Assembly (NCBI GenBank): GCA_017551705.1 | Contig: JAFZLA010000064.1 | Coordinates: forward strand, 1 to 64,000 | Direction: 5' to 3' | DNA from: Treponema sp. | Lineage (GTDB): Bacteria; Spirochaetota; Spirochaetia; Treponematales; Treponemataceae | DNA: 64,000 bases | Part shown: positions 1 to 64,000 of the stretch, in pieces | Layout of the letters: each line of letters opens with the position of its first letter | Position numbering within the stretch: position 1 is the first letter of the stretch | Made by a program: the position numbers and the translations under genes | Notes under the pieces: model-generated | Seen by the model: the letters and a program-made list of their open reading frames with translations, nothing else | Database searches by the model: none | Told to the model about the DNA's origin: nothing

Positions 1-558
1 CGACCAATTATTTTGTGCGGAATCAAGCACTGCGGAAAATCCACGCAAGCCAAGCTGCTCGCCGCCGCAATCGGAGCGGCCGTTTACGACACCGACGACA
101 TCATTTTGCAGCGGACTGGAATGGACGCGCGGACTCTTTACAAGACGCAGGGAAAGGACGCCTTTATGCAGGCTGAATTTGAGGCCTGCCAATATTTGCA
201 AGCCCAAAATTGCGCGGCGGCCGTCATCGCAACCGGCGGCGGCATTTGCCAAAACGCTCCGGCTATGGACATCCTAAAAGCGCTGGGCTCTATCGTTTAC
301 TTAGAGATTGACGAAAAATCCGCCGCAGACCGCATAATCCGCGAGGCGCGCTTTTTGCCAGACGGAACGATTCAAAACCTTCCGGCATATATCGCGGACA
401 AAAACCCCGACGACGAATCACAAGCCCGCGCGATTTTTCACGACTTTTACATTGAGCGAACAAAAAAATACAGGAGCCTTGCCGACGTCACCGTCCAAAT
501 GCAAGGCTCCCGCCAAGAAAATTGCGATAAAATTTTAAGCGCGCTGGGCCTTTGTTAA
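1..558 (+). CDS. aroK: Shikimate kinase (5' end cut by window edge)
   Basis: Probable shikimate kinase, which phosphorylates shikimate with ATP in chorismate synthesis. The frame is open from base 1, so the start codon probably lies outside the window; the TTG at 13 sits inside the P-loop strand and is unlikely to be the start. Visible motifs are the Walker A loop GIKHCGKST, the DTDD motif for Mg and shikimate contact, the ATGGGI glycine motif, and an ERTKKYRSLAD segment like the end of the family. The usual Arg-rich lid is hard to see: LPDGTIQNLPAYI stands in that place. The roughly 186 residues seen fit the family length. It converges on slyD with 25 bp between the stops. Another small-molecule P-loop kinase is possible. 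Confidence 0.8.
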   Translation, partial: RPIILCGIKHCGKSTQAKLLAAAIGAAVYDTDDIILQRTGMDARTLYKTQGKDAFMQAEFEACQYLQAQNCAAAVIATGGGICQNAPAMDILKALGSIVYLEIDEKSAADRIIREARFLPDGTIQNLPAYIADKNPDDESQARAIFHDFYIERTKKYRSLADVTVQMQGSRQENCDKILSALGLC

Positions 559-583
559 AGACCAAAAAAGCGGCGGGCCTTGT

Positions 584-1201
584 TTAGCCTTTGCAGTTTC
601 CGCACCCGCCTCCGCAGCCGTCGCCCTTGCAACCATCGTCGCCGCAAGAACAGTCTCCGCCGCAATCGCCGTCGCAGTCATCGCCGCACCCGCCGCCGCA
701 ACTTCCGCACGAACAGCCTCCTCCGCAACCGCAGCCGCCAGTGTAAACAGAGCCGGCCTCAACCTGCTCCAAAGAAGCGTTGGCAACATCCTTGACCTCA
801 ACGTCAAAGCAAAGAGTCTTGCCCGCAAGCTCGTGGTTGGCGTCAACGGTAATCGTCTTGTCGTCAACTTTGGTCACATGGACAACAACAGGCCCTGCGT
901 TGGAATCGGCTTGGAAGGCCATGCCAACTTTTATTTCCAAGTCGGGGTCAAACTGGTCGCGTGGAACTTCGGTGACAAGCTTGGGGTCGTATTCGCCGTA
1001 GCCAAGGGCAGGCTCAATCACGCAAGAAAATTTGTCGCCAGGCTTCTTTCCTTCCAACTCTTTTTCCAAGCCGGCGATTAAGTTTCCGCGGCCGTGCAAA
1101 TATTCAAAGGCTCCGGCCTCGTGCGAGGAATCCAAAACTTTTCCGTCAGTGTCTTTAAGAACGTATTCAATCGCTACGATTTTATTCTTTTCTATCTTCA
1201 T
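584..1201 (-). CDS. slyD: SlyD-type FKBP peptidyl-prolyl isomerase
   Basis: Peptidyl-prolyl cis-trans isomerase and chaperone of the SlyD branch (FKBP fold with inserted flap), acting in the cytoplasm. The protein is 205 residues from the ATG at 1201. FKBP signatures are VLDSSHEAGAFEYLHGRGNLI near the N-terminus and ALGYGEYDPKLV before the IF domain. The last 50 or so residues are a Gly/Asp/Cys tail with about 14 Cys and no His, whereas the classical SlyD tail is mixed His and Cys; metal binding is inferred. Longer upstream starts would run into the preceding nfu gene, whose stop is 2 nt away, so the two are probably co-transcribed and co-translated. SlyD homologues deliver nickel to hydrogenase, but nothing here links this gene to one. 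Confidence 0.92.
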   Translation of the reverse strand: MKIEKNKIVAIEYVLKDTDGKVLDSSHEAGAFEYLHGRGNLIAGLEKELEGKKPGDKFSCVIEPALGYGEYDPKLVTEVPRDQFDPDLEIKVGMAFQADSNAGPVVVHVTKVDDKTITVDANHELAGKTLCFDVEVKDVANASLEQVEAGSVYTGGCGCGGGCSCGSCGGGCGDDCDGDCGGDCSCGDDGCKGDGCGGGCGNCKG

Positions 1202-1203
1202 AA

Positions 1204-1461
1204 TTAAAAACCAAAGCCCTCCATAGGCGGCGTGTCGTTGACCACTTCGGTCACTTCGGGGCAAGCGTCCTTAAGGAACTGCTCAACGCCCATCTTAAGC
1301 GTCATAGTCGCCATCGGACAAGAGCCGCACGCTCCCGTCAACTTCAAGTGCACTCGCTTTTGCTCGTCAATCGACAAAAACTCCATGTCGCCGCCGTCGG
1401 CCTGCAACTGCGGCCTAAATGCGTCCAACGCTTCCTTAACCTTCGCTTCAAGTTCTTCCAT
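1204..1461 (-). CDS. Nfu/NifU C-terminal-domain Fe-S scaffold protein
   Basis: Stand-alone NifU C-terminal domain protein of 85 residues, expected to carry a labile 4Fe-4S cluster for transfer to apoproteins. The core motif GACGSCPMATMTLKMGVE holds the CxxC pair that binds the cluster. The start at 1461 is preceded by an AGGAG ribosome site in a leader of about 20 nt. A promoter with perfect 17-bp spacing lies upstream. It is the first gene of an apparent two-gene unit with slyD, which is sensible since both proteins handle metal centres. No IscU-like N-terminal domain is present, so it resembles the short Nfu proteins of spirochetes and firmicutes. Confidence 0.9.
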   Translation of the reverse strand: MEELEAKVKEALDAFRPQLQADGGDMEFLSIDEQKRVHLKLTGACGSCPMATMTLKMGVEQFLKDACPEVTEVVNDTPPMEGFGF

Positions 1462-1486
1462 AAGTGTCTCCTGCTTTTCTTGTGCA

Positions 1487-1515
1487 ATTCTACTGAAATA
1501 TTGAATTTATTTCAA
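1487..1515 (-). promoter_or_regulatory. Sigma70-type promoter of nfu-slyD
   Basis: Read on the minus strand, TTGAAA (1515-1510) is followed after 17 bp by TAGAAT (1492-1487). The predicted start leaves a leader of about 20 nt with an AGGAG site before the nfu ATG. An inverted repeat GAAATA/TATTTC lies in the -35/spacer area. Confidence 0.65.
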
Positions 1516-1628
1516 CGAGGGCTGGATGAGATCTTATATGAACAAAATGTGGATTTTTATTATTCGAAAATTTGATCTTTTTTATGACAAAACATCTTTT
1601 CTTCTACAAAATAAATTGTTTACAGGAA

Positions 1629-2018
1629 CTATTCTTTTTTTACTTTTTCTTTATCAACATATAAAAACAAATGTGGTTTTAATGATAATTGATTATTTCC
1701 AACATTACACTCGTATATTACCAACATATCTGTTCCATTTGCAGAATAAATATAAAATGTATAATCCATTGTTTTTGGATATTCTGTTATGTGTCTGTTT
1801 AATGCAAAACTGAATGCTTCATTAAAATTAATCCATGTAATCAAAGATTCATTATATGCAATTTTTGTAATGTAGTAATTATCATTCCAATCTTGTAACA
1901 ATGATTTAGGTTCTATATATTCTTCTGCAAGTCGCCAAGATATTAAATTAAATTTATCAGCAAAACAAATATTGCAAAAAAAAATAATTGTCAAAAGAAT
2001 AAATTTTTTTTGCCTCAT
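1629..2018 (-). CDS. Small secreted protein of unknown function
   Basis: Not recognised. The 129-residue product begins with a lysine-rich n-region and a hydrophobic core ending in CNICFA, a typical Sec signal peptide with likely cleavage after FADK or CFA; the Cys is not in a convincing lipobox. The mature part is rich in Asn, Tyr, Ile and Trp, has WNDNYYITKIAYNESL in the middle and ends KVKKE. A GAGGA ribosome site precedes the start. Base composition is far more AT-rich than the flanking housekeeping genes, and the next gene (2153-3055) is similar in this, which suggests acquired DNA. Confidence 0.6.
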   Translation of the reverse strand: MRQKKFILLTIIFFCNICFADKFNLISWRLAEEYIEPKSLLQDWNDNYYITKIAYNESLITWINFNEAFSFALNRHITEYPKTMDYTFYIYSANGTDMLVIYECNVGNNQLSLKPHLFLYVDKEKVKKE

Positions 2019-2152
2019 AAAATATCCTCGTTAAAAAATCTATGCCTCAAACGCTCATGTTTCTAAATCTTTTTTCACGCAGTTCAAACTTAACACATAC
2101 TTTACTTGTGTTTCAGATTCGGACTGCGCTTTTTTGTGATTAACTATTCCGG

Positions 2153-3055
2153 TTAGTTTGTTTTATTAAACGCACCTAAAGCACTGCTTAAAAGCCCCAA
2201 GCATTTTCCAGCTCCATGAGGATCACTGTAAACACCACCATAACATTTTGCAGAAGCAGATTGTCCTAACATGGTCACTTCAACTTCTGAAACATAACAA
2301 GTACCACCATTACCAAGTTTTGTGCATGGGAAAGCAGCGGCAATTGACATAACCTCATCACCATCTGCCGAGGCTTTTGCATAAACTATCAAAGTCTTTC
2401 CATTCACCTTTCTTGTTATTGTTACAGATTTTGGAAGTCCTTTAAAAATATCATTAATAGTCTTAACAGAATGCCATATATAATCAGACATTAAAATGTC
2501 ACAATTACCCATCCACTGCAATTTTAATTGTTCTTTTTTTATTTTTGTCAAGGAATCTTCTTTTTCTTTTACACTTTCTCCAAAATAGGAAGAATAAATT
2601 ATATTCTCCAAAGATGAATCTACCAACTTAGAATCAAATTCAGATTTATTATCAGAATCATCTTTTTCTATACAAAGAAAGCAATTTGTAAACAGCTCGG
2701 CCGGTTTTTCTACTTCTCCAGAATGATTTTTGAAATACATCCAATCGTCCCATTTCTCTTCGTCAAAATCTCCTTTTTTTGTTACAAAACTGTGATTTTT
2801 CTCATGAAAATCTATCAGTTTTTTAATCAATTCTTCCAATTCACCTGTTACTTTTAATTCACATTTTGTTCCATTCCAAGTATAATAGTCATCTTTGTCA
2901 AGTTCATTTGAAATTGAATCTATTAAAGCTGAACAATTTTTTTCATCTGCTGATACAAGAAGTTTCTTGGCTATTTTCTTATGATTCTTTTCACAAGATG
3001 TCAATAAAATAGCTAAACAACATAATAGGGCAAAAAATAATTTTTTTAAAATCAT
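2153..3055 (-). CDS. Putative lipoprotein, unknown function
   Basis: Not recognised beyond its export signal. The N-terminus is a lipoprotein signal peptide with lipobox LLTSC around residue 21, so the mature protein would be membrane-anchored through a diacylglyceryl cysteine. The mature part is Lys/Asp/Glu-rich, with a charged middle (DGDEVMSIAAAFPCTKLGNGG) and a C-terminal MLGQSASAKCYGG segment. An AGGAGG site lies 6-7 nt before the ATG. It is AT-rich like its neighbours and sits in the accessory stretch next to XRE regulators. Confidence 0.65.
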   Translation of the reverse strand: MILKKLFFALLCCLAILLTSCEKNHKKIAKKLLVSADEKNCSALIDSISNELDKDDYYTWNGTKCELKVTGELEELIKKLIDFHEKNHSFVTKKGDFDEEKWDDWMYFKNHSGEVEKPAELFTNCFLCIEKDDSDNKSEFDSKLVDSSLENIIYSSYFGESVKEKEDSLTKIKKEQLKLQWMGNCDILMSDYIWHSVKTINDIFKGLPKSVTITRKVNGKTLIVYAKASADGDEVMSIAAAFPCTKLGNGGTCYVSEVEVTMLGQSASAKCYGGVYSDPHGAGKCLGLLSSALGAFNKTN

Positions 3056-3227
3056 AAAATCCTCCTAGATTTTATTTTTTTGTCATCCAACGAATGACAC
3101 TTACAGAAATTTGTTGAAAGTTATCTCGCCAACGGCAAGTGGTTTCACGCCTCCGCTTTCTAACAAACAATTGCAAACTTAACACTAAAATGACAAATCA
3201 GCGAATTTCTCCAAAAATTCACCATTG

Positions 3228-3283
3228 TCACTTTTCTATTATATATCACTTTTGTTAGAAAATCAAGAAAAATTCACTTTTGT
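3228..3283. promoter_or_regulatory. Three direct repeats upstream of XRE gene (operator-like)
   Basis: TCACTTTT occurs at 3228-3235, and the longer TCACTTTTGT at 3246-3255 and 3274-3283, in AT-rich DNA just before the XRE gene at 3300. The last copy overlaps the space between the presumed -35 and -10. Autoregulation by the XRE protein is a guess from this position. Confidence 0.4.
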
Positions 3284-3299
3284 CAATTAAAATTACCTT

Positions 3300-3662
3300 A
3301 TGGGCGCAAGTTTTTGGGAAGTTGTGGCAGACGAATTGGAATATCAAGGAATGACACGAAAATGGTTGGCTTCTAAAGTCAATATCGATGTTTCTACGAT
3401 TGCGATGGGACTAAAACGCAAGAGCATTCCTCAAGTTGATTTGGCGCTAAAAATTGCGGAGGCGCTCAAAGTTCCGATTGAATATCTTGTGACAGGAAAA
3501 AACTCACCCACAAAAAGCGCGCAAAAACTTGAGGACTTGCGCAAATATCACAAATATGCCAAAACCATTGAAAGCCTGGACGCCCTTCCAGACTTTGAGA
3601 AAATTCCGATTATAAACTTGATAAAAGAGATAGAAGAAAAGCGCGCAAATAAAAAGAATTGA
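3300..3662 (+). CDS. XRE-family transcriptional regulator
   Basis: 120-residue DNA-binding protein with an N-terminal helix-turn-helix of the Cro/C1 type: GMTRKWLASKVNIDVSTIAMGLKR carries the helix-turn-helix, followed by LALKIAEALKVPIEYLVTG, the usual end of an XRE domain. The last 45 residues are polar helix with no known domain. No Shine-Dalgarno is visible; TAAAAT lies 6 nt before the ATG, so the transcript may be leaderless. Three TCACTTTT repeats lie upstream. It starts the plus-strand accessory group that continues with the BRO protein. Confidence 0.85.
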   Translation: MGASFWEVVADELEYQGMTRKWLASKVNIDVSTIAMGLKRKSIPQVDLALKIAEALKVPIEYLVTGKNSPTKSAQKLEDLRKYHKYAKTIESLDALPDFEKIPIINLIKEIEEKRANKKN

Positions 3663-3748
3663 CTTGCCTAAAAAAAAACATGGCTTTAAGGAATCTTTCC
3701 CAAATAATTACAAAAGTTTATTATATTATACATTTTTAACTATTATCA

Positions 3749-3777
3749 TTGACACATTCTTTTGTTTATGATACACT
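3749..3777 (+). promoter_or_regulatory. Promoter giving a leaderless BRO-gene mRNA
   Basis: TTGACA (3749-3754), 17 bp, then TACACT (3772-3777). The expected transcription start falls at about 3784, one base before the ATG at 3785, and no ribosome site exists. A possible TTG start at 3749 would be the -35 box itself. Confidence 0.65.
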
Positions 3778-3784
3778 ATACATT

Positions 3785-4660
3785 ATGGAAGGTCTTATCA
3801 CAAAGTCATTCGAAAACTCTATGATTCGTACTGCCTGGAATGAACAGGAAGAAGAATGGTATTTTTCTGTTGTTGATGTAGTTGGAGCGCTGACGGAACA
3901 AGAAACGCCGCGATCTGCAAGCACCTATTGGGCAGTTTTGAAAAAACGGCTGAATGATGAAGGCGCAAATCAACTGCTTACAAATTGTAAGCAGTTGAAA
4001 ATGAAATCTGCAGACGGAAAAATGCGGCTTACCGATGTTGCAAACACTGAACAACTTTTGCGAATAATCCAATCTGTGCCATCCAAAAAAGCCGAACCCT
4101 TTAAAATGTGGCTTGCGCAGGTTGGACGAGAACGCATAGAAGAAACAATTGACCCTGAGCAGACGATAGACCGCGCCTTGGAAACTTATGCCAAAAAAGG
4201 ATATTCACGCGAATGGATAAACCAGCGATTGCAGGCAATCCAAGCGCGAAAAGAGTTGACAGATGAATGGGAACAGCGCGGCGTAAAGAAAGGCGTTGAA
4301 TACGCAATTCTTACGGATGAAATTACAAAAGCCTGGTCTGGCATGACAACACGCGCCTATAAAAATCATAAAGGTCTCAAAAAAGAAAACCTTCGCGACA
4401 ACATGACCACCACAGAAATTATTTTGAACATGCTGGCAGAAACGGCCGCGAAAAACATTTCGCAGACAGTAAATCCAAAAAACTTCGAAGAAAATCAATC
4501 TGTCGCGCGTCGCGGCGGCCGGATTGCAGGGAACGCGCGAAAAGAGCTTGAGGCAGAAATAGGACATTCTGTTATCTCTAATCAGAATGCAGCTCAAATC
4601 AACTCAATTGTTACAAATCTGATAGAAGATGTTTCGCAAAAATCCCCGGAGAATAAATAA
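3785..4660 (+). CDS. BRO/DinD-like antirepressor-type protein
   Basis: 291-residue protein whose N-terminal 110 residues look like a BRO-N (phage antirepressor) domain: IRTAWNEQEEEWYFSVVDVV, then PRSASTYWAVLKKRL, then LRIIQSVPSKKAEPFKMWLA. The rest (RALETYAKKGYSREWINQRL, GVEYAILTDEITKAWSGMT, a C-terminal GGRIAGNARKELE) matches the long chromosomal relatives annotated as Bro-N or DNA-damage-inducible protein D. Function is unproven; relatives occur in prophages and as SOS-induced genes. The start at 3785 is chosen because the upstream TTG forms the -35 box. The stop overlaps the next ATG (TAATG), so translation of the following regulator is coupled to it. Confidence 0.75.
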   Translation: MEGLITKSFENSMIRTAWNEQEEEWYFSVVDVVGALTEQETPRSASTYWAVLKKRLNDEGANQLLTNCKQLKMKSADGKMRLTDVANTEQLLRIIQSVPSKKAEPFKMWLAQVGRERIEETIDPEQTIDRALETYAKKGYSREWINQRLQAIQARKELTDEWEQRGVKKGVEYAILTDEITKAWSGMTTRAYKNHKGLKKENLRDNMTTTEIILNMLAETAAKNISQTVNPKNFEENQSVARRGGRIAGNARKELEAEIGHSVISNQNAAQINSIVTNLIEDVSQKSPENK

Positions 4661-4974
4661 TGGAATCGGTGATAAAGCTCTTGCGAGAAAAAAACAGATA
4701 TACACAGGTCAAGCTTGCTGAACAAATCGGGATTTCAAGACAGGCACTAATAAAATATGAGAACATGGAGCTTGAACCGCCGCTTTCGGTTGTGCGCTCG
4801 CTTTCAAAGTTGTTTTCTGTAAATTACGACTGCTTTATTGACAACAAATTACCGGAAGAATCTAACTCTGAAGAAACAGAAATGCTTTCGCAGCTTGTAA
4901 AGAATGTCAAAAAGCTCAATGACTCGGAAAAACGCGCCGTATTTGAGATGGCGCGAATTATGGCTAATTCCTAG
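4660..4974 (+). CDS. XRE-family transcriptional regulator
   Basis: 104-residue regulator. The N-terminal 65 residues form a Cro/C1 helix-turn-helix: NRYTQVKLAEQIGISRQALIKYENMELEPP, then LSVVRSLSKLFSVNYDCFID. The C-terminal 40 residues are an acidic helix. The ATG overlaps the BRO stop codon as TAATG, so the two are translationally coupled and probably one functional unit, like a regulator-antirepressor pair. No other phage genes flank it. Confidence 0.85.
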   Translation: MESVIKLLREKNRYTQVKLAEQIGISRQALIKYENMELEPPLSVVRSLSKLFSVNYDCFIDNKLPEESNSEETEMLSQLVKNVKKLNDSEKRAVFEMARIMANS

Positions 4975-5028
4975 AAAGCGGGTCAGGGCAAACGCCAGAC
5001 ATACTCCGCCTAACCGCGCGAGCCGCTA

Positions 5029-6756
5029 TTATCCCAGCTTCTCTATCTTTCTGTGTAATTCCAAAATTCGGGCGTGGACGTAGTGGTCCAAGGCGGGCTT
5101 TTCCAACATTCCCAAAAGCTCGTCGTTGTAGCCTACGATGGGCAGGGCCTCGGTGTCGCGCTCGTCAAAAAGTTTGTAGGCTTCGGGGAGCATCAGTTGC
5201 GGAGAGCAAGTCGCCGACACAGGGTCCATGATGTCCGTGGCCAAGAGGTTTTCGGCAAGCTCGCCGATCGCGATCGTTTCCTTTAAGTGCTCAAGCGAAA
5301 TTACGCCAATAAGTTTTCCGCTTTCGGAACGCACCGCGTAATTCAAATTGTTGTGACGAGAGAACGAGTCCAAAATTTCTTTTATCGTTTGGCTTTCGCT
5401 GACGATTGAGGGCGAATCTTGCGAGCAGATTTTTTCGTTGCCCCAAGTTACGTCGGCGACCTTTGTGTTTTTCTTGATGTCGTCTTCGGTGATGTTAAGG
5501 CCAACTTCGCCCGCCTTGGTCACGCCGTACTTTACAAAGATTGGGCCTACAAGCTGAACGATAAAAGTCGTGGCCGTGATGATGAGCAAAATTTGCGGCC
5601 CGATGGAATCAGCAAAGTCGTTGCCCGCCGCGATGGAAAGGCCTATGGCCACTCCCGCCTGCGAAAGCAAGCAACAAGGCAAATACTTGCGGACGGCGGC
5701 CGGAGCGCGGGTGAGCCACGCTCCCAGCATGGAGCCGATTGTCTTTCCAAAAGAGCGGCCCAAAACGTAGACAACCGCGAGCGCTCCCAAATACGGCGTG
5801 ATAATCCAAATGTCAAGCTTGGCGCCCACAAGCACAAAGAACAAAACGTAAACCGGCGGCGTGAACTTTTGCACAAGGTTAAAGACCGGCCGCGTTTTTG
5901 CAGGAGCAAAGTTGACCATAAAAAAGCCCAGCGCCATCGCCGCCAAAATGTTGTCCAAATCCAAAAAGAGCGCGCAGCCAGTGCACAAAAACAGGCTTCC
6001 CAGCGCGAACGAAAGTATGCGGCCGTCTTCGTTCATAATGTTCTTTATCATGAACATAAGCAAAACGCCAAAAGCGCAGCCGAGCAAAATCGAGCCAAAA
6101 ATGTCGCGGCCAATCATCAGCATTTGAACGACAAGCGAAACCGACTCGCCCTTTAAAAGCGGAGACGAAATCGAATTGGCGATTGCGTACAAAATCAAGG
6201 CCACCGCGTCGTCCATCGCGACGATTCCGTAAACGATTGTCGTAAGAGGGCCGCGAGTCCTGTATTCAACCAAAACGTCGGTTGTGGCGGCGGGAGCGGT
6301 TGCCGAACAAATCGCGCCAAGTATCAAGCCCATCGCGATGGACAGCGGCAAGTTGTTCGTGACCGCAAGCGAAATCGCGAAAATGATTCCGCCCACGATA
6401 AAAAACGGAGTGATTGACTCAAATAGCAAAATGCCGACAAACTGCTTTCCGTACTTTTTTATTACTCCAAGCTTGAGTTCCGCTCCGATTAAAAAACCGA
6501 TTAGCGAAAGCGAGACTGTGCTCACAGGATTGAGCGCGGCGATTGTCGCCTTGCCCAACATTTGCAGGCCGCTGGAACCGATGATGATTCCGATTACGAT
6601 GTAGCCAACCACTTGCGGAATTTTTAACTTTCTAAAAATGCGGCCGCCCAGCGCGCCAAAGAACATTATGATTCCCAAAAGCAGCACGACTTGCGTTGCT
6701 TGCAATGAGTAAAAGTGCATCGCTTTTGGCAAAAGGTCAGAAAACGGGTCGTTCAT
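5029..6756 (-). CDS. CPA2-type Na+/K+:H+ antiporter with C-terminal CBS pair
   Basis: 575-residue membrane protein. Residues 20-410 are a monovalent cation:proton antiporter-2 domain with about 11-12 hydrophobic segments; family hallmarks include QVVGYIVIGIIIGSSGL near the N-terminus, GAICSATAPAATTDVLVEY and MDDAVALILYAIA with paired acidic residues. Residues about 450-575 contain two CBS-like repeats (VSESQTIKEILDSFSRHNN and DIMDPVSATCSPQLMLPEA), which would sense adenine nucleotides. Role in pH or ion homeostasis is inferred. The gene has its own promoter with the -10 box only 8 nt before the ATG and no ribosome site. A family 2 repeat separates it from the transglycosylase upstream. Confidence 0.88.
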   Translation of the reverse strand: MNDPFSDLLPKAMHFYSLQATQVVLLLGIIMFFGALGGRIFRKLKIPQVVGYIVIGIIIGSSGLQMLGKATIAALNPVSTVSLSLIGFLIGAELKLGVIKKYGKQFVGILLFESITPFFIVGGIIFAISLAVTNNLPLSIAMGLILGAICSATAPAATTDVLVEYRTRGPLTTIVYGIVAMDDAVALILYAIANSISSPLLKGESVSLVVQMLMIGRDIFGSILLGCAFGVLLMFMIKNIMNEDGRILSFALGSLFLCTGCALFLDLDNILAAMALGFFMVNFAPAKTRPVFNLVQKFTPPVYVLFFVLVGAKLDIWIITPYLGALAVVYVLGRSFGKTIGSMLGAWLTRAPAAVRKYLPCCLLSQAGVAIGLSIAAGNDFADSIGPQILLIITATTFIVQLVGPIFVKYGVTKAGEVGLNITEDDIKKNTKVADVTWGNEKICSQDSPSIVSESQTIKEILDSFSRHNNLNYAVRSESGKLIGVISLEHLKETIAIGELAENLLATDIMDPVSATCSPQLMLPEAYKLFDERDTEALPIVGYNDELLGMLEKPALDHYVHARILELHRKIEKLG

Positions 6757-6764
6757 ATTTTGTC

Positions 6765-6793
6765 AGTATAATGATTTTGCGGAACAGTGTCAA
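6765..6793 (-). promoter_or_regulatory. Promoter of the antiporter gene (leaderless)
   Basis: Minus strand: TTGACA (6793-6788), 17 bp, TATACT (6770-6765), then 8 nt to the ATG at 6756. The spacing predicts a transcript beginning within 1-2 nt of the start codon. Confidence 0.75.
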
Positions 6794-6800
6794 AGACACA

Positions 6801-6875
6801 GGAAGCGTCTGAAAGACGCGGCGAAACCGCTCGAACAAACAATTAAGGTGTTGCCAGCAACAACACGAGCGGAGC
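6801..6875 (-). repeat. Family 2 double-hairpin repeat, copy B
   Basis: Directly after the transglycosylase stop. Minus-strand order: arm CCGCTCG, 32-nt loop, arm CGAGCGG, 7-nt linker, then hairpin GCGTCT-TTC-AGACGC. The same geometry recurs at 14165-14233 and 40926-40994. Inside the 32-nt loop is a further hairpin GTGTTG/CAACAC. It ends just before the antiporter -35 box. Confidence 0.8.
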
Positions 6876-9089
6876 TTACATCAGCTCGCTGACGATTTGG
6901 CAGGGATTCTTTCTGTTGTAAAGGTAGGCGTACATGGCGGCGGCGCTTACGACACGGCGGCCGTAGTCGCGGGTTTCGGCAAACGGAAGGGTTTCCAAAA
7001 ACAAGTCGCTCCACAAGTCGCCGCTCTCGTTCAATTCCAGCTTGCTGTTCCGTATCCAGCGGCGGACGACTGTGATTCCCGCGTTGTAGGCAAAGAGCGC
7101 CAACACACCCGAATTGTCCAAACGCCTTTTCATTTGCGAATAATAATATGTTCCAAAGCGGATGTTGGTGGCGGGATCCAGCAAATTGTAGTCGCCAGCC
7201 TTTAGCCGTTTGGCGCAGTCCGCCGCGGTCGCCTCCATCAATTGGGTCAAGCCAATCGCTCCCGCGTGGCTTTGGATGGCCGGCTCAAAAAAACTTTCGG
7301 TGCGGATTAGCGCGAACATAAGGTGGTCGTCAACTTCAAATTCTTTGGCGGAGGCGCGGATTTCTTGCAAAAAGTTTTGCGGGTACAAAAGCTCAAAGGC
7401 CTTGCGGCTTATTTGAATGCCGTCTATGTTGGCCGAGCGCGAAATCATTCTTAGGCTTTTTGAATAATAGTCGTTTTGGCCGTTCGCCATGTTGCGCAAA
7501 AATTCGCTCAGCCGCTCAACGGTGGCCAAGTCAATCATTTTTTTGTCGATGTCAAAAAAGAATTTCCAATCGTCGTAAATCAACTCGCCAAGCCCAAAGT
7601 CGGCGTAGCCCAAAAGCAATTTGCGGGCGGATTGGGGCTCCAGCGGCGGAGCGTTTTTGGCCTTGCCTTCGTTTGCATTTTGCGGCGCGCTCTTGGTCTT
7701 GCCGTCAGTCCGGGCGCCATTCCCGGTCTTGCCGTCATTCGCGGCAAAAAACATTTTGTCTATGTCGGCGGTTTGAAAGCCAAGCGCCTTGGCCGCCAAA
7801 AGCTTGTAGTAAACAAAGGTTCCCGGGTCGGTTTGCGCGGCCAAGCGATAATAGCCGTCAATCTTTTTTTTGTCCGCTCCTTCAGTCTGGCTTTCCATAA
7901 CCCGCGCCGTCAAATAGGCGTACTTAGAAAGAGTGGCCTGGCTCGCGCGGCCGTCTATGGCCGACAAAACTTTTTCAAACAAGTTCCACTTGCCGCCGCT
8001 AAAAAGCAGCACAGAAAGCGAGTCAAAAAAATCGTCAAAGTAATCCTTTTGGCCAAAGGAGGCCGCGTATTTTTGCAAGCCCGCAACCGCTTCCTCTGTC
8101 GAAATTTTTAGGCAAGACTGCAAGTAATACCAAAGCGCCTGGTCTCGCTCGTTTTCGTCAGCGGCCAAAACAAGAGCGGCCTCAAACTGCTTTAGCGCGC
8201 GGCGGCGGTAGTTGTCGTTTTTGTTGTAAAGCAAGCCCGAATAAATCATCGCGTAATAATTGATTCTCTTGTCGTTCCAGTCGCCGCCAGCCAACTCTTC
8301 AAAATATTTTGCGTTCTTAATGTCCTCGTTGTTTCCGTAAACGCAAGCGCGGCCCATGTCGGCCACCAATTGCCAAGTCAACGGAATCTTTTTATGTTCG
8401 ATTGTCAGCGCGCGGATTTGCTCATACATTTCGTAGGCCGCGTTGTAGTTTCCGCGATAGATGGCGATTCTAAATTGAATGGCAAACTCGGAATTGACGG
8501 CAAAGTCAGAAAATTGCGGCCCCGATCCGTCCGCGCCTGCGATGGCTTCTTCCAATTCGTCGCGCGCGTTTTGCTTGTAAAACTCGTAGTGAACGTCGCT
8601 AACCCGCCGCAATGTGAACCAATCAAAAACGCTTTTGTCAAAGCGCGAGTCTTTCTTTTTGTCCAAGGCTTGCAGCCTAAGCGCGGCCAAGTTGTTGTCG
8701 CAAACAGCCAAATCTATGTCGACGGTGGCCTCTATCGCGCGCGCGTATTCTTTGTCGGCCAAAAATTCTCGGCATACAAAAAGCTTTGCGTCGTCGTCGT
8801 TGTATTCCCTCAAATAATCGGAGCACCTTTTTATTCTTTCTTGAATGTCTCCCATCAAGCAAAGCTGCTTCATGGATTTGCGCGCGGCCCAGTAACTGGC
8901 TTTTTTTGCGGAACGAAAAAAATACTTTTGCGCGGCTTCGGAATTGTTTTCCCTAAGGGCCAGCATTCCGTTAAAATAATTTGCGTCCGCTCCGTAAAAT
9001 TTATTTAAAGAAACTTTTTCCTGCGAGCAGGCCGTGAACAAAGAGAAAAAAGCCAGAGTGAGAATTGTTTTTTTTGCGGAAGAAAACAT
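6876..9089 (-). CDS. Lytic transglycosylase (SLT domain) lipoprotein
   Basis: 737-residue membrane-anchored murein transglycosylase, cleaving the MurNAc-GlcNAc bond in the periplasm. The signal peptide ends in a lipobox FTAC near residue 21. Residues about 30-560 are alpha-helical superhelical repeats as in Slt70. The C-terminal SLT domain shows LMFALIRTESFFEPAIQSHA with the catalytic Glu, GAIGLTQLMEATA, and LALFAYNAG. A low-complexity insert around residue 455 (NDGKTGNGARTDGKTKSAPQ and on) interrupts the helical part. The ATG at 9089 overlaps the upstream LysM stop as TGATG; a GTG one codon earlier is the alternative. Co-transcribed with the LysM protein, which also targets peptidoglycan. 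Confidence 0.88.
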   Translation of the reverse strand: MFSSAKKTILTLAFFSLFTACSQEKVSLNKFYGADANYFNGMLALRENNSEAAQKYFFRSAKKASYWAARKSMKQLCLMGDIQERIKRCSDYLREYNDDDAKLFVCREFLADKEYARAIEATVDIDLAVCDNNLAALRLQALDKKKDSRFDKSVFDWFTLRRVSDVHYEFYKQNARDELEEAIAGADGSGPQFSDFAVNSEFAIQFRIAIYRGNYNAAYEMYEQIRALTIEHKKIPLTWQLVADMGRACVYGNNEDIKNAKYFEELAGGDWNDKRINYYAMIYSGLLYNKNDNYRRRALKQFEAALVLAADENERDQALWYYLQSCLKISTEEAVAGLQKYAASFGQKDYFDDFFDSLSVLLFSGGKWNLFEKVLSAIDGRASQATLSKYAYLTARVMESQTEGADKKKIDGYYRLAAQTDPGTFVYYKLLAAKALGFQTADIDKMFFAANDGKTGNGARTDGKTKSAPQNANEGKAKNAPPLEPQSARKLLLGYADFGLGELIYDDWKFFFDIDKKMIDLATVERLSEFLRNMANGQNDYYSKSLRMISRSANIDGIQISRKAFELLYPQNFLQEIRASAKEFEVDDHLMFALIRTESFFEPAIQSHAGAIGLTQLMEATAADCAKRLKAGDYNLLDPATNIRFGTYYYSQMKRRLDNSGVLALFAYNAGITVVRRWIRNSKLELNESGDLWSDLFLETLPFAETRDYGRRVVSAAAMYAYLYNRKNPCQIVSELM

Positions 9090-10306
9090 CACTCTTCCGG
9101 AATCTTGATGTACGTTCCGGCTACGATATGGTTGGGATTTTTAATGCCGTTGTATCTAGCGATCTTTTTGTATCGCCAAGGATTCTTGTAGTAAGCGGCC
9201 GAGATGTCCCAAAGAGTGTCGCCCCACTTGATTTTGTAAGTGATGACTTTAGGCTCTTTCTTCGCTTCGGGTTTGGGAAGGTCGGGAACAACAATCTCCG
9301 CTTCTTCGATTACAACAACCTCGTCTTCTTTTGCGGCAGGCGCCGGCGGAGGCAATGGTTCCTCCTTTTGAGCGGGAGGCGGAAGAGGAGCGGCTTGCTC
9401 TTGAACCTGCTCATTTTGGGAACTCTTTGAAGTGAGCAAATTGAATCTTGACGGAATGACAAACAAGAGGAGCAAAACAGCCAACACGCAGATGATGGCG
9501 CAAATCAAGCACACCAAAACAGGCAGGCGGGTTTTCTTTCGTTCGCTGTCAATGTCGTTTTCGTCATAAAGGCTGTCAAAGCTTGTGTCCGAAGAAGAGG
9601 CCTGGTTTTGGTCGTTTTCAAAAACGGGCTCGTTGTCAAAAGTCGGATCCTTAAATTCTTCGTCGTCAAATTTAAGCGGCTCGTCATCGGACTGCGCGGC
9701 GGGCTCTTCAAAATCCGGCATGTTAAAGTCGGGCATGTCGATGTTCTCGTCAACGGGAACTTCTGTCTGGTCAAAGTCAGGAAGGGCAAAATCGTCCGAT
9801 TCAGTCTCAGCCTTTTTTGCGGGAACGTCGTCGACAACAGTCTCCGCCTCGGGAGCGGGGCCTTCGTCAAATGAAGGCATGTCAAAGTTAATGTCGTCAA
9901 GCTCGGACTTGACCTTGATTTCTTCGGCGGCTCCAAGCAAGCCCTTTCCAGTTCCGGGATTTTTGTCGCTGGCCAAAAGGACTTCGCCTAGGTTCGCGCT
10001 GAACGAAGCCTCTTCGTTTGTAGATTCGTCTTTGAGTTGGGCCTCGACGTTGTCGTTCTTGTCAAGCGAAAGCGACAAGTTGATGTCGGGCTGGCCGTTA
10101 GGCTGGCGTTCCAATTTATTGATTTTGAGCGTGTCGATTAAAATCGCGTCTTCCATTGAGCCGCTTTCGCTGGCGTACAAAGAAACCTGAACGGTGGTCT
10201 GGTTGTCCTTTACAGTGGTGAGATTGATTTTCTTTTTGTCAGGCTGTCCTTGTTCCATGATGGGGAAAAAGGCGCCGTCCGCCAATTTAATGCCTATTTT
10301 TTTCAT
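9089..10306 (-). CDS. LysM protein with Hsp70-substrate-domain-like N-terminus
   Basis: 405-residue single-pass membrane protein. Residues 1-120 resemble the Hsp70 substrate-binding beta domain: KKINLTTVKDNQTTVQVSLY followed by SLSLDKNDNVEAQLKDESTN, compared with the DnaK pattern DNQ..V.I.VYQGE...I...DANGI..V.AKD. Residues 125-255 are a very acidic linker with repeated DMPDF-type units. A transmembrane helix (LPVLVCLICAIICVLAVLLL) lies near 262-284 with preceding RKKTR, giving a cytoplasmic N-terminus. A Pro/Glu-rich stretch and a LysM domain (YKIKWGDTLWDISAAYY, then NPNHIVAGTYIKIP) follow in the periplasm. Leaderless-type promoter. Heads a unit with the transglycosylase. The Hsp70 likeness is by eye only. 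Confidence 0.8.
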   Translation of the reverse strand: MKKIGIKLADGAFFPIMEQGQPDKKKINLTTVKDNQTTVQVSLYASESGSMEDAILIDTLKINKLERQPNGQPDINLSLSLDKNDNVEAQLKDESTNEEASFSANLGEVLLASDKNPGTGKGLLGAAEEIKVKSELDDINFDMPSFDEGPAPEAETVVDDVPAKKAETESDDFALPDFDQTEVPVDENIDMPDFNMPDFEEPAAQSDDEPLKFDDEEFKDPTFDNEPVFENDQNQASSSDTSFDSLYDENDIDSERKKTRLPVLVCLICAIICVLAVLLLLFVIPSRFNLLTSKSSQNEQVQEQAAPLPPPAQKEEPLPPPAPAAKEDEVVVIEEAEIVVPDLPKPEAKKEPKVITYKIKWGDTLWDISAAYYKNPWRYKKIARYNGIKNPNHIVAGTYIKIPEE

Positions 10307-10313
10307 AATCTCT

Positions 10314-10343
10314 ATTATACCACACTCTGTGTGGTTTTGGCAA
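10314..10343 (-). promoter_or_regulatory. Promoter of LysM-SLT unit with internal palindrome
   Basis: Minus strand: TTGCCA (10343-10338), 18 bp, TATAAT (10319-10314), 7 nt to the ATG at 10306, no ribosome site. The spacer holds a perfect inverted repeat ACCACAC-TCT-GTGTGGT (10319-10335, plus strand), a candidate repressor site. Confidence 0.7.
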
Positions 10344-10357
10344 GGAAAATGTCCGCT

Positions 10358-11383
10358 CTAAAAGTTGTGGATGTATCTAAACGCGATTCGTTTAAAATAC
10401 CATTCCCCGCCGGAAGACCGCATTTCCAAGACGTTTTGGTCGCGTCCGTTATAGGTTCCTTTCTTTGAGTCAAAGCCGCGCCTGCGTTCAAACGTAAAAA
10501 GAACCAACAGCATGTCCTTTTTTGTAAACGAGACCATAAAAAGCGGCGACAAGGTCATGTTGCAAAAATTGCCGTCAAAGGCCCTGTATTTTGAGTCAAA
10601 TTGGCTGTCGGAAAAGTAGCCGGTAAATTCGGCCTGAAAGCCTACCATGCTAAGTTTTAGCGGCATTTGGTAGCCCAAAATTACGTTGGCGTAATACCAA
10701 GGTCCGTTCACTTTGGCGTAATCGCTAGCCCAGCACCAAGGATGGCCTTTTTCTTGGCCGGTCAAGCCGCTTAGGCGAAAGTCATAGCTGGCCATAAAGA
10801 CGATATGGTGCCAGTCTCCGGGCCAAACCGCCTCCGCGTCAAATTGCAAGGTTCCGCCAATGCTAAATTCGCCGTACCAATTGGCAAAGGGCGTCAAATT
10901 GTCGTATTCTCCGCTTGACGCGTTGTATGTGGCCAAGCCCTGCGCTCCAAGGAAGGGCCAGCCGGTTCCTGCGGTAAGACCCGCGTTGACCACAAAAAAA
11001 GCCACGGGCGTCCAGCTGGCAAAAATTCTTGGCTTAAAAGTCGCCGGAGAAATTTGGCATTCGGCGCCCAACTTTAGTTTGTTTCCTTTTGTAAGAAAGT
11101 TTGAGCCGGGGAGCGGAATCGTGTAATCATACGAAGCGGTGACGCCAAACTGCAAGCTGTCATAGGGCCCAGTTATCGGAGCGAACCTCTCTCCGTTTCC
11201 CGCTACCATGTCGCTGTAGGGATAGTAGGCAAAGTCCGTAAAAATGCTGAATCTGTGCGGAGACTTGCGTTCGTCCAAACGCTCCTCCAAAATCCGCTCA
11301 TCCTCATCCATAGTTTCTTGGGAAAAAACAAAGGCGGCCGTAAAAATCAGCGCCATAGCCGCCCAAACAACTCTCTTTTTCAT
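10358..11383 (-). CDS. Putative outer-membrane beta-barrel protein
   Basis: 341-residue exported protein of unknown specific function. The signal peptide ends around FVFSQ. The mature part alternates polar and aromatic residues, is rich in Tyr, Phe, Trp and Gly, and ends IRYIHNF-like (FKRIAFRYIHNF) with a terminal Phe, all typical of an outer-membrane barrel. The start at 11383 is chosen over an upstream CTG/GTG frame extension because the signal peptide begins there and TATAAT lies 6 nt upstream. It stands alone, divergent from the PrsW-like gene. Confidence 0.65.
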   Translation of the reverse strand: MKKRVVWAAMALIFTAAFVFSQETMDEDERILEERLDERKSPHRFSIFTDFAYYPYSDMVAGNGERFAPITGPYDSLQFGVTASYDYTIPLPGSNFLTKGNKLKLGAECQISPATFKPRIFASWTPVAFFVVNAGLTAGTGWPFLGAQGLATYNASSGEYDNLTPFANWYGEFSIGGTLQFDAEAVWPGDWHHIVFMASYDFRLSGLTGQEKGHPWCWASDYAKVNGPWYYANVILGYQMPLKLSMVGFQAEFTGYFSDSQFDSKYRAFDGNFCNMTLSPLFMVSFTKKDMLLVLFTFERRRGFDSKKGTYNGRDQNVLEMRSSGGEWYFKRIAFRYIHNF

Positions 11384-11389
11384 GCCGAC

Positions 11390-11419
11390 ATTATAGCCCC
11401 AAAGCGCTTGCAAGCGCAA
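11390..11419 (-). promoter_or_regulatory. Promoter of OMP gene with 14-bp palindrome
   Basis: Minus strand TTGCGC (11419-11414), 18 bp, TATAAT (11395-11390), 6 nt to the ATG at 11383. A perfect palindrome GCGCTTGCAAGCGC (11404-11417) covers the -35 and spacer and could be an operator. Confidence 0.6.
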
Positions 11420-11446
11420 GTCCAACGCAATGGCCGCGGGGCGGCG

Positions 11447-11475
11447 TTGACTTGCAAAAAGGCGCGTTTTAAAGT
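11447..11475 (+). promoter_or_regulatory. Promoter of PrsW-like operon (leaderless)
   Basis: TTGACT (11447-11452), 17 bp, TAAAGT (11470-11475), then 7 nt to the ATG at 11483; no Shine-Dalgarno is present. Confidence 0.55.
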
Positions 11476-11482
11476 ATTCTAT

Positions 11483-12610
11483 ATGATTATGAATGTATAC
11501 GCGCCGATAATTTTGTGTTTCGTTCCCTTTGTGACCATGTTCGCCTTGTTCGCGATTTTGGTTCCCAATTTTTCAGCGCCAAAAGGTTTGGTCGCCTCGT
11601 TGGCGGGACTTTTGGCCTTGATTCCGATTGCCATAGTTCAGTTCGCCGTTCCGGGAATGCACCTTTTTGGCAGAAGCGGAGCGATTTCAATCATTCTTTA
11701 TTCCATCATTTTTTTGGGCCTCATCGAGGAATGCTTTAAGGCGCTTTTGCTTTTTATTGTCGGAGCCAAAGAAGAAAAGCTCAGCTGCTGGTTTTGCTAT
11801 TCCCTTTTGGCGGGAATGATTTTTGGCAGCTTTGAGTCGGTCATTTACTTTTTGCTGGACATCCAAAACATCGGCCACGGAGTTACGCTCAACTTGATTT
11901 ACTTGCGAATGTTCACAGCCGTTTTGATTCACACACTTTGCGCAGGCCTTGGCGGTTTTACCATTTATTACTTCAAAAATTTAAGGTGGAACGTTTGGCC
12001 GCTTTTGAACGCTGTTTTGATTCACGGCCTTTACGACTATTTTGTTTCGTTCGACACCAACGTAAAATTCTTTTGCGTGATCGTAATTTTGAGCGCCGTG
12101 ATAAAGTGCCGCGTCTGCTACTTGCAAATCGCGGAGGAACTTAGGACAAAGAAAAGCGTGAGGCGAACAATCATCGACCCAAACAAAACAGTCGAAATGC
12201 CAAAGAACCCTGCGATTATCATTCCTGTAAACAATTCCGTCAAAGCCAAGTCTCTTGAGGAAGATGTTGCAGACGAAGACGTTGAAGACTTTGACCAAAT
12301 CGAGCGCGAGGCCAAGAGCCAGCTAAAGGCGCAAAAGAAGCCCGCGGCAAAAAAAGCGGCTCCCGCAAAAAAGACTGCGGCAAAAAGCGCCGGCAAAACA
12401 AAGACTGCAAGCAAGCCAAAAACTGCCGCGACCAAAACTGCAAGCAAGCCTAAGACCAGCGGCAAAACAAAAACTGCAGCCAAGCCCAAGACGCGCGCGG
12501 CTGCAAGCGCAAGCAAAAAAACTGCCGCAAAGCCCGCGTCCAAAACAAAAACTGCAAGCAAGACTAAAAAACCCGCGGCTAAAAAGCCTGCCTCAAAAGG
12601 AAAAAAATAA
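11483..12610 (+). CDS. PrsW-like intramembrane protease with Lys/Ala/Pro tail
   Basis: 375 residues. Residues 1-230 are a polytopic membrane domain of the PrsW (M82) family: EECFK at 82-86, FES at 117-119, H150 in HTLCAG and H181 in HGLYDYF are the family's conserved Glu and His positions. PrsW cleaves anti-sigma factors in Bacillus; the substrate here is unknown. From about residue 285 on, the protein is a highly basic tail built of AAKK, KTASKPKTA and similar units, like histone H1 C-termini; the acyl-CoA ligase at 53169-55223 has the same type of tail. ATG 11489 is an alternative start. The stop overlaps the next ATG as TAATG. Confidence 0.8.
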   Translation: MIMNVYAPIILCFVPFVTMFALFAILVPNFSAPKGLVASLAGLLALIPIAIVQFAVPGMHLFGRSGAISIILYSIIFLGLIEECFKALLLFIVGAKEEKLSCWFCYSLLAGMIFGSFESVIYFLLDIQNIGHGVTLNLIYLRMFTAVLIHTLCAGLGGFTIYYFKNLRWNVWPLLNAVLIHGLYDYFVSFDTNVKFFCVIVILSAVIKCRVCYLQIAEELRTKKSVRRTIIDPNKTVEMPKNPAIIIPVNNSVKAKSLEEDVADEDVEDFDQIEREAKSQLKAQKKPAAKKAAPAKKTAAKSAGKTKTASKPKTAATKTASKPKTSGKTKTAAKPKTRAAASASKKTAAKPASKTKTASKTKKPAAKKPASKGKK

Positions 12611-12801
12611 TGGCCAACGGACTGGAAGACTTGCAAGAAAAAAACAAGAACAAAGCCGCGCCGCTGGACAAACATCAGTTTAGCCAGTGGAACAATTTTC
12701 AAGGCCGCGAGGACGCGGAAATGCTTGAAGAAAAATCATCGCGCTGGAACGCCAAAAAAGCCGCGCGCCGCGAATACGACGCGTGGTCAGAGGAGGATTA
12801 A
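12610..12801 (+). CDS. Small charged protein of unknown function
   Basis: 63 residues, strongly charged and Lys/Glu/Asp/Trp-rich ([18 protein letters not shown], then [13 protein letters not shown]). No domain recognised. Its reality is supported by start/stop overlap with the PrsW gene (TAATG) and by a stop 1 nt before the UPF0210 ATG, whose AGGAGG site lies inside its last codons. Probably cytoplasmic. Confidence 0.65.
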
Positions 12802-12802
12802 A

Positions 12803-14164
12803 ATGTTATTCACGCCTGTAGAAATTGAAGAGACAGTAAATATGTTCATGCGCCAAAAGCTTGACGTGCGCTGCATCACGATGGGCATTTCGCTTTTGGA
12901 CTGCGCCGACCCCGACCCCAAGCGCGCCTGCCAAAAAATTTACGACAAAGTCATGGGCAAGGCAAAGAACTTGGTCAAAGTTGGCCGAGACATCGAAAGC
13001 GACTTTGGCGTTCCAATCATCAACAAGCGAATCTCCGTAACGCCAATCGCGCTTGTCGCCGGCGCCAGCAACGCGCAAAGCTATGTTGACTACTGCAAGA
13101 CTTTGGACAAGTGCGCCAAAGAGCTGGGGGTGAACTTTATCGGAGGATTCAGCGCGCTCGTTCAAAAAGGAATCACGCCCGCCGACAAAATCTTGATAGA
13201 CTCAATTCCGCAAGCGCTCAGCGAAACCGAATGCGTTTGCTCAAGCGTGAACGTTGGCACGACCAAAAGCGGCATCAACATGGACGCTGTAAAATTGATG
13301 GGCGAGACAATCAAAAAGACCGCCGAGCTTTCCAAAAACTGCGCGGTAAACGGCTGCGCAAAGCTTGTGGTCTTTACCAACGCTCCCGAAGACAACCCCT
13401 TTATGGCGGGCGCCTTTCACGGACCCGGAGAGGGCGACACAGTGATTAACGTTGGCGTTTCCGGCCCGGGCGTAATCTTGGCCGCCGCGCGCGAATTTAA
13501 AGGCAAGCCCATCAACGAACTGGCCGACGGCATCAAAAAGATGGCGTTTAAAATCACCCGCATGGGCCAGCTTGTAGGAACGGAAGCCGCCGCCCGCCTT
13601 GGAGTCAAGTTTGGCATTTTGGACTTGAGCCTCGCGCCCACTCCCGAAGTCGGCGACAGCGTTGCCCGCATTTTGGAAGAAATCGGTTTGGAAGGCGCGG
13701 GCGCTCCGGGAACAACGGCGGCCCTGGCAATGCTCACCGACATGGTAAAGAAGGGCGGCGTAATGGCCAGCACAAACGTCGGCGGCCTTAGCGGCGCCTT
13801 CATTCCCGTAAGCGAAGACGAAGGCATGATCAACGCCGTCCAACAGCATTCAATCACCTTGGAAAAATTGGAGGCCATGACTTGCGTTTGCTCGGTCGGC
13901 CTCGACATGATTGCAATTCCCGGCGACACAAGCGCCACGACCATCAGCGGCATCATGGCCGACGAAATGGCCATCGGCATGGTCAACAACAAGACCACCG
14001 CCGTCCGCCTTATTCCCGCCCCCGGCAAAAAAGCCGGCGAATGGGTTGAGTTTGGCGGCTTGCTTGGCGGCTGCCCCGTAATCGACGTCAACAAGTTCTC
14101 CTGCGCGGACTTCATTAACCGCGGAGGAAGAATCCCGGCGCCTATTCACAGCTTTAGGAACTAG
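12803..14164 (+). CDS. UPF0210 (DUF711) family protein
   Basis: 453-residue protein of the UPF0210/DUF711 family, structurally related to the pyruvate formate-lyase fold but of unknown function. Recognisable stretches are [44 protein letters not shown] and [17 protein letters not shown]. The start at 12803 is fixed by AGGAGG at 12791-12796. In many genomes the gene follows an ACT-domain gene; that partner is absent here and the upstream neighbours are a PrsW-like protease and a small charged protein. The stop codon TAG is part of a family 2 repeat. Confidence 0.9.
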
Positions 14165-14240
14165 CCGCTCGTACCGTTGAACGCAAGACCTTAATCGTTG
14201 TTTCGAGCGGGTTAACCGCGTCCTTACGGACGCTGCCCGC
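14162..14240 (+). repeat. Family 2 double-hairpin repeat, copy A
   Basis: Begins with the UPF0210 stop codon. Arms CCGCTCG (14165-14171) and CGAGCGG (14204-14210) enclose 32 nt; a 7-nt linker leads to hairpin GCGTCC-TTAC-GGACGC (14218-14233). Same arm, loop and linker lengths as copies B and C. Confidence 0.85.
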
Positions 14241-14251
14241 ATTTTTACAAC

Positions 14252-14289
14252 AAAAAAAAGCCGGCCCCGCAATTGGAGCCGGCCTTTTT
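14252..14289. terminator. Bidirectional Rho-independent terminator
   Basis: A run of A, then GCCGGC ... GCCGGC with an intervening CCCGCAATTGGA, then T5. It lies between convergent UPF0210 (+) and fabV (-) and can serve both. Confidence 0.8.
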
Positions 14290-14308
14290 GTTTGCGTTTA
14301 AAGCGCGC

Positions 14309-15556
14309 TTAATCTATTGAGCGCATGTCAGCGACATCCTTGTTGTAGTCAACGCCTTCAACGTCAAAGCCGTTTGTGACCAAGAAGTCGTGCTTGTAGC
14401 CTTCGAGGTCGCAGTACTCGCGCACGTTGTCGTCGTTGACGGCGGCCATAGCCTTTTGGGCTTGAGCCTGAACGTCGTCGCGCAATTCCCAGTCGTCGAT
14501 GCGGATGCGATGCTCTGCGTCAACAGGAACGTCTCCCAAGGCGCCGCCGTTTATGTAAAGGCGCTCGCTGAACAAGCGTTCCATCTGCTCGATGCAGCCT
14601 TCGTGGATTCCCATCTTTTTCATAATCTTGAACAAGACGGCAAGGTAAAGGGAGATGATCGGGATAACCGCGCTTGAGCGGGTGACCAAGCCCTTGTTTT
14701 CGGAAACGTAGGCGGAACCATTGACGCTCTTTTTGAGCTGCTCGTTAAGGTTGAGCGCGGTCTTTTCCAAATGCTTTTTGGCCTGGCCGATTGTTCCGTC
14801 GCGGTAAATCGGGTGGCTCAATTCGGGTCCGATGTAAGAATAGGCCAGAGTGCAAAAGCCGTCAGCCAAAACGCCGGCCTTTTGCAAAGCGTCAATCCAA
14901 AGCTGCCAGTCTTCGCCGCCCATTACTTTTACGGTTGTCTCAATCTCAGCGTCGTTGGCGGGATCGGCGCTCATCTCTGTCAATTTTTCGTTGATGATGT
15001 CCAAGCATTTTCCGCCGTAGGTTTTTCCAATCGGCTTGATTACCGAGCGGTACATAACGTGGGCGCCGGTCTCAGGGTCGATTTTGTCGGGGTCGTTGCG
15101 TACGGGGCTGGCCAATGAATAAATGAGCAAGTCAATTTTTCCGCCCATCTTTTTTATTTCTTCTATTACCGAAGCGCGCATTTCGTTGGAGTAAGCGTCG
15201 CCGTTGAGCGTTACCGATTTGAGTCCGGCGGCCTTGGCGGCGCGGTCAAAAGCGGCGTTGTTGTACCAACCGGGAGTTCCGCCCTTGGTCTCTGTAGCTT
15301 CTTTTTCGAACGACACGCCGATTGTGTCCGCGCCGTACTCAAAGGCGGCCGTGATGCGGCTGGCAAGTCCGTAGCCTGTTGAGCAGCCCAAGACCAAAAC
15401 TGTCTTGGGGCCCTTTCCGCCTTCGGCCGCCGCAAGAACTCCGCGCTTGGCCTTTTGCGCTTGGACGTACGCGATTTCGCGCTCAACTTCTTTGGCGCAT
15501 CCAACCGGGTGCGCGTTGATGCAAATGTTGCTTCTGATTTTGGGTGTGATTACCAT
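14309..15556 (-). CDS. fabV: FabV/Ter trans-2-enoyl-CoA (ACP) reductase
   Basis: 415-residue NADH-dependent enoyl reductase of the FabV/Ter family. It reduces the trans-2 double bond of enoyl-ACP or enoyl-CoA (crotonyl-CoA in the treponemal Ter enzyme). Motifs: VLVLGCSTGYGLASRITAAF is the nucleotide-binding loop, LIYSLASPVR follows the fold, and YRDGTIGQAKK holds the Y-x8-K active-site pair. The length is typical. A GGAGG site precedes the start, with a family 1 structured repeat just upstream. It follows fabF in the same direction, so both are probably expressed together for fatty-acid elongation; butyrate-type metabolism is an alternative role. Confidence 0.95.
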   Translation of the reverse strand: MVITPKIRSNICINAHPVGCAKEVEREIAYVQAQKAKRGVLAAAEGGKGPKTVLVLGCSTGYGLASRITAAFEYGADTIGVSFEKEATETKGGTPGWYNNAAFDRAAKAAGLKSVTLNGDAYSNEMRASVIEEIKKMGGKIDLLIYSLASPVRNDPDKIDPETGAHVMYRSVIKPIGKTYGGKCLDIINEKLTEMSADPANDAEIETTVKVMGGEDWQLWIDALQKAGVLADGFCTLAYSYIGPELSHPIYRDGTIGQAKKHLEKTALNLNEQLKKSVNGSAYVSENKGLVTRSSAVIPIISLYLAVLFKIMKKMGIHEGCIEQMERLFSERLYINGGALGDVPVDAEHRIRIDDWELRDDVQAQAQKAMAAVNDDNVREYCDLEGYKHDFLVTNGFDVEGVDYNKDVADMRSID

Positions 15557-15594
15557 TTTTTAGTCCTCCGTTATGTGTGTCTATAATGCGCCTG

Positions 15595-15680
15595 AACGCG
15601 CGAGCTTGGTCGCGAGCGCGTTTGTTGGCGTTGCGCGGCAAACCTTCATTTTGAGGCTTGCCTACGATTTTAGTTGCCGC
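15595..15680 (-). repeat. Family 1 5'-UTR structured repeat, copy a (before fabV)
   Basis: In fabV sense: P1 arms GCGGC (15680-15676) and GCCGC (15639-15635) enclose 36 nt with an inner hairpin GCAAGCCT/AGGTTTGC; a 12-nt linker; P2 arms AACGCGC (15622-15616) and GCGCGTT (15601-15595) with a 14-nt loop. Ends 38 nt before the fabV ATG. The fabF stop codon lies inside it. The related copies are at 44804-44889 and 60550-60635. Confidence 0.8.
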
Positions 15681-16935
15681 TAAATTTCTTGAACACCACG
15701 CAGCCGTTGTGGCCGCCAAAGCCAAGCGACGCGCTGGCCGCGGCGTTGATTGTTCCTGTCTGTCCCTTGTTGGGAACGTAGTCCAAGTCGCAGCCGCCTT
15801 CGATGTCGGGCTCATCAAGGTTGATTGTGGGCGGGAAAAAGCCGTCGTTGATTGCCTTGATGCAGAACAAAGCTTCAATCGCGCCGGCCGCTCCAATCAT
15901 GTGGCCCGTCATGCTCTTGGTTGAAGAAATCTTCAACTTTTTGGCGTGCTCGCCAAAGGCTATCTTTACCATTTTTGTCTCGCCGGAATCGTTGGCGTGA
16001 GTTCCCGTTCCGTGCGCGTTGTAGTACTGGATGTCCTCGGGCTTGAGGCCGGCGTCTTCCAAGGCGCGGGTAATGGCCTTGGCTCCGCCCGTTCCGTCCG
16101 GAAGAGGAGCGGTGATGTGGTAAGCGTCAGAGGACGCTCCGTAGCCCGCGAACTCGGCGTAAATCTTGGCGCCGCGCTTTTTGGCATGCTCAAGCTCTTC
16201 CAAAATCAAAACCGCGCTTCCCTCGCCCATTACAAAGCCGTCGCGGTTTTTGTCAAAGGGGCGGCTTGAGGCGTGGGGATTGTCGTTGTATTTTGTGGCA
16301 AGCGCTTTTAGAACCATAAAGTTTCCGATTCCAAAGCCTGTGATTGTGGCTTCCGTTCCGCCGGCGACGCAAATGTCAACGCGGCCGCTTCTCACCAAGT
16401 CAAGCGCGTTTCCCAAGGCGTCCGTTCCGCTAGAGCAAGCGGTGGCCAAAGTCCATGCCGGGCCTTCGATTCCGTAAAGCATGCTGACGTTGGCGGCCGC
16501 CTCGTTGGGAATGAATTCCGGAGCGCTAAGCGGCGGGATTCGGTTGACGCCGGCGGCGGGGTCAAAGTATTTTTTAAAGGCCGCTTCGATAATGTCAAAG
16601 CCGCCGATTCCGTTTCCTATCATAATGCCGCATTTTTCGCCGTTAAGCTTTTCCTTGTCGTAGCCCGCGTCCTTGATCGCTTGGGCGCTGGCCGCCAAAA
16701 GAAATTGGGTGAAGCGCGCGGTCTTTCGGCATTCCTTTGGGTCAAGTCCGTATTGGGCTATGTCAAAATTTTTGACTTCGCCGGCAACTTGAACCTTGTA
16801 GTCCGTCGCGTCGAACAAAGTGATCTTTTCAATGCCGCTTTTTCCGGCCTTGATTCCTTCCCAAGTGTCCTGGACGTTGTTTCCAAGCGGAGTCACCGCT
16901 CCAAGTCCCGTTACAACCACGCGTCTTTGCGCCAT
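15670..16935 (-). CDS. fabF: 3-oxoacyl-ACP synthase II
   Basis: 421-residue beta-ketoacyl-ACP synthase, condensing malonyl-ACP with acyl-ACP in type II fatty-acid synthesis. The catalytic Cys is in TACSSGTDALGNA; the two catalytic His are in NAHGTGTHANDSGE and KSMTGHMIGAAG; the C-terminus has SLGFGGHNGCVVF. The length and MAQRRVVVTGLGAVTPLGN start fit FabF. The ATG is preceded by a leader of about 30 nt with GGGGAA. The promoter overlaps a 21-bp palindrome, suggesting regulation by a lipid-responsive repressor. fabV follows downstream. Confidence 0.96.
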   Translation of the reverse strand: MAQRRVVVTGLGAVTPLGNNVQDTWEGIKAGKSGIEKITLFDATDYKVQVAGEVKNFDIAQYGLDPKECRKTARFTQFLLAASAQAIKDAGYDKEKLNGEKCGIMIGNGIGGFDIIEAAFKKYFDPAAGVNRIPPLSAPEFIPNEAAANVSMLYGIEGPAWTLATACSSGTDALGNALDLVRSGRVDICVAGGTEATITGFGIGNFMVLKALATKYNDNPHASSRPFDKNRDGFVMGEGSAVLILEELEHAKKRGAKIYAEFAGYGASSDAYHITAPLPDGTGGAKAITRALEDAGLKPEDIQYYNAHGTGTHANDSGETKMVKIAFGEHAKKLKISSTKSMTGHMIGAAGAIEALFCIKAINDGFFPPTINLDEPDIEGGCDLDYVPNKGQTGTINAAASASLGFGGHNGCVVFKKFSGN

Positions 16936-16964
16936 ATAGTTCCCCGTAAAAATAAGATAAAGTT

Positions 16965-16993
16965 ATTTTAGACAAAATTTCAATTTTTGTCAA
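16965..16993 (-). promoter_or_regulatory. fabF promoter overlapped by a 21-bp palindrome
   Basis: Minus strand TTGACA (16993-16988), 17 bp, TAAAAT (16970-16965). An inverted repeat with arms GACAAAA/TTTTGTC (16971-16991) fills the space between the boxes, so a bound repressor would block RNA polymerase. Confidence 0.65.
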
Positions 16994-17039
16994 CTTAAAA
17001 CGCCCGCCCTCGCCCATGTCCCACAAAACGCGCTTTTAA

Positions 17040-17068
17040 TTGAAAAAAACGAAATTCTATGATATAAT
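17040..17068 (+). promoter_or_regulatory. Promoter of GGDEF/EAL gene (leaderless)
   Basis: TTGAAA (17040-17045), 17 bp, TATAAT (17063-17068), 7 nt to the ATG at 17076. No ribosome site fits in the transcript. Confidence 0.75.
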
Positions 17069-17075
17069 AGTAAAG

Positions 17076-19484
17076 ATGAAAACTTTATACGCCGTGGTTC
17101 TTGCGGTTATGGAATTGATGATTATTTTCACCATAAGCAGAACCATGAAGAAAGCAAACAGACGAATTCCCTTGGCAAAAAAAGCCCGCAACATGCTTGT
17201 CGGCGCCTTTTTTACGGTTTTGCCAAACATAATTCTTGCGCTTGTTTCCACAGAATGGAAAGACGTTGATTCCGCAGCCGTCATTTTATTTGACTGGTAT
17301 TTTGTAGCGATTGACATAACCCTTTTCTTGCTTTTGTATTTCAATGTCGAATACTCTCATCCAAACAGCGTCGCCTCGCAAAGTTTCATCGCGGTCTTGT
17401 TTTACTTTTTTAAGGATGACATAAAAAACATCACAAAGCGCAACAAGCAAAGAACATCTTGGTTCGAAAAAGGCATGATACTTTTGTCCATCTTGGTTCT
17501 TGCGGACATTTGCAATTTGGTCAGCAACATTTGGACAGGAAAAGTTTTCATCGTCGAGCGTTTTTATTTTTCAGGCGGAATGTTCCAACCTGACGTTTAC
17601 TTTAGGACAACCTCAGCCTTGTCTTATGATTTGCACTTGACCCTTTGTTACTTTATGGTCGTCTTGAACATCGTATGCCTCTTGGCAAAGACTGTAACGG
17701 CCCCAAGCATTTACAAAATCAAGTATTTAATGTCAATCGTTTCGCTCTTGATAATCGTTCTTATCAACGGCCTCTACATTTTGTTCGCTCTGCCTGTTGA
17801 TTTTTCGGTGCTTTTGTACGGCCTTGTATGCGTTTCAATTAGTTACTTCGCTTTTTCTTACATTCCTTCGCTTTTGCAAAAAGTCACGCTTAAGCGCTTG
17901 ATGCAAGAGATGAACAACGGAATCGCGGTCTTGGACACTGACGAACAGTGCATTTACGCAAACGATTACATCAGAAAAATTTGCCGCATTAAGAAAAACC
18001 AAAATCCGACCGAAATGATCAGCCCGATTGTCCAGCGCATTTCTGGCGGACAGCCCCTCAGCGAACAGGAGCCAAAAGAAGACACCATCCATCGCATTGA
18101 AGACGGAAAAGAAGTTTATTACAAAATGAACTTTGCCCGCATAGAGACAAAGGACAAACAATACATCGGCAGCTACTTGATGATGGCCGACACAACCGAA
18201 GAAAACAACCGCGAAAAACTGGAACATTTCCGCAGCACACACGATCCTTTGACCGGCCTTTACAACAAGCACTACTTCTACGAAAAAGTCGCGGACATGC
18301 TTGAAGCCAATCCTGACGAAAAATATTTTATCGTTTGCTGCGACATCGGAAAGTTCAAGCTTATAAACGAGTTCAACGGAATCACAGTCGGCGACAAAAT
18401 TCTAAAATCGTTTGCCGAAGCGTTAAAAGAAAAAACTGTCATCGGAGAAATCTACGGAAGAATAGACAACGACCGCTTTGCAATCTTGATTCCCAAAGAC
18501 CGTCTCAACTTGCAAATATTCATAGACGAATCCCAGCGCATTTTTAAGGAAACGGTCAACCTTTCGATTTTGCCCACATGCTACTTTGGCGTTTACGAAA
18601 TCGAAGACATTGACATGCGCGTTTCGTTCATGTGCGACCGCGCCTTCATCGCAATTGACACAATCAAGGGCCAATACGGAAAGCAAGTGGCTTGGTACGA
18701 CACCAAGCTGCGCGACAGCGCCTTGCGCGAACAAGAATTGGTTTACCAATTGCCCGAAGCGATTTCGACCGGCCAGATAAAAATTTACTTGCAGCCCCAG
18801 TCAACAATCGAAGGAAAGGCCGTAGGCGCCGAAGCTCTTGTCCGTTGGGAACACCCGGACGAAGGCGTCGTCTCGCCGGCGGAGTTTATTCCTATTTTTG
18901 AAAAGAACGGAATGATCACAAAAATCGACCGCTATGTTTGGCGCCTTGTTTTCCAAAAGCTCTTTGAATGGAAGACGGCCGGCCGCGACGACTTTTACAT
19001 TTCGGTCAACATTTCGCCAAAAGACTTTTATCTTATGAGCATTCTTAACGAATTCAACGACTTGCTCAAAGAATTTGACGTCAATCCAAAGAACTTGCAC
19101 ATCGAGCTTAGCGAAGACATGATGATGGTCGACTTGGAGCGGCAGATCCGCTTGATCGAACAATTGCACAAAATCGGCTTTACAATCGAAATCGGCGACT
19201 TTGGCGCAGGAAACACTTCGCTCAAAATTTTGCGCGAATGCAACATCGACATTCTCAAAGTTGACATCGGCTTTATGCAAAACACCAATTCGCCGCGCAA
19301 CGCCCATATCATCATGAAGGAATTGATTTCGATGGCCAAAAACCTTGGCATAAAAATTCTTGCCAAAGGAATCGAAGCCAAAGACCAAATGGATTTGTTG
19401 CACGAAGAAGGCTGCGACCTCTTCCAAGGCTACTACTTTTCAAAGCCGATCGACACAAGGTCGTTTGAACGCATTTACCTCTAA
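17076..19484 (+). CDS. Membrane GGDEF-EAL protein with degenerate catalytic motifs
   Basis: 802-residue protein. Residues 1-260 hold about seven hydrophobic helices, 270-370 look PAS-like (NGIAVLDTDEQCIYANDY), 385-540 are a GGDEF domain and 555-802 an EAL domain. The GGDEF signature is replaced by RIDNDRF near residue 462, so cyclase activity is not expected. In the EAL domain, EALVRW and SVNISP are kept, but the DDFG metal motif reads GDFG near residue 707 and the AEG(V/I)E motif reads AKGIE near 763, so phosphodiesterase activity is doubtful too. Most likely a membrane c-di-GMP binding or signalling protein. The LMW phosphatase gene follows after 11 nt. Confidence 0.85.
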   Translation: MKTLYAVVLAVMELMIIFTISRTMKKANRRIPLAKKARNMLVGAFFTVLPNIILALVSTEWKDVDSAAVILFDWYFVAIDITLFLLLYFNVEYSHPNSVASQSFIAVLFYFFKDDIKNITKRNKQRTSWFEKGMILLSILVLADICNLVSNIWTGKVFIVERFYFSGGMFQPDVYFRTTSALSYDLHLTLCYFMVVLNIVCLLAKTVTAPSIYKIKYLMSIVSLLIIVLINGLYILFALPVDFSVLLYGLVCVSISYFAFSYIPSLLQKVTLKRLMQEMNNGIAVLDTDEQCIYANDYIRKICRIKKNQNPTEMISPIVQRISGGQPLSEQEPKEDTIHRIEDGKEVYYKMNFARIETKDKQYIGSYLMMADTTEENNREKLEHFRSTHDPLTGLYNKHYFYEKVADMLEANPDEKYFIVCCDIGKFKLINEFNGITVGDKILKSFAEALKEKTVIGEIYGRIDNDRFAILIPKDRLNLQIFIDESQRIFKETVNLSILPTCYFGVYEIEDIDMRVSFMCDRAFIAIDTIKGQYGKQVAWYDTKLRDSALREQELVYQLPEAISTGQIKIYLQPQSTIEGKAVGAEALVRWEHPDEGVVSPAEFIPIFEKNGMITKIDRYVWRLVFQKLFEWKTAGRDDFYISVNISPKDFYLMSILNEFNDLLKEFDVNPKNLHIELSEDMMMVDLERQIRLIEQLHKIGFTIEIGDFGAGNTSLKILRECNIDILKVDIGFMQNTNSPRNAHIIMKELISMAKNLGIKILAKGIEAKDQMDLLHEEGCDLFQGYYFSKPIDTRSFERIYL

Positions 19485-19495
19485 CAGGCGCTTGT

Positions 19496-19951
19496 ATGAA
19501 AAAAATTTTATTCGTTTGCCACGGAAATGTCTGCCGCTCTCCTATGGCGGAATTTGTGATGAAGCATTTGGTAAAGCAGGCGGGACTCGAAAAAGAATTT
19601 TTCATTGACTCCGCCGCCACCAGCACAGAAGAAATTGGCAACGCCCCCCACTACGGAACGCGGACAAAGCTGGCTCAAGTAGGAATCCCTTTGGGGAACC
19701 ATCGCGCGCGCCAAATCACTCGAGCCGACGCGGAACAATGGGATTTGATAATCGGAATGGACCAAGAAAATCTTTTTTATATGAACAGGATTTTAGGAAA
19801 AGAGGCCGCGCCAAAAATTCATCTGCTTTTGGAATGGGCGGGACTTGCGCGCGACATAGCCGACCCTTGGTACACAGGAAACTTTGACCAAACTTACGAG
19901 GACATCGACCTAGGTTGTCGCGCGCTATTGGCAGTGCTAACCAAAAAATGA
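19496..19951 (+). CDS. Low-molecular-weight protein-tyrosine phosphatase
   Basis: 151 residues. The active-site loop CHGNVCRSP (C-x5-R-S) is at residues 9-17, and the general acid is in DPWYTGNFDQTYEDI, so both catalytic elements are intact. The family also includes arsenate reductases, but the Asp-Pro-Trp/Tyr motif favours phosphotyrosine or phosphoarginine substrates. It sits 11 nt after the GGDEF/EAL gene in the same direction with only a weak ribosome site, so it is probably co-expressed. Confidence 0.92.
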   Translation: MKKILFVCHGNVCRSPMAEFVMKHLVKQAGLEKEFFIDSAATSTEEIGNAPHYGTRTKLAQVGIPLGNHRARQITRADAEQWDLIIGMDQENLFYMNRILGKEAAPKIHLLLEWAGLARDIADPWYTGNFDQTYEDIDLGCRALLAVLTKK

Positions 19952-20001
19952 TTTGTTAGCGGCGCTTGAACAAAAGCATAAGAAACAAAGCAAATTTCAT
20001 T

Positions 20002-20667
20002 TTATTCACCTCTCATGTGAATGGCGCGGCTCCAATCGTTGTAAAACTTTATGTAAGCGTCGCGATATTTTTGAGTGTTGTTTGAAAAAGTGACTTCGCC
20101 ATTTGTCGTGGCCCAGCAAATTTCAAACGAATCTTTGTCAACGTTAAGCGGAACCAAGCTTGTGATTCTGGCCGAAGCCTTGTCGTAAGAGTAATCAATT
20201 CCTTCGACAGATTTCTTTCCTTCAAAGAAAACGCCAGGCTCTCCACGCTTTTGGTCAATTCCAGCAAGGACAAAAACTCCAGGATAAGCGGCTTCGCCCA
20301 CAATGTGAAAGGCCAATTCGTTGATTTTATATGGAACGTTTTTGGGCAAAACCACATTCAGTTCGGTGCTGGCTAAATTGTATTTGTAATCGCTCGGCGC
20401 AAGATTGTAGCGGACGCGCGAAATCGGATGGATTGCGACAACTTCTTTTATTGAGTTGAAGACCATTATCGTTGAAATTTTTCCGTCGGCCTTGTTGATT
20501 GTCGTGTTGACATAAGTGATGATTGGCTCTTGGGGAGCGACGATTTCTTGCTCCTCGGCCGCTTGCGCCGTTGATTTGCAAGAAGAAAAAGCTATAATCA
20601 CAAACAAAGCGACCGCGCTGCCTACGATAAATGTACAAAACCATTTTAAAAAGATTTTTTCACTCAT
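20002..20667 (-). CDS. Putative lipoprotein, unknown function
   Basis: 221-residue product starting at 20667. The signal peptide ends with lipobox AFSSC around residue 27. The mature part seems mostly beta (TTINKADGKISTIMVFNSIK, then LNVVLPKNVPYKINELAFHI) and ends in a basic IHMRGE. No domain recognised. A longer in-frame extension to 20853 lies inside the divergent esterase gene and is rejected. It shares a 34-bp intergenic region with that esterase, so the two promoters must overlap. Confidence 0.65.
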   Translation of the reverse strand: MSEKIFLKWFCTFIVGSAVALFVIIAFSSCKSTAQAAEEQEIVAPQEPIITYVNTTINKADGKISTIMVFNSIKEVVAIHPISRVRYNLAPSDYKYNLASTELNVVLPKNVPYKINELAFHIVGEAAYPGVFVLAGIDQKRGEPGVFFEGKKSVEGIDYSYDKASARITSLVPLNVDKDSFEICWATTNGEVTFSNNTQKYRDAYIKFYNDWSRAIHMRGE

Positions 20668-20701
20668 AGATTTATTTTCGGCAAAATGATACACTTTGTT
20701 T

Positions 20702-21847
20702 ATGGAAACTTTTTTGGCAAATAAGCTGGCAAGCGTGGAAAATCTTGCAAGCCCAAAAGCCGGCGGCGGCGCAAAAATTAAAATCATGGGACGCGCGGCG
20801 GCTAGCGAGCAAGGCGTGGACTTTTTTTGGAGCGCAAGCGGCTTTGAAATCAACGCAGACGGCAGCGAGCTTTGGGCGCAAATACAATCGGATTACAATA
20901 CCTTTGAAATATGGATAAGCGTTTGGCTTGACGGAGTCCAAACCGCGCGCCTAATGCTTAACAAGGGCCTAAACGACATTTGTCTTTTTAGGAACCTAAA
21001 CGGACAAAAGGTCAAAAACGTCCGAGTCTACAAAGAAACGCAGTCGATGGGCGACGACGGCGCGCACCGCTTCCTTCTAAAAAGCCTTAAGACAGACGGA
21101 AACCTCCTTCCTGTAACGCCCCAGCCGCTAAAGATAGAATTTATCGGAGACAGCATCACTAGCGGAGAGGGAGTCAACGGCGCCGCCTCCGAAATCGATT
21201 GGGCAAGCATTTTTTTTAGCGCAACAAAAACTTGGGCCTTTAACGTCGCGCAAGCTTTGAGCGCCGACTTTAACGTCATCAGCCAAAGCGGCTGGGGCGT
21301 AGTTTGCGGCTACGACGGCGACTTTGAAAAATCCATACCAAAGCATTACGACCAAGTTTGCTCGATTATAAAGGACGATTCGCAAGACCATAACGGCGCA
21401 GACTGTTCGCAAGACCATAACTGTGGCGGCGGCGAACAAAAAGGCTTGACAAACCAAAATATGCGCGCGCGGCTCGCCAACCAAAAATGGGACTTTGGCC
21501 GCTTTGAACCGGATTATGTAATCGTAAACTTGGGCACAAACGACCAAGGCCCGTGCCAGAGCGACCCAAAAATCGCCGCTCTTTTTGAGCCAGCCGTGAT
21601 TGATTTTTTGACAAAAATCCGCGCGCGCAATTCAAAGACGCAAATCGTTTGGTGCTACGGAATGATGGGCCGCTCGCTTGCATCCAGCCTGGAGCGCGCG
21701 ATGGGCGCCTACAAGGCGCAAAGCGGCGACGAGCGCGTCCAGTTTGTATTGCTGCCCGAAATTGACATGACAAAAACCGCCGCGCTCAACCACCCCAGCG
21801 CCGCCCAACAAGCCGCCGCCGCTGAATATTTGCTCACTCGACTGTAA
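20702..21847 (+). CDS. SGNH/GDSL esterase (CE2-like, N-terminal beta domain)
   Basis: 381-residue carbohydrate-esterase-2-like protein: an N-terminal jelly-roll-like region of about 120 residues and a GDSL hydrolase domain. The nucleophile Ser is in EFIGDSITSGEG, the Asn block in NLGTNDQG, and the catalytic His in NHPSAAQQ near the C-terminus. CE2 enzymes deacetylate sugars or xylan. No signal peptide, so probably cytoplasmic. The segment near residue 230 contains a tandem SQDHN insert also found in MnmE and MiaB. TACACT lies 6 nt before the ATG and no ribosome site is seen. Converges on glmS with a 14-bp overlap. Confidence 0.82.
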   Translation: METFLANKLASVENLASPKAGGGAKIKIMGRAAASEQGVDFFWSASGFEINADGSELWAQIQSDYNTFEIWISVWLDGVQTARLMLNKGLNDICLFRNLNGQKVKNVRVYKETQSMGDDGAHRFLLKSLKTDGNLLPVTPQPLKIEFIGDSITSGEGVNGAASEIDWASIFFSATKTWAFNVAQALSADFNVISQSGWGVVCGYDGDFEKSIPKHYDQVCSIIKDDSQDHNGADCSQDHNCGGGEQKGLTNQNMRARLANQKWDFGRFEPDYVIVNLGTNDQGPCQSDPKIAALFEPAVIDFLTKIRARNSKTQIVWCYGMMGRSLASSLERAMGAYKAQSGDERVQFVLLPEIDMTKTAALNHPSAAQQAAAAEYLLTRL

Positions 21848-23678
21848 CTGACTTTGCAAGATTGCGCGGCTTGTCGGGATCGTTTCCGCGCTGGACGGCG
21901 CAGTAGTAGGCAAATAGCTGCGCGGGAATCACGCACAAAAGCGACGCGAGCGTACTAGAAATTTGAGGCAGCTTGAAAATCGCGTCGTACTTTCCTTCAA
22001 AGGCGCCGCTTGCGTCTTGGGTTATTACAAGAACGGTCGCGTCGCGGCTTTTTACTTCCACCATATTGGAGCCAATCTTGTCGTAAAGCGCCGGCTCGGT
22101 CGCGATTGCCACGACCAAAGACTTGTTGTCCAAAAGCGCTATCGGGCCGTGCTTGAGTTCCCCCGCGGCAAAAGCCTCGCTGTGCATGTAGCTGACTTCC
22201 TTTAGCTTGAGCGCCGCTTCCAAAGACGTGGCGCTGTCAAACTGGCGGCCGATGTAAAATATTTTGTTTTTGTTGAACTGCTCGCTGGCAAATTTTTGAA
22301 TCGCCTCTTGGTTGTCCAAGATTTCCTGTATTTTTTGCGGAACGGATTCCAGTTCATTAAGCAGGGCCGAAGTTTGTTCTTGCGACAAAACGCCGCGAAG
22401 TTTTCCTGCTTTTATGGCAAGCAAAAATAAGCAGGCCAATTGCGTCGTGTAAGCCTTTGTGGAGGCGACAGCGATTTCGGGACCGGCCATCGTGTAGATT
22501 ACGTCGTCGGCTTCGCGGCTTACGGTTGAGCCTACAACGTTGGTGATGGCAACCGCTTTGAGGCCCTGCTCTTTGGCCAGCCTAAGCGCGCTGAGAGTGT
22601 CGGCAGTTTCGCCGGATTGCGAGATTACGATAAAGATGTCGTCCTTTTCCAAAATAGGATTTCGATAGCGGAACTCCGAGGCCACGTCAACGTCAACTCT
22701 CATTCTGGCCAATTTTTCAAAGGCGTACTTGGCGACGACTCCGGCGTGGTAGGCGGTTCCGCAAGCGGTGATGACAACACGGCGCGCCTTTCTCCACGCA
22801 TCGTCCATTTTGTTTTCTTCAAAGTAAACGTCGGTGGCTTTTCCGCTTCCGTCCTTTATGATGCGGTTGCGAATCGTATCGGTAAGCGCCTTGGGCTGTT
22901 CCCAAATTTCCTTTAGCATAAAGTGCGGGTAGCCGCCCTTCTCCGCCGCGTCCAAATCCCATTCGATGTGGCTGGGCTCCTTGATGATTTTTTGGCCTTC
23001 GTAGTCGAACAAGTCAACGTGGTCGGTGTACAAGACCGCGATTTCTTTTTCGCCAAGATAGTAAACGTCGCGTGTGTGCTTTAAAAGCGCTGGAACGTCG
23101 CTGGCGATAAAATTTTCGCCCTTGCCCAAGCCTACGACAAGCGGGCTTTCCTTGCGCGCGCAAATGATGCGGTCGGGATAGTCCTTGCAAATGATTCCCA
23201 GCGCGTAAGAGCCCACGATTATGTGAAGCGCCTTTATGACGGCTTTAAAGATGTCCTTTTCTTCTTTGTAAAGTTTGCTGATCAAGTTGACGGCCACTTC
23301 GGTGTCGGTCTTGCTTTTAAAGACCACGCCTTCGGCTTGCAGCTTGGCCTTTAGCTCGGCGTAGTTTTCTATGATTCCGTTGTGAACGATGGAAATCGAG
23401 CCGTCTTGGCTTGTGTGCGGGTGCGCGTTTACGTCGCTTGGCTCGCCGTGGGTTGCCCACCTAGTGTGGCCGATTCCAATCGAGCCTTTTATAGTTTCGC
23501 CCGCGATGCGCTTTTCCAACTCTTTGAGCGCGCCCTTTGCCTTGCGCGCGATGATGTTCTCTCCGTCAAGGACCGCGATTCCAGCCGAGTCGTAGCCCCG
23601 GTATTCCAATTTTTTTAGGGATTCAATCAAAATCGGAGTGGCAAGTTCGTTTCCCACATAGCCTACTATTCCGCACAT
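21834..23678 (-). CDS. glmS: Glutamine:fructose-6-phosphate aminotransferase
   Basis: 614-residue GlmS, making glucosamine-6-phosphate for peptidoglycan and surface glycans. The N-terminal glutaminase starts MCGIVGYVG with the catalytic Cys2, and HTRWATHGEPS follows. Two SIS domains carry ACGTAYHAGVV, SQSGETADTLSAL and SYMHSEAFAAGELKHGP. The C-terminus NLAKSVTVE is as expected. A GAGGA site precedes the start. The SRP RNA gene lies 26 bp upstream in the same direction. No glmS ribozyme signature was seen in the short upstream region. Confidence 0.97.
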   Translation of the reverse strand: MCGIVGYVGNELATPILIESLKKLEYRGYDSAGIAVLDGENIIARKAKGALKELEKRIAGETIKGSIGIGHTRWATHGEPSDVNAHPHTSQDGSISIVHNGIIENYAELKAKLQAEGVVFKSKTDTEVAVNLISKLYKEEKDIFKAVIKALHIIVGSYALGIICKDYPDRIICARKESPLVVGLGKGENFIASDVPALLKHTRDVYYLGEKEIAVLYTDHVDLFDYEGQKIIKEPSHIEWDLDAAEKGGYPHFMLKEIWEQPKALTDTIRNRIIKDGSGKATDVYFEENKMDDAWRKARRVVITACGTAYHAGVVAKYAFEKLARMRVDVDVASEFRYRNPILEKDDIFIVISQSGETADTLSALRLAKEQGLKAVAITNVVGSTVSREADDVIYTMAGPEIAVASTKAYTTQLACLFLLAIKAGKLRGVLSQEQTSALLNELESVPQKIQEILDNQEAIQKFASEQFNKNKIFYIGRQFDSATSLEAALKLKEVSYMHSEAFAAGELKHGPIALLDNKSLVVAIATEPALYDKIGSNMVEVKSRDATVLVITQDASGAFEGKYDAIFKLPQISSTLASLLCVIPAQLFAYYCAVQRGNDPDKPRNLAKSVTVE

Positions 23679-23704
23679 ACTTTTTCCTCACAAACGCAAA
23701 AAGG

Positions 23705-23808
23705 TTGAGCCTAGGCATACTACGGCGCGCGCTGCATCCGCATACCGTTGCTGCCTTCCGGCTCTGGCGGGGTTTTGCGGCGCAGCGCCGCATAGCGCCT
23801 AGGCTCAA
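23705..23808 (-). ncRNA. ffs: Signal recognition particle RNA (small bacterial 4.5S type)
   Basis: About 104 nt. The ends pair (TTGAGCCTAGGC with GCCTAGGCTCAA). The apical part reads GCCAGAGCCGGAAGGCAGCA, matching the conserved SRP helix 8 internal loops that bind Ffh (compare the GGAAGNAGC core of 4.5S RNA). It is one long imperfect hairpin with no Alu domain. A strong promoter lies exactly upstream, and T5 follows the 3' end. It probably reads toward glmS. Confidence 0.92.
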
Positions 23809-23812
23809 GTTT

Positions 23813-23841
23813 ATAATATAGAATAAATGCGCGTTTGTCAA
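23813..23841 (-). promoter_or_regulatory. SRP RNA promoter
   Basis: Minus strand TTGACA (23841-23836), 17 bp, TATTAT (23818-23813). The start is predicted a few bases before the RNA's first paired bases. Confidence 0.8.
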
Positions 23842-23855
23842 CGAGCGGAACATCC

Positions 23856-23884
23856 TTGCGAACGCTGCGAATTTGCGCTATAAT
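23856..23884 (+). promoter_or_regulatory. Promoter of orphan antitoxin gene
   Basis: TTGCGA (23856-23861), 17 bp, TATAAT (23879-23884). A short leader carries AGGAGG (23893-23898), 6 nt before the ATG. The DNA at 23842-23870 resembles part of a family 2 repeat (CGAGCGG, CCTTGCGAACGCTGC). Confidence 0.6.
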
Positions 23885-23904
23885 AAAAACATAGGAGGAA
23901 TGCC

Positions 23905-24123
23905 ATGCCATACTCAGCCTTAGAGAAAAAACTGCGTTTGGTGCCAGAAAGCGAATTTGACTTAGTTTCGCGCTTTTTGGATTTTATTCTGAGCGGAAAT
24001 TCTAAAGCCCCAACTGCAAAAAAAGCTTCAGCAAAGTCGCCAAAAAAATTATACCGCCAACCAGGAATTCTAAAAGGAAAAATTTGGATGGCGGAAGATT
24101 TTGACGAAACCCCTGTCTATTAA
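23905..24123 (+). CDS. DUF2281/VapB-like antitoxin, toxin partner lost
   Basis: 72-residue protein resembling DUF2281-type antitoxins: an N-terminal YSALEKKLRLVPESEFDLV segment, a basic linker, and the C-terminal toxin-binding motif GILKGKIWMAEDFDETPVY. The same C-terminal logic (GVWKNEPFYMSPDFDEPLEE) is seen in the intact antitoxin at 30105-30323. A good AGGAGG site fixes the start. Immediately downstream is only the last 26 codons of a PIN toxin, so the antitoxin appears to be an orphan. Confidence 0.7.
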   Translation: MPYSALEKKLRLVPESEFDLVSRFLDFILSGNSKAPTAKKASAKSPKKLYRQPGILKGKIWMAEDFDETPVY

Positions 24124-24125
24124 TC

Positions 24126-24206
24126 GCGCAAGCGCAGTCTGAAAACCTTACAATCATCACAAAAGATTCAAAAATAAAGCTTTACGATGTAAAAACTTTG
24201 TGGTAA
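24126..24206 (+). pseudogene. 3' remnant of a PIN-domain (VapC) toxin gene
   Basis: Two bases after the antitoxin stop, the +3 frame reads AQAQSENLTIITKDSKIKLY and then DVKTLW before TAA. This aligns with the end of the intact PIN toxin at 29716-30105 (NNDMAIITCDERIPLYNVKTVW). No start codon or upstream catalytic region remains, so the first four fifths of the toxin have been deleted. Confidence 0.75.
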
Positions 24207-24241
24207 AAAAAAGCGCGGAAGCCGAATGGCAACCGCGCTTT
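24203..24241 (-). terminator. Rho-independent terminator of the 24283-26064 gene
   Basis: Minus strand: stem AAGCGCGG/CCGCGCTT (24240-24211) with a 14-nt loop, followed by T8 (24210-24203). It lies 42-80 bp after the lipoprotein stop. A second, weaker hairpin (GTCC/GGAC arms) is at 24249-24267. Confidence 0.8.
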
Positions 24242-24282
24242 GACAGGCCGTCCTGCCCCAAAAAGGACAGGGCTTGCGTAAA

Positions 24283-26064
24283 TTACTTTAAGCACAATGC
24301 TGGAACTACGCTTAGACCCAAATTAACTCCATATCCAGTACCGTAACCTAGATAGTCACGCCCTATACACATACAGCCCGTATTGTTGGCGACACGAGGA
24401 GTGCGCGTCCAATAGTTTGCCAATGGACCATAAGTTTCAAAATCTTGATAAGCTTGTACAAAAAAACGGTTATCGTAGTCCGAGTATCGACTATCGGGCT
24501 CCGGCAGTGGATTATAAGCCGAGCCATTCTGTCCACAGTTCGAAAGAGACCAATCCGTATGTATTCTTGTGCTATCAGATTTTTCATATTTTTTATCGTA
24601 TGGAGTATAAGCATTGATTTCTTTAGAGGAAAGGACAAAAATTCTGTCTTGCGTGTCATCACATTTATGACCATAAAGTTCATTGTCTGGTACCACACTT
24701 CCATCTCGATAATACACAGTGTTGTCCACAGTTGTCGTGGCGATAAGGCCTTGGGCGGATTCTGTAAAGGCAGTTTGCAAAAAACCTTTGCCAGTGCAAT
24801 TAGCGCTTGCCACGCTGGTTCCGTTTAGATAATCGCGGAGGTCAGAGTATTCCCAGTTGTCACCGTAAATAGTCTTTCCGTTTATTTCTCTAGTGTCAGT
24901 CGATTTATGATAAGTGCTAAAATGATAATTCGTCAAAACATTTTCAGCCACAAGCATTTTTTTGTGACCGTTTCCATAATCCTCAGACCAAACGCGCCAT
25001 TTTATAGGCTCAACCTTAAAGTAGTTAATTGTTCCATTACCGCTATCCCAGTCTGCCCAAAGGCCTACTTTTGTGCCGTCTGAATAATGATATTTCCAAA
25101 AAGCCCTATCCACGCCCTCAGCGTACAAATTGCCGTCGCTTCCAGGATAATAGGTAAGCCCGCCCATCTTTATTTCCCGGGTTTTGTCCACGGTAACAGT
25201 TTTTTCTTTAATTTTCTGCGGGTAATCGCCAAACAAAACATACGTGACGGTTGTTCCAGTCAAGCTTGTTCCATCAGGGTTTCCTGTTCCTTTCGTGCCA
25301 GCAGGCAATTCCTTTACAGTAGTTTGGAAAGTGTACCACTTTGCAGTAAGCTCGACGTTGCCTGTTATTGGCGTGGCAAAGTCAAACAGCGCGCCGTCTT
25401 TGAACCAGCACACAAAGGCGCAGTCGGTTTTTGTCGGGATGCCCGGTTTTGTCGCCGTCGCGCCGCTTGCAACCGATTGGCTTGAAACGACGCTTCCGCC
25501 GTCTGTGTTAAAGGTCACAGTATAAGTCGCGCCAGGAGTTGGCGTTGGAGTGGGCGCGGGCGTTGTCTCTTCCGTTTTTGTTATCGTGATTGTGTCGCTT
25601 TCGTCTTGCGTGTTTGTTAGAGTTCCGCTAGTTATGTCGCCAGCGTAGGTCTTGGTCGTCGTAGCGCCGGAGCCGTCAGTCGTGGCGATTGTCACAGTTA
25701 CATTTGAGCTTCCACTACCTTGCGCGGTGACGGTGATTGTTTGCCCGCCTTGAGTAATGGTGATGACGCCGGAATTGTCCACCGTTCCGACCTGTTCCTT
25801 TGTTCCGTCGGATTTGGTGACAGTCACTTTTCCGTCTTGAACTGTATACGCCGTTCCATTGATTGTGTAAGTTGTTTTTGTGGAATTGCTCGGCGTTTCG
25901 CCGCCGCCGCCATTCCCGCCTCCGTTTCCGCCGCCGGAACCTGTTCCGCCCCCGCCCAAAGCAAGAAGAGCCGCACTGTCATCAGCCGAATTGCCGCAGC
26001 CTGCAAGCGCCAAAGAAAACAACGCGAGCAAAACAAGCGTTGCAAACTTAAATGTCTTTTTCAT
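24283..26064 (-). CDS. Large lipoprotein with InlB-type repeat and DUF6273-like domain
   Basis: 593 residues. The signal peptide ends in lipobox LALAGC, followed by a Gly-rich linker (GGGGTGSGGGNGGG) and about 110 residues of Thr/Ser-rich beta structure. At 180-250 lies one Listeria-Bacteroides (InlB B) repeat: YTVTFNTDGGSVVSSQSVAS, and VELTAKWY at its end. The C-terminal half (YVLFGDYPQKIKEKTV, IKWRVWSEDYGNGHKKMLVA, YWTRTPRVANN) resembles the DUF6273 domain of surface lipoproteins in treponemes and clostridia. Likely surface or periplasmic, function unknown. A GGAGG site precedes the ATG, and the long leader begins at a pentanucleotide repeat. Confidence 0.82.
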   Translation of the reverse strand: MKKTFKFATLVLLALFSLALAGCGNSADDSAALLALGGGGTGSGGGNGGGNGGGGETPSNSTKTTYTINGTAYTVQDGKVTVTKSDGTKEQVGTVDNSGVITITQGGQTITVTAQGSGSSNVTVTIATTDGSGATTTKTYAGDITSGTLTNTQDESDTITITKTEETTPAPTPTPTPGATYTVTFNTDGGSVVSSQSVASGATATKPGIPTKTDCAFVCWFKDGALFDFATPITGNVELTAKWYTFQTTVKELPAGTKGTGNPDGTSLTGTTVTYVLFGDYPQKIKEKTVTVDKTREIKMGGLTYYPGSDGNLYAEGVDRAFWKYHYSDGTKVGLWADWDSGNGTINYFKVEPIKWRVWSEDYGNGHKKMLVAENVLTNYHFSTYHKSTDTREINGKTIYGDNWEYSDLRDYLNGTSVASANCTGKGFLQTAFTESAQGLIATTTVDNTVYYRDGSVVPDNELYGHKCDDTQDRIFVLSSKEINAYTPYDKKYEKSDSTRIHTDWSLSNCGQNGSAYNPLPEPDSRYSDYDNRFFVQAYQDFETYGPLANYWTRTPRVANNTGCMCIGRDYLGYGTGYGVNLGLSVVPALCLK

Positions 26065-26197
26065 TTAAATGCCTCCGATTGAATATAAAAATCGCGCTTG
26101 GAAGCAAAGTTCCAAAACGCGAATTTTGTTGCGAGAAAAATATTGTTGGAATAAAAACTGGCAGCCCGCGAAAAGTTTGCGGGCCTAGTTGTCGCTA

Positions 26198-26220
26198 GCG
26201 ATGCGATGCGATGCGATGCG
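26198..26220. repeat. Pentanucleotide repeat ATGCG x4.6
   Basis: GCG followed by four perfect ATGCG units. The minus-strand promoter at 26222-26250 places its start about at 26215, inside the repeat, so copy number would change the first bases of the lipoprotein mRNA. Confidence 0.85.
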
Positions 26221-26221
26221 A

Positions 26222-26250
26222 ATTTTGCGCTAATGTGTGTTTTATGTCAA
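26222..26250 (-). promoter_or_regulatory. Probable promoter of lipoprotein gene
   Basis: Minus strand TTGACA (26250-26245), 17 bp, CAAAAT (26227-26222). Gives a leader of about 150 nt containing the pentanucleotide units and two hairpins. Confidence 0.5.
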
Positions 26251-26343
26251 GACCAGCGAAAGTTGCGTAAAAACTAGTCATTGCAATAATTATAGCGCAA
26301 AACCGCTATCTGGTCAACGACAGCTCGTGTTATTAGACAAGCA

Positions 26344-26411
26344 TGTCATTGTCGGACTTGATCCGACAATCTGTTGCTCCAAAGATTCCCGCGTCACGCG
26401 CGGGAATGACA
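26344..26411. repeat. 68-bp palindromic repeat doublet with TGTCATT ends
   Basis: Terminal inverted repeats TGTCATT (26344-26350) and AATGACA (26405-26411). Inside are two hairpins: TTGTCGGA/TCCGACAA on the left and ATTCCCGCG/CGCGGGAAT on the right. The right half recurs at 52189-52215 with one base change in 27; a variant of the left half is at 42533-42562. It follows the ettA stop by two bases. Confidence 0.85.
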
Positions 26412-26413
26412 AT

Positions 26414-28132
26414 TTATCTGGTCAGTTTTCTATAAACCGTTCTCTTTGGAACGCCGGCGTCTTCGCCAAACTCTTTCTTCTTCCATTCGGCGTACTCGGA
26501 CCAGTTGCCCTCGAACCAGCGGACTTCGCTGTTGTTTTCAAAGGCCAAAATGTGCGTGCAGATTCTGTCCAAGAACCAGCGGTCGTGGCTTACGACAAGC
26601 GCGCATCCGGCAAAGTCTTCAAGCGCTTCTTCCAAGGCGCGCACAGTCTGCACGTCAAGGTCGTTGGTGGGCTCGTCAAGCAAGAGAACGTTTCCGCTTT
26701 CCTTAAGCATCATGCCAAGATTCAGGCGGTTCTTTTCTCCGCCCGAAAGAACGCCGACCTTTTTGTTTTGGTCCGCTCCGGCAAAGTTGAACCAAGCGCA
26801 ATAGGCGTGGCCGTTGACTTCGCGCACGCCGCCTTCGAGCGGGCGGCCTTTTTCGTCAATCGCTCCAAGCTTGACCAAGTCCAGGCCGTCGGTGAGCGTT
26901 TCGTAAACCGTTTTGTTTTCGTCCAGCTTTGAGCGCATTTGGTCAACGTAAACAAGCTTGACGGTTTGGCCAACCTTCAGCTCGCCAGCGTCCGGCTTTT
27001 CGATTCCGGCAATCATTTTGAACAAGGTTGTCTTTCCTGCGCCGTTGGGTCCTACGATTCCTACAACCGCTCCGGCGGGAATGTGGAAGTCCAAATTTTC
27101 AAAAAGCAATTTGTCGCCAAAAGCTTTTGTAAGCCCCTGCGCGTCGATGACCTGGCCGCCCAAGCGCGGGCCGGCCGGGATAGAAATTTGTGTGTCCTTG
27201 AGTTTTGTCTTTCCTTCTTGGCGCAGCAATTCTTCGTAGCGGGTGATGTGCTCCTTGTGCTTGGCTTGGCGGCCCTTGGCGCCCATGTGAATCCATTCCA
27301 ACTCGCGCTGCATTTCCTTGCGGCGCTGGCTTTCGCCTTTTTCTTCTTGAGCCAAGCGGGCTTCCTTTTGTTCAAGCCAACTTGAATAATTTCCTTTGAA
27401 CGGATAGCCTTCGCCGCGGTCAAGCTCCAAAATCCAGCCGGCCACGTCGTCCAAAAAGTAGCGGTCGTGAGTGATGGCGATTACAGTTCCGGGGTAAGTG
27501 TGAAGGTGGTTCTCAAGCCAGGCGACGGTCTCAGCGTCAAGGTGGTTGGTCGGCTCGTCGAGCAAAAGAATGTCGGGCTTTTGCAAAAGCAAGCGGCAAA
27601 GCGCGACGCGGCGCCTTTCGCCTCCGCTCAACACGTCGACAACTTGGTCGGCCGGCGGGCAGCGCAAGGCTTCCATCGCAAGCTCCAAATTGGCGTCAAG
27701 GTTCCAAGCGTCGGTGGCGTCCAATTGTTCCTGCAACTCTGCCTGACGCGCGCAAAGCTTTTCGTAATCCGCGTCGGGGTCGCCAAAGGCTTCGTTGACT
27801 TTGTCAAATTCTTCAAGCAAATCGGTGATGGGCTTTACGCCTTCCTTTACGATGTCGATGACGGTCTTTCCCGCCTCAAGCTCGGGCTCCTGCTCAAGAT
27901 AGCCGATAGTGTAGCCCGGCGCCAGCGTCGTCTCGCCCACAAAGTCCTTGTCCACGCCCGCCAAAATTTTAAACAGGCTGGACTTTCCCGAACCGTTGGG
28001 ACCAATCACGCCAATCTTGGCGCCGTAATAGTAAGAAATGCTCACGTCCTTAAGAACCACTTTTGTTCCATAAGAGCGCGAAACCCTATCCATCGTGTAT
28101 ATGATCTTTTTATCGTCAACTGTTTTAGCCAC
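26414..28132 (-). CDS. ettA: ABC-F ATPase, EttA (energy-dependent translational throttle)
   Basis: 572-residue ABC-F protein with two ATPase cassettes and no membrane domain, acting on ribosomes at the E site. Walker A loops are GPNGSGKSS and GPNGAGKTT; signature motifs are LSGGERRRVALC and LSGGEKNRLNLG; Walker B ends are LLLDEPTNHLD and LLLDEPTNDLD. The linker has the EttA-like arm WIHMGAKGRQAKHKEHI. The start is GTG at 28132 with AAGGAG 10 nt upstream. A 23-codon ORF and strong hairpins precede it, suggesting translational control. Probably transcribed from pyrC. Confidence 0.94.
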   Translation of the reverse strand: MAKTVDDKKIIYTMDRVSRSYGTKVVLKDVSISYYYGAKIGVIGPNGSGKSSLFKILAGVDKDFVGETTLAPGYTIGYLEQEPELEAGKTVIDIVKEGVKPITDLLEEFDKVNEAFGDPDADYEKLCARQAELQEQLDATDAWNLDANLELAMEALRCPPADQVVDVLSGGERRRVALCRLLLQKPDILLLDEPTNHLDAETVAWLENHLHTYPGTVIAITHDRYFLDDVAGWILELDRGEGYPFKGNYSSWLEQKEARLAQEEKGESQRRKEMQRELEWIHMGAKGRQAKHKEHITRYEELLRQEGKTKLKDTQISIPAGPRLGGQVIDAQGLTKAFGDKLLFENLDFHIPAGAVVGIVGPNGAGKTTLFKMIAGIEKPDAGELKVGQTVKLVYVDQMRSKLDENKTVYETLTDGLDLVKLGAIDEKGRPLEGGVREVNGHAYCAWFNFAGADQNKKVGVLSGGEKNRLNLGMMLKESGNVLLLDEPTNDLDVQTVRALEEALEDFAGCALVVSHDRWFLDRICTHILAFENNSEVRWFEGNWSEYAEWKKKEFGEDAGVPKRTVYRKLTR

Positions 28133-28200
28133 TTTTATTTTTCTCCTTAACCTTTAAGGTCAAAATCACAGATTTTGACCGCGCCTTTTTATCGATAATC
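28133..28200 (-). promoter_or_regulatory. Structured leader of ettA
   Basis: In ettA sense: hairpin GGTCAAAATC-TGT-GATTTTGACC (28182-28160), perfect 10-bp arms. Its last two bases start a second possible hairpin CCTTAA-AGG-TTAAGG, which would bury the AAGGAG ribosome site. The two can compete. No T-run follows, so control of translation rather than termination is suggested. Confidence 0.55.
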
Positions 28201-28272
28201 CTAAAGCAACCCTTGCGGCTTGCTTTTTAACGGATTTTCGATTTTAGGCGTTTCGTCAACTGTCTTTGCCAT
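28201..28272 (-). CDS. 23-codon ORF upstream of ettA (possible leader peptide)
   Basis: ATG at 28272, three bases after the pyrC stop, TAG at 28201. The peptide begins MAKTVDETPKIENP and ends KSKPQGLL. Its first six residues equal those of EttA (MAKTVDDKK), and the DNA matches too (TGGCAAAGACAGTTGACGA versus TGGCTAAAACAGTTGACGA). The end of the ORF lies in a hairpin AAGCAA/TTGCTT. It could be a stalling leader peptide or a relic of a former ettA start. Confidence 0.5.
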   Translation of the reverse strand: MAKTVDETPKIENPLKSKPQGLL

Positions 28273-28275
28273 GCG

Positions 28276-29688
28276 TTAATTGTAGCGGAAAATCTCTTTC
28301 CCCGCAAGTATTGTGGCCATCACGCGGCCGGTCAAAAGCTTTTTGTCCAGCGGGGTGGCCTTGCCTTTGCTGCGGAAGGTTGAACTGTCCACGCGCCATT
28401 TTTTGTCGGAGTCCAGCAAAACCAAGTCGGCGTCGTAGCCTTGCGCGACAAGACCTTTGTTCAAGCTTAAAAGCCGCGCGGGGTTTGCCGACATAAGGGC
28501 CGAAAGTTTTTGCGCAGACAATTTTTCCTGCTTGCATAAAACGGTGTTGCAAAGAGCGTAGGCGGTTTCAAGCCCGGTAAAGCCAGGAGCGCCGGCGGCC
28601 TTGTCGCTTGCAGTGTGCGGAGCGTGGTCGGTTGCGATGCAGTCGCAAGTTCCGTCCTTGAGCGCTTGCAAAAGCGCGGCGCGGTCGTCGCGTGTTCGCA
28701 GCGGCGGATTGACGAAGGCGAAAATGTTTGGAGCGGCCGTTCCTTCCAAGCCCAAATGGTGGGGCGTGATTTCAAAAGTAATTTTAAATCCGTTGCGCAA
28801 AGTTTTTTCTTGCGCCTTTGCGCGGCGCGCGGCCTGGACGCTTTTTACGGTTGAAACATGGCAAAGGTGAATGTGGCAGCCGGCCTTTTGCGCAAGAAGG
28901 ATGTTGCGCTCGGTGGCGATGTCTTCGGCAAGCTCCAAAAGCGAGTTGGCTTCTTTTATGTTTTGAACAATCTCCGCAAGCGCCGTCTTGGGAACGGCCT
29001 TTAACTGCACCGAGCCGCTGACTCCCCACGCGGGGATTTTGTATTTTGCCATCAAGTCCAAGGCCTTCTTTCTAAAAACTCGCGCTTGGGCGGCGAGCGT
29101 GGGGTCTTCGCAATGGCAGCTGACAATGATTTTTTTTGCGGCGGCTATTTTCATCGCGTCAAGCATTACAGCGGCGCTCAAAACGTCATGGCCGTCTTCG
29201 CTGATTACAGGCGTTGTCTTTTTGTCCAGCGCCTGCAAGTGGCCGATTGTCGTTCCGTCAAAGCCTTGCGTTATGCTCACAGTCTGGAACACTCGCGACA
29301 TTTTGCGCTCGGCGGCCTCCGCGTCAATTTTTAGCGCCGCCTCTTTGCTTGATACAACCGGAGCGGTGTTTGGCATCAAGACCAAAGTTCCAAAGCCGCC
29401 TGCAGCCGCCGCGTTGAGGGCGCTGTCCAAGTCCTCTTTTTGCGTCTGCCCAGGATAGCGGAAGTGCGCGTGCATATCGATAAAAGCGGGCGACAAAACA
29501 AACCCGCACGCGTCGATCGCCGTCACACTGGAATTTTTTGCAAGCCCAAGATTGGCGGCGGCCAAAACGCTCTCGCAGCTTTTAAACGCGCCAAACAATA
29601 CGCGCGCGATTTTTGTTCCCTTGATTATCACCGCGCCTTTTTTGTTTGTATTTTGGTCAACAATCCGCGCGTTATAGATTATGGTCAT
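28276..29688 (-). CDS. pyrC: Dihydroorotase
   Basis: 470-residue type I dihydroorotase of the amidohydrolase superfamily, making dihydroorotate from carbamoyl-aspartate. Metal-site motifs: DMHAHFRYPGQTQKEDL (HxH), SCHCEDPTLAAQ, IHLCHVST, and ATDHAPHTASDKAAGAPGFT with the catalytic Asp. About 40 residues longer than typical but without a clear extra domain. An AGGAGCG site precedes the start. pyrB and pyrI lie 1 kb upstream on the same strand, interrupted by a toxin-antitoxin pair, so the pyrimidine genes form a split cluster. Confidence 0.93.
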   Translation of the reverse strand: MTIIYNARIVDQNTNKKGAVIIKGTKIARVLFGAFKSCESVLAAANLGLAKNSSVTAIDACGFVLSPAFIDMHAHFRYPGQTQKEDLDSALNAAAAGGFGTLVLMPNTAPVVSSKEAALKIDAEAAERKMSRVFQTVSITQGFDGTTIGHLQALDKKTTPVISEDGHDVLSAAVMLDAMKIAAAKKIIVSCHCEDPTLAAQARVFRKKALDLMAKYKIPAWGVSGSVQLKAVPKTALAEIVQNIKEANSLLELAEDIATERNILLAQKAGCHIHLCHVSTVKSVQAARRAKAQEKTLRNGFKITFEITPHHLGLEGTAAPNIFAFVNPPLRTRDDRAALLQALKDGTCDCIATDHAPHTASDKAAGAPGFTGLETAYALCNTVLCKQEKLSAQKLSALMSANPARLLSLNKGLVAQGYDADLVLLDSDKKWRVDSSTFRSKGKATPLDKKLLTGRVMATILAGKEIFRYN

Positions 29689-29715
29689 GATAGCGCTCCT
29701 AGGAGAGAAGATATT

Positions 29716-30105
29716 TTACCAAACAGTTTTTACATTATACAAAGGAATTCTTTCATCGCAGGTAATAATTGCCATATCGTTGTTCATTGCCTGTGAAATT
29801 AAAATTCTGTCAAAAGGATCGTTATGCTTTACATTCTCTTGAAAGGGCAAATTCCTGACTTTGTTAAAATCTGAAAGCGAGACTTGGAGTTTTTGAAATC
29901 CGGCTTGCCTGCACATTTCGTCAATTTCAAAAACATTATGAGTAAATTCAAGTTTCTTCTTGCTCTGCTTTATAGAAATTTCCCAAAAAGAAGCGTAACT
30001 GAAATAACAGTCATTAGTTTCGATTATTTTTCGCGCGTTTTCTGACAGACGAGAATCGCCAAAAAGGTACCAAAGAATTGTATGCGTGTCCAACAAATAT
30101 TGCAT
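29716..30105 (-). CDS. PIN-domain toxin (VapC-like)
   Basis: 129-residue PIN-domain ribonuclease toxin. The acidic cluster is intact: LLDTHT at residue 6, the Glu in SFWEIS, DPFDRIL and ITCDE. ATG at 30105 overlaps the antitoxin stop as TGATG; the GTG one codon before is an alternative. AT-rich like its partner. The C-terminus PLYNVKTVW is nearly the same as the toxin remnant at 24126-24206. Confidence 0.85.
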   Translation of the reverse strand: MQYLLDTHTILWYLFGDSRLSENARKIIETNDCYFSYASFWEISIKQSKKKLEFTHNVFEIDEMCRQAGFQKLQVSLSDFNKVRNLPFQENVKHNDPFDRILISQAMNNDMAIITCDERIPLYNVKTVW

Positions 30106-30323
30106 CACATATACTCCGCAAATTCTTCCAACGGCTCGTCAAAATCTGGGGACATATAGAAGGGCTCATTTTTCCATACGCCATACATTGACTTTTTGGG
30201 AACGTTTGTTTCACTTTGTTTTTTTGAAAAAACTTGAGACAAACGCGACAACAACAAAACGCATTGGTCAAAAGAGAAATTGTCAACCTCTGTCATCATA
30301 GAATTAAACGCCGCGTCTGACAT
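30105..30323 (-). CDS. Antitoxin of PIN toxin (DUF2281-like)
   Basis: 72 residues from the ATG at 30323, which has GGAGG 6 nt upstream; the in-frame extension to 30362 crosses the promoter. The N-terminus is helical (FNSMMTEVDNFSFDQCVLLL); the C-terminus GVWKNEPFYMSPDFDEPLEE and EFAEYM is the toxin-binding type. The stop overlaps the toxin start (TGATG). Expected to repress its own promoter. Confidence 0.75.
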   Translation of the reverse strand: MSDAAFNSMMTEVDNFSFDQCVLLLSRLSQVFSKKQSETNVPKKSMYGVWKNEPFYMSPDFDEPLEEFAEYM

Positions 30324-30342
30324 CAAGAACCTCCATCTATAA

Positions 30343-30359
30343 ATACTATATAAGTATAG
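30343..30359 (-). promoter_or_regulatory. Toxin-antitoxin promoter region with palindrome
   Basis: Minus strand -10 TATACT (30358-30353) overlapped by the inverted repeat ATACT-ATATA-AGTAT (30343-30357), the sort of operator an antitoxin binds. A weak -35 TAGATA lies 17 bp upstream. Confidence 0.5.
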
Positions 30360-30518
30360 CATATTTTTGATTATTTATCTAGCGTTTTTCAAATCGATTT
30401 TAATTACTCTATATATTTGAAAAAATAATCACCTTTTATTTGATTAGATTTAAATTAATCGTATTCAATACTTTCAAAAGTCAATTGTCCCCGGGTCGTT
30501 ACATCACTTCGCGCTGTT

Positions 30519-30564
30519 TTGCTAACGGTATTATTTACTGTCCGCTCTCGCGGGCTGCTGGCAA
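30519..30564 (+). repeat. Family 3 nested-hairpin repeat, copy D
   Basis: Outer arms TTGCTAAC (30519-30526) and GCTGGCAA (30557-30564); inner hairpin GTCCGC-TCTC-GCGGGC (30540-30555). Every spacing equals that of copy E at 32119-32164, while the inner stem bases differ in pairs. G-U pairs form only on the plus-strand RNA. Confidence 0.75.
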
Positions 30565-30652
30565 TACGGGGTTTTAGGGGCAGAGCCCCTAGGAGAGGGG
30601 GCAGGCGTAAATGAGGAAGCCGCGCGGAACGCAAGGCGGCCAAATTGAAGCC

Positions 30653-30672
30653 GAGGGGGAGACTTCCCCCTC
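30653..30672 (-). terminator. Hairpin directly after pyrI (possible terminator)
   Basis: Perfect 8-bp GC-rich stem with a 4-nt loop, 5 nt after the pyrI stop. No T-run follows on the minus strand, so it may protect or pause the mRNA rather than terminate. Confidence 0.4.
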
Positions 30673-30677
30673 AAGCA

Positions 30678-31127
30678 TCACAACTCCACAGCCTCTCCCT
30701 GCGGCCCTGCCTTATACAACGTGTCGCAGTATTCACAGCGGTAGAGGGCGCGGGTTCGGTCAACAAGGTGGAAGGATTGCGGAACGTATTTTTCGCTGGC
30801 GGTGATGCAGCGGGGGTTTTTGCAGTGGATTACGCCGGTCACTTTTTGCGGAAGCTCCATCTTGATTTTTTCGACAATCTTTTCGTCCTTGATCACGTTC
30901 ACTGTGATGTTGGGGTCGATAAAGCCCAAGACCGAATAGTCGATGTTGATGATGTTGTCGATTTTTATGATGTCTTTTTTTCCGCCCTTTTTGGACTGAA
31001 CGTTCATCACAAGCGCCGCGGTAAAGCGAGCCGACGACAAGCCAAGCCAGTTAAAAATCTTTGGGCCAAAGCCCGCGCAAATGTGGTCGATGACCAAACC
31101 GTTTTTTATCGTTTCTACGTTCAACAT
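30678..31127 (-). CDS. pyrI: Aspartate carbamoyltransferase regulatory chain
   Basis: 149-residue regulatory subunit of ATCase, binding nucleotide effectors and a structural zinc. The N-terminal half fits the allosteric domain ([19 protein letters not shown], then [13 protein letters not shown]-like [16 protein letters not shown]). Zinc ligands are IHCKNPRC and [11 protein letters not shown]. The start overlaps the pyrB stop (TGATG), so catalytic and regulatory chains are co-translated. Presence of PyrI implies the enteric-type dodecamer with allosteric control. Confidence 0.95.
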
Positions 31128-32050
31128 CAGAGGGCTCCTGTCAATTTTGCAATCAAGGCCATGCGCGCGTACATTCCAAACTTGACTTGCTTAAAGTACG
31201 CGGCGCGGGGGTCGTCGTCAACTTCGTAGGCGATTTCGTTCACGCGGGGAAGCGGGTGCAACACAATCATGTCGCTCTTGGCAAGCTTCATTTTTTCTTT
31301 GTCCAAAATGTAGCTGTCCTTTAGGCGGATGTAGTCCTGCTCGTTAAAGAAGCGTTCCTTTTGAACGCGGGTCATGTAAAGAATGTCGGCGCGGTCAATC
31401 ACGTCTTCCATTCGCTCGGCGCATTCGTACTCAACGCCGGCGGGCTTTAGGATGTCTTCTATCATGTATTCGGGGACGGTCAGCTCCTTGGGGCTTACAA
31501 AGATGAACTTGTTGCCGGGGTAGCGGCACATCGCTTGTGTCAACGAGTGAACCGTGCGGCCAAACTTTAAGTCGCCCACAAAGCAAACCGTTTGGTTTTC
31601 AAAGCCGCCGCGCAAGCGCCTTATTGTCAAAAGGTCAGTCAAGGTTTGCGTGGGGTGAAAGTGGCCTCCGTCGCCGGCGTTGATTATCGGGCAGTCGGAA
31701 TATTTTGAGGCAAGGAGCGCCGCTCCTTCCTTGGGGCTTCGCATCGCGATTACGTCGGCGTAGCTGGATACTACGCGGATTGTGTCGGCAAGGATTTCTC
31801 CCTTTGTGGTGGAAGTGTAGCTTGCGTCCGCAAAACCTTCGACCGCTCCGCCCAAGCGCAACATCGCCGCCTCAAAGCTTAGGCGCGTGCGAGTGCTCGG
31901 CTCAAAAAAAAGAGCCGCAAGAATTTTCCCGCGGCACACATCTTTAAAAGAATTTGGATCAACAATAATTTGCTCTGCCAGCGCGCAGATTTCTTCAATC
32001 TCCGCCACCGACAAATCGTCAGGCTGAATTACATGACGCCCTTTTAACAT
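31127..32050 (-). CDS. pyrB: Aspartate carbamoyltransferase catalytic chain
   Basis: 307 residues. Carbamoyl-phosphate motif [20 protein letters not shown]; other hallmarks are [27 protein letters not shown] and [10 protein letters not shown]. It catalyses the first committed step of pyrimidine synthesis. AAGGAG ribosome site and a clear promoter upstream. No pyrimidine-sensing attenuator or PyrR site was recognised in the short leader. Flanked on both sides by family 3 repeats. Confidence 0.97.
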
Positions 32051-32076
32051 TCTGGCTTCTCCTTGGAATTTTTTTT

Positions 32077-32105
32077 ATTATAGCGCTTTTGGGGCTGGCA
32101 TGCAA
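32077..32105 (-). promoter_or_regulatory. pyrBI promoter
   Basis: Minus strand TTGCAT (32105-32100), 17 bp, TATAAT (32082-32077). Leader of about 20 nt containing A-rich sequence and AAGGAG. Confidence 0.7.
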
Positions 32106-32118
32106 GCAGAACGCGCTT

Positions 32119-32164
32119 TTGCTAGTGGTAATATATACTCGCCTCTCGCGAGGCGTACTGGCAA
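32119..32164 (+). repeat. Family 3 nested-hairpin repeat, copy E
   Basis: Outer arms TTGCTAGT (32119-32126) and ACTGGCAA (32157-32164); inner hairpin CGCCTC-TCGC-GAGGCG (32140-32155). Exactly the spacing of copy D (8-13-6-4-6-1-8), 1600 bp away on the other side of pyrBI. Confidence 0.75.
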
Positions 32165-32195
32165 TAATGAAAAGAACCGTTTTATGCAAGCGGGG

Positions 32196-32249
32196 GAAAA
32201 GCGTCCGCAACAACGATTTCAGTCTTGCATCCGACAATACGAGCGGCTA
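32196..32249 (-). repeat. Family 2 repeat, internally deleted copy F (after mnmE)
   Basis: Starts with the mnmE stop codon as TAGCCGCTCGTA, identical to copy A, keeps GCAAGAC and AATCGTTGTT from the loop, then jumps to GCGGACGC. The second hairpin's 5' arm is missing, so it is a shortened copy. Confidence 0.65.
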
Positions 32250-33824
32250 TTTTCCCACACAAAAGTGGCTAAAGACGCTGTCCAGAATGTCGTCGGCGGT
32301 GACGCGGCCTGTAAGCTCGCCCAAAAAGTCAAGGGCGTCCTCGATGTCTTGGACGGCGGCGTCAAGCGAGTATCCTTTTTGCAAGCCGGCCGCGTGTCTT
32401 AGGCTTTCCAAGGCTTGCTCGACAAGGCGCTTTTGCCGCTCGCTGCCCAATCCGGCTTGGCCGCGCTCTGTGTCCGCGCCTTTTAGCAAAACATTTTTTG
32501 CGGCGGCCACCAAGTCCTTTACGCCGCTTCCGTCCTTGGCGCTGACAAACACTTGCGCGGCAAGGCTGGGGATTTTTGCGGCGGCGGCTTTAAGGTCTTG
32601 CAAAAGTTTTTGGTTGGCGCCAAAAGCGGCCGGGTCTTGGGCTTGCGAACTATTTTCGTCGCCCGCATTTTGGCCTTGCGCAGCCTCATTGTTTTGCCCG
32701 GCGTTATGGTCAGTTTCCAATTTATCTATCTTGTTCCAAACAAAAATCACGGACTCGGTTCGGCCTGACAAAAAGTCCATCGCTTCCGTAACGGCGGCGG
32801 CTCCCTGCGTTATGTCGGCAAGGTAAAAAAGCAAGTCGGCATCGTCGCTCAACTCCTTTGCGCTTTGAACGCCGCGCGCTTCGATTTCGTCGCTGGTTTG
32901 GCGCAAGCCCGCCGTGTCAAAGAGGCGGGCGGGGATTCCGTCAAGGCTTATCCAGCTTTCTATCCAGTCGCGGGTGGTGCCTTCCACGTCGCTTACAATC
33001 GACCGCTCTTCCTTTAACAGGCTGTTGAACAAGCTGGACTTTCCCGCGTTGGTTTTTCCGCAAAGAACTAGGCGGGCGCCTTCTTGGTAAAGCTTTTCGC
33101 TTTTCCAGGTTGAGGCCAACGTTTCTAGGCTTGCGATGGCCTCAAGCAATTTTGTTTGGTCGTAGGAGTCCGCGATTGTCTCTTCGTCTTCGGGGTATTC
33201 GATTTCGACTTCGATTTGGGCCAGCGTGTCCACAAGTGATTTTTGAATCGCGGCGATTCGCTCCGACAAGTTTCCGGCAAGGCGGCCGGCGGCTTTTTGG
33301 CTGGAAGCGTTCGTGCGGCTTTCTATAATCTCGCGGACAGCCTCGGCCTTGGTAAGGTCGGCTTTTCCGTTTATGTAGGCGCGAAAGGTGAACTCGCCGC
33401 GCTCGGCCTGCCTAAAGCCGATTTGCAAAAGCGCGTTGAATATTTTTGTCACAACAGCGGTTCCGCCGTGGCAAGAGATTTCGGCCATTTCTTCGCCGGT
33501 AAAAGATTTTGGCGCGCGAAAAACCGAAACCAAAACTTCGTCTATGCGCACGGCTTTTTGGTCTTGCGAACAATCTCCGTCGCGCGGCGCGTTTTGGCCG
33601 CCCCCGTTAGGGTCTTTCATACCATTATCGGTCGGCTCGACTATCCAGCCGTAAACGATAGTGTTTCCGGCGGCCTGGTTCAAAGCCTTGGGGCGAGAAA
33701 AAATCTTAGACAATAATTGGATTGAATTTTTGCCCGAGACTCGAATGATGCCCAAAGCGGCCGGCGCCAAAGCAGTGGCGACAGCCGCAATCGGCTCTTC
33801 GGGCGTGTAGCCTGTGTTGTCCAA
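32247..33824 (-). CDS. mnmE: tRNA modification GTPase MnmE
   Basis: 525-residue GTPase that with MnmG modifies U34 of tRNAs. Motifs: N-terminal EEPIAAVATALAPAALGIIRVSG, G1 GKTNAGKSS, DTAGLRQ (G3), NKID (G4) and C-terminal CVGK. The family is usually near 450-460 residues; the excess is two hydrophilic inserts, one near residue 75 (KDPNGGGQNAPRDGDCSQDQ) and one before the end of the G domain (DHNAGQNNEAAQGQNAGDEN). The start appears to be TTG at 33824, 2 nt after the upstream stop, so initiation is probably coupled. Last gene of a unit with the HD and DUF4015 genes. Confidence 0.94.
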   Translation of the reverse strand: MDNTGYTPEEPIAAVATALAPAALGIIRVSGKNSIQLLSKIFSRPKALNQAAGNTIVYGWIVEPTDNGMKDPNGGGQNAPRDGDCSQDQKAVRIDEVLVSVFRAPKSFTGEEMAEISCHGGTAVVTKIFNALLQIGFRQAERGEFTFRAYINGKADLTKAEAVREIIESRTNASSQKAAGRLAGNLSERIAAIQKSLVDTLAQIEVEIEYPEDEETIADSYDQTKLLEAIASLETLASTWKSEKLYQEGARLVLCGKTNAGKSSLFNSLLKEERSIVSDVEGTTRDWIESWISLDGIPARLFDTAGLRQTSDEIEARGVQSAKELSDDADLLFYLADITQGAAAVTEAMDFLSGRTESVIFVWNKIDKLETDHNAGQNNEAAQGQNAGDENSSQAQDPAAFGANQKLLQDLKAAAAKIPSLAAQVFVSAKDGSGVKDLVAAAKNVLLKGADTERGQAGLGSERQKRLVEQALESLRHAAGLQKGYSLDAAVQDIEDALDFLGELTGRVTADDILDSVFSHFCVGK

Positions 33825-33826
33825 AG

Positions 33827-35257
33827 TTAGATGACTTTTTCCAACAGGTCGATGATTTTAGAATCGTAGAATACGCCGGCCTTTGACTTCAATTCTTTTA
33901 CGGCCGCGTCGCTGTCCATAATCTCGCGGTAGGCGCGCTTGCTTGTAAGAGAGATGTAGCTTTCGCAAACGCGGATGACACGGGCGATCAACGGAATCTG
34001 AGCGCCGCTCAAGCCGGCAAGGTAGCCCTTTCCGTCCATGTTCTCGTGGTGGAATTCGGCGGCCTGCAAGAAGACAGGGCGAATCTGTTCCGGAACAAAG
34101 TCAAAGTACTCCGCGGCGGAGTGAACGTGCTCGCGAATCTTTTGGCGCTCGGTCATTGTAAGCTCGCTGGCAGTCAAGATGCTCTTGGGAACTGAGAGGA
34201 AGCCCGCGTCGTAAACCATAGAGGCGCAGTAGCAAACCAAAGCGACGTCGTGGTTGAACTTGGCTTCGTTGCAAACTTTGAGAACCAATTCCGAAACCTT
34301 GCGGCTTGTTCTTTGGCGGAATGTGTACTTGTCGATTTTGTCGCCAAGGGCAAAGCACTTGTTCTGCAAATCGGCAAGCATCTTGCGATGCTCGACAGTT
34401 GAGAAGAATTCCATGATTTGCTTTGAAAGCTCGCCGTCGGCTTTTCCAAGCAAGGCTTTTGTGGCCAAAGAGTTTTTCTTTGACTGTTCCGCCGCCGCGG
34501 CAGCCAAGTCGGGGTTCTCCTGGAAATCTTTTCCCATAGAAGAAATGACTTCCATTGAAGTTTCAAAGTGCATTTGCGCCTGCTTGCGGCGCTTGTAGTT
34601 TTTGTAAACGATGACGATGAGAATGATGACCACGATAATCAACAAGACGCCTACACACAAAACGGCGATTCTTAGCGCGCGGTCCAATTTGGCCATTTCC
34701 AATTCGGCCAATTCCAACTTGATTTTTTCGGCGGGAATGCGGCCTGACACTACGTCAAAAAGTTCGTTTTGCTTTTTTTCGAGGAATTCGATGCGGTCGT
34801 TGATTTTGTCCCATTTGCCGGCGTTTCCGTTTGTGTACTTTTGGCGCTCGGCGGCAAGGGCTTCAAGCTCGTTCTCAAAGAGGCTTTCCACAATAGTGAA
34901 AATTCTCTGGCTGGCGGCTTGCGGATGCAACTCCAACTGCAAAATGTATTTGTCAAAATTCTTGGCGTTGACGCGTCCGCCGTTTGCGACCGCCTCTTTT
35001 TGCAAGGCGTCAACATATTCAAAGTAAGAAGCCTCGGCCATAAGGCGGACTTTTTCGGGGAAAGCCTTTTGGTTTTCTTTGAGGTCGATGGCCTGGTTGA
35101 TTGATTCAATCGCTTTTAGGTAATTGCCGCTGTTGTAAAACTCCTGCGTGCGGGCCAAAATCGCTTCGTTTTCGTCATTTTCCTGGGCGAACGCAGTTCC
35201 AATAAAGAGCGCTGATACGGCAAAAATTGCCGCTACAAAGAAACTTTTTATTCTCAT
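33827..35257 (-). CDS. Membrane protein with degenerate HD-GYP domain
   Basis: 476 residues: signal peptide (FAVSALFIGTAFAQ), about 160 periplasmic residues with helical repeat character, a transmembrane helix (AVLCVGVLLIIVVIILIVIV) near residue 200, and a cytoplasmic HD-GYP-like domain. The domain keeps the layout but not the chemistry: the HD pair reads YD (MVYDAGFLSVP, near residue 347) and HHExxDGxGYP reads HHENMDGKGYLAG near 400. c-di-GMP hydrolysis is therefore unlikely; sensing is possible. The start overlaps the DUF4015 stop by 4 nt (ATGA). The mnmE start follows 2 nt after its stop. Confidence 0.78.
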   Translation of the reverse strand: MRIKSFFVAAIFAVSALFIGTAFAQENDENEAILARTQEFYNSGNYLKAIESINQAIDLKENQKAFPEKVRLMAEASYFEYVDALQKEAVANGGRVNAKNFDKYILQLELHPQAASQRIFTIVESLFENELEALAAERQKYTNGNAGKWDKINDRIEFLEKKQNELFDVVSGRIPAEKIKLELAELEMAKLDRALRIAVLCVGVLLIIVVIILIVIVYKNYKRRKQAQMHFETSMEVISSMGKDFQENPDLAAAAAEQSKKNSLATKALLGKADGELSKQIMEFFSTVEHRKMLADLQNKCFALGDKIDKYTFRQRTSRKVSELVLKVCNEAKFNHDVALVCYCASMVYDAGFLSVPKSILTASELTMTERQKIREHVHSAAEYFDFVPEQIRPVFLQAAEFHHENMDGKGYLAGLSGAQIPLIARVIRVCESYISLTSKRAYREIMDSDAAVKELKSKAGVFYDSKIIDLLEKVI

Positions 35258-37710
35258 AAAGAACCTTCCTCTTTATTTATTTTATCATACCTTTTTGAAT
35301 TTTGCAAGACAGAATCTAGCGCGCTCAAATTATTTTCTTTGGCCGGAAGAACCTGTTTTTGCGAGGCGTAGAATGAAATCGGGGGTCCTTTTGGGCCAAT
35401 CGCGGGCTTTCTATAGTTCGAGCTGGCTTCGGGCGAGGCTCCGGTGTATTCCGCGTCTCCGGGGTCGGGGCTGATCTTTACGTAGTTGGCCACATTGTTC
35501 CAGAACATGTAGCCGCGGTCAACGCTGTCGCGCACTCCAAAGACTTCCTTGAGAACGTACTCCTTGTCATAAAACTGCCTGTCATACGGCACGTTCAAGA
35601 AGAAGGCCTGAACCCAAGGCCGCACCACGACTCGGTCGCGGGCGATGACTGTGTTGCGGTAAGTTCCGTAATAGTAAATGCGGTAGGGCCGCTCCTCGTT
35701 GGGATAGTAGTTCATAAATTTGTGCTCAAAGTGGCTTGGGTAGAACATGGGGCAAATTACGTCGACGTATTGAGCCAAAGTCTCAACGTCCTGGCCTGTG
35801 CGGGTTCCGCTGCGGTACCAGCCGTTTGCGCCGTAGATGTCTATGCCAATCGGAGCGTCGATGTTCTCGCGGGCGTAAGAAAGGAAGCTGCGCAAGGCGC
35901 CTTCTTTGTCCATTCCCGCCGTTTGCCAACGGTAGCTGGCGTTGTACAAGTTCTGGCCGTCAGTTGGGAAGCGGATGTAGTCAAATTGAATTTCGTCAAA
36001 GCCGCGCGCTATTAGTTCCTTCGCTATTGCTACGTTGTATTCCCAAACTTCGGGGCAGAAGGGGTCCACCCAATGCTCGTCGTAGTAGCGCGTTTGCGTC
36101 GTTCCGTCTTCCAAAGTTTCGGTGCCGCTAATGCCCTGCCACTGGCGGTTGTATTTTTTGTCCCACACCGCGTACTGGCCGTTGTTGTAGTTTGAAAGGT
36201 TGCGGTCTTTAAATACTACGATGCGCGCGATAAGGTAAATGTTTTCTTCTTTAAAAGTTTTGACAAACTTGTCCAAGTCCAGCGCGTACTTGCTTACCAC
36301 TCCCTTTTGGGTCAAAAGCGGATCCTGCGCGTCAAAGCGCATAAGGCCGTAGTCGTCCTTCATGTCGATTACAAGCGAATTGAGCTTGTTGTCCAAAATC
36401 AATTTCTTGAACTTTTCAAAGCCGCCCGGCAAATGCGCTTGGTAGGCCGGAACGTAAAGGCTTTTTTGTCCGTCAATCTTGGCGGCGTATGGCGAAAGAA
36501 TTTTTCCGCTGTCCAAAAGCCAAAGTTCGTTGAGCAAAATGCCGCCAGCGGCTCCGTTAAAGCCGCCGCCAATTTTAAGTCCGCGCGCGTTCTCCGCCGG
36601 AATCCAAGCGGCGTTGACCAACTCGCGGCTTTTTGTAAACTCCGAAATATAACCCTGAAGCGCGCCGTTAAGCTCGCTTGCGGTGTTGTTTGTCATGTCA
36701 AAGCTTCCGATTTTTCCGGGAGCGATAAAAGAAAGCGCGCTTCCGTTTTGCCAAAGGGAGTCGATTGTGTCGCAAGGCTCGCTTCCCTTGTAAATGCAGG
36801 CGCACTTGTTTGCCGCCGCGTCATAATGGTAAATGCGCGGCATGAATGTTTGCGACAAGAAAATTTCGCACCACTGATTTTTGTCATCGTCTTGCGCCAC
36901 AACCGGCAAAATGTCCGAAACTTCGTCGCTGGAATTGTTGGGGTCGCTGCACTCAAGTCCCTTGTTGGCGTCAAGCCAATCGGGCTTGGCCGCGTCGGGC
37001 TTGTAGTACCAAAAGCCCAAAATTGAATGCGCCATGTAGACGACAGTTTCTGTTTGTCCGGGCGTTGATGTTTTCATCGAAGCGACGGCGACGGCTTTAA
37101 TTCCGTTTGTGCGCAAGCTGGCCGAGCCGATGTTGGTCCAATTGAGTCCGCCGTCGCGGGTAAGGTAAACGCGCTCCTTTGTGGCCGTGACCATCTCGGC
37201 GGGGTTGAGCGGATTGAAGGCCAAGTCCTTTAGGTCTTGCGCGTGGGTTTCGTGGCTGGTTTCGCCCTTCTTGAATTTTTTGATTATGTATGTGGGAAGT
37301 CCGTTGTTGCGCAGCTCAAAATTTTGCAAGTCGTTTGTGTAAAGAATTCCCTTGCTGGTTATAAAGTAAAATGAATTTTCAACAGGAAGAATTTGCTGGA
37401 CGCTTCCTTCTTTCCAAAGCGTAGTCGTCTTTCCGTTGGCGTTGATTTTTTTGAGGCCGCTTTCGGTGGCAAGCAAAGTTCCTTTAGTCTCTTCGACTTG
37501 GACGCGCTTTATTGTAGCCGCTGATGGAACTGGCTTGGATTCCGCCTGTTCTGAATTCTTTTTTGCCAAAACGCTTGCGTCCGAGTTTTGACCGTCCAAA
37601 ATCTTTGGCAAAGAATAAAGCGGCTTTGACTCGTAATAATCGTCCTGACCGAAAATTTGGGCGGACAAAAATAGCGCCGCCAACGCTAAAAAGAGAATTG
37701 ACTTTTTCAT
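35254..37710 (-). CDS. Putative glycoside hydrolase (DUF4015 family)
   Basis: 818 residues with a signal peptide (ILFLALAALFLSAQIFG). Residues 40-400 look like a beta-propeller sensor (LLATESGLKKI, TRDGGLNWTNIGS). Residues about 430-800 match the DUF4015 putative glycosidase barrel: SLVIDMKDDYGLMRFDA, YLIARIVVFKDRNLS, FDEIQFDYIRFPTDG, and PMFYPSHFE. The acidic residues in FDEIQFDYIRFP are the likely active site. Substrate unknown; an exported polysaccharide-active enzyme is likely. The longer frame to 37842 lacks a signal peptide at its start and is rejected. Confidence 0.8.
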   Translation of the reverse strand: MKKSILFLALAALFLSAQIFGQDDYYESKPLYSLPKILDGQNSDASVLAKKNSEQAESKPVPSAATIKRVQVEETKGTLLATESGLKKINANGKTTTLWKEGSVQQILPVENSFYFITSKGILYTNDLQNFELRNNGLPTYIIKKFKKGETSHETHAQDLKDLAFNPLNPAEMVTATKERVYLTRDGGLNWTNIGSASLRTNGIKAVAVASMKTSTPGQTETVVYMAHSILGFWYYKPDAAKPDWLDANKGLECSDPNNSSDEVSDILPVVAQDDDKNQWCEIFLSQTFMPRIYHYDAAANKCACIYKGSEPCDTIDSLWQNGSALSFIAPGKIGSFDMTNNTASELNGALQGYISEFTKSRELVNAAWIPAENARGLKIGGGFNGAAGGILLNELWLLDSGKILSPYAAKIDGQKSLYVPAYQAHLPGGFEKFKKLILDNKLNSLVIDMKDDYGLMRFDAQDPLLTQKGVVSKYALDLDKFVKTFKEENIYLIARIVVFKDRNLSNYNNGQYAVWDKKYNRQWQGISGTETLEDGTTQTRYYDEHWVDPFCPEVWEYNVAIAKELIARGFDEIQFDYIRFPTDGQNLYNASYRWQTAGMDKEGALRSFLSYARENIDAPIGIDIYGANGWYRSGTRTGQDVETLAQYVDVICPMFYPSHFEHKFMNYYPNEERPYRIYYYGTYRNTVIARDRVVVRPWVQAFFLNVPYDRQFYDKEYVLKEVFGVRDSVDRGYMFWNNVANYVKISPDPGDAEYTGASPEASSNYRKPAIGPKGPPISFYASQKQVLPAKENNLSALDSVLQNSKRYDKINKEEGSL

Positions 37711-37738
37711 ACTTTTATTGTCGGAATTTTTAGCGCCG

Positions 37739-38536
37739 TTATTTAGAAGAAAGTTCTTGGCGGTAAATTTCGTAGAGAAGAACGCCGGCCGCAACCGAAA
37801 CGTTAAGGCTGTCGATGCGGCCGCAAGTTGGAATCGAAACAATCGTGTCGCAAGTTTCTTTTAGCAGGCGGGCGATTCCGTTGCCCTCGCTGCCCATCAC
37901 AAGGACAGAGTTTTGCGCAAAGGTTCCGTCTTGGATTTGAACTCCGCCTGCGTCAGCCCCGTAAATCCAAAAGCCCGCATCCTTGAGCTGCCTTGCGGCC
38001 CGCGCTAGGTTTGTGACAACGCTTACCGGAACCCAAGAGGCGGCGCCGGCGCTGGAACGCGCTATGATTTCGTTGTTTTCGACGTCGTTGGCTCCCCGCC
38101 TTTCGGGAAGAATCACCAGGGCCGCGCCAAATTGGTCGGCGCTTCTGATTACCGCTCCAACGTTGTGCGGGTCGGTCACGGAGTCCAAAATCACGACTGT
38201 TGTTCTTTTGTTTTGATTTGTTTCGCTTTGGGCCTTGAAGCGCTCAAGCCATACGTCAAAATTCACTAAATTGCCGGCGTTTGTTCCATCGCCTTGAATT
38301 TCCAGAAGAATACCGCGGCACTCGCGGGCGGTTTGCGCCAAAGATTGCGCCATTTGGTCAAGGGTTTTGTTGTCGGTTTGCTCGCATTGGATTTTGGCGC
38401 TTTTTGCCAAGTCCAAAATTTTTTTTACGCGCGGTCCTGGCTTTGAGAAATATATCCGCATTTTTGAGGCGGCGCCAGAATCTTCTTGGGCCGCCCTTAC
38501 GCGCTCTTCTACCGCGTGGAATCCCGACAAAAGCAA
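37739..38536 (-). CDS. rlmB: TrmH/SpoU-family rRNA 2'-O-methyltransferase (RlmB-like)
   Basis: 265-residue SPOUT methyltransferase. Motif 1 is VTDPHNVGAVIRSADQFGA, motif 2 VMGSEGNGI, and motif 3 SIPTCGRIDSLNVSVAAGVL; an N-terminal substrate-binding domain starts LLSGFHAVEERV. Likely methylates G2251 of 23S rRNA, though other TrmH members modify tRNA. The start seems to be TTG at 38536, one base after the upstream ychJ stop, implying coupling. Confidence 0.9.
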   Translation of the reverse strand: MLLSGFHAVEERVRAAQEDSGAASKMRIYFSKPGPRVKKILDLAKSAKIQCEQTDNKTLDQMAQSLAQTARECRGILLEIQGDGTNAGNLVNFDVWLERFKAQSETNQNKRTTVVILDSVTDPHNVGAVIRSADQFGAALVILPERRGANDVENNEIIARSSAGAASWVPVSVVTNLARAARQLKDAGFWIYGADAGGVQIQDGTFAQNSVLVMGSEGNGIARLLKETCDTIVSIPTCGRIDSLNVSVAAGVLLYEIYRQELSSK

Positions 38537-38537
38537 G

Positions 38538-39038
38538 TTAGTTCTTTCCGCAGCAGTTCTTGTATTTTTTTCCGCTTCCGCAGGGGCAAGGCTCGTTGCG
38601 TCCGACTTTTGGAGTTTCGCGGACGACAGTTGTGGGAGTCATCGCTCCGTAAGAATACATCCAGTTGCCGTCGACTTTCTTAAAGTAAGCGGTCTCGTGG
38701 TGAACGTCGCGAGTGTGATGCTGGCTGTATGTGGCTTCAAATTCAACAATGCCTTCTTCATCACTTTCGCCTCCTTTTTCGGCGCGAAGAACTTTAAGGC
38801 CATGCCAAGTTGAGTTTTTGCTCCAATCTTCGGTGGCCTTTCGGTCAATCTCGGCAATCTTGTCGCCTTGCTCGCAAGTGTTGATGATAAAGTCGATTTC
38901 GTGTTTTTCGTACGCCGTGTATCTGGCGCGCATCAAGCTTTCGGCTGTAGGCGCTTTTTTTGCGCCTTTAATGATTGGTTCGCAGCATTCGCCGTAGCTT
39001 TTTCCTGAGCCGCAAGGGCATAATTTGTTTTCACTCAT
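38538..39038 (-). CDS. YchJ/UPF0225-family SEC-C protein with a second SEC-C motif
   Basis: 166 residues. The N-terminal zinc motif [18 protein letters not shown] and the core [19 protein letters not shown] are those of the YchJ family. A second SEC-C motif closes the protein ([19 protein letters not shown]), the form found at the end of SecA. Function unknown; zinc binding to each C-x-C-x8-C-C motif is expected. TACAAT lies 7 nt before the ATG with no ribosome site, so it looks leaderless. Confidence 0.88.
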
Positions 39039-39045
39039 AGGCGGA

Positions 39046-39075
39046 ATTGTAGCGCATTTCGCTGAACAAAATCAA
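39046..39075 (-). promoter_or_regulatory. Promoter of ychJ-rlmB unit (leaderless)
   Basis: Minus strand TTGATT (39075-39070), 18 bp, TACAAT (39051-39046), 7 nt to the ATG at 39038. Confidence 0.6.
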
Positions 39076-39094
39076 GCCACAAAAGCGCGCGCTG

Positions 39095-39688
39095 CTAGGC
39101 CAAAATTCCGTCAACGGCAAGGTTGAGCGGATCGCGAATCGAGGCGATGGACTTTTCGCTCAAAACAGAAAGGCGGAATATCGCGGATTGAATCAAGCCG
39201 TAGAACATTTCGTAAGCGGTGTGGACGCTCAACTTTTTGAACTCGCCTTTTTTGATTCCGCAAATTATCACCGTGTCGATAAGTTGGCGCAAGCGGAGCA
39301 TCCGTCGGCGGACGCGCTCGGCAGGGTCGCCGCCGGTCTTTTGCAAGTTCAACAAGTAAGAAAGAAGAACGGTGAACAAGCGGCTGTTGTTTTCGCATTC
39401 GTCAACGATTTGCATCAAGATTTTTCGCAGGGCGTCCTCGCAAGAAAGCGTTTGGTCGGCAAGAATGGCGCGGAGCTTTTCTTCGATCGAGCCTGTAAGC
39501 TGCTTGATGCTCCACAAAAAAATTTCGCGCTTGTTCTTAAAGTAAATGTAAAGCGTGGTGCGGGTTATTCCGCAGCGGTCGGCGATTTTTTGAAATGTGA
39601 CGTCCTCGTAGCCTTCGTCGACAAAAACATCGAGGGCTTTTTCCAAAATTTCGCGCCGTCTTTTGTCATGTTCTACAACAATCGCCAT
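39095..39688 (-). CDS. TetR-family transcriptional regulator
   Basis: 197 residues. The N-terminal TetR helix-turn-helix reads RREILEKALDVFVDEGYEDV, then FQKIADRCGITRTTLYIYFK. The ligand-binding domain is not specific. AAGGAA precedes the ATG; the gene begins 2 nt after the end of the upstream methyltransferase gene and is probably in its transcript. No obvious target nearby apart from that unit. Confidence 0.92.
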   Translation of the reverse strand: MAIVVEHDKRRREILEKALDVFVDEGYEDVTFQKIADRCGITRTTLYIYFKNKREIFLWSIKQLTGSIEEKLRAILADQTLSCEDALRKILMQIVDECENNSRLFTVLLSYLLNLQKTGGDPAERVRRRMLRLRQLIDTVIICGIKKGEFKKLSVHTAYEMFYGLIQSAIFRLSVLSEKSIASIRDPLNLAVDGILA

Positions 39689-39689
39689 T

Positions 39690-40880
39690 TTATTTATTTC
39701 CTTTTTCGCCTAAGTTTGTGTACATGTAAAAGCAAGTGTTCAAGTTGCCGCTCTTTATGTTCTTTAAGAGCGTCGCGTATCTTCCAAAACACTTTTGGAA
39801 ATTTTTGTTGGAAGTGATAAAGCCCATTTGCCAGTTTTCAAAGTTTGCGCTTAGGCATGCCATGTCGCGGTAAAGAGCCTCTGCCTGCGCTTCGTCTCCA
39901 AGGCGCTCGCCGTAAGGCGGGTTGGCCAAAAGCAAGCCTTGCGGGAAGGGCGCGGCCAATTCCTTAAAGTCGGCCTGGACAAAATTTGGCCTTGTTATGC
40001 GCTGGTCGCTTCCAATCATTTGAAGGGCGCGGCCGGCCATAACGCAGGCGTGCTCGGCGTTGAGCTTGGCGCGGTCAACCGCCGCCGGGTCTATGTCGCT
40101 TCCTGTGATGTGGAATTCGACGTCGGGCCTAATCTTGGCGGCCTCTTGGCGGCGGATTTGGTCGGCCCGCTTTTTGTCAAAAAACGGAAGGTCTTCCACC
40201 GCAAATTTTCTTCCCAGTCCCGGAGCGACGTCCATCGCGTAAAGGGCGGCCTCGATTGGAATGGTTCCGCTTCCGCAAAAAGGATCGTGCAAGGGAGTCT
40301 TGCGCCGCCAAAGCATGTACTGCAAAAGAATGGCAGCTGTGGTCTCGCGCATCGGAGCGATTCCGCCGTCGGTCCGGTAGCCGCGCTTGTGCAAGGGCTC
40401 TCCGCTAAGGTCGAGCAAAACAAACACGCGGTCGTTGTCGACGTAAATGCGGACAGTCGCTTCCAAGCCAGTTTCGGGCATCGAGCTCATGCGCCAAACG
40501 TCGCAAAGTTTTTTGTAAATGGCTTTTTGCGCCATGGACTGAATTGTGTGCTCAGAGTCCAAGCGGCTTTTGTAAACGCGAATTTTATCGACCACCACGC
40601 GGGTGTCTTTTCTAAAGTAGTTTTGCCAGGGAACGGAATAAATTCCGTCAAACAAAAGGTCAAAGTTGTCGGCCTCAAATTCCGCCAGCTGCAAAAAAAC
40701 GCGGTCGGCGGTCCTTAGGCAAAGGTTTGCGCGGAACAAAGCGTCGTCGTCGCCCAAAAAGGCCACGCGGCCCGGAACTTTCACCGCGTCTGCGGGAGCC
40801 AATTTATAGCCCAAATGCTTAATTTCGTTCCCCAAAATTTTTTCCGCGCCCACCGCGCACAAGGCAACCAATGTGTTCAT
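39690..40880 (-). CDS. THUMP-domain RNA methyltransferase (RlmL/YpsC-like)
   Basis: 396 residues from the ATG at 40880. The N-terminal THUMP-containing part (MNTLVALCAVGAEKILGNEI) is followed by an N6-adenine/UPF0020 methyltransferase: DPFCGSGTIPIEAAL binds SAM and LLANPPYGERL is the NPPY catalytic motif. Likely makes m2G in 23S rRNA or modifies tRNA. Its promoter puts the -10 box 8 nt before the ATG with no ribosome site. First gene of a unit with the TetR regulator. Confidence 0.9.
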   Translation of the reverse strand: MNTLVALCAVGAEKILGNEIKHLGYKLAPADAVKVPGRVAFLGDDDALFRANLCLRTADRVFLQLAEFEADNFDLLFDGIYSVPWQNYFRKDTRVVVDKIRVYKSRLDSEHTIQSMAQKAIYKKLCDVWRMSSMPETGLEATVRIYVDNDRVFVLLDLSGEPLHKRGYRTDGGIAPMRETTAAILLQYMLWRRKTPLHDPFCGSGTIPIEAALYAMDVAPGLGRKFAVEDLPFFDKKRADQIRRQEAAKIRPDVEFHITGSDIDPAAVDRAKLNAEHACVMAGRALQMIGSDQRITRPNFVQADFKELAAPFPQGLLLANPPYGERLGDEAQAEALYRDMACLSANFENWQMGFITSNKNFQKCFGRYATLLKNIKSGNLNTCFYMYTNLGEKGNK

Positions 40881-40888
40881 ACCGCTAC

Positions 40889-40917
40889 AAAATAACACTT
40901 TTACATTTTTTGTTCAA
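40889..40917 (-). promoter_or_regulatory. Promoter of THUMP methyltransferase gene (leaderless)
   Basis: Minus strand TTGAAC (40917-40912), 17 bp, TATTTT (40894-40889), 8 nt to the ATG at 40880. Confidence 0.6.
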
Positions 40918-40925
40918 GTGTCAGT

Positions 40926-40996
40926 CCGCCCGTGTTTTTGTTAGGAAGACAACAATAGTATGTTCGGGCGGTTTCACCGCGTCCTGACGGACGCTG
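40926..40996 (+). repeat. Family 2 double-hairpin repeat, copy C
   Basis: Arms CCGCCCG (40926-40932) and CGGGCGG (40965-40971) enclose 32 nt; a 7-nt linker; hairpin GCGTCC-TGAC-GGACGC (40979-40994). Relative to copies A and B the stem has a T-A to C-G paired change. The loop holds its own hairpin TTGTT/AACAA. Lies upstream of the PFK promoter. Confidence 0.85.
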
Positions 40997-41027
40997 CACA
41001 GGCCGTATTTTTTATCCCAGAATTCTA

Positions 41028-41056
41028 TTGAAAAAATTCGCGCGGGGTTGTATAAT
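41028..41056 (+). promoter_or_regulatory. Promoter of the 41084 phosphofructokinase gene
   Basis: TTGAAA (41028-41033), 17 bp, TATAAT (41051-41056). The transcript has a leader of about 20 nt with AAAGGAG (41071-41077). Confidence 0.85.
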
Positions 41057-41083
41057 TATTCAATTGTCACAAAGGAGATTTTT

Positions 41084-42472
41084 ATGGCAGAAGAAAAACT
41101 TGACTTTACAATAGAAACATTGGGACCATGCAAATTTGAGTCCCCCATCAAGCTTTCGAACGTTTTTGGCGACCACAAGGCCAACTACGTCAAGGACGAC
41201 TCTTACGTCCGCAACACAATCAATGTCTTTGACACAAGCAAAAAAGACGACATGACCAGCGCCAACCTCTTGCAAAAGGCCGGCCCTCGCGAAAAGATAT
41301 TTTTTGACCCCGCTCAAGTCAACGCAGGAATCTGCACTTGCGGCGGCCTTTGCCCGGGCCTTAACGACGTAATCCGCGCCATAGTCCGCTGCTTGTGGAA
41401 GCGCTACGGAGTCCATTCAATCCACGGCTTCCAGTTTGGCTACAAGGGCTTCTTTGAAGAAAGCGGCTATGACACCGTTCAGCTTAACCCCTACAACGTG
41501 GACGACATCCACAAAATCGGCGGCACCTTCTTGGGAACAAGCCGCGGAGGCGGACAGCGCACAAGCGACATTGTAGACACTTTGGTTGACCGCCACATCA
41601 ACATGATTTTTATCATCGGCGGAGACGGAACCCAACGCGGAGCCTTGGACGTTGCCAACGAAGTCGAGCGCCGCGGACTCAAGATCGCCGTTATCGGCGT
41701 TCCCAAAACTGTAGACAACGACTTGCAGTTCATCGACCGCTCCTTTGGATTCGAGACTGCCGTTCAGAAAGCCAAGGACGCCGTTACAGCCATCCACATG
41801 GAAGCCCATTCGCAAATCAACGGCATCGGCTTGGTAAAATTGATGGGACGCGAGTCAGGCTTCATCGCCACAGCAACTGCTTTGGCCAGCCACGAAGTAA
41901 ACTTCTGCTTGATCCCCGAAGTTCCCTTTGACCTTGACGGACCCAACGGCTTCTTGCACTACCTTGAAGTTCGCTTGGCCAAGCGCGGCCACGCTGTAAT
42001 CGTAGTAGCCGAAGGCGCCGGCCAGGAATTGCTTAACAAGACCAACCAAACTGACGCCTCTGGCAACAAGAAGCTTGCCGACATTGGAACATTCTTGCGC
42101 GACAAGATCACTGAATACTTTAAGGAAAAGGACATTCACATCAACCTTAAGTACATCGACCCCAGCTATCAGGTTCGCGCGGCCGTCGCCAACGCCAACG
42201 ACTCGATTTACTGCGAGCGCTTGGGCAACAACGCCGTTCACGCCGCCATGGCCGGAAAGACAAAGATGGTCGTAGGCTTGGTTCACGACAAGTACGTTCA
42301 CATCCCGATCGATGTTGTCACTTCAAAGCGCAATGTGGTTGACCCCGAGGGAGCCTTGTGGCGCGACGCGCTCGACGCGACCGGCCAGCCGATGCTCATG
42401 GTCAACAACGCCCAGGACGCCAAGGACCGCGCCTCCAACGTGGCCGACGGAAAGGCAAAAACAAAAGACTAG
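41084..42472 (+). CDS. 6-phosphofructokinase, plant-ATP-PFK-like group
   Basis: 462-residue phosphofructokinase. Motifs: [72 protein letters not shown], and [15 protein letters not shown] with Gly at the position that decides phosphoryl donor favours ATP, while the Lys in PKTVDND is common in PPi-linked enzymes, so the donor is uncertain. The C-terminal 20 residues are Lys/Ala-rich. The start at 41084 is fixed by AAAGGAG. A second, shorter PFK gene is at 56997-58082. Stands alone with a strong promoter and terminator. Confidence 0.92.
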
Positions 42473-42495
42473 AATTGCGACAACGCGCGCAAAAC

Positions 42496-42530
42496 AAAAA
42501 GGCCGCCCCGATTGGAGCGGCTTTTTTGTT
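42496..42530. terminator. Bidirectional terminator between PFK and gdh
   Basis: A5, then GGCCGC ... GCGGCT stem with loop CCCGATTGGA, then T6. Serves the convergent PFK (+) and glutamate dehydrogenase (-). Confidence 0.8.
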
Positions 42531-42532
42531 TC

Positions 42533-42562
42533 ATGTCATGTTCGGGCTTGACCCGGACATCT
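42533..42562. repeat. Palindromic repeat, left-half variant of the 26344 element
   Basis: ATGTCATGTTCGGGCTTGAC continues to CCGGACATC. Same layout as 26343-26371 (CTTGA centre, ATGTCAT edge), with stem changes that keep pairing (TGTTCGGG/CCCGGACA, one G-T). Between the gdh stop and the terminator. Confidence 0.7.
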
Positions 42563-42563
42563 T

Positions 42564-43925
42564 TTATACCAATCCTTGAGCAATCATGGCGTTGGCGACC
42601 TTGATGAAGCCCGCGATGTTGGCGCCGGCGACGTAGTCGGTCTTGCCGGCTTTTGTCTTAAGGCCAAACTTCTTGGCTGTCTCAAAAGCGTTGTCATGAA
42701 TGTTCTTCATGATGCCGTCAAGGCGCTGGTCAACTTCTTCGAATGTCCATGAGAGGCGCTCTGAGTTCTGGCTCATTTCGAGGCCGCTGACAGAAACGCC
42801 GCCCGCGTTGGAAGCTTTTCCGGGAGCGAACAAAACGCCGGCGTCCTGGAACTTCTGGGTGGCTTCGATTGTGCTGGGCATGTTGGCGCCTTCGGCAACC
42901 AACTTGACTCCGTTCTTGATGAGCGCGTCAGCGTCTTTTCCGTCCAACTCGTTCTGAGTGGCGCAGGGGAAGGCGCAGTCAACTTTGACTGACCAGGGGC
43001 GCGCGCCCTTTGTGAACTTGGCTTTGGGATATTTCTTAACGTACTCGTCAATCTTCTTGTGAGCGTCGCGGAACTTCTTTACAAATTCCAACTTCTTCTG
43101 GTCGATTCCGTCGGGATCATAGATGAATCCGCTTGAGTCAGACATTGTCACCGGCTTGGCTCCAAGCTGAATCAATTTTTCTACGGCGTACTGAGCGACG
43201 TTTCCGTCTCCAGAAACAGCGCATGTCTTTCCCTTAAAGTCGTCGCCGACTTTGGCGAGCATTTCGCGGGCAAAGTAAATCAAGCCGTAGCCTGTGGCTT
43301 CTGTTCTGGCCAAAGAGCCGCCAAACTGCAAGCCCTTTCCTGTAAGAACGCCCGTGAACTCGTCGCGGATTCTCTTGTACTGGCCGAACATGTAGGCAAC
43401 TTCGCGTCCGCCTACTCCCTTATCTCCGGCCGGAACGTCTGTGTCCGGTCCGATGTGGCGCTGAAGCTCAGTCATGAACGACTGGCAAAAGCGCATAACT
43501 TCTGCGTCTGACTTTCCGTGGGGATCAAAGTCGCTTCCGCCCTTTCCGCCGCCCATGGGGAGCGTCGTGAGGCTGTTCTTGAGAGTCTGCTCAAAGCCCA
43601 AGAATTTCAAAACTGAAAGGTTGACTTCGGGGCTAAAGCGGATGCCTCCCTTGTAGGGGCCGATGGCGCTGTTGAACTGAACGCGGTAGCCGCGGTTTAC
43701 GTGTGGTTTGCCCTTGTCGTCTGTCCACGGCACACGGAACATAATCACGCGTTCCGGCTCTACGAAACGCTCGAGAACCGCCTGGCTCTCAAGTTGCTTT
43801 TGCATTTTTGCAACGATAGGATCAAGAGTTGTCAAAACTTCCTGAACCGCCTGGAGGAATTCGGGCTCGTTGGCGTTCTTTGTCTGAACGTCCGCCCAAA
43901 TACGTTTAACGTACTCGTTTTTCAT
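42564..43925 (-). CDS. gdhA: Glutamate dehydrogenase, NAD(P)-specific
   Basis: 453-residue hexameric-type glutamate dehydrogenase, interconverting 2-oxoglutarate plus ammonium and glutamate. Signature regions: YKGGIRFSPEVNLSVLKFLG, the active-site Lys in LPMGGGKGGSDFDPHGK, VPAGDKGVGGREVAYMFGQY, and the Rossmann loop VSGDGNVAQYA. The start at 43925 has GGAG 9 nt upstream; the in-frame extension to 43979 lacks signals. A promoter with TAATAT lies about 45 bp upstream. Probably NADP-dependent by similarity to the GdhA branch. Confidence 0.96.
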   Translation of the reverse strand: MKNEYVKRIWADVQTKNANEPEFLQAVQEVLTTLDPIVAKMQKQLESQAVLERFVEPERVIMFRVPWTDDKGKPHVNRGYRVQFNSAIGPYKGGIRFSPEVNLSVLKFLGFEQTLKNSLTTLPMGGGKGGSDFDPHGKSDAEVMRFCQSFMTELQRHIGPDTDVPAGDKGVGGREVAYMFGQYKRIRDEFTGVLTGKGLQFGGSLARTEATGYGLIYFAREMLAKVGDDFKGKTCAVSGDGNVAQYAVEKLIQLGAKPVTMSDSSGFIYDPDGIDQKKLEFVKKFRDAHKKIDEYVKKYPKAKFTKGARPWSVKVDCAFPCATQNELDGKDADALIKNGVKLVAEGANMPSTIEATQKFQDAGVLFAPGKASNAGGVSVSGLEMSQNSERLSWTFEEVDQRLDGIMKNIHDNAFETAKKFGLKTKAGKTDYVAGANIAGFIKVANAMIAQGLV

Positions 43926-44072
43926 TTTTACTCCTGCGTTGCGGCCGAGTTTGAAGCCGCTGCCCTTTAATATTATCAAAATTTGAAGTGTTGTTAAAGT
44001 AGTTTAGCCAAATTTTAGCGCATTTTTTTTGATTTTTTTGGGGGAATTGTCGCAAGCCTAGGACGCGGGCAC

Positions 44073-44101
44073 AAAAAAAAACGCCCCAAAATTGGGGCGT
44101 T
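44073..44101 (-). terminator. Rho-independent terminator of adk
   Basis: Minus strand: stem AACGCCCC-AATTTT-GGGGCGTT followed by T8-9. Starts about 40 bp after the adk stop. Confidence 0.9.
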
Positions 44102-44140
44102 CAAACCTATCGCAAGCCTAAAAAAGGCGGTCCGCAAGGC

Positions 44141-44770
44141 TTAGTTCTTAAAAAGCTTCTTGAACTCAACCAAAAGGTTGTCGGTTTCGATGGCGGCGTC
44201 AACATCCGTCAACTTGTTTTTGGCGCGGTAGTAAGCGATAAGGGGCTCTGTCTGCTCGCGGTAAACGTCCATGCGGTGCAAGATAGATTCCTGCTTGTCG
44301 TCGTCGCGCTGGTAAAGCTCGCCGCCGCACTCGTCGCAAACGCCTTCGGTCTTTGGAGGCTTTGTCAAAACATTAAAGTTGGCTCCGCACTTTTTGCAGA
44401 CGCGGCGGGTGCTCAATCTTTTGATGACCACTTCGTCGGCAATCTGGAAGTTTACGCAAGTAACGTCCGGGCAGAATTTGCCAAGCTCGTCGGCCTGGGG
44501 AATCGTGCGGGGGAATCCGTCAAGGATAAAGCCGTTCTTGCAGTCGGGCTGAGCCAAGCGTTCCTGCACAAGGGCGCAAGTGATGTCGTCGCTGACCAAT
44601 CCGCCGGCGTCGATGATAGACTTGACCTTTTTTCCAAGCTCGGTCTGGTTTTTAATCGCGGCGCGGAAAATGTCGCCAGTCGAAATGTGCGGAATGTTGT
44701 AGTCTTTTGCCACTTTCACGGCAAGCGAGCCTTTTCCGGCTCCGGGCGGTCCCAAGAAAATAAAGTTCAT
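44141..44770 (-). CDS. adk: Adenylate kinase
   Basis: 209-residue adenylate kinase. P-loop GPPGAGKGSLAVKVA, AMP-site ISTGDIFRAAIK, FILDGFPRTIPQADEL, and a long LID with a zinc site (CKKCGANF then CDECGG). The LID zinc cysteines make it the long gram-positive-like form. AGGAG lies 6 nt before the ATG. A family 1 repeat is in its 5' region, and a strong terminator follows, so it is monocistronic. Confidence 0.97.
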   Translation of the reverse strand: MNFIFLGPPGAGKGSLAVKVAKDYNIPHISTGDIFRAAIKNQTELGKKVKSIIDAGGLVSDDITCALVQERLAQPDCKNGFILDGFPRTIPQADELGKFCPDVTCVNFQIADEVVIKRLSTRRVCKKCGANFNVLTKPPKTEGVCDECGGELYQRDDDKQESILHRMDVYREQTEPLIAYYRAKNKLTDVDAAIETDNLLVEFKKLFKN

Positions 44771-44803
44771 GTGTGTCTCCTATAAGGAATATAATTACCG
44801 CTG

Positions 44804-44889
44804 TTCGCGCGAGTTTTGACACGAGCGCGAATGTTGCGGCTTATGCGGCTAGAAACAGATTTTAGTCGCGCATCTGTTCTAATTGCCGC
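44804..44889 (-). repeat. Family 1 5'-UTR structured repeat, copy b (before adk)
   Basis: In adk sense: P1 arms GCGGC (44889-44885) and GCCGC (44849-44845) with a 35-nt loop holding a perfect hairpin AACAGAT/ATCTGTT; 13-nt linker; P2 TTCGCGC (44831-44825) and GCGCGAA (44810-44804) with a 14-nt loop. Ends 33 nt before the ATG. Confidence 0.8.
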
Positions 44890-44939
44890 TATTATTATAG
44901 CGCGCTTTGAGGGAATTTGCAAATTTTATTTTTGCGGGG

Positions 44940-45605
44940 TTAAAACTGATACATTAATCCAATTTTTGGAAGAAATTCCATTGCGGAACTGCCACTAGCT
45001 TTTAATTTATAATCATCATATTTGCAACTACTGAACAAGTTAACAAAAAAAGTCACATCCGCAACAATAGAAAGATGATTTCCAAGTTGATATCTTGCGC
45101 CTATTGTAAAATTCCATAAGATATTGAAAGTTGTATAATCCGTATTACTTTTCGATTCTTTCACAGAGACTTTATATCGATAAATCTCAGGACCAAATGT
45201 AATGCCGGTACCCAGAAAAAAACGAAAATTCGATTTTACGAAAGTAACTTGTGGCTGAATAGAAAATCTATGTGAAAGCGCGTAAGCCTCTTGTTGGTAA
45301 GAACTATAACTGCCATAAGAATAATCCCATAAAAAATCATATCCTAAATCAATGTTGAAAAAGCAAATATCGCTAATATCAAAAACAGGAATATTTACTC
45401 CCATATGGATATCAGGATTAAATGATGTTTTTGAATATGGCATAGCTACAGTTTCGCCAGATATTGTTGTAGAGTTATAAAATGTTTTTTCAGAACCAAT
45501 CGCTCCAAACTGAAATGTTATTCCGACAGGCTCTTTTGCGCTTAAATTTAAAACTGAGATAATAGTAAAAAAGATTACAAAAACACTTCTTTGTAATGAA
45601 TGCAT
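44940..45605 (-). CDS. Putative outer-membrane beta-barrel protein
   Basis: 221 residues from the ATG at 45605, which has GGAG 9 nt upstream; earlier in-frame ATGs at 45611 and 45629 are alternatives. Signal peptide VFVIFFTIISVLNLSAKE. The mature part has alternating beta strands rich in Tyr, Phe and Ser and ends IGLMYQF with a terminal Phe, typical of a small barrel. No family recognised. Strongly AT-rich compared with adk, suggesting acquisition. Confidence 0.6.
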   Translation of the reverse strand: MHSLQRSVFVIFFTIISVLNLSAKEPVGITFQFGAIGSEKTFYNSTTISGETVAMPYSKTSFNPDIHMGVNIPVFDISDICFFNIDLGYDFLWDYSYGSYSSYQQEAYALSHRFSIQPQVTFVKSNFRFFLGTGITFGPEIYRYKVSVKESKSNTDYTTFNILWNFTIGARYQLGNHLSIVADVTFFVNLFSSCKYDDYKLKASGSSAMEFLPKIGLMYQF

Positions 45606-45895
45606 AAACATATTCTCCACAATATTCATAATGAAATTTCATCTTTATATTATGACCACAACACCTTTTAGTCAAGCAATAATTATAAAACCCTGCCGCA
45701 TGTTTTGTAAATTGGATGTCACAATTTGTGACCTCCAATTCTAACAAAATGGCCATTCAATGCCAACTTTTTCTAAAAGTCTCCCATTTTATCAAAATTT
45801 TTCAAAAAAATTCAACTTTTTCCCAAAAAAACACAAATTTTTCCTCTATCGTGTGTATCTTATATATGATAAAAACTTCTGTTTAGGAGCGGTTT
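45606..45895. other. 290-bp AT-rich intergenic region
   Basis: No gene recognised. Many runs of A and T; TATATATGAT near 45861-45870 may be a -10 for the small ORF at 45896. Confidence 0.5.
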
Positions 45896-45973
45896 ATGGG
45901 TTGGAAAACACAAATTGTTTTTTTCCTTGATTCTACGCCCAAGTTGGTGTATATTTGTGGAAGGCGTCGATGA
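45896..45973 (+). CDS. 25-codon ORF overlapping the brnT start
   Basis: ATG at 45896 with AGGAG 7 nt upstream; peptide MGWKTQIVFFLDSTPK and onward to CGRRR. The stop overlaps the brnT ATG as ATGA, so its translation would be coupled to the toxin. No family recognised. It could be a leader peptide, or the true 5' part of a regulated operon. A separate promoter (TTGATT 45927-45932, TATATT 45950-45955) lies inside it. Confidence 0.45.
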   Translation: MGWKTQIVFFLDSTPKLVYICGRRR

Positions 45974-46257
45974 TTTTCGAATGGGACGAGAATAAAAACG
46001 ATGCTAACAAGAAAAAGCATGGCGTGTCATTCGAAATGGCCGTTCGCGTTTTTCTTGATGACAAACGCATTGAGAAGCTTGATGAAGAACATTCAACGCT
46101 TGACGAAGAGAGAATTAACATAATCGGTCGAACTTCCGGCATGTTAATTTTGTTTGTTGTGGCCACTGATAAAAGCGGAAAAACTAGAATCATATCGGCT
46201 CGAAAAGCTGAGCGCGATGAGGAGGCGGAATATTATGAAAACTATGACGCTAGATGA
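45970..46257 (+). CDS. brnT: BrnT-family toxin (DUF497)
   Basis: 95-residue RNase toxin of the BrnT family (RelE-like fold). Family features: FEWDENKNDANKKKHGVSFE at the N-terminus, RINIIGRTSGMLILFVVAT in the centre and RIISARKAERDEEAEYYENY at the end. The start at 45970 overlaps the small ORF's stop. The gene overlaps the downstream antitoxin by 23 nt, the normal BrnTA order. Confidence 0.88.
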   Translation: MIFEWDENKNDANKKKHGVSFEMAVRVFLDDKRIEKLDEEHSTLDEERINIIGRTSGMLILFVVATDKSGKTRIISARKAERDEEAEYYENYDAR

Positions 46258-46438
46258 AGTTAAAAACCTTCCTCCGCTTTCAAAAGCGGAAATAGAAAAA
46301 GCAATGAGCTTTAAAAATACAGATTTTTCTGATTGCCCAAAACAATCAAAAGAAGATTTGGCGCAATTCCGTCCTTGGAGGGAGCGAAACAAAAACTCCG
46401 CCCACAAAACGGAGCCTGAGTCAGCTTTGGCCATGTGA
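46235..46438 (+). CDS. brnA: BrnA-like antitoxin, apparently truncated
   Basis: 67 residues from the ATG at 46235 with GGAGG 9-14 nt upstream. The N-terminal toxin-binding part is recognisable (MTLDEVKNLPPLSKAEIE, NTDFSDCPKQSKEDLAQFRP). Full BrnA proteins continue with a ribbon-helix-helix DNA-binding half (RLD...WFK); here the sequence ends ERNKNSAHKTEPESALAM instead. Autorepression may be lost although toxin binding could remain. It converges on the rarA gene with 8 bp between. Confidence 0.65.
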   Translation: MKTMTLDEVKNLPPLSKAEIEKAMSFKNTDFSDCPKQSKEDLAQFRPWRERNKNSAHKTEPESALAM

Positions 46439-46446
46439 CTTTTTTT

Positions 46447-48909
46447 TTATTTCTGCGCAATCGCAAACAGGGCCGTTTCGCTGGTCCAGTCAAAGGCGGT
46501 GGTTTGGGCGGCGGAGGCAAAGAGGCGGCTTAACTCGGCGGTTTTGTCAGAGCCGATGGCGGCCTTGATTGCGGCGGCGTATGGGGAGTTTTGGCTTTCA
46601 AACCAAGCGGAGATTTCTTTTTGGCTTACGCGGCGCTTTTCTGTGACGCGCTCGCTTTTAACTTCTACCTTAAAGCCTTGTTCTTCAAAAACTTTTTTGA
46701 CAGTCTCGGCGTTCCAGTCAAAGAGCGGATTGTTTTTGTCGCCAAAAAATTTTTCTTCGGCCTCGTTCATTTTTTGCAAGAGCGGCCGCCAGTTGTCCAA
46801 AATCGTTCCGCCCAAAACTTGCTTTTCGATTACCTTGCTCACGCGCTGGGCGGCGCTTGGAATTTGCTGGCTTATGATTATTTTCCAGCCGGCGGGAATT
46901 TTTCCTTCAATTCCACAGGCGGCAAAGGCTCCGCTCATGCTTTGGACGCTCTCGGCGCTAAAGAAGGGGTTCCTAAAAAAGAATTTGTCAAAGACAATGT
47001 TTTTTTGGTAAAAGGCGGCCAACACTTTTTTAAGCAGCGCCTCGTCAACCGCCTGCTGGGCTTGCTTGCCATCTCCGCCGTCGGCCGCCCCTTTTTGGCC
47101 TTGATTATCCGTCTCCGCGCCAGGGCGGACCAACAATATCGGCTTGTCCAAGTCGCCCAAAGTGCGCGCGTATTGCTCAAGCACTTCCAAGCCTTTTTGC
47201 GAGCGGCACAAACCGCAAGTGACGCCTTCGGGACATTTGCGCGAAAGCTCCCACAACAAAAGCGCGTCGTCGGCGTTCCAAACAAGCGAGCGGTCGCTCC
47301 TTACAAGGCGGGCGGCCTCAACCATTCCGTCGCGAATTTTTAGCAATGTTTCGGCGCGGTTGGAATCAAGGCGGCTGCGCCAAGACTTGTCGGCGTTTTG
47401 CAGCGCGCGCTCCTTGCCGCTGTCGGCGGGACTAAAGGTAAGCGACTCGCCGTTTTTGTCCTTGAACTGCTGCTTTAGCAAAAGCGCCACGTCAGAGTTT
47501 TTGCTTCCGGTGGCTTCGCTTGCCGTCGGGTCAAGAGCGCGCTCTCCTGTGTCGTCTTCCAATATGGCCGCGATTTGCAATTCGCGCCTTGCCAAAACGT
47601 CGTCGCGGATTTTGCTTTCGTAACCTTGGCTGCTTGGCGTGTAAAAGACGCGGCCAACAAGTTGGTCAGGCAAATATTGCTGGGCAACCCAGTGGTCGCG
47701 GTAGGCGTGCGGATACAAGTAGCCCGCGCCGTGTCCAAAACCTTCCGCGTCGCGGCTTGCGTCGCGCAAATGGTTTGGAACTTCAACGTCTTCTTTTTCG
47801 ACAGCGGCCAGCGCGTCAAAAAACGCCATCGAAGAATTTGACTTGGGAGCGGTGGCCAAGTAAAGCGCGGCGTGCGCCAAATGGTAGCGGCCTTCCGGCA
47901 AGCCCACGCGGTCAAAGGCGGCGGCGCAAGACTCCACAACGCCAAGCGCGTAAGGGTCGGCCAAGCCGGTGTCCTCGCAGGCGCTTATCAACATTCTTCT
48001 AAAAATAAAGCGGGGGTCTTCGCCCGCGCGAACCATGCGGGCAAGCCAATACATCGCCGCGTCGGGGTCCCTGCCACGCAATGATTTGATAAAGGCGCTT
48101 ATTATGTCGTAATGGTAGTCGCCGTCGCGGTCGTAAAGAACGACTTTTTTTTGAATCGACTCTTCCGCCGCCTCCCGGCTGATAAAGATTGTGCTTCCGT
48201 AAGAAGGCTGCGGCGGGTTTGCGTCGGGCGCCCACTGCACCGGCGTTGTCTCGACGGCAAGCTCCAGCGCGTTTAAAAGCGAGCGCGCGTCTCCGTTGGC
48301 CGTGTCGATCAAATGCTCCAAGGCGCCGCTTTCAAAGTCGATGCGCCAATGGCCGTAGCCGCGCTCGATGTCGTTGAGCGCCATGTAGGCCACGTTCTTT
48401 AAATCTTCTTTTGTAAGCTGCTTTAACTGGAACACGCGGCTTCGGCTTACAAGCGCTTTGTTGACTTCAAAAAAAGGATTCTCCGTCGTCGCTCCGATTA
48501 GGATTATCGTGCCGTTCTCAACCCAAGGCAAAAGCGCGTCTTGCTGCGCCTTGTTCCAGCGGTGGACTTCGTCAACGAACAAAATTGTGCGGCGGCTGTA
48601 AAGGTTTTTGAAGTCTTCGGCTTGCTTGATTGCGCCTCGTATGTCAGCCACGCCGGTAAGAACTGCGTTCAATGTGATGAAGTTGCTTTTTGTGTGGCTT
48701 GCGATTACGCGCGCCAGGGTTGTCTTTCCGCTTCCTGGCGGGCCGTAAAAAATTACGGAAGTAAGTTGGTCTGCGGCGATGGCGCGGCGCAAGAGGCGGC
48801 CCTTTCCTACGATGTGGTCTTGGCCGATGTATTCGTCAAGGTTTCGCGGCCTCATTCGCGCCGCTAATGGTTCATGCGTCTTTGTGTTTTCAAACAGCGC
48901 GTCAGCCAT
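46447..48909 (-). CDS. rarA: RarA/MgsA AAA+ ATPase fused to a methyltransferase-like C-terminus
   Basis: 820 residues. Residues 1-430 are RarA (MgsA), an AAA+ ATPase that loads at stalled forks: MRPRNLDEYIGQDHIV, Walker A GPPGSGKT, Walker B LFVDEVHRWN, then DPDAAMYWLARMVRAGEDP and the tetramerisation region. Typical RarA ends near 430-450. The further 380 residues contain a likely Rossmann-type domain (ALLLWELSRKCPEGVTCGLC, KPILLVRPGAE) and a C-terminal KRRVSQKEISAWFESQNSPY segment, as in AAA ATPases with an added SAM-methyltransferase-like domain. A Gln/Gly-rich insert interrupts it near residue 590. AAGGAA before the start. Confidence 0.85.
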   Translation of the reverse strand: MADALFENTKTHEPLAARMRPRNLDEYIGQDHIVGKGRLLRRAIAADQLTSVIFYGPPGSGKTTLARVIASHTKSNFITLNAVLTGVADIRGAIKQAEDFKNLYSRRTILFVDEVHRWNKAQQDALLPWVENGTIILIGATTENPFFEVNKALVSRSRVFQLKQLTKEDLKNVAYMALNDIERGYGHWRIDFESGALEHLIDTANGDARSLLNALELAVETTPVQWAPDANPPQPSYGSTIFISREAAEESIQKKVVLYDRDGDYHYDIISAFIKSLRGRDPDAAMYWLARMVRAGEDPRFIFRRMLISACEDTGLADPYALGVVESCAAAFDRVGLPEGRYHLAHAALYLATAPKSNSSMAFFDALAAVEKEDVEVPNHLRDASRDAEGFGHGAGYLYPHAYRDHWVAQQYLPDQLVGRVFYTPSSQGYESKIRDDVLARRELQIAAILEDDTGERALDPTASEATGSKNSDVALLLKQQFKDKNGESLTFSPADSGKERALQNADKSWRSRLDSNRAETLLKIRDGMVEAARLVRSDRSLVWNADDALLLWELSRKCPEGVTCGLCRSQKGLEVLEQYARTLGDLDKPILLVRPGAETDNQGQKGAADGGDGKQAQQAVDEALLKKVLAAFYQKNIVFDKFFFRNPFFSAESVQSMSGAFAACGIEGKIPAGWKIIISQQIPSAAQRVSKVIEKQVLGGTILDNWRPLLQKMNEAEEKFFGDKNNPLFDWNAETVKKVFEEQGFKVEVKSERVTEKRRVSQKEISAWFESQNSPYAAAIKAAIGSDKTAELSRLFASAAQTTAFDWTSETALFAIAQK

Positions 48910-48926
48910 TTAAAATATTTCCTTGA

Positions 48927-50024
48927 TCACTCGCGGTTCCACTCATGCGTGCTTGGATAGTACGACCACATGCAAATATGGTTAAATTGCGCGGAATTGC
49001 TTCCGCTTCCTGTATAGTTTTGGCTTGCGTAAATGATTGTTCCCAATTCGTTCAGCTCAGGCGACACAACCAAAATCGCAAGAATGGTATATTGCGCGCT
49101 CAAAGTGGCTTCGGCATTTGTTTGGAATTCATTTAAACTTGAACCTGGAACTCCGTCCGTCAAAAGATGATGGGTGATGCCGCTCGTCGTTCCAACAAGA
49201 ATATAGTCTGCCGTGCAAGCAAGCGAATACACTGAAGCGTACGCGCCAACACTTCCTTCTTTGGCTCCGCCCCAGCGCAAAGTTGAACCGTCGCCATAAT
49301 AATAAATTGTGGGCGCGGCTGTGTTCGTTTCGTTTGTGCAAGAACCAGTCGAATTGAAGAAGCGGACCACGCTTCCGTCATAAACGCAAGATTGCGAAAC
49401 CTTGGAAGAGTTGACGACAGGCTTTGTGTCCGCGTTGTTCGCGCTCAACCCTAATTCTGTCGCGGCCTCGCCGTTCAACTCATAAGCCTTGTAGCCGGCG
49501 TCTCCGCCTCTGACAATAAAATAGGCGTGTCGATTGGCGGACGCGATTGCGTTGGTGCCAAACAAATAAGTTTCTATTCTTCCGCCAGAATTGTAAGGAA
49601 TGACTCCGGCTCCGTAAACGCCAGCCACCTTGCTCCAATTTGAACCGTCGCTAGAAAACCACAACTCGCGGCGGACAGGAACGTTTTCGCCTTCGCTGTA
49701 ATCTTCCCTTGAAATTCCAACAAGGGCGTAAATGTTTGTGGAGTCCGAGGCAAGTTTTAGAACATGGCCTGACGGGGACGGAGTTTTGCTCCAGCATCCA
49801 ACGCGGGTGTCGTCCTTTGCTTTGTGATAAATGTTTCCGTTGGCGCAGTAGTAATCGTCCTTGTATCGGATAATGCTTCTGATGTCGGCTTCAATGCTGG
49901 CTCCCCTCAACTTAACTTCTTTTCTGATGTTGGCGTAAATTACGTCTTGGCAACTTGAAAAAAGCGCTGCGCAAAAAAGAACAAGCGAGACGAAAGCGAT
50001 GTTTTTAACTTTAAATTTTTTCAT
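48927..50024 (-). CDS. Putative lipoprotein with beta-propeller-like repeats
   Basis: 365 residues; signal peptide with lipobox LFSSC near residue 25. The mature part has repeated beta units (DDYYCANGNIYHKAKDD, RRELWFSSDGSNWSKVAG, YILVGTTSGITHHLL) like BNR/propeller proteins. Function unknown. Between the barrel gene upstream (11 nt away) and rarA downstream (17 nt), all on the same strand, so probably one transcript. Confidence 0.7.
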   Translation of the reverse strand: MKKFKVKNIAFVSLVLFCAALFSSCQDVIYANIRKEVKLRGASIEADIRSIIRYKDDYYCANGNIYHKAKDDTRVGCWSKTPSPSGHVLKLASDSTNIYALVGISREDYSEGENVPVRRELWFSSDGSNWSKVAGVYGAGVIPYNSGGRIETYLFGTNAIASANRHAYFIVRGGDAGYKAYELNGEAATELGLSANNADTKPVVNSSKVSQSCVYDGSVVRFFNSTGSCTNETNTAAPTIYYYGDGSTLRWGGAKEGSVGAYASVYSLACTADYILVGTTSGITHHLLTDGVPGSSLNEFQTNAEATLSAQYTILAILVVSPELNELGTIIYASQNYTGSGSNSAQFNHICMWSYYPSTHEWNRE

Positions 50025-50035
50025 CTTCCGTCTCC

Positions 50036-50716
50036 TTAAAAGTGATACTTGACGCCGGCCGAAACCGAAGCCAGGTTAAGATAATCGTTTTTCTCGGGCT
50101 GCTTGAAATACCACTGTGGCATATAAGTAAAAAATCCTTCTATGCCGGCGGACCAACTTTCGTTAATGCGATAGTAACAGCCCGCTCCTCCGCGAACATA
50201 CAAGCCAGGAAAGAAAGTGTTGGCCAAATAGTTTGTGGCGACCATTCCAACATTGACCGTAATCGGAAACTCAAATTTTTTGTAGGCAGGAAGGAACGTG
50301 ACGCCAACCGACATCGGTATGTAAGTCAGAATATTGCTTCCAATCGTCGGATTGTATCCAAAAGCCAATTCAACGCCAACAGCAAGCCATGTGTTCAAAA
50401 ACCTGCCGTAACCGACAGTCACCTGACCGCCTATTTTGATTTTATCGCCATAATTGAGCGGAAAATTTGGCATCAAGCGGACGTTGATGAACTGGTCGCC
50501 TTCCGCGTTTGGCAAATAAACATAATCGTATTGGTCGTCGTAAACATCGGGAGCGTCTTCGTCTTGGCTGTCAGCTTCAGCCTGTCCTTGGCTTTCTTGC
50601 GGTTGAGATTGGGTTTCATTCTGTGAATTGTTTCCGCTTTCCTGTGAATAAAAATTAGCGGCCGCCAAAAAAAGGGCCATAAAAGCGAGAACAATTATTC
50701 TTAACTTGCTTTTCAT
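50036..50716 (-). CDS. Outer-membrane beta-barrel protein with acidic N-terminal linker
   Basis: 226 residues. Signal peptide (IIVLAFMALFLAAANFYSQE), then a Gln/Glu/Asp-rich linker of about 45 residues, then a barrel of about 150 residues with clear amphipathic strands (IKIGGQVTVGYGRF, WLAVGVELAFGYN, ASVSAGVKYHF) and a terminal Phe. The OmpW/OprG-like folds are the closest shape. It is divergent from folD. GAGGA ribosome site and TATAAT lie upstream. Confidence 0.75.
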   Translation of the reverse strand: MKSKLRIIVLAFMALFLAAANFYSQESGNNSQNETQSQPQESQGQAEADSQDEDAPDVYDDQYDYVYLPNAEGDQFINVRLMPNFPLNYGDKIKIGGQVTVGYGRFLNTWLAVGVELAFGYNPTIGSNILTYIPMSVGVTFLPAYKKFEFPITVNVGMVATNYLANTFFPGLYVRGGAGCYYRINESWSAGIEGFFTYMPQWYFKQPEKNDYLNLASVSAGVKYHF

Positions 50717-50794
50717 AAATCCTCAATTATGGTAGAATATTATACACTTTTTTATTAAACAAAGCAATAAGATTGCAGGTTACAGGGGAATTTT

Positions 50795-51676
50795 ATGGCA
50801 GGAACGATTATAGACGGAAAGGCTGTCGCCGCCGACATCAGGGCCAACGTTGCCAAACGGGTGGCCGAACTTAAGGCCAAGGGAGTGAACCCGGCCCTTA
50901 GCGTAATTTTGGTCGGCGACAATCCGGCAAGCGTTAGCTACGTTACAGGAAAGCAAAAAGCCCTTGCCGAGGCGGGAATGGTGGACAAATCGATTCACTT
51001 GCCGGAATCAACCAGCGAACAAGAATTGCTTGATTTGATAGCAAAGCTCAACGCCGACCCTTCCGTCCACGGAATTTTGGTGCAGCTCCCCCTCCCCAAG
51101 CACATAAACGAAGAAAAAGTCACCTTGGCCATCGACCCCAAAAAGGACGTTGACGGCTTCCACCCCGTCAACATGGGCAACTTGTTGATAGGAAAAAAAG
51201 GCTTTTTGCCCTGCACCCCCCACGGAGTTTTGATTTTGCTAGAACGAGCGGGCGTAAAAACAAACGGCGCTAGGGCGGCGGTAATCGGACGCAGCAACAT
51301 CGTCGGAAAGCCCATGGCGCTTTTGCTTAGCCGCAAAGAATACAACGCAACCGTGACTCTTTGCCACACAGGCACCAAAAATCTTTCTTCCATCTTAAAG
51401 GAATGCGACATCATAATCGCCGCCGCCGGCCACCCGCATACCGTAACTGCGGACATGGTAAAAGAAGGAGCGGCTGTAATCGACGTTGGCGTCAACAGAA
51501 TTCCTGACGCGACCAAAAAGTCAGGATTCCGCTTGGTTGGCGACGTTGACTTTGACGACATTAAAGAAAAGGCCAGTGTAATCACCCCAGTCCCCGGCGG
51601 CGTCGGCCCAATGACAATCGCGCTCTTGATGCAAAACACGCTTGAGGCCGCCGAAAACACTTTGGAAAGCCAATGA
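50795..51676 (+). CDS. folD: Methylenetetrahydrofolate dehydrogenase/cyclohydrolase
   Basis: 293-residue bifunctional FolD. Catalytic Lys in [29 protein letters not shown], and the NADP loop [14 protein letters not shown]; the C-terminus holds [15 protein letters not shown]. Supplies formyl-THF and links to thymidylate and initiator tRNA needs. AGGGGA site precedes the ATG. The stop overlaps the miaB ATG by 4 nt. Confidence 0.96.
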
Positions 51677-53172
51677 CTTATTTTTTTGAAACATACGGCT
51701 GCCAAATGAACATCGCCGAAAGCGCCGCGGTGGAGCAACTCCTGATAGCGCGCGGCTGGACAAAAGCGGACGACGCTCAGTTTGCCGACATGGTAATCAT
51801 CAACACTTGCTCGGTGCGCGCGTCGGCAGAGAGCCGCATCATAGGCCGTCTTGGATATTTTACCGGCCTCAAAGCCGTGCGCGAAAAACGCCCCTACGCA
51901 AAGACGCGCAAGATGGAAGCCGCCGCTCAATACGTAAAGGACGGCCCAAAGCCGCTTGTCCTAGTCGTGATGGGCTGCATGGCCGAGCGCCTTTTGGAAA
52001 GCCTCAAAAAAGATTGGCCCGCCATTGATTACGTCGTTGGAACCTTTGCCAAAAAAAATTTTGGCGACATAATCGCGGCGGCGCAAAACTCGCTCGAAAA
52101 TTTTTCCGCAAACAAAAATCTTTCGCAAGACCAAAACGCCGCGGCAAACAAAAATCTTTCGCAAAACCAAAACGCGGCCGCGCAAAAAATTCCCGCGTCA
52201 TGCGCGGGAATGACAGATTTGAACGAAAAGCCTGTTTACAAATTCGCGTCGCTTTCGCTGGAGCCAGGCGCCTTCAGCTCCTTTGTTCCAATCATGAACG
52301 GCTGCAACAACTTTTGCGCGTATTGCATCGTTCCCTACTTGCGCGGCCGCGAAGTTTCCAGACCCTTGCAAGAAATTTTTGCAGAGATAAAAGTTTTGAG
52401 CGGCTATGGGGTCAAGGAAATAACCTTGCTCGGCCAAAACGTCAACTCATACTTGTGCGACGACCCAGACTTTGGCCGCGTTGACTTTCCGCGTCTTTTA
52501 GAATTGCTTTGCCGCAAAATCGAAGAGATCGGCTCGCCGATAAAATGGATTCGCTTTGACTCAAGCCACCCAAAAGATTTGTCCGACCAATTGATTGCCG
52601 TTATGGCGCGCGAAGAAAAAATTTGCAAACACATACACCTTCCTGTCCAACACGGATCGAGCCGCGTCCTGCAAAAAATGAACCGCCGCTACACCCGCGA
52701 GCATTACTTGGAACTGGTTCAAAAGCTCCGCGCGGCGATGCCCGACATTTGCCTTACGACAGACATTATGATTGGATTCCCCGGCGAGACGCAGGAAGAC
52801 TTTGAGCAAGTTCTTTCTTTAATGACGGAAGTTGGATACGAAGACGCCTTTATGTACTACTACAATCCGCGCGAAGGGACTCCGGCTGCCACTTGGTCCG
52901 ACCAAATTTCTTTGGAGACAAAAAAAGAGCGGCTGCAAAAAATCATAGACTTGCAATTGACGATTACACAAGCCCAGATGGAAAAGCAAGTCGGCAAGAC
53001 CATAACGGTCTTGGCCGACAAAACCACGCTGGAAAACCCCAACGAGCTTTTGGGCAAAACCGAGCGCGACGAGCGCGTTGCCTTTGCAGCCGACAAGTCG
53101 CTCATCGGCAGCTTTGTCCAAGTCCGGCTTGTTTCTCTAAACGGACATACATTTAAAGGTGAGCTGGTCTAG
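51673..53172 (+). CDS. miaB: tRNA-2-methylthio-N6-dimethylallyladenosine synthase
   Basis: 499-residue radical-SAM methylthiotransferase. The N-terminal UPF0004 domain carries Cys in [17 protein letters not shown] and GCMAE; the radical-SAM cluster motif is [16 protein letters not shown]; the TRAM domain ends the protein ([12 protein letters not shown] on). The family is usually near 440-460; the excess includes an insert between the two domains made of two copies of NKNLSQ(D/N)QNAAA plus IPASCAGMT, the latter encoded by a palindromic genomic repeat. The start overlaps folD (ATGA). Confidence 0.95.
52108..52179 (+). repeat. 36-bp tandem repeat (x2) inside miaB
   Basis: GCAAACAAAAATCTTTCGCA begins both copies (52108-52143, 52144-52179); they differ at a few bases. 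Each codes for 12 residues, [12 protein letters not shown] and [12 protein letters not shown]. The core TTCGCAAGACCA also occurs in the esterase and mnmE genes. Confidence 0.85.
52189..52215 (+). repeat. Palindromic genomic repeat inserted in frame in miaB
   Basis: ATTCCCGCGTCATGCGCGGG then AATGACA; 26 of 27 bases equal 26385-26411 in the ettA 3' region. It encodes [10 protein letters not shown] without breaking the frame. Confidence 0.85.
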
Positions 53173-55223
53173 CGCTTTTTTGCCGTCTTTTTGGCGGCGG
53201 GTTTCTTCGCCGCAGTTTTTGGCTTGCTCACAGTTTTCTTCGCCGGCGCTTTCTTTGTCGCAGGCTTCTTTGCTGGAGCCGCTTTCTTGGCCGGAGCTTT
53301 CTTTACAGGTTTCTTTGCGGGCGCCTTTTTGGCGGCAGGCTTTTTGGCCGCGGGTTTCTTTGCGGCGGGCTTTTTGGCCGGAGCTTTCTTAGCCGCAGTC
53401 TTTGGCTTGCTTGCCGCTTTAGGCTTGCTCGCAGCCTTTGGCGCGGCTTTCTTTGCAGGAACCTTTACTTTGGGCGCGGGCTTTCCTACCGCTCCTCTCT
53501 TTATCTTGCGCGTAGTGGTCATTTCAAGCGCCTTGTCCAAAATCGTAATCTTGGAAATGCGCGCGTAGGGCTGCAAGCCCTTGTTGATCTTGTCAACAAT
53601 CTTTTTGATTTCGTCGTGGACGCGCTTGTCCTTGTCGGCGTTGGAGCGGTCCACTCCAAGGCGGGCAAGCAAATCGTCCGCCGGATAAATCAAAGCTTCG
53701 ATTTCTTCAGACTTGGTCGCTTCGTTGGCCACATAACCGCGAACCATAATTTGCTCAATGTCGTACTCAAGCTGGAAGGCGTCTTCGATTTCTTCGGGGT
53801 AAACGTTCTTTCCGCCTTCGGTGACGATAAGGTTTTTGGCGCGGCCGCTGAGCATAAGGTAGTGCTCCTTGTCCATCCAACCCAAGTCGCCGGTCTTTAA
53901 GAAGCCGTCCTTTGTGAACATTTCTTGCGTTTCGTAAGGCATGTTGTAGTAGCCCTGCATGACCATCGGGCCCTTTACGGCAATCTCGCCAATGCCCTGC
54001 TCGTTGGGATCCAAAATCTTGATTTCTTCCCAGGGGCTAAAGTCCATGCCCACGCTTTCAATCTTAAAATGTTCCATCGGATTGAGCGCGATGATGGGCG
54101 AAGTTTCGGTCAAGCCGTAGCCTTGTATAAAGTCGATGCCCAAAGCGTTGTAGCCTTTGAATATGCTGGAAGCGAGCGGGCCGCCTCCGCAAATGGCGAC
54201 GCGGATTGTCGAAATGTTGGCGGCTTCCAAAAGAGAATGCAGCAAGTACTTTCCGATGTTGACGCCAATCAATTTTTTTATTCCGTAGCTTACGTTCATC
54301 AAGAACTTTATCAAAAGCTCAACGGCCTTTCCCTTGGCGGCCACGCCTTTAAGAATTCCTGTGTACAACTTGTTGTACAAAAGCGGAACGCCAAGCATCA
54401 AAGTGATTTTTCCTTCTTTAAGTTCTTTGAGCAAGCGGGTAACAGCCATGCTCTTTCCAAACACAATCGAGCATCCAGCGCTTAGCGGGCAAATCAAGGC
54501 CGCCTGCATCGTGTACGCGTGGTGAATCGGGAGCAAGTTGTAAAAAACGTCCGTGTCGTAAAGGATGATGTTTTGCTGAGCGATAAAGCAGTCGCTGACC
54601 AAGTTTTCGTGGCTGAGCATAACGCCTTTTGGAGTTCCTGTAGTTCCGCTTGTGAACAAAATTGCCGCCGTGTCTTTGTCCGAAACATTCGGATAGGCGG
54701 GCGCTTTTTTAGGAGCGGGCAAGTTGTATATGAAAAGTTTGGGGTCCTTTTTTGGAGAAAGAGAATAAACTTTGGCGCCGAATTTATTTTTTGAGCACCA
54801 AGCGAATTTTTCTTCGTCGACAAAAATCATCTTGGGCTTGGCGGTTTTGAACAGATTGGCAAGCTCATTTTCGTGGAGAGCGTAGTCCATCGGGCAGGCA
54901 ATGGCTCCAGCCAACATTGAGGCGATAAAGACAGTCGCCCATTCGGGGGAATTTTTTCCGCTGACAGCGACGCAGTCGCCTTTCTTTATTCCGTTGGCAA
55001 TCATCCATTGGGCGAGCGTTTCCACCTTGCGCCAAACTTGGATGTATGTGTACGATTGCTTGGAACCGCCGTTTCCGTCAAAGTCAACAAAACAATTGTT
55101 GTCCGGCCAGCGTTCCACCGAAATGCGGAACATTTGCGGCAACGTGGGCCAGTTTGACTTAAAAAACTTTCCCCGGTATTCGTCCAAAAATCTCCAGCTG
55201 ACATCGCTTCTCAACGGTTTCAT
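53169..55223 (-). CDS. Long-chain acyl-CoA ligase with Lys/Ala/Pro-rich tail
   Basis: 684-residue AMP-forming acyl-CoA synthetase, activating fatty acids. AMP motif AAILFTSGTTGTPKGVMLSH, then FIQGYGLTETSPII, LKTGDLGWMDKEHYLMLSGR and AKNLIVTEGGKNVYPEEIED. The adenylate-forming enzyme ends near residue 580; the last 100 residues are a basic low-complexity tail of KKAPAKKPAAKKPA units ending TAKKR, without parallel in usual ligases. Its promoter contains a palindrome. It converges on miaB with a 4-bp overlap. Confidence 0.92.
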   Translation of the reverse strand: MKPLRSDVSWRFLDEYRGKFFKSNWPTLPQMFRISVERWPDNNCFVDFDGNGGSKQSYTYIQVWRKVETLAQWMIANGIKKGDCVAVSGKNSPEWATVFIASMLAGAIACPMDYALHENELANLFKTAKPKMIFVDEEKFAWCSKNKFGAKVYSLSPKKDPKLFIYNLPAPKKAPAYPNVSDKDTAAILFTSGTTGTPKGVMLSHENLVSDCFIAQQNIILYDTDVFYNLLPIHHAYTMQAALICPLSAGCSIVFGKSMAVTRLLKELKEGKITLMLGVPLLYNKLYTGILKGVAAKGKAVELLIKFLMNVSYGIKKLIGVNIGKYLLHSLLEAANISTIRVAICGGGPLASSIFKGYNALGIDFIQGYGLTETSPIIALNPMEHFKIESVGMDFSPWEEIKILDPNEQGIGEIAVKGPMVMQGYYNMPYETQEMFTKDGFLKTGDLGWMDKEHYLMLSGRAKNLIVTEGGKNVYPEEIEDAFQLEYDIEQIMVRGYVANEATKSEEIEALIYPADDLLARLGVDRSNADKDKRVHDEIKKIVDKINKGLQPYARISKITILDKALEMTTTRKIKRGAVGKPAPKVKVPAKKAAPKAASKPKAASKPKTAAKKAPAKKPAAKKPAAKKPAAKKAPAKKPVKKAPAKKAAPAKKPATKKAPAKKTVSKPKTAAKKPAAKKTAKKR

Positions 55224-55258
55224 ATAAAGCCCCTATTTATAGATGGATTATTCTTGTA

Positions 55259-55287
55259 ATTATAGCGCATATTCTATAGAATTGCAA
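55259..55287 (-). promoter_or_regulatory. Acyl-CoA ligase promoter with palindrome
   Basis: Minus strand TTGCAA (55287-55282), 17 bp, TATAAT (55264-55259). The spacer holds the perfect palindrome ATTCTATAGAAT (55271-55282). The mRNA leader is about 30 nt with AGGGG. Confidence 0.65.
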
Positions 55288-55327
55288 AAGAATTTGAATT
55301 TTTATGCATTGCAAGGCAGGAGCAAAA

Positions 55328-56332
55328 ATGAAAGAAAAAAACAAGACGCTCGCCATTCTTGAGGCCGTGGCGGCCATTTGCGTGGTATTGGTGCATTTTC
55401 AGTTTCCGGGCGCTTTGGGCCGAATTTTGTGCGCTACAGGAGTTGCCGGCGTTATCCTGTTTTTGCTGGCCAGCGGCTATTTTTCTTACGAGAGCGACCA
55501 AGCGGAGACAGGCCGCCGCGTGATGAAGCGCTTTTGGCGCAATTTGCGGATTTTGATTTGTGTCGTCGCGCTGTATTTTGCGGTCACGGCAATCGAAAAG
55601 CTCGCGCAAGGCTCGTTTGGCCAATGGATAGAAGGCTTTAAAAGCCCCACCTTGTGGGCCCGCATGATTTTTTTGGGCGACTTTGAAATAATCCACGGAG
55701 ACCCCTTGTGGTACATGGCCGCCATCCTCTACAGCTACCTTTTGTTCGCATTGATTTCAAAAGCGCGGGCGTTTAAGGTTGCCCACGCCGCCATTCCCTT
55801 TTTGCTGGCGCTCAGAATCGGCATGGAGACTTACACAAATTCCTTTGGAGCGGACTGGCACTTGAGCGGAAACGCCATTGTAGGAGCGCTTCCGATAATG
55901 CTTTTGGGCCATTGGATCGCTCAAAGACGCAGTCAAAACAGTTCCGAACCAGGCGACAAAACCACGACGCTGACAGCCATCGCGCTCGCCATTTCGTTGG
56001 CGCTCATGTATGTGTCGGTCAACGTCCGCGTGGCGGATCTGGACCTTTCGCAAGTCTTTAAAATTTCGTCGGCCACGCTTGCCTTTTTGCTGGCCCTTCA
56101 AAAGCCGGGCCTGTCGCGCCCAGCCTTTTTGGTCTTTGTCGGCTCGGCCTTGGGAGTGTGGATTTACCTTTTGCACTACATCATCGGAACGGTCATAAAG
56201 GACGCCATGATTTTTTACAACGCGGGCGACCTTGCGATCAACTGGATTTTGCCGCCAATTGTGATTGTCACTTCCGTTCTTGTCGCGGCGCTTTTGAACA
56301 TTGTCGTAGCGAAAAAACGTTCCGACTCATAA
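55328..56332 (+). CDS. Membrane acyltransferase (acyltransferase-3/OafA-like)
   Basis: 334-residue integral membrane protein with about ten hydrophobic helices. The first helix has LEAVAAICVVLVHFQFPGAL, placing a His after the first helix as in acyltransferase-3 enzymes, and RRVMKRFWRNLRI follows helix 2 with the conserved Arg cluster. These enzymes acylate surface sugars or lipids. The start at 55328 is preceded by GCAGGAG. The gene overlaps the convergent recombinase by 6 bp. Confidence 0.7.
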   Translation: MKEKNKTLAILEAVAAICVVLVHFQFPGALGRILCATGVAGVILFLLASGYFSYESDQAETGRRVMKRFWRNLRILICVVALYFAVTAIEKLAQGSFGQWIEGFKSPTLWARMIFLGDFEIIHGDPLWYMAAILYSYLLFALISKARAFKVAHAAIPFLLALRIGMETYTNSFGADWHLSGNAIVGALPIMLLGHWIAQRRSQNSSEPGDKTTTLTAIALAISLALMYVSVNVRVADLDLSQVFKISSATLAFLLALQKPGLSRPAFLVFVGSALGVWIYLLHYIIGTVIKDAMIFYNAGDLAINWILPPIVIVTSVLVAALLNIVVAKKRSDS

Positions 56333-56920
56333 CGCGCTTTTTATAAAGTTATAGACGGTCGCCGGGCACACGTTGAGCTCCTTGCTGATGACCGCCTTTG
56401 AATAGCCAAAAGCCAGCATTTGCCGAATTTTGTCCTCCTGCCCCGAAAGCTTTACATGGGAATTCCGCTTTCCCTTGGGATGGCCCAAAGTCCTTCCCTC
56501 CGCCTTTCTGCGGCGCAAGGCCTCCCGCGTCCGCTGGGATATCAGTTCCCGCTCAATCTCGGCTGAGATGCTGAACGCGAAGGCCAAAACCTTGCTGGTC
56601 AAGTCGTCCCCCAACCGGTAGCCCTCCTTTACCGTGTAAACGCTGACATTTGTTTCCATCAAAGTGTTCAAAATCGACATAATCATAAAAATATTTCTTC
56701 CCAGGCGGGAAAGCTCGGAACAAATGATGATGTCCCGGCTCCTTGCCATATCGATCAGTTTTCCCAGGTTTCTTTTGTCGGGAGCGATCGTTCCGCTGAC
56801 CGTCTCTTCAATCCACTGGTCGATCGGAAGGTTGTTCTTCCTGGCATATTTTGAAATTTCAAAGCGCTGGTTTTCAACTGTTTGTTTGTCAGTGCTGACC
56901 CGAATGTATCCGTAAATCAT
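56327..56920 (-). CDS. Serine recombinase (invertase/resolvase, Mpi-like)
   Basis: 197-residue serine recombinase. The catalytic domain starts MIYGYIRVSTDKQTVENQRF with the nucleophile Ser at residue 9; the Arg-rich SELSRLGRNIFMIM and AFAFSISAEIERELISQRTREAL segment is the usual E-helix region. The C-terminal helix-turn-helix reads MLAFGYSKAVISKELNVCPA. The N-terminus is strikingly like the Bacteroides Mpi-type master invertases, by memory only. The start at 56920 follows AGGAGG. No transposon genes or clear inverted repeats flank it. Confidence 0.88.
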   Translation of the reverse strand: MIYGYIRVSTDKQTVENQRFEISKYARKNNLPIDQWIEETVSGTIAPDKRNLGKLIDMARSRDIIICSELSRLGRNIFMIMSILNTLMETNVSVYTVKEGYRLGDDLTSKVLAFAFSISAEIERELISQRTREALRRRKAEGRTLGHPKGKRNSHVKLSGQEDKIRQMLAFGYSKAVISKELNVCPATVYNFIKSAL

Positions 56921-56959
56921 AAGCTTCCTCCTTTGCGCGACGGCATGCGCATTATAACC

Positions 56960-56989
56960 TTGAATTCGCGCGCAATTTAATGCTATAAT
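56960..56989 (+). promoter_or_regulatory. Promoter of the second PFK gene (leaderless)
   Basis: TTGAAT (56960-56965), 18 bp, TATAAT (56984-56989), 7 nt to the ATG at 56997. A minus-strand TATAAT (56956-56951) for the recombinase lies next to it. Confidence 0.7.
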
Positions 56990-56996
56990 CGTGCTT

Positions 56997-58082
56997 ATGA
57001 GCAAGACTTCTGTGAAAAAGGTGGGAATTCTCACCAGCGGGGGAGACGCCCCCGGTTTGAACGCGGCCATCCGCGGAGTTTGCCGGGCTGGAATGGTTCA
57101 GTACGGAATGGAATTTTTTGGAATCCAAAACGGATACCGGGGCCTTGTTCAAGGCAACATGGTTCCGCTCAAGTCCGAAGATTTGCGCGGAATTTTGACA
57201 ATCGGCGGAACGCTTTTGGGAACCAGCCGCGAAAAGCCCTTTAAGGCAAAGGAACCCGATCCGGTGGCAAAAATGATGCCGGTGGACGCGATAAAAAAGA
57301 ATTACAAAAAATGGGGCTTGGACGCTCTTGTCTGTCTTGGCGGGAACGGAACCAATACCACCGCCAGCCTCTTGGCCGACGAAGGCCTCAATGTAATCGG
57401 CCTTCCCAAAACAATCGACAACGACATCGTTCACACCGACATGACATTCGGCTTCCACACCGCGCTTGACGTCGCGACGGAAGCGATTGACCGCATTCAC
57501 ACCACGGCGCACAGCCACAGCAGACTTATGGTAATCGAAGTGATGGGCCACAAGGCCGGCTGGCTCGGACTTTATTCAGGAGTGGCCGGCGGCGGAGACG
57601 TGATTCTCTTGCCCGAAATTCCCTACGACATCGACAGCGTGGCAAAAAAAGTCATGAAGCGCAAGGAAGACGGAAAAGAATTTTCCATCGTCGTCGTGGC
57701 CGAAGGCGCTCTCAGCAAGGACGAAGCCAAGCTTGACAAAAAGGCCTTTAAAAAAGCGCGCGCCGAAATGCCTTACTCAATCGCCTACCGCGTGGCCAAG
57801 GAATTGGGCGAGCGCACAAACCTTGAGTCGCGCGTCACCGTCTTGGGCTACTTGCAGCGCGGCGGAACGCCTTCTCCATACGACAGAGTTTTGGCAAGCC
57901 AGTACGGCTGCGCCGCCGCCGACTTTTTGGCGCGCGGAGAGTTCGGAAAGCTCGTCGCCATTCAAGACCAAAAGATTGTCGGCGTTCCGTTAAAAGACGT
58001 TGCCGGCAAAGTAAAGAACGTTCCCCTTGACCACCCCATGCTTTTGGCGGCGCGCGCCCTGGGAACTTCTTTTGGAGACTAA
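56997..58082 (+). CDS. 6-phosphofructokinase, mixed-substrate group III type
   Basis: 361 residues. Motifs GILTSGGDAPGLNAAIRG, TIGGTLLGTSREKPF, LGGNGTNTTASLLADEG, GLPKTIDNDIVHTDMTFGFH, IEVMGHKAGWLGLYSG and PEIPYDID fit the group of mixed-substrate PFKs. The usual GGDG reads GGNG here, and PKTIDND has the Lys typical of PPi-using members, so the donor cannot be fixed. The start at 56997 is preferred over GTG 56991 because the transcript seems to begin at about 56996. The next gene starts 2 nt after the stop. Confidence 0.93.
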   Translation: MSKTSVKKVGILTSGGDAPGLNAAIRGVCRAGMVQYGMEFFGIQNGYRGLVQGNMVPLKSEDLRGILTIGGTLLGTSREKPFKAKEPDPVAKMMPVDAIKKNYKKWGLDALVCLGGNGTNTTASLLADEGLNVIGLPKTIDNDIVHTDMTFGFHTALDVATEAIDRIHTTAHSHSRLMVIEVMGHKAGWLGLYSGVAGGGDVILLPEIPYDIDSVAKKVMKRKEDGKEFSIVVVAEGALSKDEAKLDKKAFKKARAEMPYSIAYRVAKELGERTNLESRVTVLGYLQRGGTPSPYDRVLASQYGCAAADFLARGEFGKLVAIQDQKIVGVPLKDVAGKVKNVPLDHPMLLAARALGTSFGD

Positions 58083-58083
58083 C

Positions 58084-58959
58084 TTGTCCGCCAATTTTAA
58101 ATGCCGCCTTTGCCCACAATGCGACGGCGCCGGATGCCTGGGCGAGCTTCCGGGAATGGGCGGTGTTTTTGAAGGAAAGAATTTTAGCCTGAACGTCCAA
58201 GGCTGGAAAAAAATTCTTTCCTCAATCCCGCAAGAAAAACTGCAAGAAGCCGCCGCCTCTTTTGGCGCCCAAAAATTGCGCCTTGCCCCGATAACGGGCG
58301 CGCAAGAAAACGTAGGCTGGCCCGACGAAGAATCCTTTTACGCGCCCTTTTACGCCTTTGCCGACAGCTTGGGAATAAAACTTGGCGTAGGCGACGGCTG
58401 CCCCGACAACAAGCTGCAAGCCGGAATCGCGGCGGTCCAAAAACTGACTAAGAAAGCCGCCGTTTTCTTAAAACCCTACCCGCAAGAAAAGCTTTTGGAG
58501 CGCGCCGAATGGGCCCTGCCCGTAGCCGAATACATTGGCGTTGACATCGATTCCTACAACATCGTCACGATGCGAAACAAAGTCCACTTGGAACAAAAGA
58601 CCGCCGCCCAGCTTTCCGAATTGCGCAAGGCGACAAAACTTCCTCTTGCCGTAAAAGGCGTCTTTACCCAACAAAGCCTCGCCCTGATAGAAGAACTAAA
58701 GCCCGACGTCGCCTACATCTCAAACCACGGCGGCCGCGTGGAGACCGACATAGGTTCCACCGCAAAATTTTTGCAAGCCAACATCGCGCGCATAAAAAAT
58801 GTTTGCGGCGCGGTCTGGGTTGACGGCGGCGTCCGCAGCAAAGAAGACGCCCTAGCGGCTCTTGCCCTTGGCGCGCAAGAAGTATTGCTTGGCCGCCCGA
58901 TCATCACCGCGTTTTTGGAAAAGACACAGGGCGGCGAGCGCAAACCCTTTTGGGCGTAA
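58084..58959 (+). CDS. FMN-dependent alpha-hydroxy-acid dehydrogenase-like protein
   Basis: 291 residues, probably starting at TTG 58084, two bases after the PFK stop. It opens with a Cys-rich motif (CRLCPQCDGAGCLGELPGMGG) known from a subgroup of lactate-oxidase-like proteins. The FMN barrel shows LPLAVKGVFTQQ (Lys), AYISNHGGRVE (catalytic His region) and VWVDGGVRSKEDALAALALG with LLGRPI. The canonical family is about 350-380 residues, so this is a short form lacking part of the N-terminal barrel. Substrate unknown. Likely co-translated with PFK. Confidence 0.8.
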   Translation: MSANFKCRLCPQCDGAGCLGELPGMGGVFEGKNFSLNVQGWKKILSSIPQEKLQEAAASFGAQKLRLAPITGAQENVGWPDEESFYAPFYAFADSLGIKLGVGDGCPDNKLQAGIAAVQKLTKKAAVFLKPYPQEKLLERAEWALPVAEYIGVDIDSYNIVTMRNKVHLEQKTAAQLSELRKATKLPLAVKGVFTQQSLALIEELKPDVAYISNHGGRVETDIGSTAKFLQANIARIKNVCGAVWVDGGVRSKEDALAALALGAQEVLLGRPIITAFLEKTQGGERKPFWA

Positions 58960-58979
58960 AGAACGCGCCGTCCAAATCC

Positions 58980-59008
58980 TTGAACATTCCCCCAATAATC
59001 GCTACAAT
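58980..59008 (+). promoter_or_regulatory. hisGB promoter (leaderless)
   Basis: TTGAAC (58980-58985), 17 bp, TACAAT (59003-59008), 8 nt to the hisG ATG at 59017. No ribosome site. Confidence 0.7.
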
Positions 59009-59016
59009 ACCTTATT

Positions 59017-59901
59017 ATGGAAAAATTGAGCATTCTTTTGGCCAAGGGCCGCATTTATGAATCGGTTTACGAATTGTTGAGCGACGTGGGCATTTCTATC
59101 TACCTGCCCGACAGAACATACTTTCCGATAACAAACCAAAAGGACTTGGCCTTTCAGGTTGTAAAGCCGCAAATTGCCAGCGCGCTTTTGGCGGGCAACA
59201 AGGCCGACGTGGCCTTTAGCGGAAAAGACTGGGTTTACGAAAACGGCGTTCAGGGCAAAGTGACCGAGATAATGGACTTGGGCTTTGACCCGGTAAAGAT
59301 TGTGGCCGCCGTTCCCAACACAGTCAATTTTGAAAAGCTCATAGCAAAGCCCGTGACCATCGCGACAGAATACCAAAACCTGAGCAAAAAATGGATCAAG
59401 GACAAAAAAATAAACGGAACGATTTTCCGCACTTGGGGAACCAGCGAAGGCTTTGTTCAGGACAACGAAGCGTCTTTGGCGCAAATCCTTATCGACAACA
59501 CAAGCACCGGCTCGTCGCTCAAGGCCAACAACCTTAAAATCGTGGACACCTTGATGGAATCTTCCACAAGAATGTACGCCAGCAAAGAGGCGCTCAAAGA
59601 CCCGCAAAAAAAGCAAAAAATCATGGAGCTCAAAATGCTCTTTGAAGCGGTGCTCAACGCGCGCAACCGCGTCATGTTGGAAATGAACGTCGCCCAAAAA
59701 GACTTCAACAAACTTGTAAAGGGACTTCCTTCGATGAAGAGCCCGACAATCTCTCCGCTTTTTGGTAACACAGGCTTTGCGGTAAAAATCGCCGTTCAAA
59801 AATCAGAGGTACCGACGCTGCTGCCAAAATTGCAAGCCTTGGGCGCCACCGACATTTTGGAATACGAGTTGCGCAAAGTAGTTGGAACTTCAAAAAAATA
59901 A
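59017..59901 (+). CDS. hisG: ATP phosphoribosyltransferase
   Basis: 294-residue long-form HisG, first enzyme of histidine synthesis. LSILLAKGRIYESVYELLSD at the N-terminus, SGKDWVYENG, TIATEYQNLSKKWIKDK, and the PRPP-binding VDTLMESSTRMYAS are recognisable; the C-terminal 70 residues (NTGFAVKIAVQKSEVPTLLP) form the ACT-like regulatory domain of the hexameric form, suggesting histidine feedback. hisB follows after 12 nt. The rest of the his pathway is not in the window. Confidence 0.93.
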   Translation: MEKLSILLAKGRIYESVYELLSDVGISIYLPDRTYFPITNQKDLAFQVVKPQIASALLAGNKADVAFSGKDWVYENGVQGKVTEIMDLGFDPVKIVAAVPNTVNFEKLIAKPVTIATEYQNLSKKWIKDKKINGTIFRTWGTSEGFVQDNEASLAQILIDNTSTGSSLKANNLKIVDTLMESSTRMYASKEALKDPQKKQKIMELKMLFEAVLNARNRVMLEMNVAQKDFNKLVKGLPSMKSPTISPLFGNTGFAVKIAVQKSEVPTLLPKLQALGATDILEYELRKVVGTSKK

Positions 59902-59913
59902 AAGGAGCGCGCG

Positions 59914-60534
59914 ATGCAACGAACAGCGACAGTGGAACGCAAGACAGGCGAAACTCAAATCACCCTTACGCTCAACCTTGACGGAAGCGGAAAGTGCGAC
60001 GTCAAAAACCCAATCGGATTTTTTGACCACATGCTGCGCTCGTTTTGCAAGCACGGACTTTTTGACTTGTCCGGCTCAATCGCAGGCGACCTTAACGTTG
60101 ACCAGCACCACACAATAGAAGACACAGGAATCGTTTTGGGCCAGTGCTTTGCAAAGGCTTTGGGCGATTGCGCGGGCATTTACCGCAGCGGCTGCTTTTT
60201 GTATCCGATGGACGAAAGCCTTTGCCGCGCGGCGGTCGATTTTGGCGGCCGCCCCTTTTTGGTTTGCGAGGCTGGCCTTACAGGAGTTCCTCTTGTGAGC
60301 GTCGGCGACGACGGAAAGGAATCAAGCTTCCAGACCGATTGCTTTGAAGATTTTTGGAACGGCTTTGTGACAAACGCAAAATGCAACTTGCATTTGGACA
60401 CAATACGCGGCCGCAGCGACCACCACAAAATCGAAGGCTTGTTCAAGGCCGCCGCGCGCGCGATTAGGGCCGCGATTGAGATAGACCCCCGCCGCGGCGG
60501 GCAAGTCCCCAGCACAAAAGGTGTAATAGTATAA
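59914..60534 (+). CDS. hisB: Imidazoleglycerol-phosphate dehydratase
   Basis: 206-residue stand-alone HisB dehydratase. Metal-binding His-rich motifs: FFDHMLRSFCKHG, DQHHTIEDTGI and SDHHKIEGLFKAAARA; C-terminus PSTKGVIV. No phosphatase domain. AAGGAGCG lies before the ATG. Two genes before thyX on the same strand, with a family 1 repeat in between. Confidence 0.96.
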   Translation: MQRTATVERKTGETQITLTLNLDGSGKCDVKNPIGFFDHMLRSFCKHGLFDLSGSIAGDLNVDQHHTIEDTGIVLGQCFAKALGDCAGIYRSGCFLYPMDESLCRAAVDFGGRPFLVCEAGLTGVPLVSVGDDGKESSFQTDCFEDFWNGFVTNAKCNLHLDTIRGRSDHHKIEGLFKAAARAIRAAIEIDPRRGGQVPSTKGVIV

Positions 60535-60549
60535 TTTTTTAGGAGGCTA

Positions 60550-60635
60550 GCGGCACTAAAATTGTTGGCAAGCCCGCAATTCGTTGCTAGCCGCATAAGC
60601 TGCAACATTCGCGCTCGCAGCCAAGCTCGCGCGAA
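60550..60635 (+). repeat. Family 1 5'-UTR structured repeat, copy c (before thyX)
   Basis: P1 arms GCGGC (60550-60554) and GCCGC (60590-60594) with a 35-nt loop containing GCAA-TTCG-TTGC; an alternative longer pairing GGCTAGC/GCTAGCC (60545-60551, 60586-60592) exists. 13-nt linker; P2 TTCGCGC (60608-60614) and GCGCGAA (60629-60635) with a 14-nt loop. Ends 26 nt before the thyX ATG, followed by AGGAGG. Confidence 0.8.
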
Positions 60636-60661
60636 CAGCCGAACGATAGGAGGAATTTTAA

Positions 60662-61498
60662 ATGGCGCATTCAATTGTTCCCGAAGCGGAAGAAATTTTG
60701 GACAAAGAATATAAGGTTCTCGACAAAGGCTTTGTTCGCCTTGTCGACTATTTGGGAAGCGACCAGCGCATCGTGCAGTCGGCGCGCGTCTCTTACGGAA
60801 ACGGAACCAAAACCGTCTCGCAAGACGCAGGTCTCATCGACTACCTTTTGCGCCACCAGCACACTTCCCCCTTTGAGCAAGTTGTGTTCACCTTCCACGT
60901 AAAGATGCCGATTTTTGTCGCGCGCCAGTGGGTTCGCCACCGCATGGGCCGCATGAACGAAGTGAGCGGCCGCTATTCAATCATGAAGGACGAATTCTAC
61001 GTTCCAGAGACAAAGGACTTGGAGCCTCAGAGCAAAGACAACAAGCAGGGCCGCAGCGACGAGCCGTTTGAGGCGGACAAGGCAAAGCAAATCCAGGACA
61101 CTTTGGCGCAAGGCCAAAAGGATTCTTACGACGCTTACTCAAAATTGCTTGACACAGGCTTGGCGCGCGAAGTTGCCAGAATCAACTTGCCGCTTTCGCT
61201 TTACACAGAATTTTACTGGCAGATGGATTTGAACAACTTGTTCAAGTTCTTAAAGCTGCGCCTTGACGGACACGCCCAGTACGAAATCCGCCAATACGCC
61301 AACGTGATGCTGGAGATTGTGCGCAAGGTTTGCCCGATGGCCGTCGCCTCATTCGAAAACGACATGAACCGCGCCGTCAGCTTTACAGGCGAAGAAATGG
61401 AAGCCTTGCGCAAAGTTCTCAAAGGCGAGCCCAACCCGCTAGAAGGCAAAAAGCTCGAACGCTTTAACGCCAAGATTGAGAGCGGAACGCAACTCTAA
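60662..61498 (+). CDS. thyX: Flavin-dependent thymidylate synthase
   Basis: 278-residue ThyX, making dTMP from dUMP with methylene-THF and FAD. The ThyX motif appears as RHRMGRMNEVSGRYS (consensus RHR-x7-S), and QHTSPFEQVVFTFHVKMPIF and MDLNNLFKFLKLRLDGHAQY surround the flavin and dUMP sites. AGGAGG precedes the ATG. folD elsewhere in the window supplies the same folate pool. Overlaps the convergent TSCPD gene by 4 bp. Confidence 0.96.
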   Translation: MAHSIVPEAEEILDKEYKVLDKGFVRLVDYLGSDQRIVQSARVSYGNGTKTVSQDAGLIDYLLRHQHTSPFEQVVFTFHVKMPIFVARQWVRHRMGRMNEVSGRYSIMKDEFYVPETKDLEPQSKDNKQGRSDEPFEADKAKQIQDTLAQGQKDSYDAYSKLLDTGLAREVARINLPLSLYTEFYWQMDLNNLFKFLKLRLDGHAQYEIRQYANVMLEIVRKVCPMAVASFENDMNRAVSFTGEEMEALRKVLKGEPNPLEGKKLERFNAKIESGTQL

Positions 61499-61740
61499 AG
61501 AGCGCTGTCAATCGCCTTGGCGAATTGGTCGGCGCAGGAGGTGCCGCGTCCTTTGCAGTCGTTTCCGCGAAGGATGCCGGCTATTTCTTTTGCGTCATGG
61601 CCTTCGACCAAGCGGCCGATGGCCTTTAGGTTTCCGTTGCAGCCGCCCGTAAATTTGACGTTATGCAATTTTCCGTCTTCCAAATCAAAGTCCAACTGAA
61701 CTGAGCAAACTCCCTGCGGCTTGAATGATACGTGTTCCAT
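61495..61740 (-). CDS. TSCPD-domain protein (TIGR03905-like)
   Basis: 81-residue TSCPD-domain protein of unknown function: VQLDFDLEDGKLHNVKFTGG, then CNGNLKAIGRLVEGHDAKEI, then the RGTSCADQFAKAI ending. The Cys in GGCNGN and in CKGRGTSCADQ are the family's conserved pair. The domain also ends some ribonucleotide reductases, so a nucleic-acid or metal role is possible. Monocistronic or expressed with the upstream lacI-like gene 14 nt away. Confidence 0.85.
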   Translation of the reverse strand: MEHVSFKPQGVCSVQLDFDLEDGKLHNVKFTGGCNGNLKAIGRLVEGHDAKEIAGILRGNDCKGRGTSCADQFAKAIDSAL

Positions 61741-61754
61741 AAAAATCTCCTTAC

Positions 61755-62777
61755 TTAATCAATATTTTCGGCAATCTTGATTACCGTGTTTGTAATGTAG
61801 TCTTTGGCCTCGCGCTTTCCTTCTTCCATAAGCCAAGAAAAAAGTCGTTGGATCCCCATGTAGCCCTGCATCTCGGGCTCTTGGTCAATCGTAAAGTCAA
61901 TTAGGCCGCTGTTGAGATATTGCGTTACTTGGGGAACAGTGTCAAAAGCCAGAACTCGGATTTTTTCTTTTCCGCAATCTTGAACGGCGCGACAAACTCC
62001 GCCAACGCCAGCGGCCGCGATAAAGATGCAATTTATGCTTGTGTCTTTTTTTAGCGCCGTCAAAGTTTCTTGGTAGGCCACTTCGTCGCTGTCCAAAGAC
62101 TCGATTTTTCCGCAAATTGAATACGCGATTTTATGCGCGTCCAAGCCGGCCAAAAATCCCTTGATGCGCTCCTTGTGGCCGCGAATGTTGTAGGAGCCGG
62201 CGATGATAAGCGCGTTGAGCTCTTGGGGGTGAATCAAATTCAACATTCCGGCGGCGGCAAGGCCGGACCTAAAATAGTCTACGCCGACATAGCAAATGCG
62301 GCCGCTGTCCGGAACGTCCGTGTTTACGCTTACAACAGGAATTTTTTGCGCTATTTTGTTCACTTCCAACTGAACTTGCGGCGTATCCAGCGTGGTGACG
62401 CAAAGGCCGGAGTAATCCTTTTTGGCCATTTCTTGAATGGCCTTAATGTGGGTCTCCGTGTCGTAGCGGGAAGCATGAACAATCTCGACGCTAACGCCGT
62501 AATCGGCCAGCTCCCGTTGCGCCCGCTCAAAACCTTTTATTACGTCGTCAAAAAACGGAATCGATTTTGCGGGCAAAAGGCAGCCAAATTTTATTTGCTG
62601 CTTGCGGGCGGCCAACACTTTGCCGGCGCGGTTTGGAACAAAGCCCATCTTTTGCGCCAGAGCCCTGATTTCTTGGGCGACTTGCGCGTTGACGCCGGGT
62701 CGGTTGTGCAAAACGCGGTCAACCGTTCCCCGCGAAACTCCAGCGGCTTTGGCAATGTCCTTTATCGTTACCGGCAT
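61755..62777 (-). CDS. LacI-family transcriptional regulator
   Basis: 340 residues from the ATG at 62777. The helix-turn-helix is VTIKDIAKAAGVSRGTVDRVL, with the hinge GFVPNRAGKVLAARKQ; a periplasmic-binding-protein-like sugar domain follows (YFRSGLAAAGMLNLI, LAFDTVPQVTQYLNSGLIDF). The effector is probably a sugar. Divergent from a beta-helix protein gene at 62894, a plausible regulated target. AGGAAGAAG precedes the start. Confidence 0.93.
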   Translation of the reverse strand: MPVTIKDIAKAAGVSRGTVDRVLHNRPGVNAQVAQEIRALAQKMGFVPNRAGKVLAARKQQIKFGCLLPAKSIPFFDDVIKGFERAQRELADYGVSVEIVHASRYDTETHIKAIQEMAKKDYSGLCVTTLDTPQVQLEVNKIAQKIPVVSVNTDVPDSGRICYVGVDYFRSGLAAAGMLNLIHPQELNALIIAGSYNIRGHKERIKGFLAGLDAHKIAYSICGKIESLDSDEVAYQETLTALKKDTSINCIFIAAAGVGGVCRAVQDCGKEKIRVLAFDTVPQVTQYLNSGLIDFTIDQEPEMQGYMGIQRLFSWLMEEGKREAKDYITNTVIKIAENID

Positions 62778-62795
62778 AAAATTCTTCTTCCTATC

Positions 62796-62844
62796 GTGCC
62801 CGAGCACATTAAGGCATTTTACGCTTTTTTGCCGTTACAGTCAA
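62796..62844 (-). promoter_or_regulatory. lacI-like gene promoter and candidate operator
   Basis: Minus strand TTGACT (62844-62839), 17 bp, TAAAAT (62821-62816). Just downstream, GTGCCCGAGCAC (62796-62807) is a 12-bp imperfect palindrome with the central CG usual for LacI-family operators, so autoregulation is likely. Confidence 0.6.
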
Positions 62845-62893
62845 CTAGCGAAATTTTTATGCAAAAGCGCGTGAAGTGTGTTACAATGGAGGA

Positions 62894-64000
62894 ATGAGCG
62901 AATATTTTGTAAAAACAACTGGTTCTGATTTTAATGACGGAACGGCAAAAGCGCCGTTTAAGACTATATCAAAAGCCGCCGCCGTGGCGGTGGCGGGCGA
63001 CACCGTGACTGTTTTTGGCGGGACCTACCGTGAATGGGTAAGGCCGCAAAACGGAGGTCGCGGACCCGACAAGCGCATCGTCTACCGCGCCGCCAAAGGC
63101 GAGCGGCCAATCATAAAAGGTTCGGAGGTTGTCACTGGTTGGAAAAACCTAGGCGGCGGCCTTTGGAGCGCCAACGTTCCAAATTCGATTTTCGAGCAAA
63201 ACGGCGGGAATGGAATCAATCCCTTTGCAAAGCCAATTTGGGGCGACTGGGTCGTTTGGCCGCTTAAAAATCCCGTTCACCTTGGAGACGTTTACTTAAA
63301 CGGAAAGTCCATGTACGAGGCCATGTCGCTAAAGGAAGCGCGCCAGGCAAAAAAGCGCAAGGTCGGCTACAACCCGTTTTGGACAGGAAAGCCCGAGCCG
63401 ATTTTGGAACCCGAGAATACGGTTTACCAATGGTTCGCCGAGGTGGGCAATACCGAGACCAAGATTTACGCAAACTTCCAAAAAAAAGATCCCAACAAAG
63501 AACTGGTGGAGATAAGCGTTCGCCAAAGCTGTTTTTATCCCGACAAGCTGGGCTTGGATTGGATAACGCTTGACGGCTTTGAAATTTGCCAAGCCGCCAC
63601 TCCTTGGGCGCCGCCTACGGCCGACCAGCCCGGAATGCTCGGACCACGCTGGGCAAAGGGCTGGATAATTCAAAACTGCGTCATTCACGACGCAAAGTGC
63701 TCGGCCATAACTTTGGGCAAGGAAGGCTCAACCGGCGACAACGACTGTACCAAAGACCGCGAAAAGCCGGGCTACCAATTCCAAATGGAAGCGGTGTTCC
63801 GCGCGCTAAAGGCGGGCTGGAGCAAAGAAAAAATCGGAAGCCATGTCATCCGCGACAACGTGATTTACGACTGCGGCCAAAACGGAATCGTGGGACACTT
63901 GGGCTGCGTCTTTAGTACAATTGAACGCAACCACATTTACAACATCGCGGTCAAGCACGAATTTTTTGGCTACGAAATTGCGGGAATCAAATTGCACGCC
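62894..64000 (+). CDS. Right-handed beta-helix protein (3' end beyond window)
   Basis: At least 369 residues, open to the window edge. It begins EYFVKTTGSDFNDGTAKAPF and KTISKAAAVAVAGDTVTVFG, the DUF1565-type start of parallel beta-helix polysaccharide lyases or glycosidases. Later repeats read LDWITLDGFEICQA, WIIQNCVIHDAKCSAITLG, HVIRDNVIYDCGQNGIVG and IERNHIYNI, single helix turns. No signal peptide. TACAAT lies 6 nt before the ATG. Divergent from the LacI-type regulator, suggesting a sugar-use locus. Confidence 0.82.
   Translation, partial: MSEYFVKTTGSDFNDGTAKAPFKTISKAAAVAVAGDTVTVFGGTYREWVRPQNGGRGPDKRIVYRAAKGERPIIKGSEVVTGWKNLGGGLWSANVPNSIFEQNGGNGINPFAKPIWGDWVVWPLKNPVHLGDVYLNGKSMYEAMSLKEARQAKKRKVGYNPFWTGKPEPILEPENTVYQWFAEVGNTETKIYANFQKKDPNKELVEISVRQSCFYPDKLGLDWITLDGFEICQAATPWAPPTADQPGMLGPRWAKGWIIQNCVIHDAKCSAITLGKEGSTGDNDCTKDREKPGYQFQMEAVFRALKAGWSKEKIGSHVIRDNVIYDCGQNGIVGHLGCVFSTIERNHIYNIAVKHEFFGYEIAGIKLHA

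Follow-up and report, generated by a model that had tools for sequence, protein, structure and literature searches.

A membrane-anchored Hsp70-type peptide-binding domain encoded beside a lytic transglycosylase in spirochaetes

The window analysed here, a stretch of 64,000 nucleotides from a Treponema sp. genome, carries on its minus strand a 405-aa open reading frame that starts with an ATG at 10306 and ends with a stop codon at 9089-9091 (Table 1). This stop codon overlaps possible start codons (GTGATG) of the neighbouring gene (6876-9092), whose product matches the lytic transglycosylase model NF047373 at 579 bits (cut-off 234), and the linkage to such an enzyme that the initial annotation had proposed is borne out by both the match and the overlap. 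On the other side, the gene at 10358-11389 (about 343 aa, with a signal-peptide-like start) had no match in Pfam or NCBIfam; its product is perhaps an outer-membrane protein. At 10306-10343, a -10-like TATAAT ends 7 nt ahead of the ATG, so that the transcript may be nearly leaderless.

Table 1. Features of the SBD-LysM locus (window positions) and UppP-like genes at related loci
Feature	Coordinates	Strand	Basis
Whole gene: SBD-beta, acidic linker, transmembrane helix, LysM; 405 aa	9089..10306	-	ORF, Pfam, AlphaFold2
Hsp70 substrate-binding beta subdomain, residues 1-105 (= DnaK 396-502)	9992..10306	-	Pfam HSP70; AlphaFold2 pLDDT >=94; Z 15.9
Short helix, residues 106-115, at the point where DnaK continues into the lid	9962..9991	-	AlphaFold2
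Acidic linker, predicted cytoplasmic, residues 116-259, low-confidence, probably disordered	9530..9961	-	AlphaFold2, composition
Linker motif copy 1, MPSFD, residues 143-147	9866..9880	-	Motif enriched in family
Linker motif copy 2, LPDFD, residues 175-179	9770..9784	-	Motif enriched in family
Linker motif copies 3 and 4, MPDFN MPDFE, residues 191-200	9707..9736	-	Motif enriched in family
Single transmembrane helix, residues 260-286, basic residues on N side	9449..9529	-	AlphaFold2, charge counts
Pro/Glu-rich stalk, predicted periplasmic, residues 287-353	9248..9448	-	Sequence; low pLDDT
LysM domain, residues 354-405	9092..9247	-	Pfam LysM 3.2e-11; AlphaFold2
Lytic transglycosylase, BB0259/MltS family: lipobox-like LFTAC, helical region, SLT domain	6876..9092	-	NF047373 579 bits; SLT 7e-28
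Promoter-like site TTGCCA-18-TATAAT with TG, 7 nt before ATG	10314..10343	-	11/12 matches, consensus match only
UppP-like genes	L150:2269-3063, L048:4764-5624, L154:4601-5386, L155:4197-4997		Named from sequence by eye

The protein carries a true Hsp70 substrate-binding beta subdomain (SBD-beta). Residues 6-114 match positions 396-506 of the Pfam HSP70 profile (PF00012), i.e. its SBD-beta region, with an E-value of 2e-7 (30.1 bits, cut-off 20.6), and NCBIfam DnaK models match the same N-terminal stretch at about 1e-7. A phmmer search against PDB sequences likewise led to Hsp70 SBDs (best 3.4e-7), which a profile of 39 family sequences retrieved at 3e-15. In the AlphaFold2 model of the 405-aa protein, built from a 40-sequence alignment, eight strands occupy residues 3-105, with pLDDT of 94-98 across about residues 1-110; beyond a short helix at 106-115, the linker is modelled with low confidence and leads to another helix (260-286) and, at 354-403, to a LysM fold. 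The top structural matches of the model (Foldseek, VIA-align) are Hsp70/DnaK SBDs, with Z 15.9 and rmsd of 1.8-1.9 A over 105-109 residues. The initial annotation had likened the N-terminus, given as residues 1-120, to the peptide-binding beta domain of DnaK without the ATPase domain; the Pfam match and the fold confirm the likeness, and the model of this region shows the Hsp70 SBD-beta sandwich, not an unrelated fold. Its full length does not hold, however, as the homology stops near residue 105-115 and no lid follows.

The protein is not a full member of the Hsp70 family, given that both the ATPase domain and the lid are missing: it starts at the first SBD strand, with no match to PF00012 positions 1-395, and in the model the alpha-helical lid is replaced by helix 106-115 and the low-confidence linker. 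The family thus shares with Hsp70/DnaK (PF00012, TIGR02350) a homologous eight-stranded sandwich (residues 1-105 versus DnaK 396-502) and, in most members, the groove positions, but differs in the lack of nucleotide-binding domain, interdomain linker and alpha lid, in its membrane anchor, in a K or R at the equivalent of E402 (39/39 aligned members) and in the M404 arch position, which is mostly A. Chance or low-complexity resemblance to Hsp70 is ruled out by the profile E-values, structure and conservation, whereas a broken dnaK fragment is ruled out by a separate, full-length, DnaK-sized 655-aa frame in the same genome (G000:C96) and by the integrity of the small gene across many genomes.

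A search of 296 genomes of Spirochaetota recovered relatives throughout Spirochaetia and also in some other classes, and the SBD protein or a divergent form of it is present in most Spirochaetia families. With Hsp70-sized frames disregarded, and leaving aside one contig-edge match as well as the Borrelia-like genomes, 79 genomes are profile-positive; among the named records are Treponema parvum, T. putidum, T. vincentii, T. socranskii and T. bryantii. Spirochaetota account for all of the best 80 of 216 loci, although the search pattern was itself derived from spirochaete sequences, so that absence elsewhere is not implied. A 1.1-Mb genome displays the gene order MCP, SBD gene, transglycosylase, MnmG, adenosine deaminase, PSP1-like, bactofilin and M23 (products named by eye), which matches that of T. 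pallidum and equates the family member there with TP0042/TPASS_0042. Gene order and architecture (L151:5512-6441, then the BB0259-family enzyme) both make it the same gene, albeit with a weaker match to the family profile (1.6e-18) and an SBD that had gone unremarked. TPASS_0042 has been entered only as 'Peptidoglycan binding (LysM domain)' (PMC5951579), and beyond this list entry we found nothing in the literature on BB0260, TP0042 or SBD-LysM fusions.

Downstream of the SBD, the family is built on a common plan. The linkers are strongly acidic (30% D+E, 6% K+R), and comparison of the 12 residues before the helix with those after it revealed more K/R before the helix in 50 of 69 non-redundant members and the reverse in 7/69, with no signal-peptide-like N-terminus among the 69. 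The charge bias and the missing signal peptide support the predicted topology, in which the N-terminus would lie inside the cell and the C-terminal LysM outside. The LysM domain itself (PF01476, residues 357-403) is matched with an E-value of 3e-11 (43.4 bits against a gathering score of 20.9). Hence, the acidic linker, the single membrane helix with a predicted cytoplasmic N-terminus and the LysM domain, all read from the window by the initial annotation, stand up to the family-wide composition, to the modelled helix and K/R counts, and to the Pfam match and predicted fold, respectively. Nevertheless, the GDxLW signature of LysM is missing in 13 of the 69 members, most of which still adjoin the enzyme, and LysM is dispensable in several lineages. 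The persistence of this adjacency without LysM indicates that the SBD and the helix, rather than LysM, are the constant part beside the enzyme.

Of the 110 loci in which the SBD gene is complete and more than 1.2 kb is visible past its end, 96 have the transglycosylase as the immediate downstream gene on that strand; these loci are not independent of one another. The co-encoded partner is BB0259/MltS (NF047373), an enzyme itself devoid of SBD or LysM. The flagellar hook depends for its passage through the cell wall on BB0259, which interacts with FlgJ (PMC8517470); the enzyme is anchored in the inner membrane and accounts for shed anhydro-muropeptides, hence the name MltS (PMC12279116). The arrangement varies among lineages: in f9, the SBD protein is present and the transglycosylase not detectable; in f17 and f30, the SBD gene is located away from the transglycosylase; and f5, where the SBD gene overlaps the enzyme gene, and f16 have two paralogues, the LysM-bearing one elsewhere and the other adjoining the enzyme. 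In f13, a 163-aa ORF upstream of the transglycosylase (L154:7576-8067) combines a transmembrane helix with a faint SBD-like pattern; it has no Pfam or NCBIfam match and is perhaps an extreme remnant. Beside the SBD gene, a membrane TPR protein in divergent orientation is also conserved in several lineages (L150:6516-7898, L048:222-1625, L154:8154-9497), the L048 copy of which has a C-terminus with an Mrr-like nuclease fold (Pfam Mrr_cat, 5.8e-8).

A divergent form was found in the Borrelia-like family f6, where, in 21 genomes, we read an ORF, presumably BB0260, overlapping the BB0259-like gene. Its N-terminus resembles the SBD and is followed, as in the rest of the family, by an acidic linker and a transmembrane helix, but no LysM is present. 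Pfam and NCBIfam scans of the ORF gave no match, and the Borrelia profile alone found no Hsp70s among PDB sequences; the connection to Hsp70 is made by profile-profile comparison with the family (97.5% probability, E-value 7.5e-12), by the family profile, which reaches the ORF directly at 2.8e-9, and by the fold. AlphaFold2 run on Borrelia sequences alone predicted eight strands again (mean pLDDT 83.7), with Hsp70 SBDs as the best structural matches (Z 12.9, rmsd 2.1 over 103). The groove residues, by contrast, are changed, with E at the equivalent of Q433 and G/K at those of S427/T428, so that the ability to bind peptides may have been lost in Borrelia. One Borrelia-like genome (L150:9792-11252) encodes, about 3.5 kb away from its SBD-TM gene, a 486-aa Hsp70, possibly BB0264, with an ATPase domain and SBD-beta but no lid; FlhA, FlhF-like and FlhG-like genes are nearby in the same flagellar region.

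Outside Borrelia, the groove is well preserved. Groove-lining positions, as defined by the DnaK-peptide structure, have a mean entropy of 1.12 compared with 2.15 elsewhere (p 2e-4), although against other hydrophobic positions the difference reaches only p 0.06. All 39 aligned sequences share Q36, which corresponds to DnaK Q433, and a single residue accounts for 87-93% at the positions equivalent to I401 and F426. The linkers, in turn, are enriched in a short motif, hP(D/E/S/A)(F/Y), which occurs 82 times in the 69 non-redundant linkers as opposed to 6.9 times in shuffles (about 12 times chance) and lies right behind the SBD in 25/69 members (1.9 in shuffles). Its D and F are invariant in a 13-sequence order-level alignment, and its copies are multiplied in Treponema.

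These patterns bring up the possibility that the protein is its own ligand, whereby hPDF from the linker would dock in the groove of the same or a neighbouring SBD, closing or clustering the protein, until a competing peptide or membrane tension released it and altered the periplasmic hold on the enzyme. We regard this switch as fairly unlikely, even though, in addition to motif enrichment, position, invariance and multiplication, the central-pocket position is V/I in 41/44 motif-bearing versus 12/20 motif-free members (p 0.002, uncorrected for ancestry and confounded by it). DnaK usually disfavours acidic peptides, motif-free lineages keep the groove residues all the same, and the AlphaFold2 monomer did not place the motif in the groove with confidence (linker pLDDT about 41-56). 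A functional analogy is nevertheless provided by HscA, whose SBD is dedicated to the specific proline-containing motif LPPVK of IscU (PMC6506825), with the difference that HscA keeps its ATPase and lid and that the ligand of the present family is putative. The broader adaptor reading developed below could accommodate such a latch as a special case, and our confidences in the two are not mutually exclusive.

FlhA is encoded in all 79 profile-positive genomes, whereas in the aflagellate family f12, FlhA, the enzyme and the SBD family are all absent (12/12 genomes), yielding a Fisher's p of 0.003 that is uncorrected for relatedness and reflects essentially one lineage. Within the sample, the SBD family is thus confined to flagellates but not found in every one of them, since no SBD gene was detected in the flagellate lineages f10, f15, G294 and f24. 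The association with flagella, resting on few independent losses, is supportive but not proof. Alternatively, the protein could be a general factor of wall growth or division, sharing an operon with MltS for the reason that both serve wall turnover. Behind the transglycosylase, Borrelia, f5, f13 and f43 carry a gene recognized by eye from its sequence as UppP-like (undecaprenyl-diphosphatase), and its recurrence in such distant lineages suggests an old wall operon; the bulk release of anhydro-muropeptides is likewise due to MltS (PMC12279116). Yet both the SBD gene and the enzyme are missing from the f12 genomes, whose owners presumably still grow walls, although this is a single lineage, and we consider such a role, not specific to flagella, doubtful.

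Rather doubtful, too, is that the SBD-beta is a structural relic, a mere scaffold or oligomerization module in a passive wall anchor beside the transglycosylase: the lid and ATPase are gone, and key groove residues have disappeared in Borrelia, where the fold, gene position and transmembrane helix persist, but in the other members the positions of the groove rank with the best conserved in the domain.

The reading that we favour, although tentatively and at somewhat less than even odds, is that of a bitopic adaptor which binds peptides constitutively, is not a chaperone, and places the co-encoded BB0259/MltS for wall opening. Being lid-less and ATPase-less, the cytoplasmic SBD-beta would offer a constitutive peptide pocket without a chaperone cycle, and its groove might recognize an extended hydrophobic/proline motif, either in the protein's own linker (hPDF) or in a cytoplasmic partner located where the flagellum is based or the wall grows. 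The helix would carry the link across the inner membrane and LysM, where present, would grip glycan strands; together, they would place and limit the inner-membrane transglycosylase, such that openings arise at the points required for periplasmic flagella or for growth of the wall. The adaptor reading is supported by the computed fold, phylum-wide conservation, synteny that persists without LysM, co-occurrence with FlhA, groove conservation and the HscA and BB0259 precedents, and weakened by the flagellates lacking the SBD, the altered Borrelia groove, the enzyme-less f9, the displaced genes of f5, f17 and f30 and the modest contrast with other hydrophobic positions. Fold and homology, architecture, predicted topology, synteny, groove conservation and motif enrichment are computed results, whereas peptide binding by the groove, the identity of the peptide, physical contact with the enzyme and the localization of the protein are inferred. 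The coupling of client binding to wall turnover, which the initial annotation had put forward, gains support as an inference from the conserved groove, the synteny with BB0259/MltS and the published work on wall opening and muropeptides (PMC8517470, PMC12279116). A still more specific version, which strikes us as quite improbable, is an ATP-free, membrane-anchored motif reader whose groove would bind both hPDF in its own or a sister linker and a partner from the flagellum or from wall growth, and which would thus act as a latch through the membrane, holding the transglycosylase in position for periplasmic flagella.

As far as the searched literature shows, a membrane-held Hsp70 peptide-binding domain without ATPase or lid, encoded beside a cell-wall enzyme, represents an undescribed family. 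Its recognition assigns a fold to ORFs of T. pallidum and Borrelia that so far were only LysM-labelled or family-less. Collectively, these proteins provide a testable candidate for how spirochaetes open the wall at the right place for their periplasmic flagella, the drivers of motility and shape.
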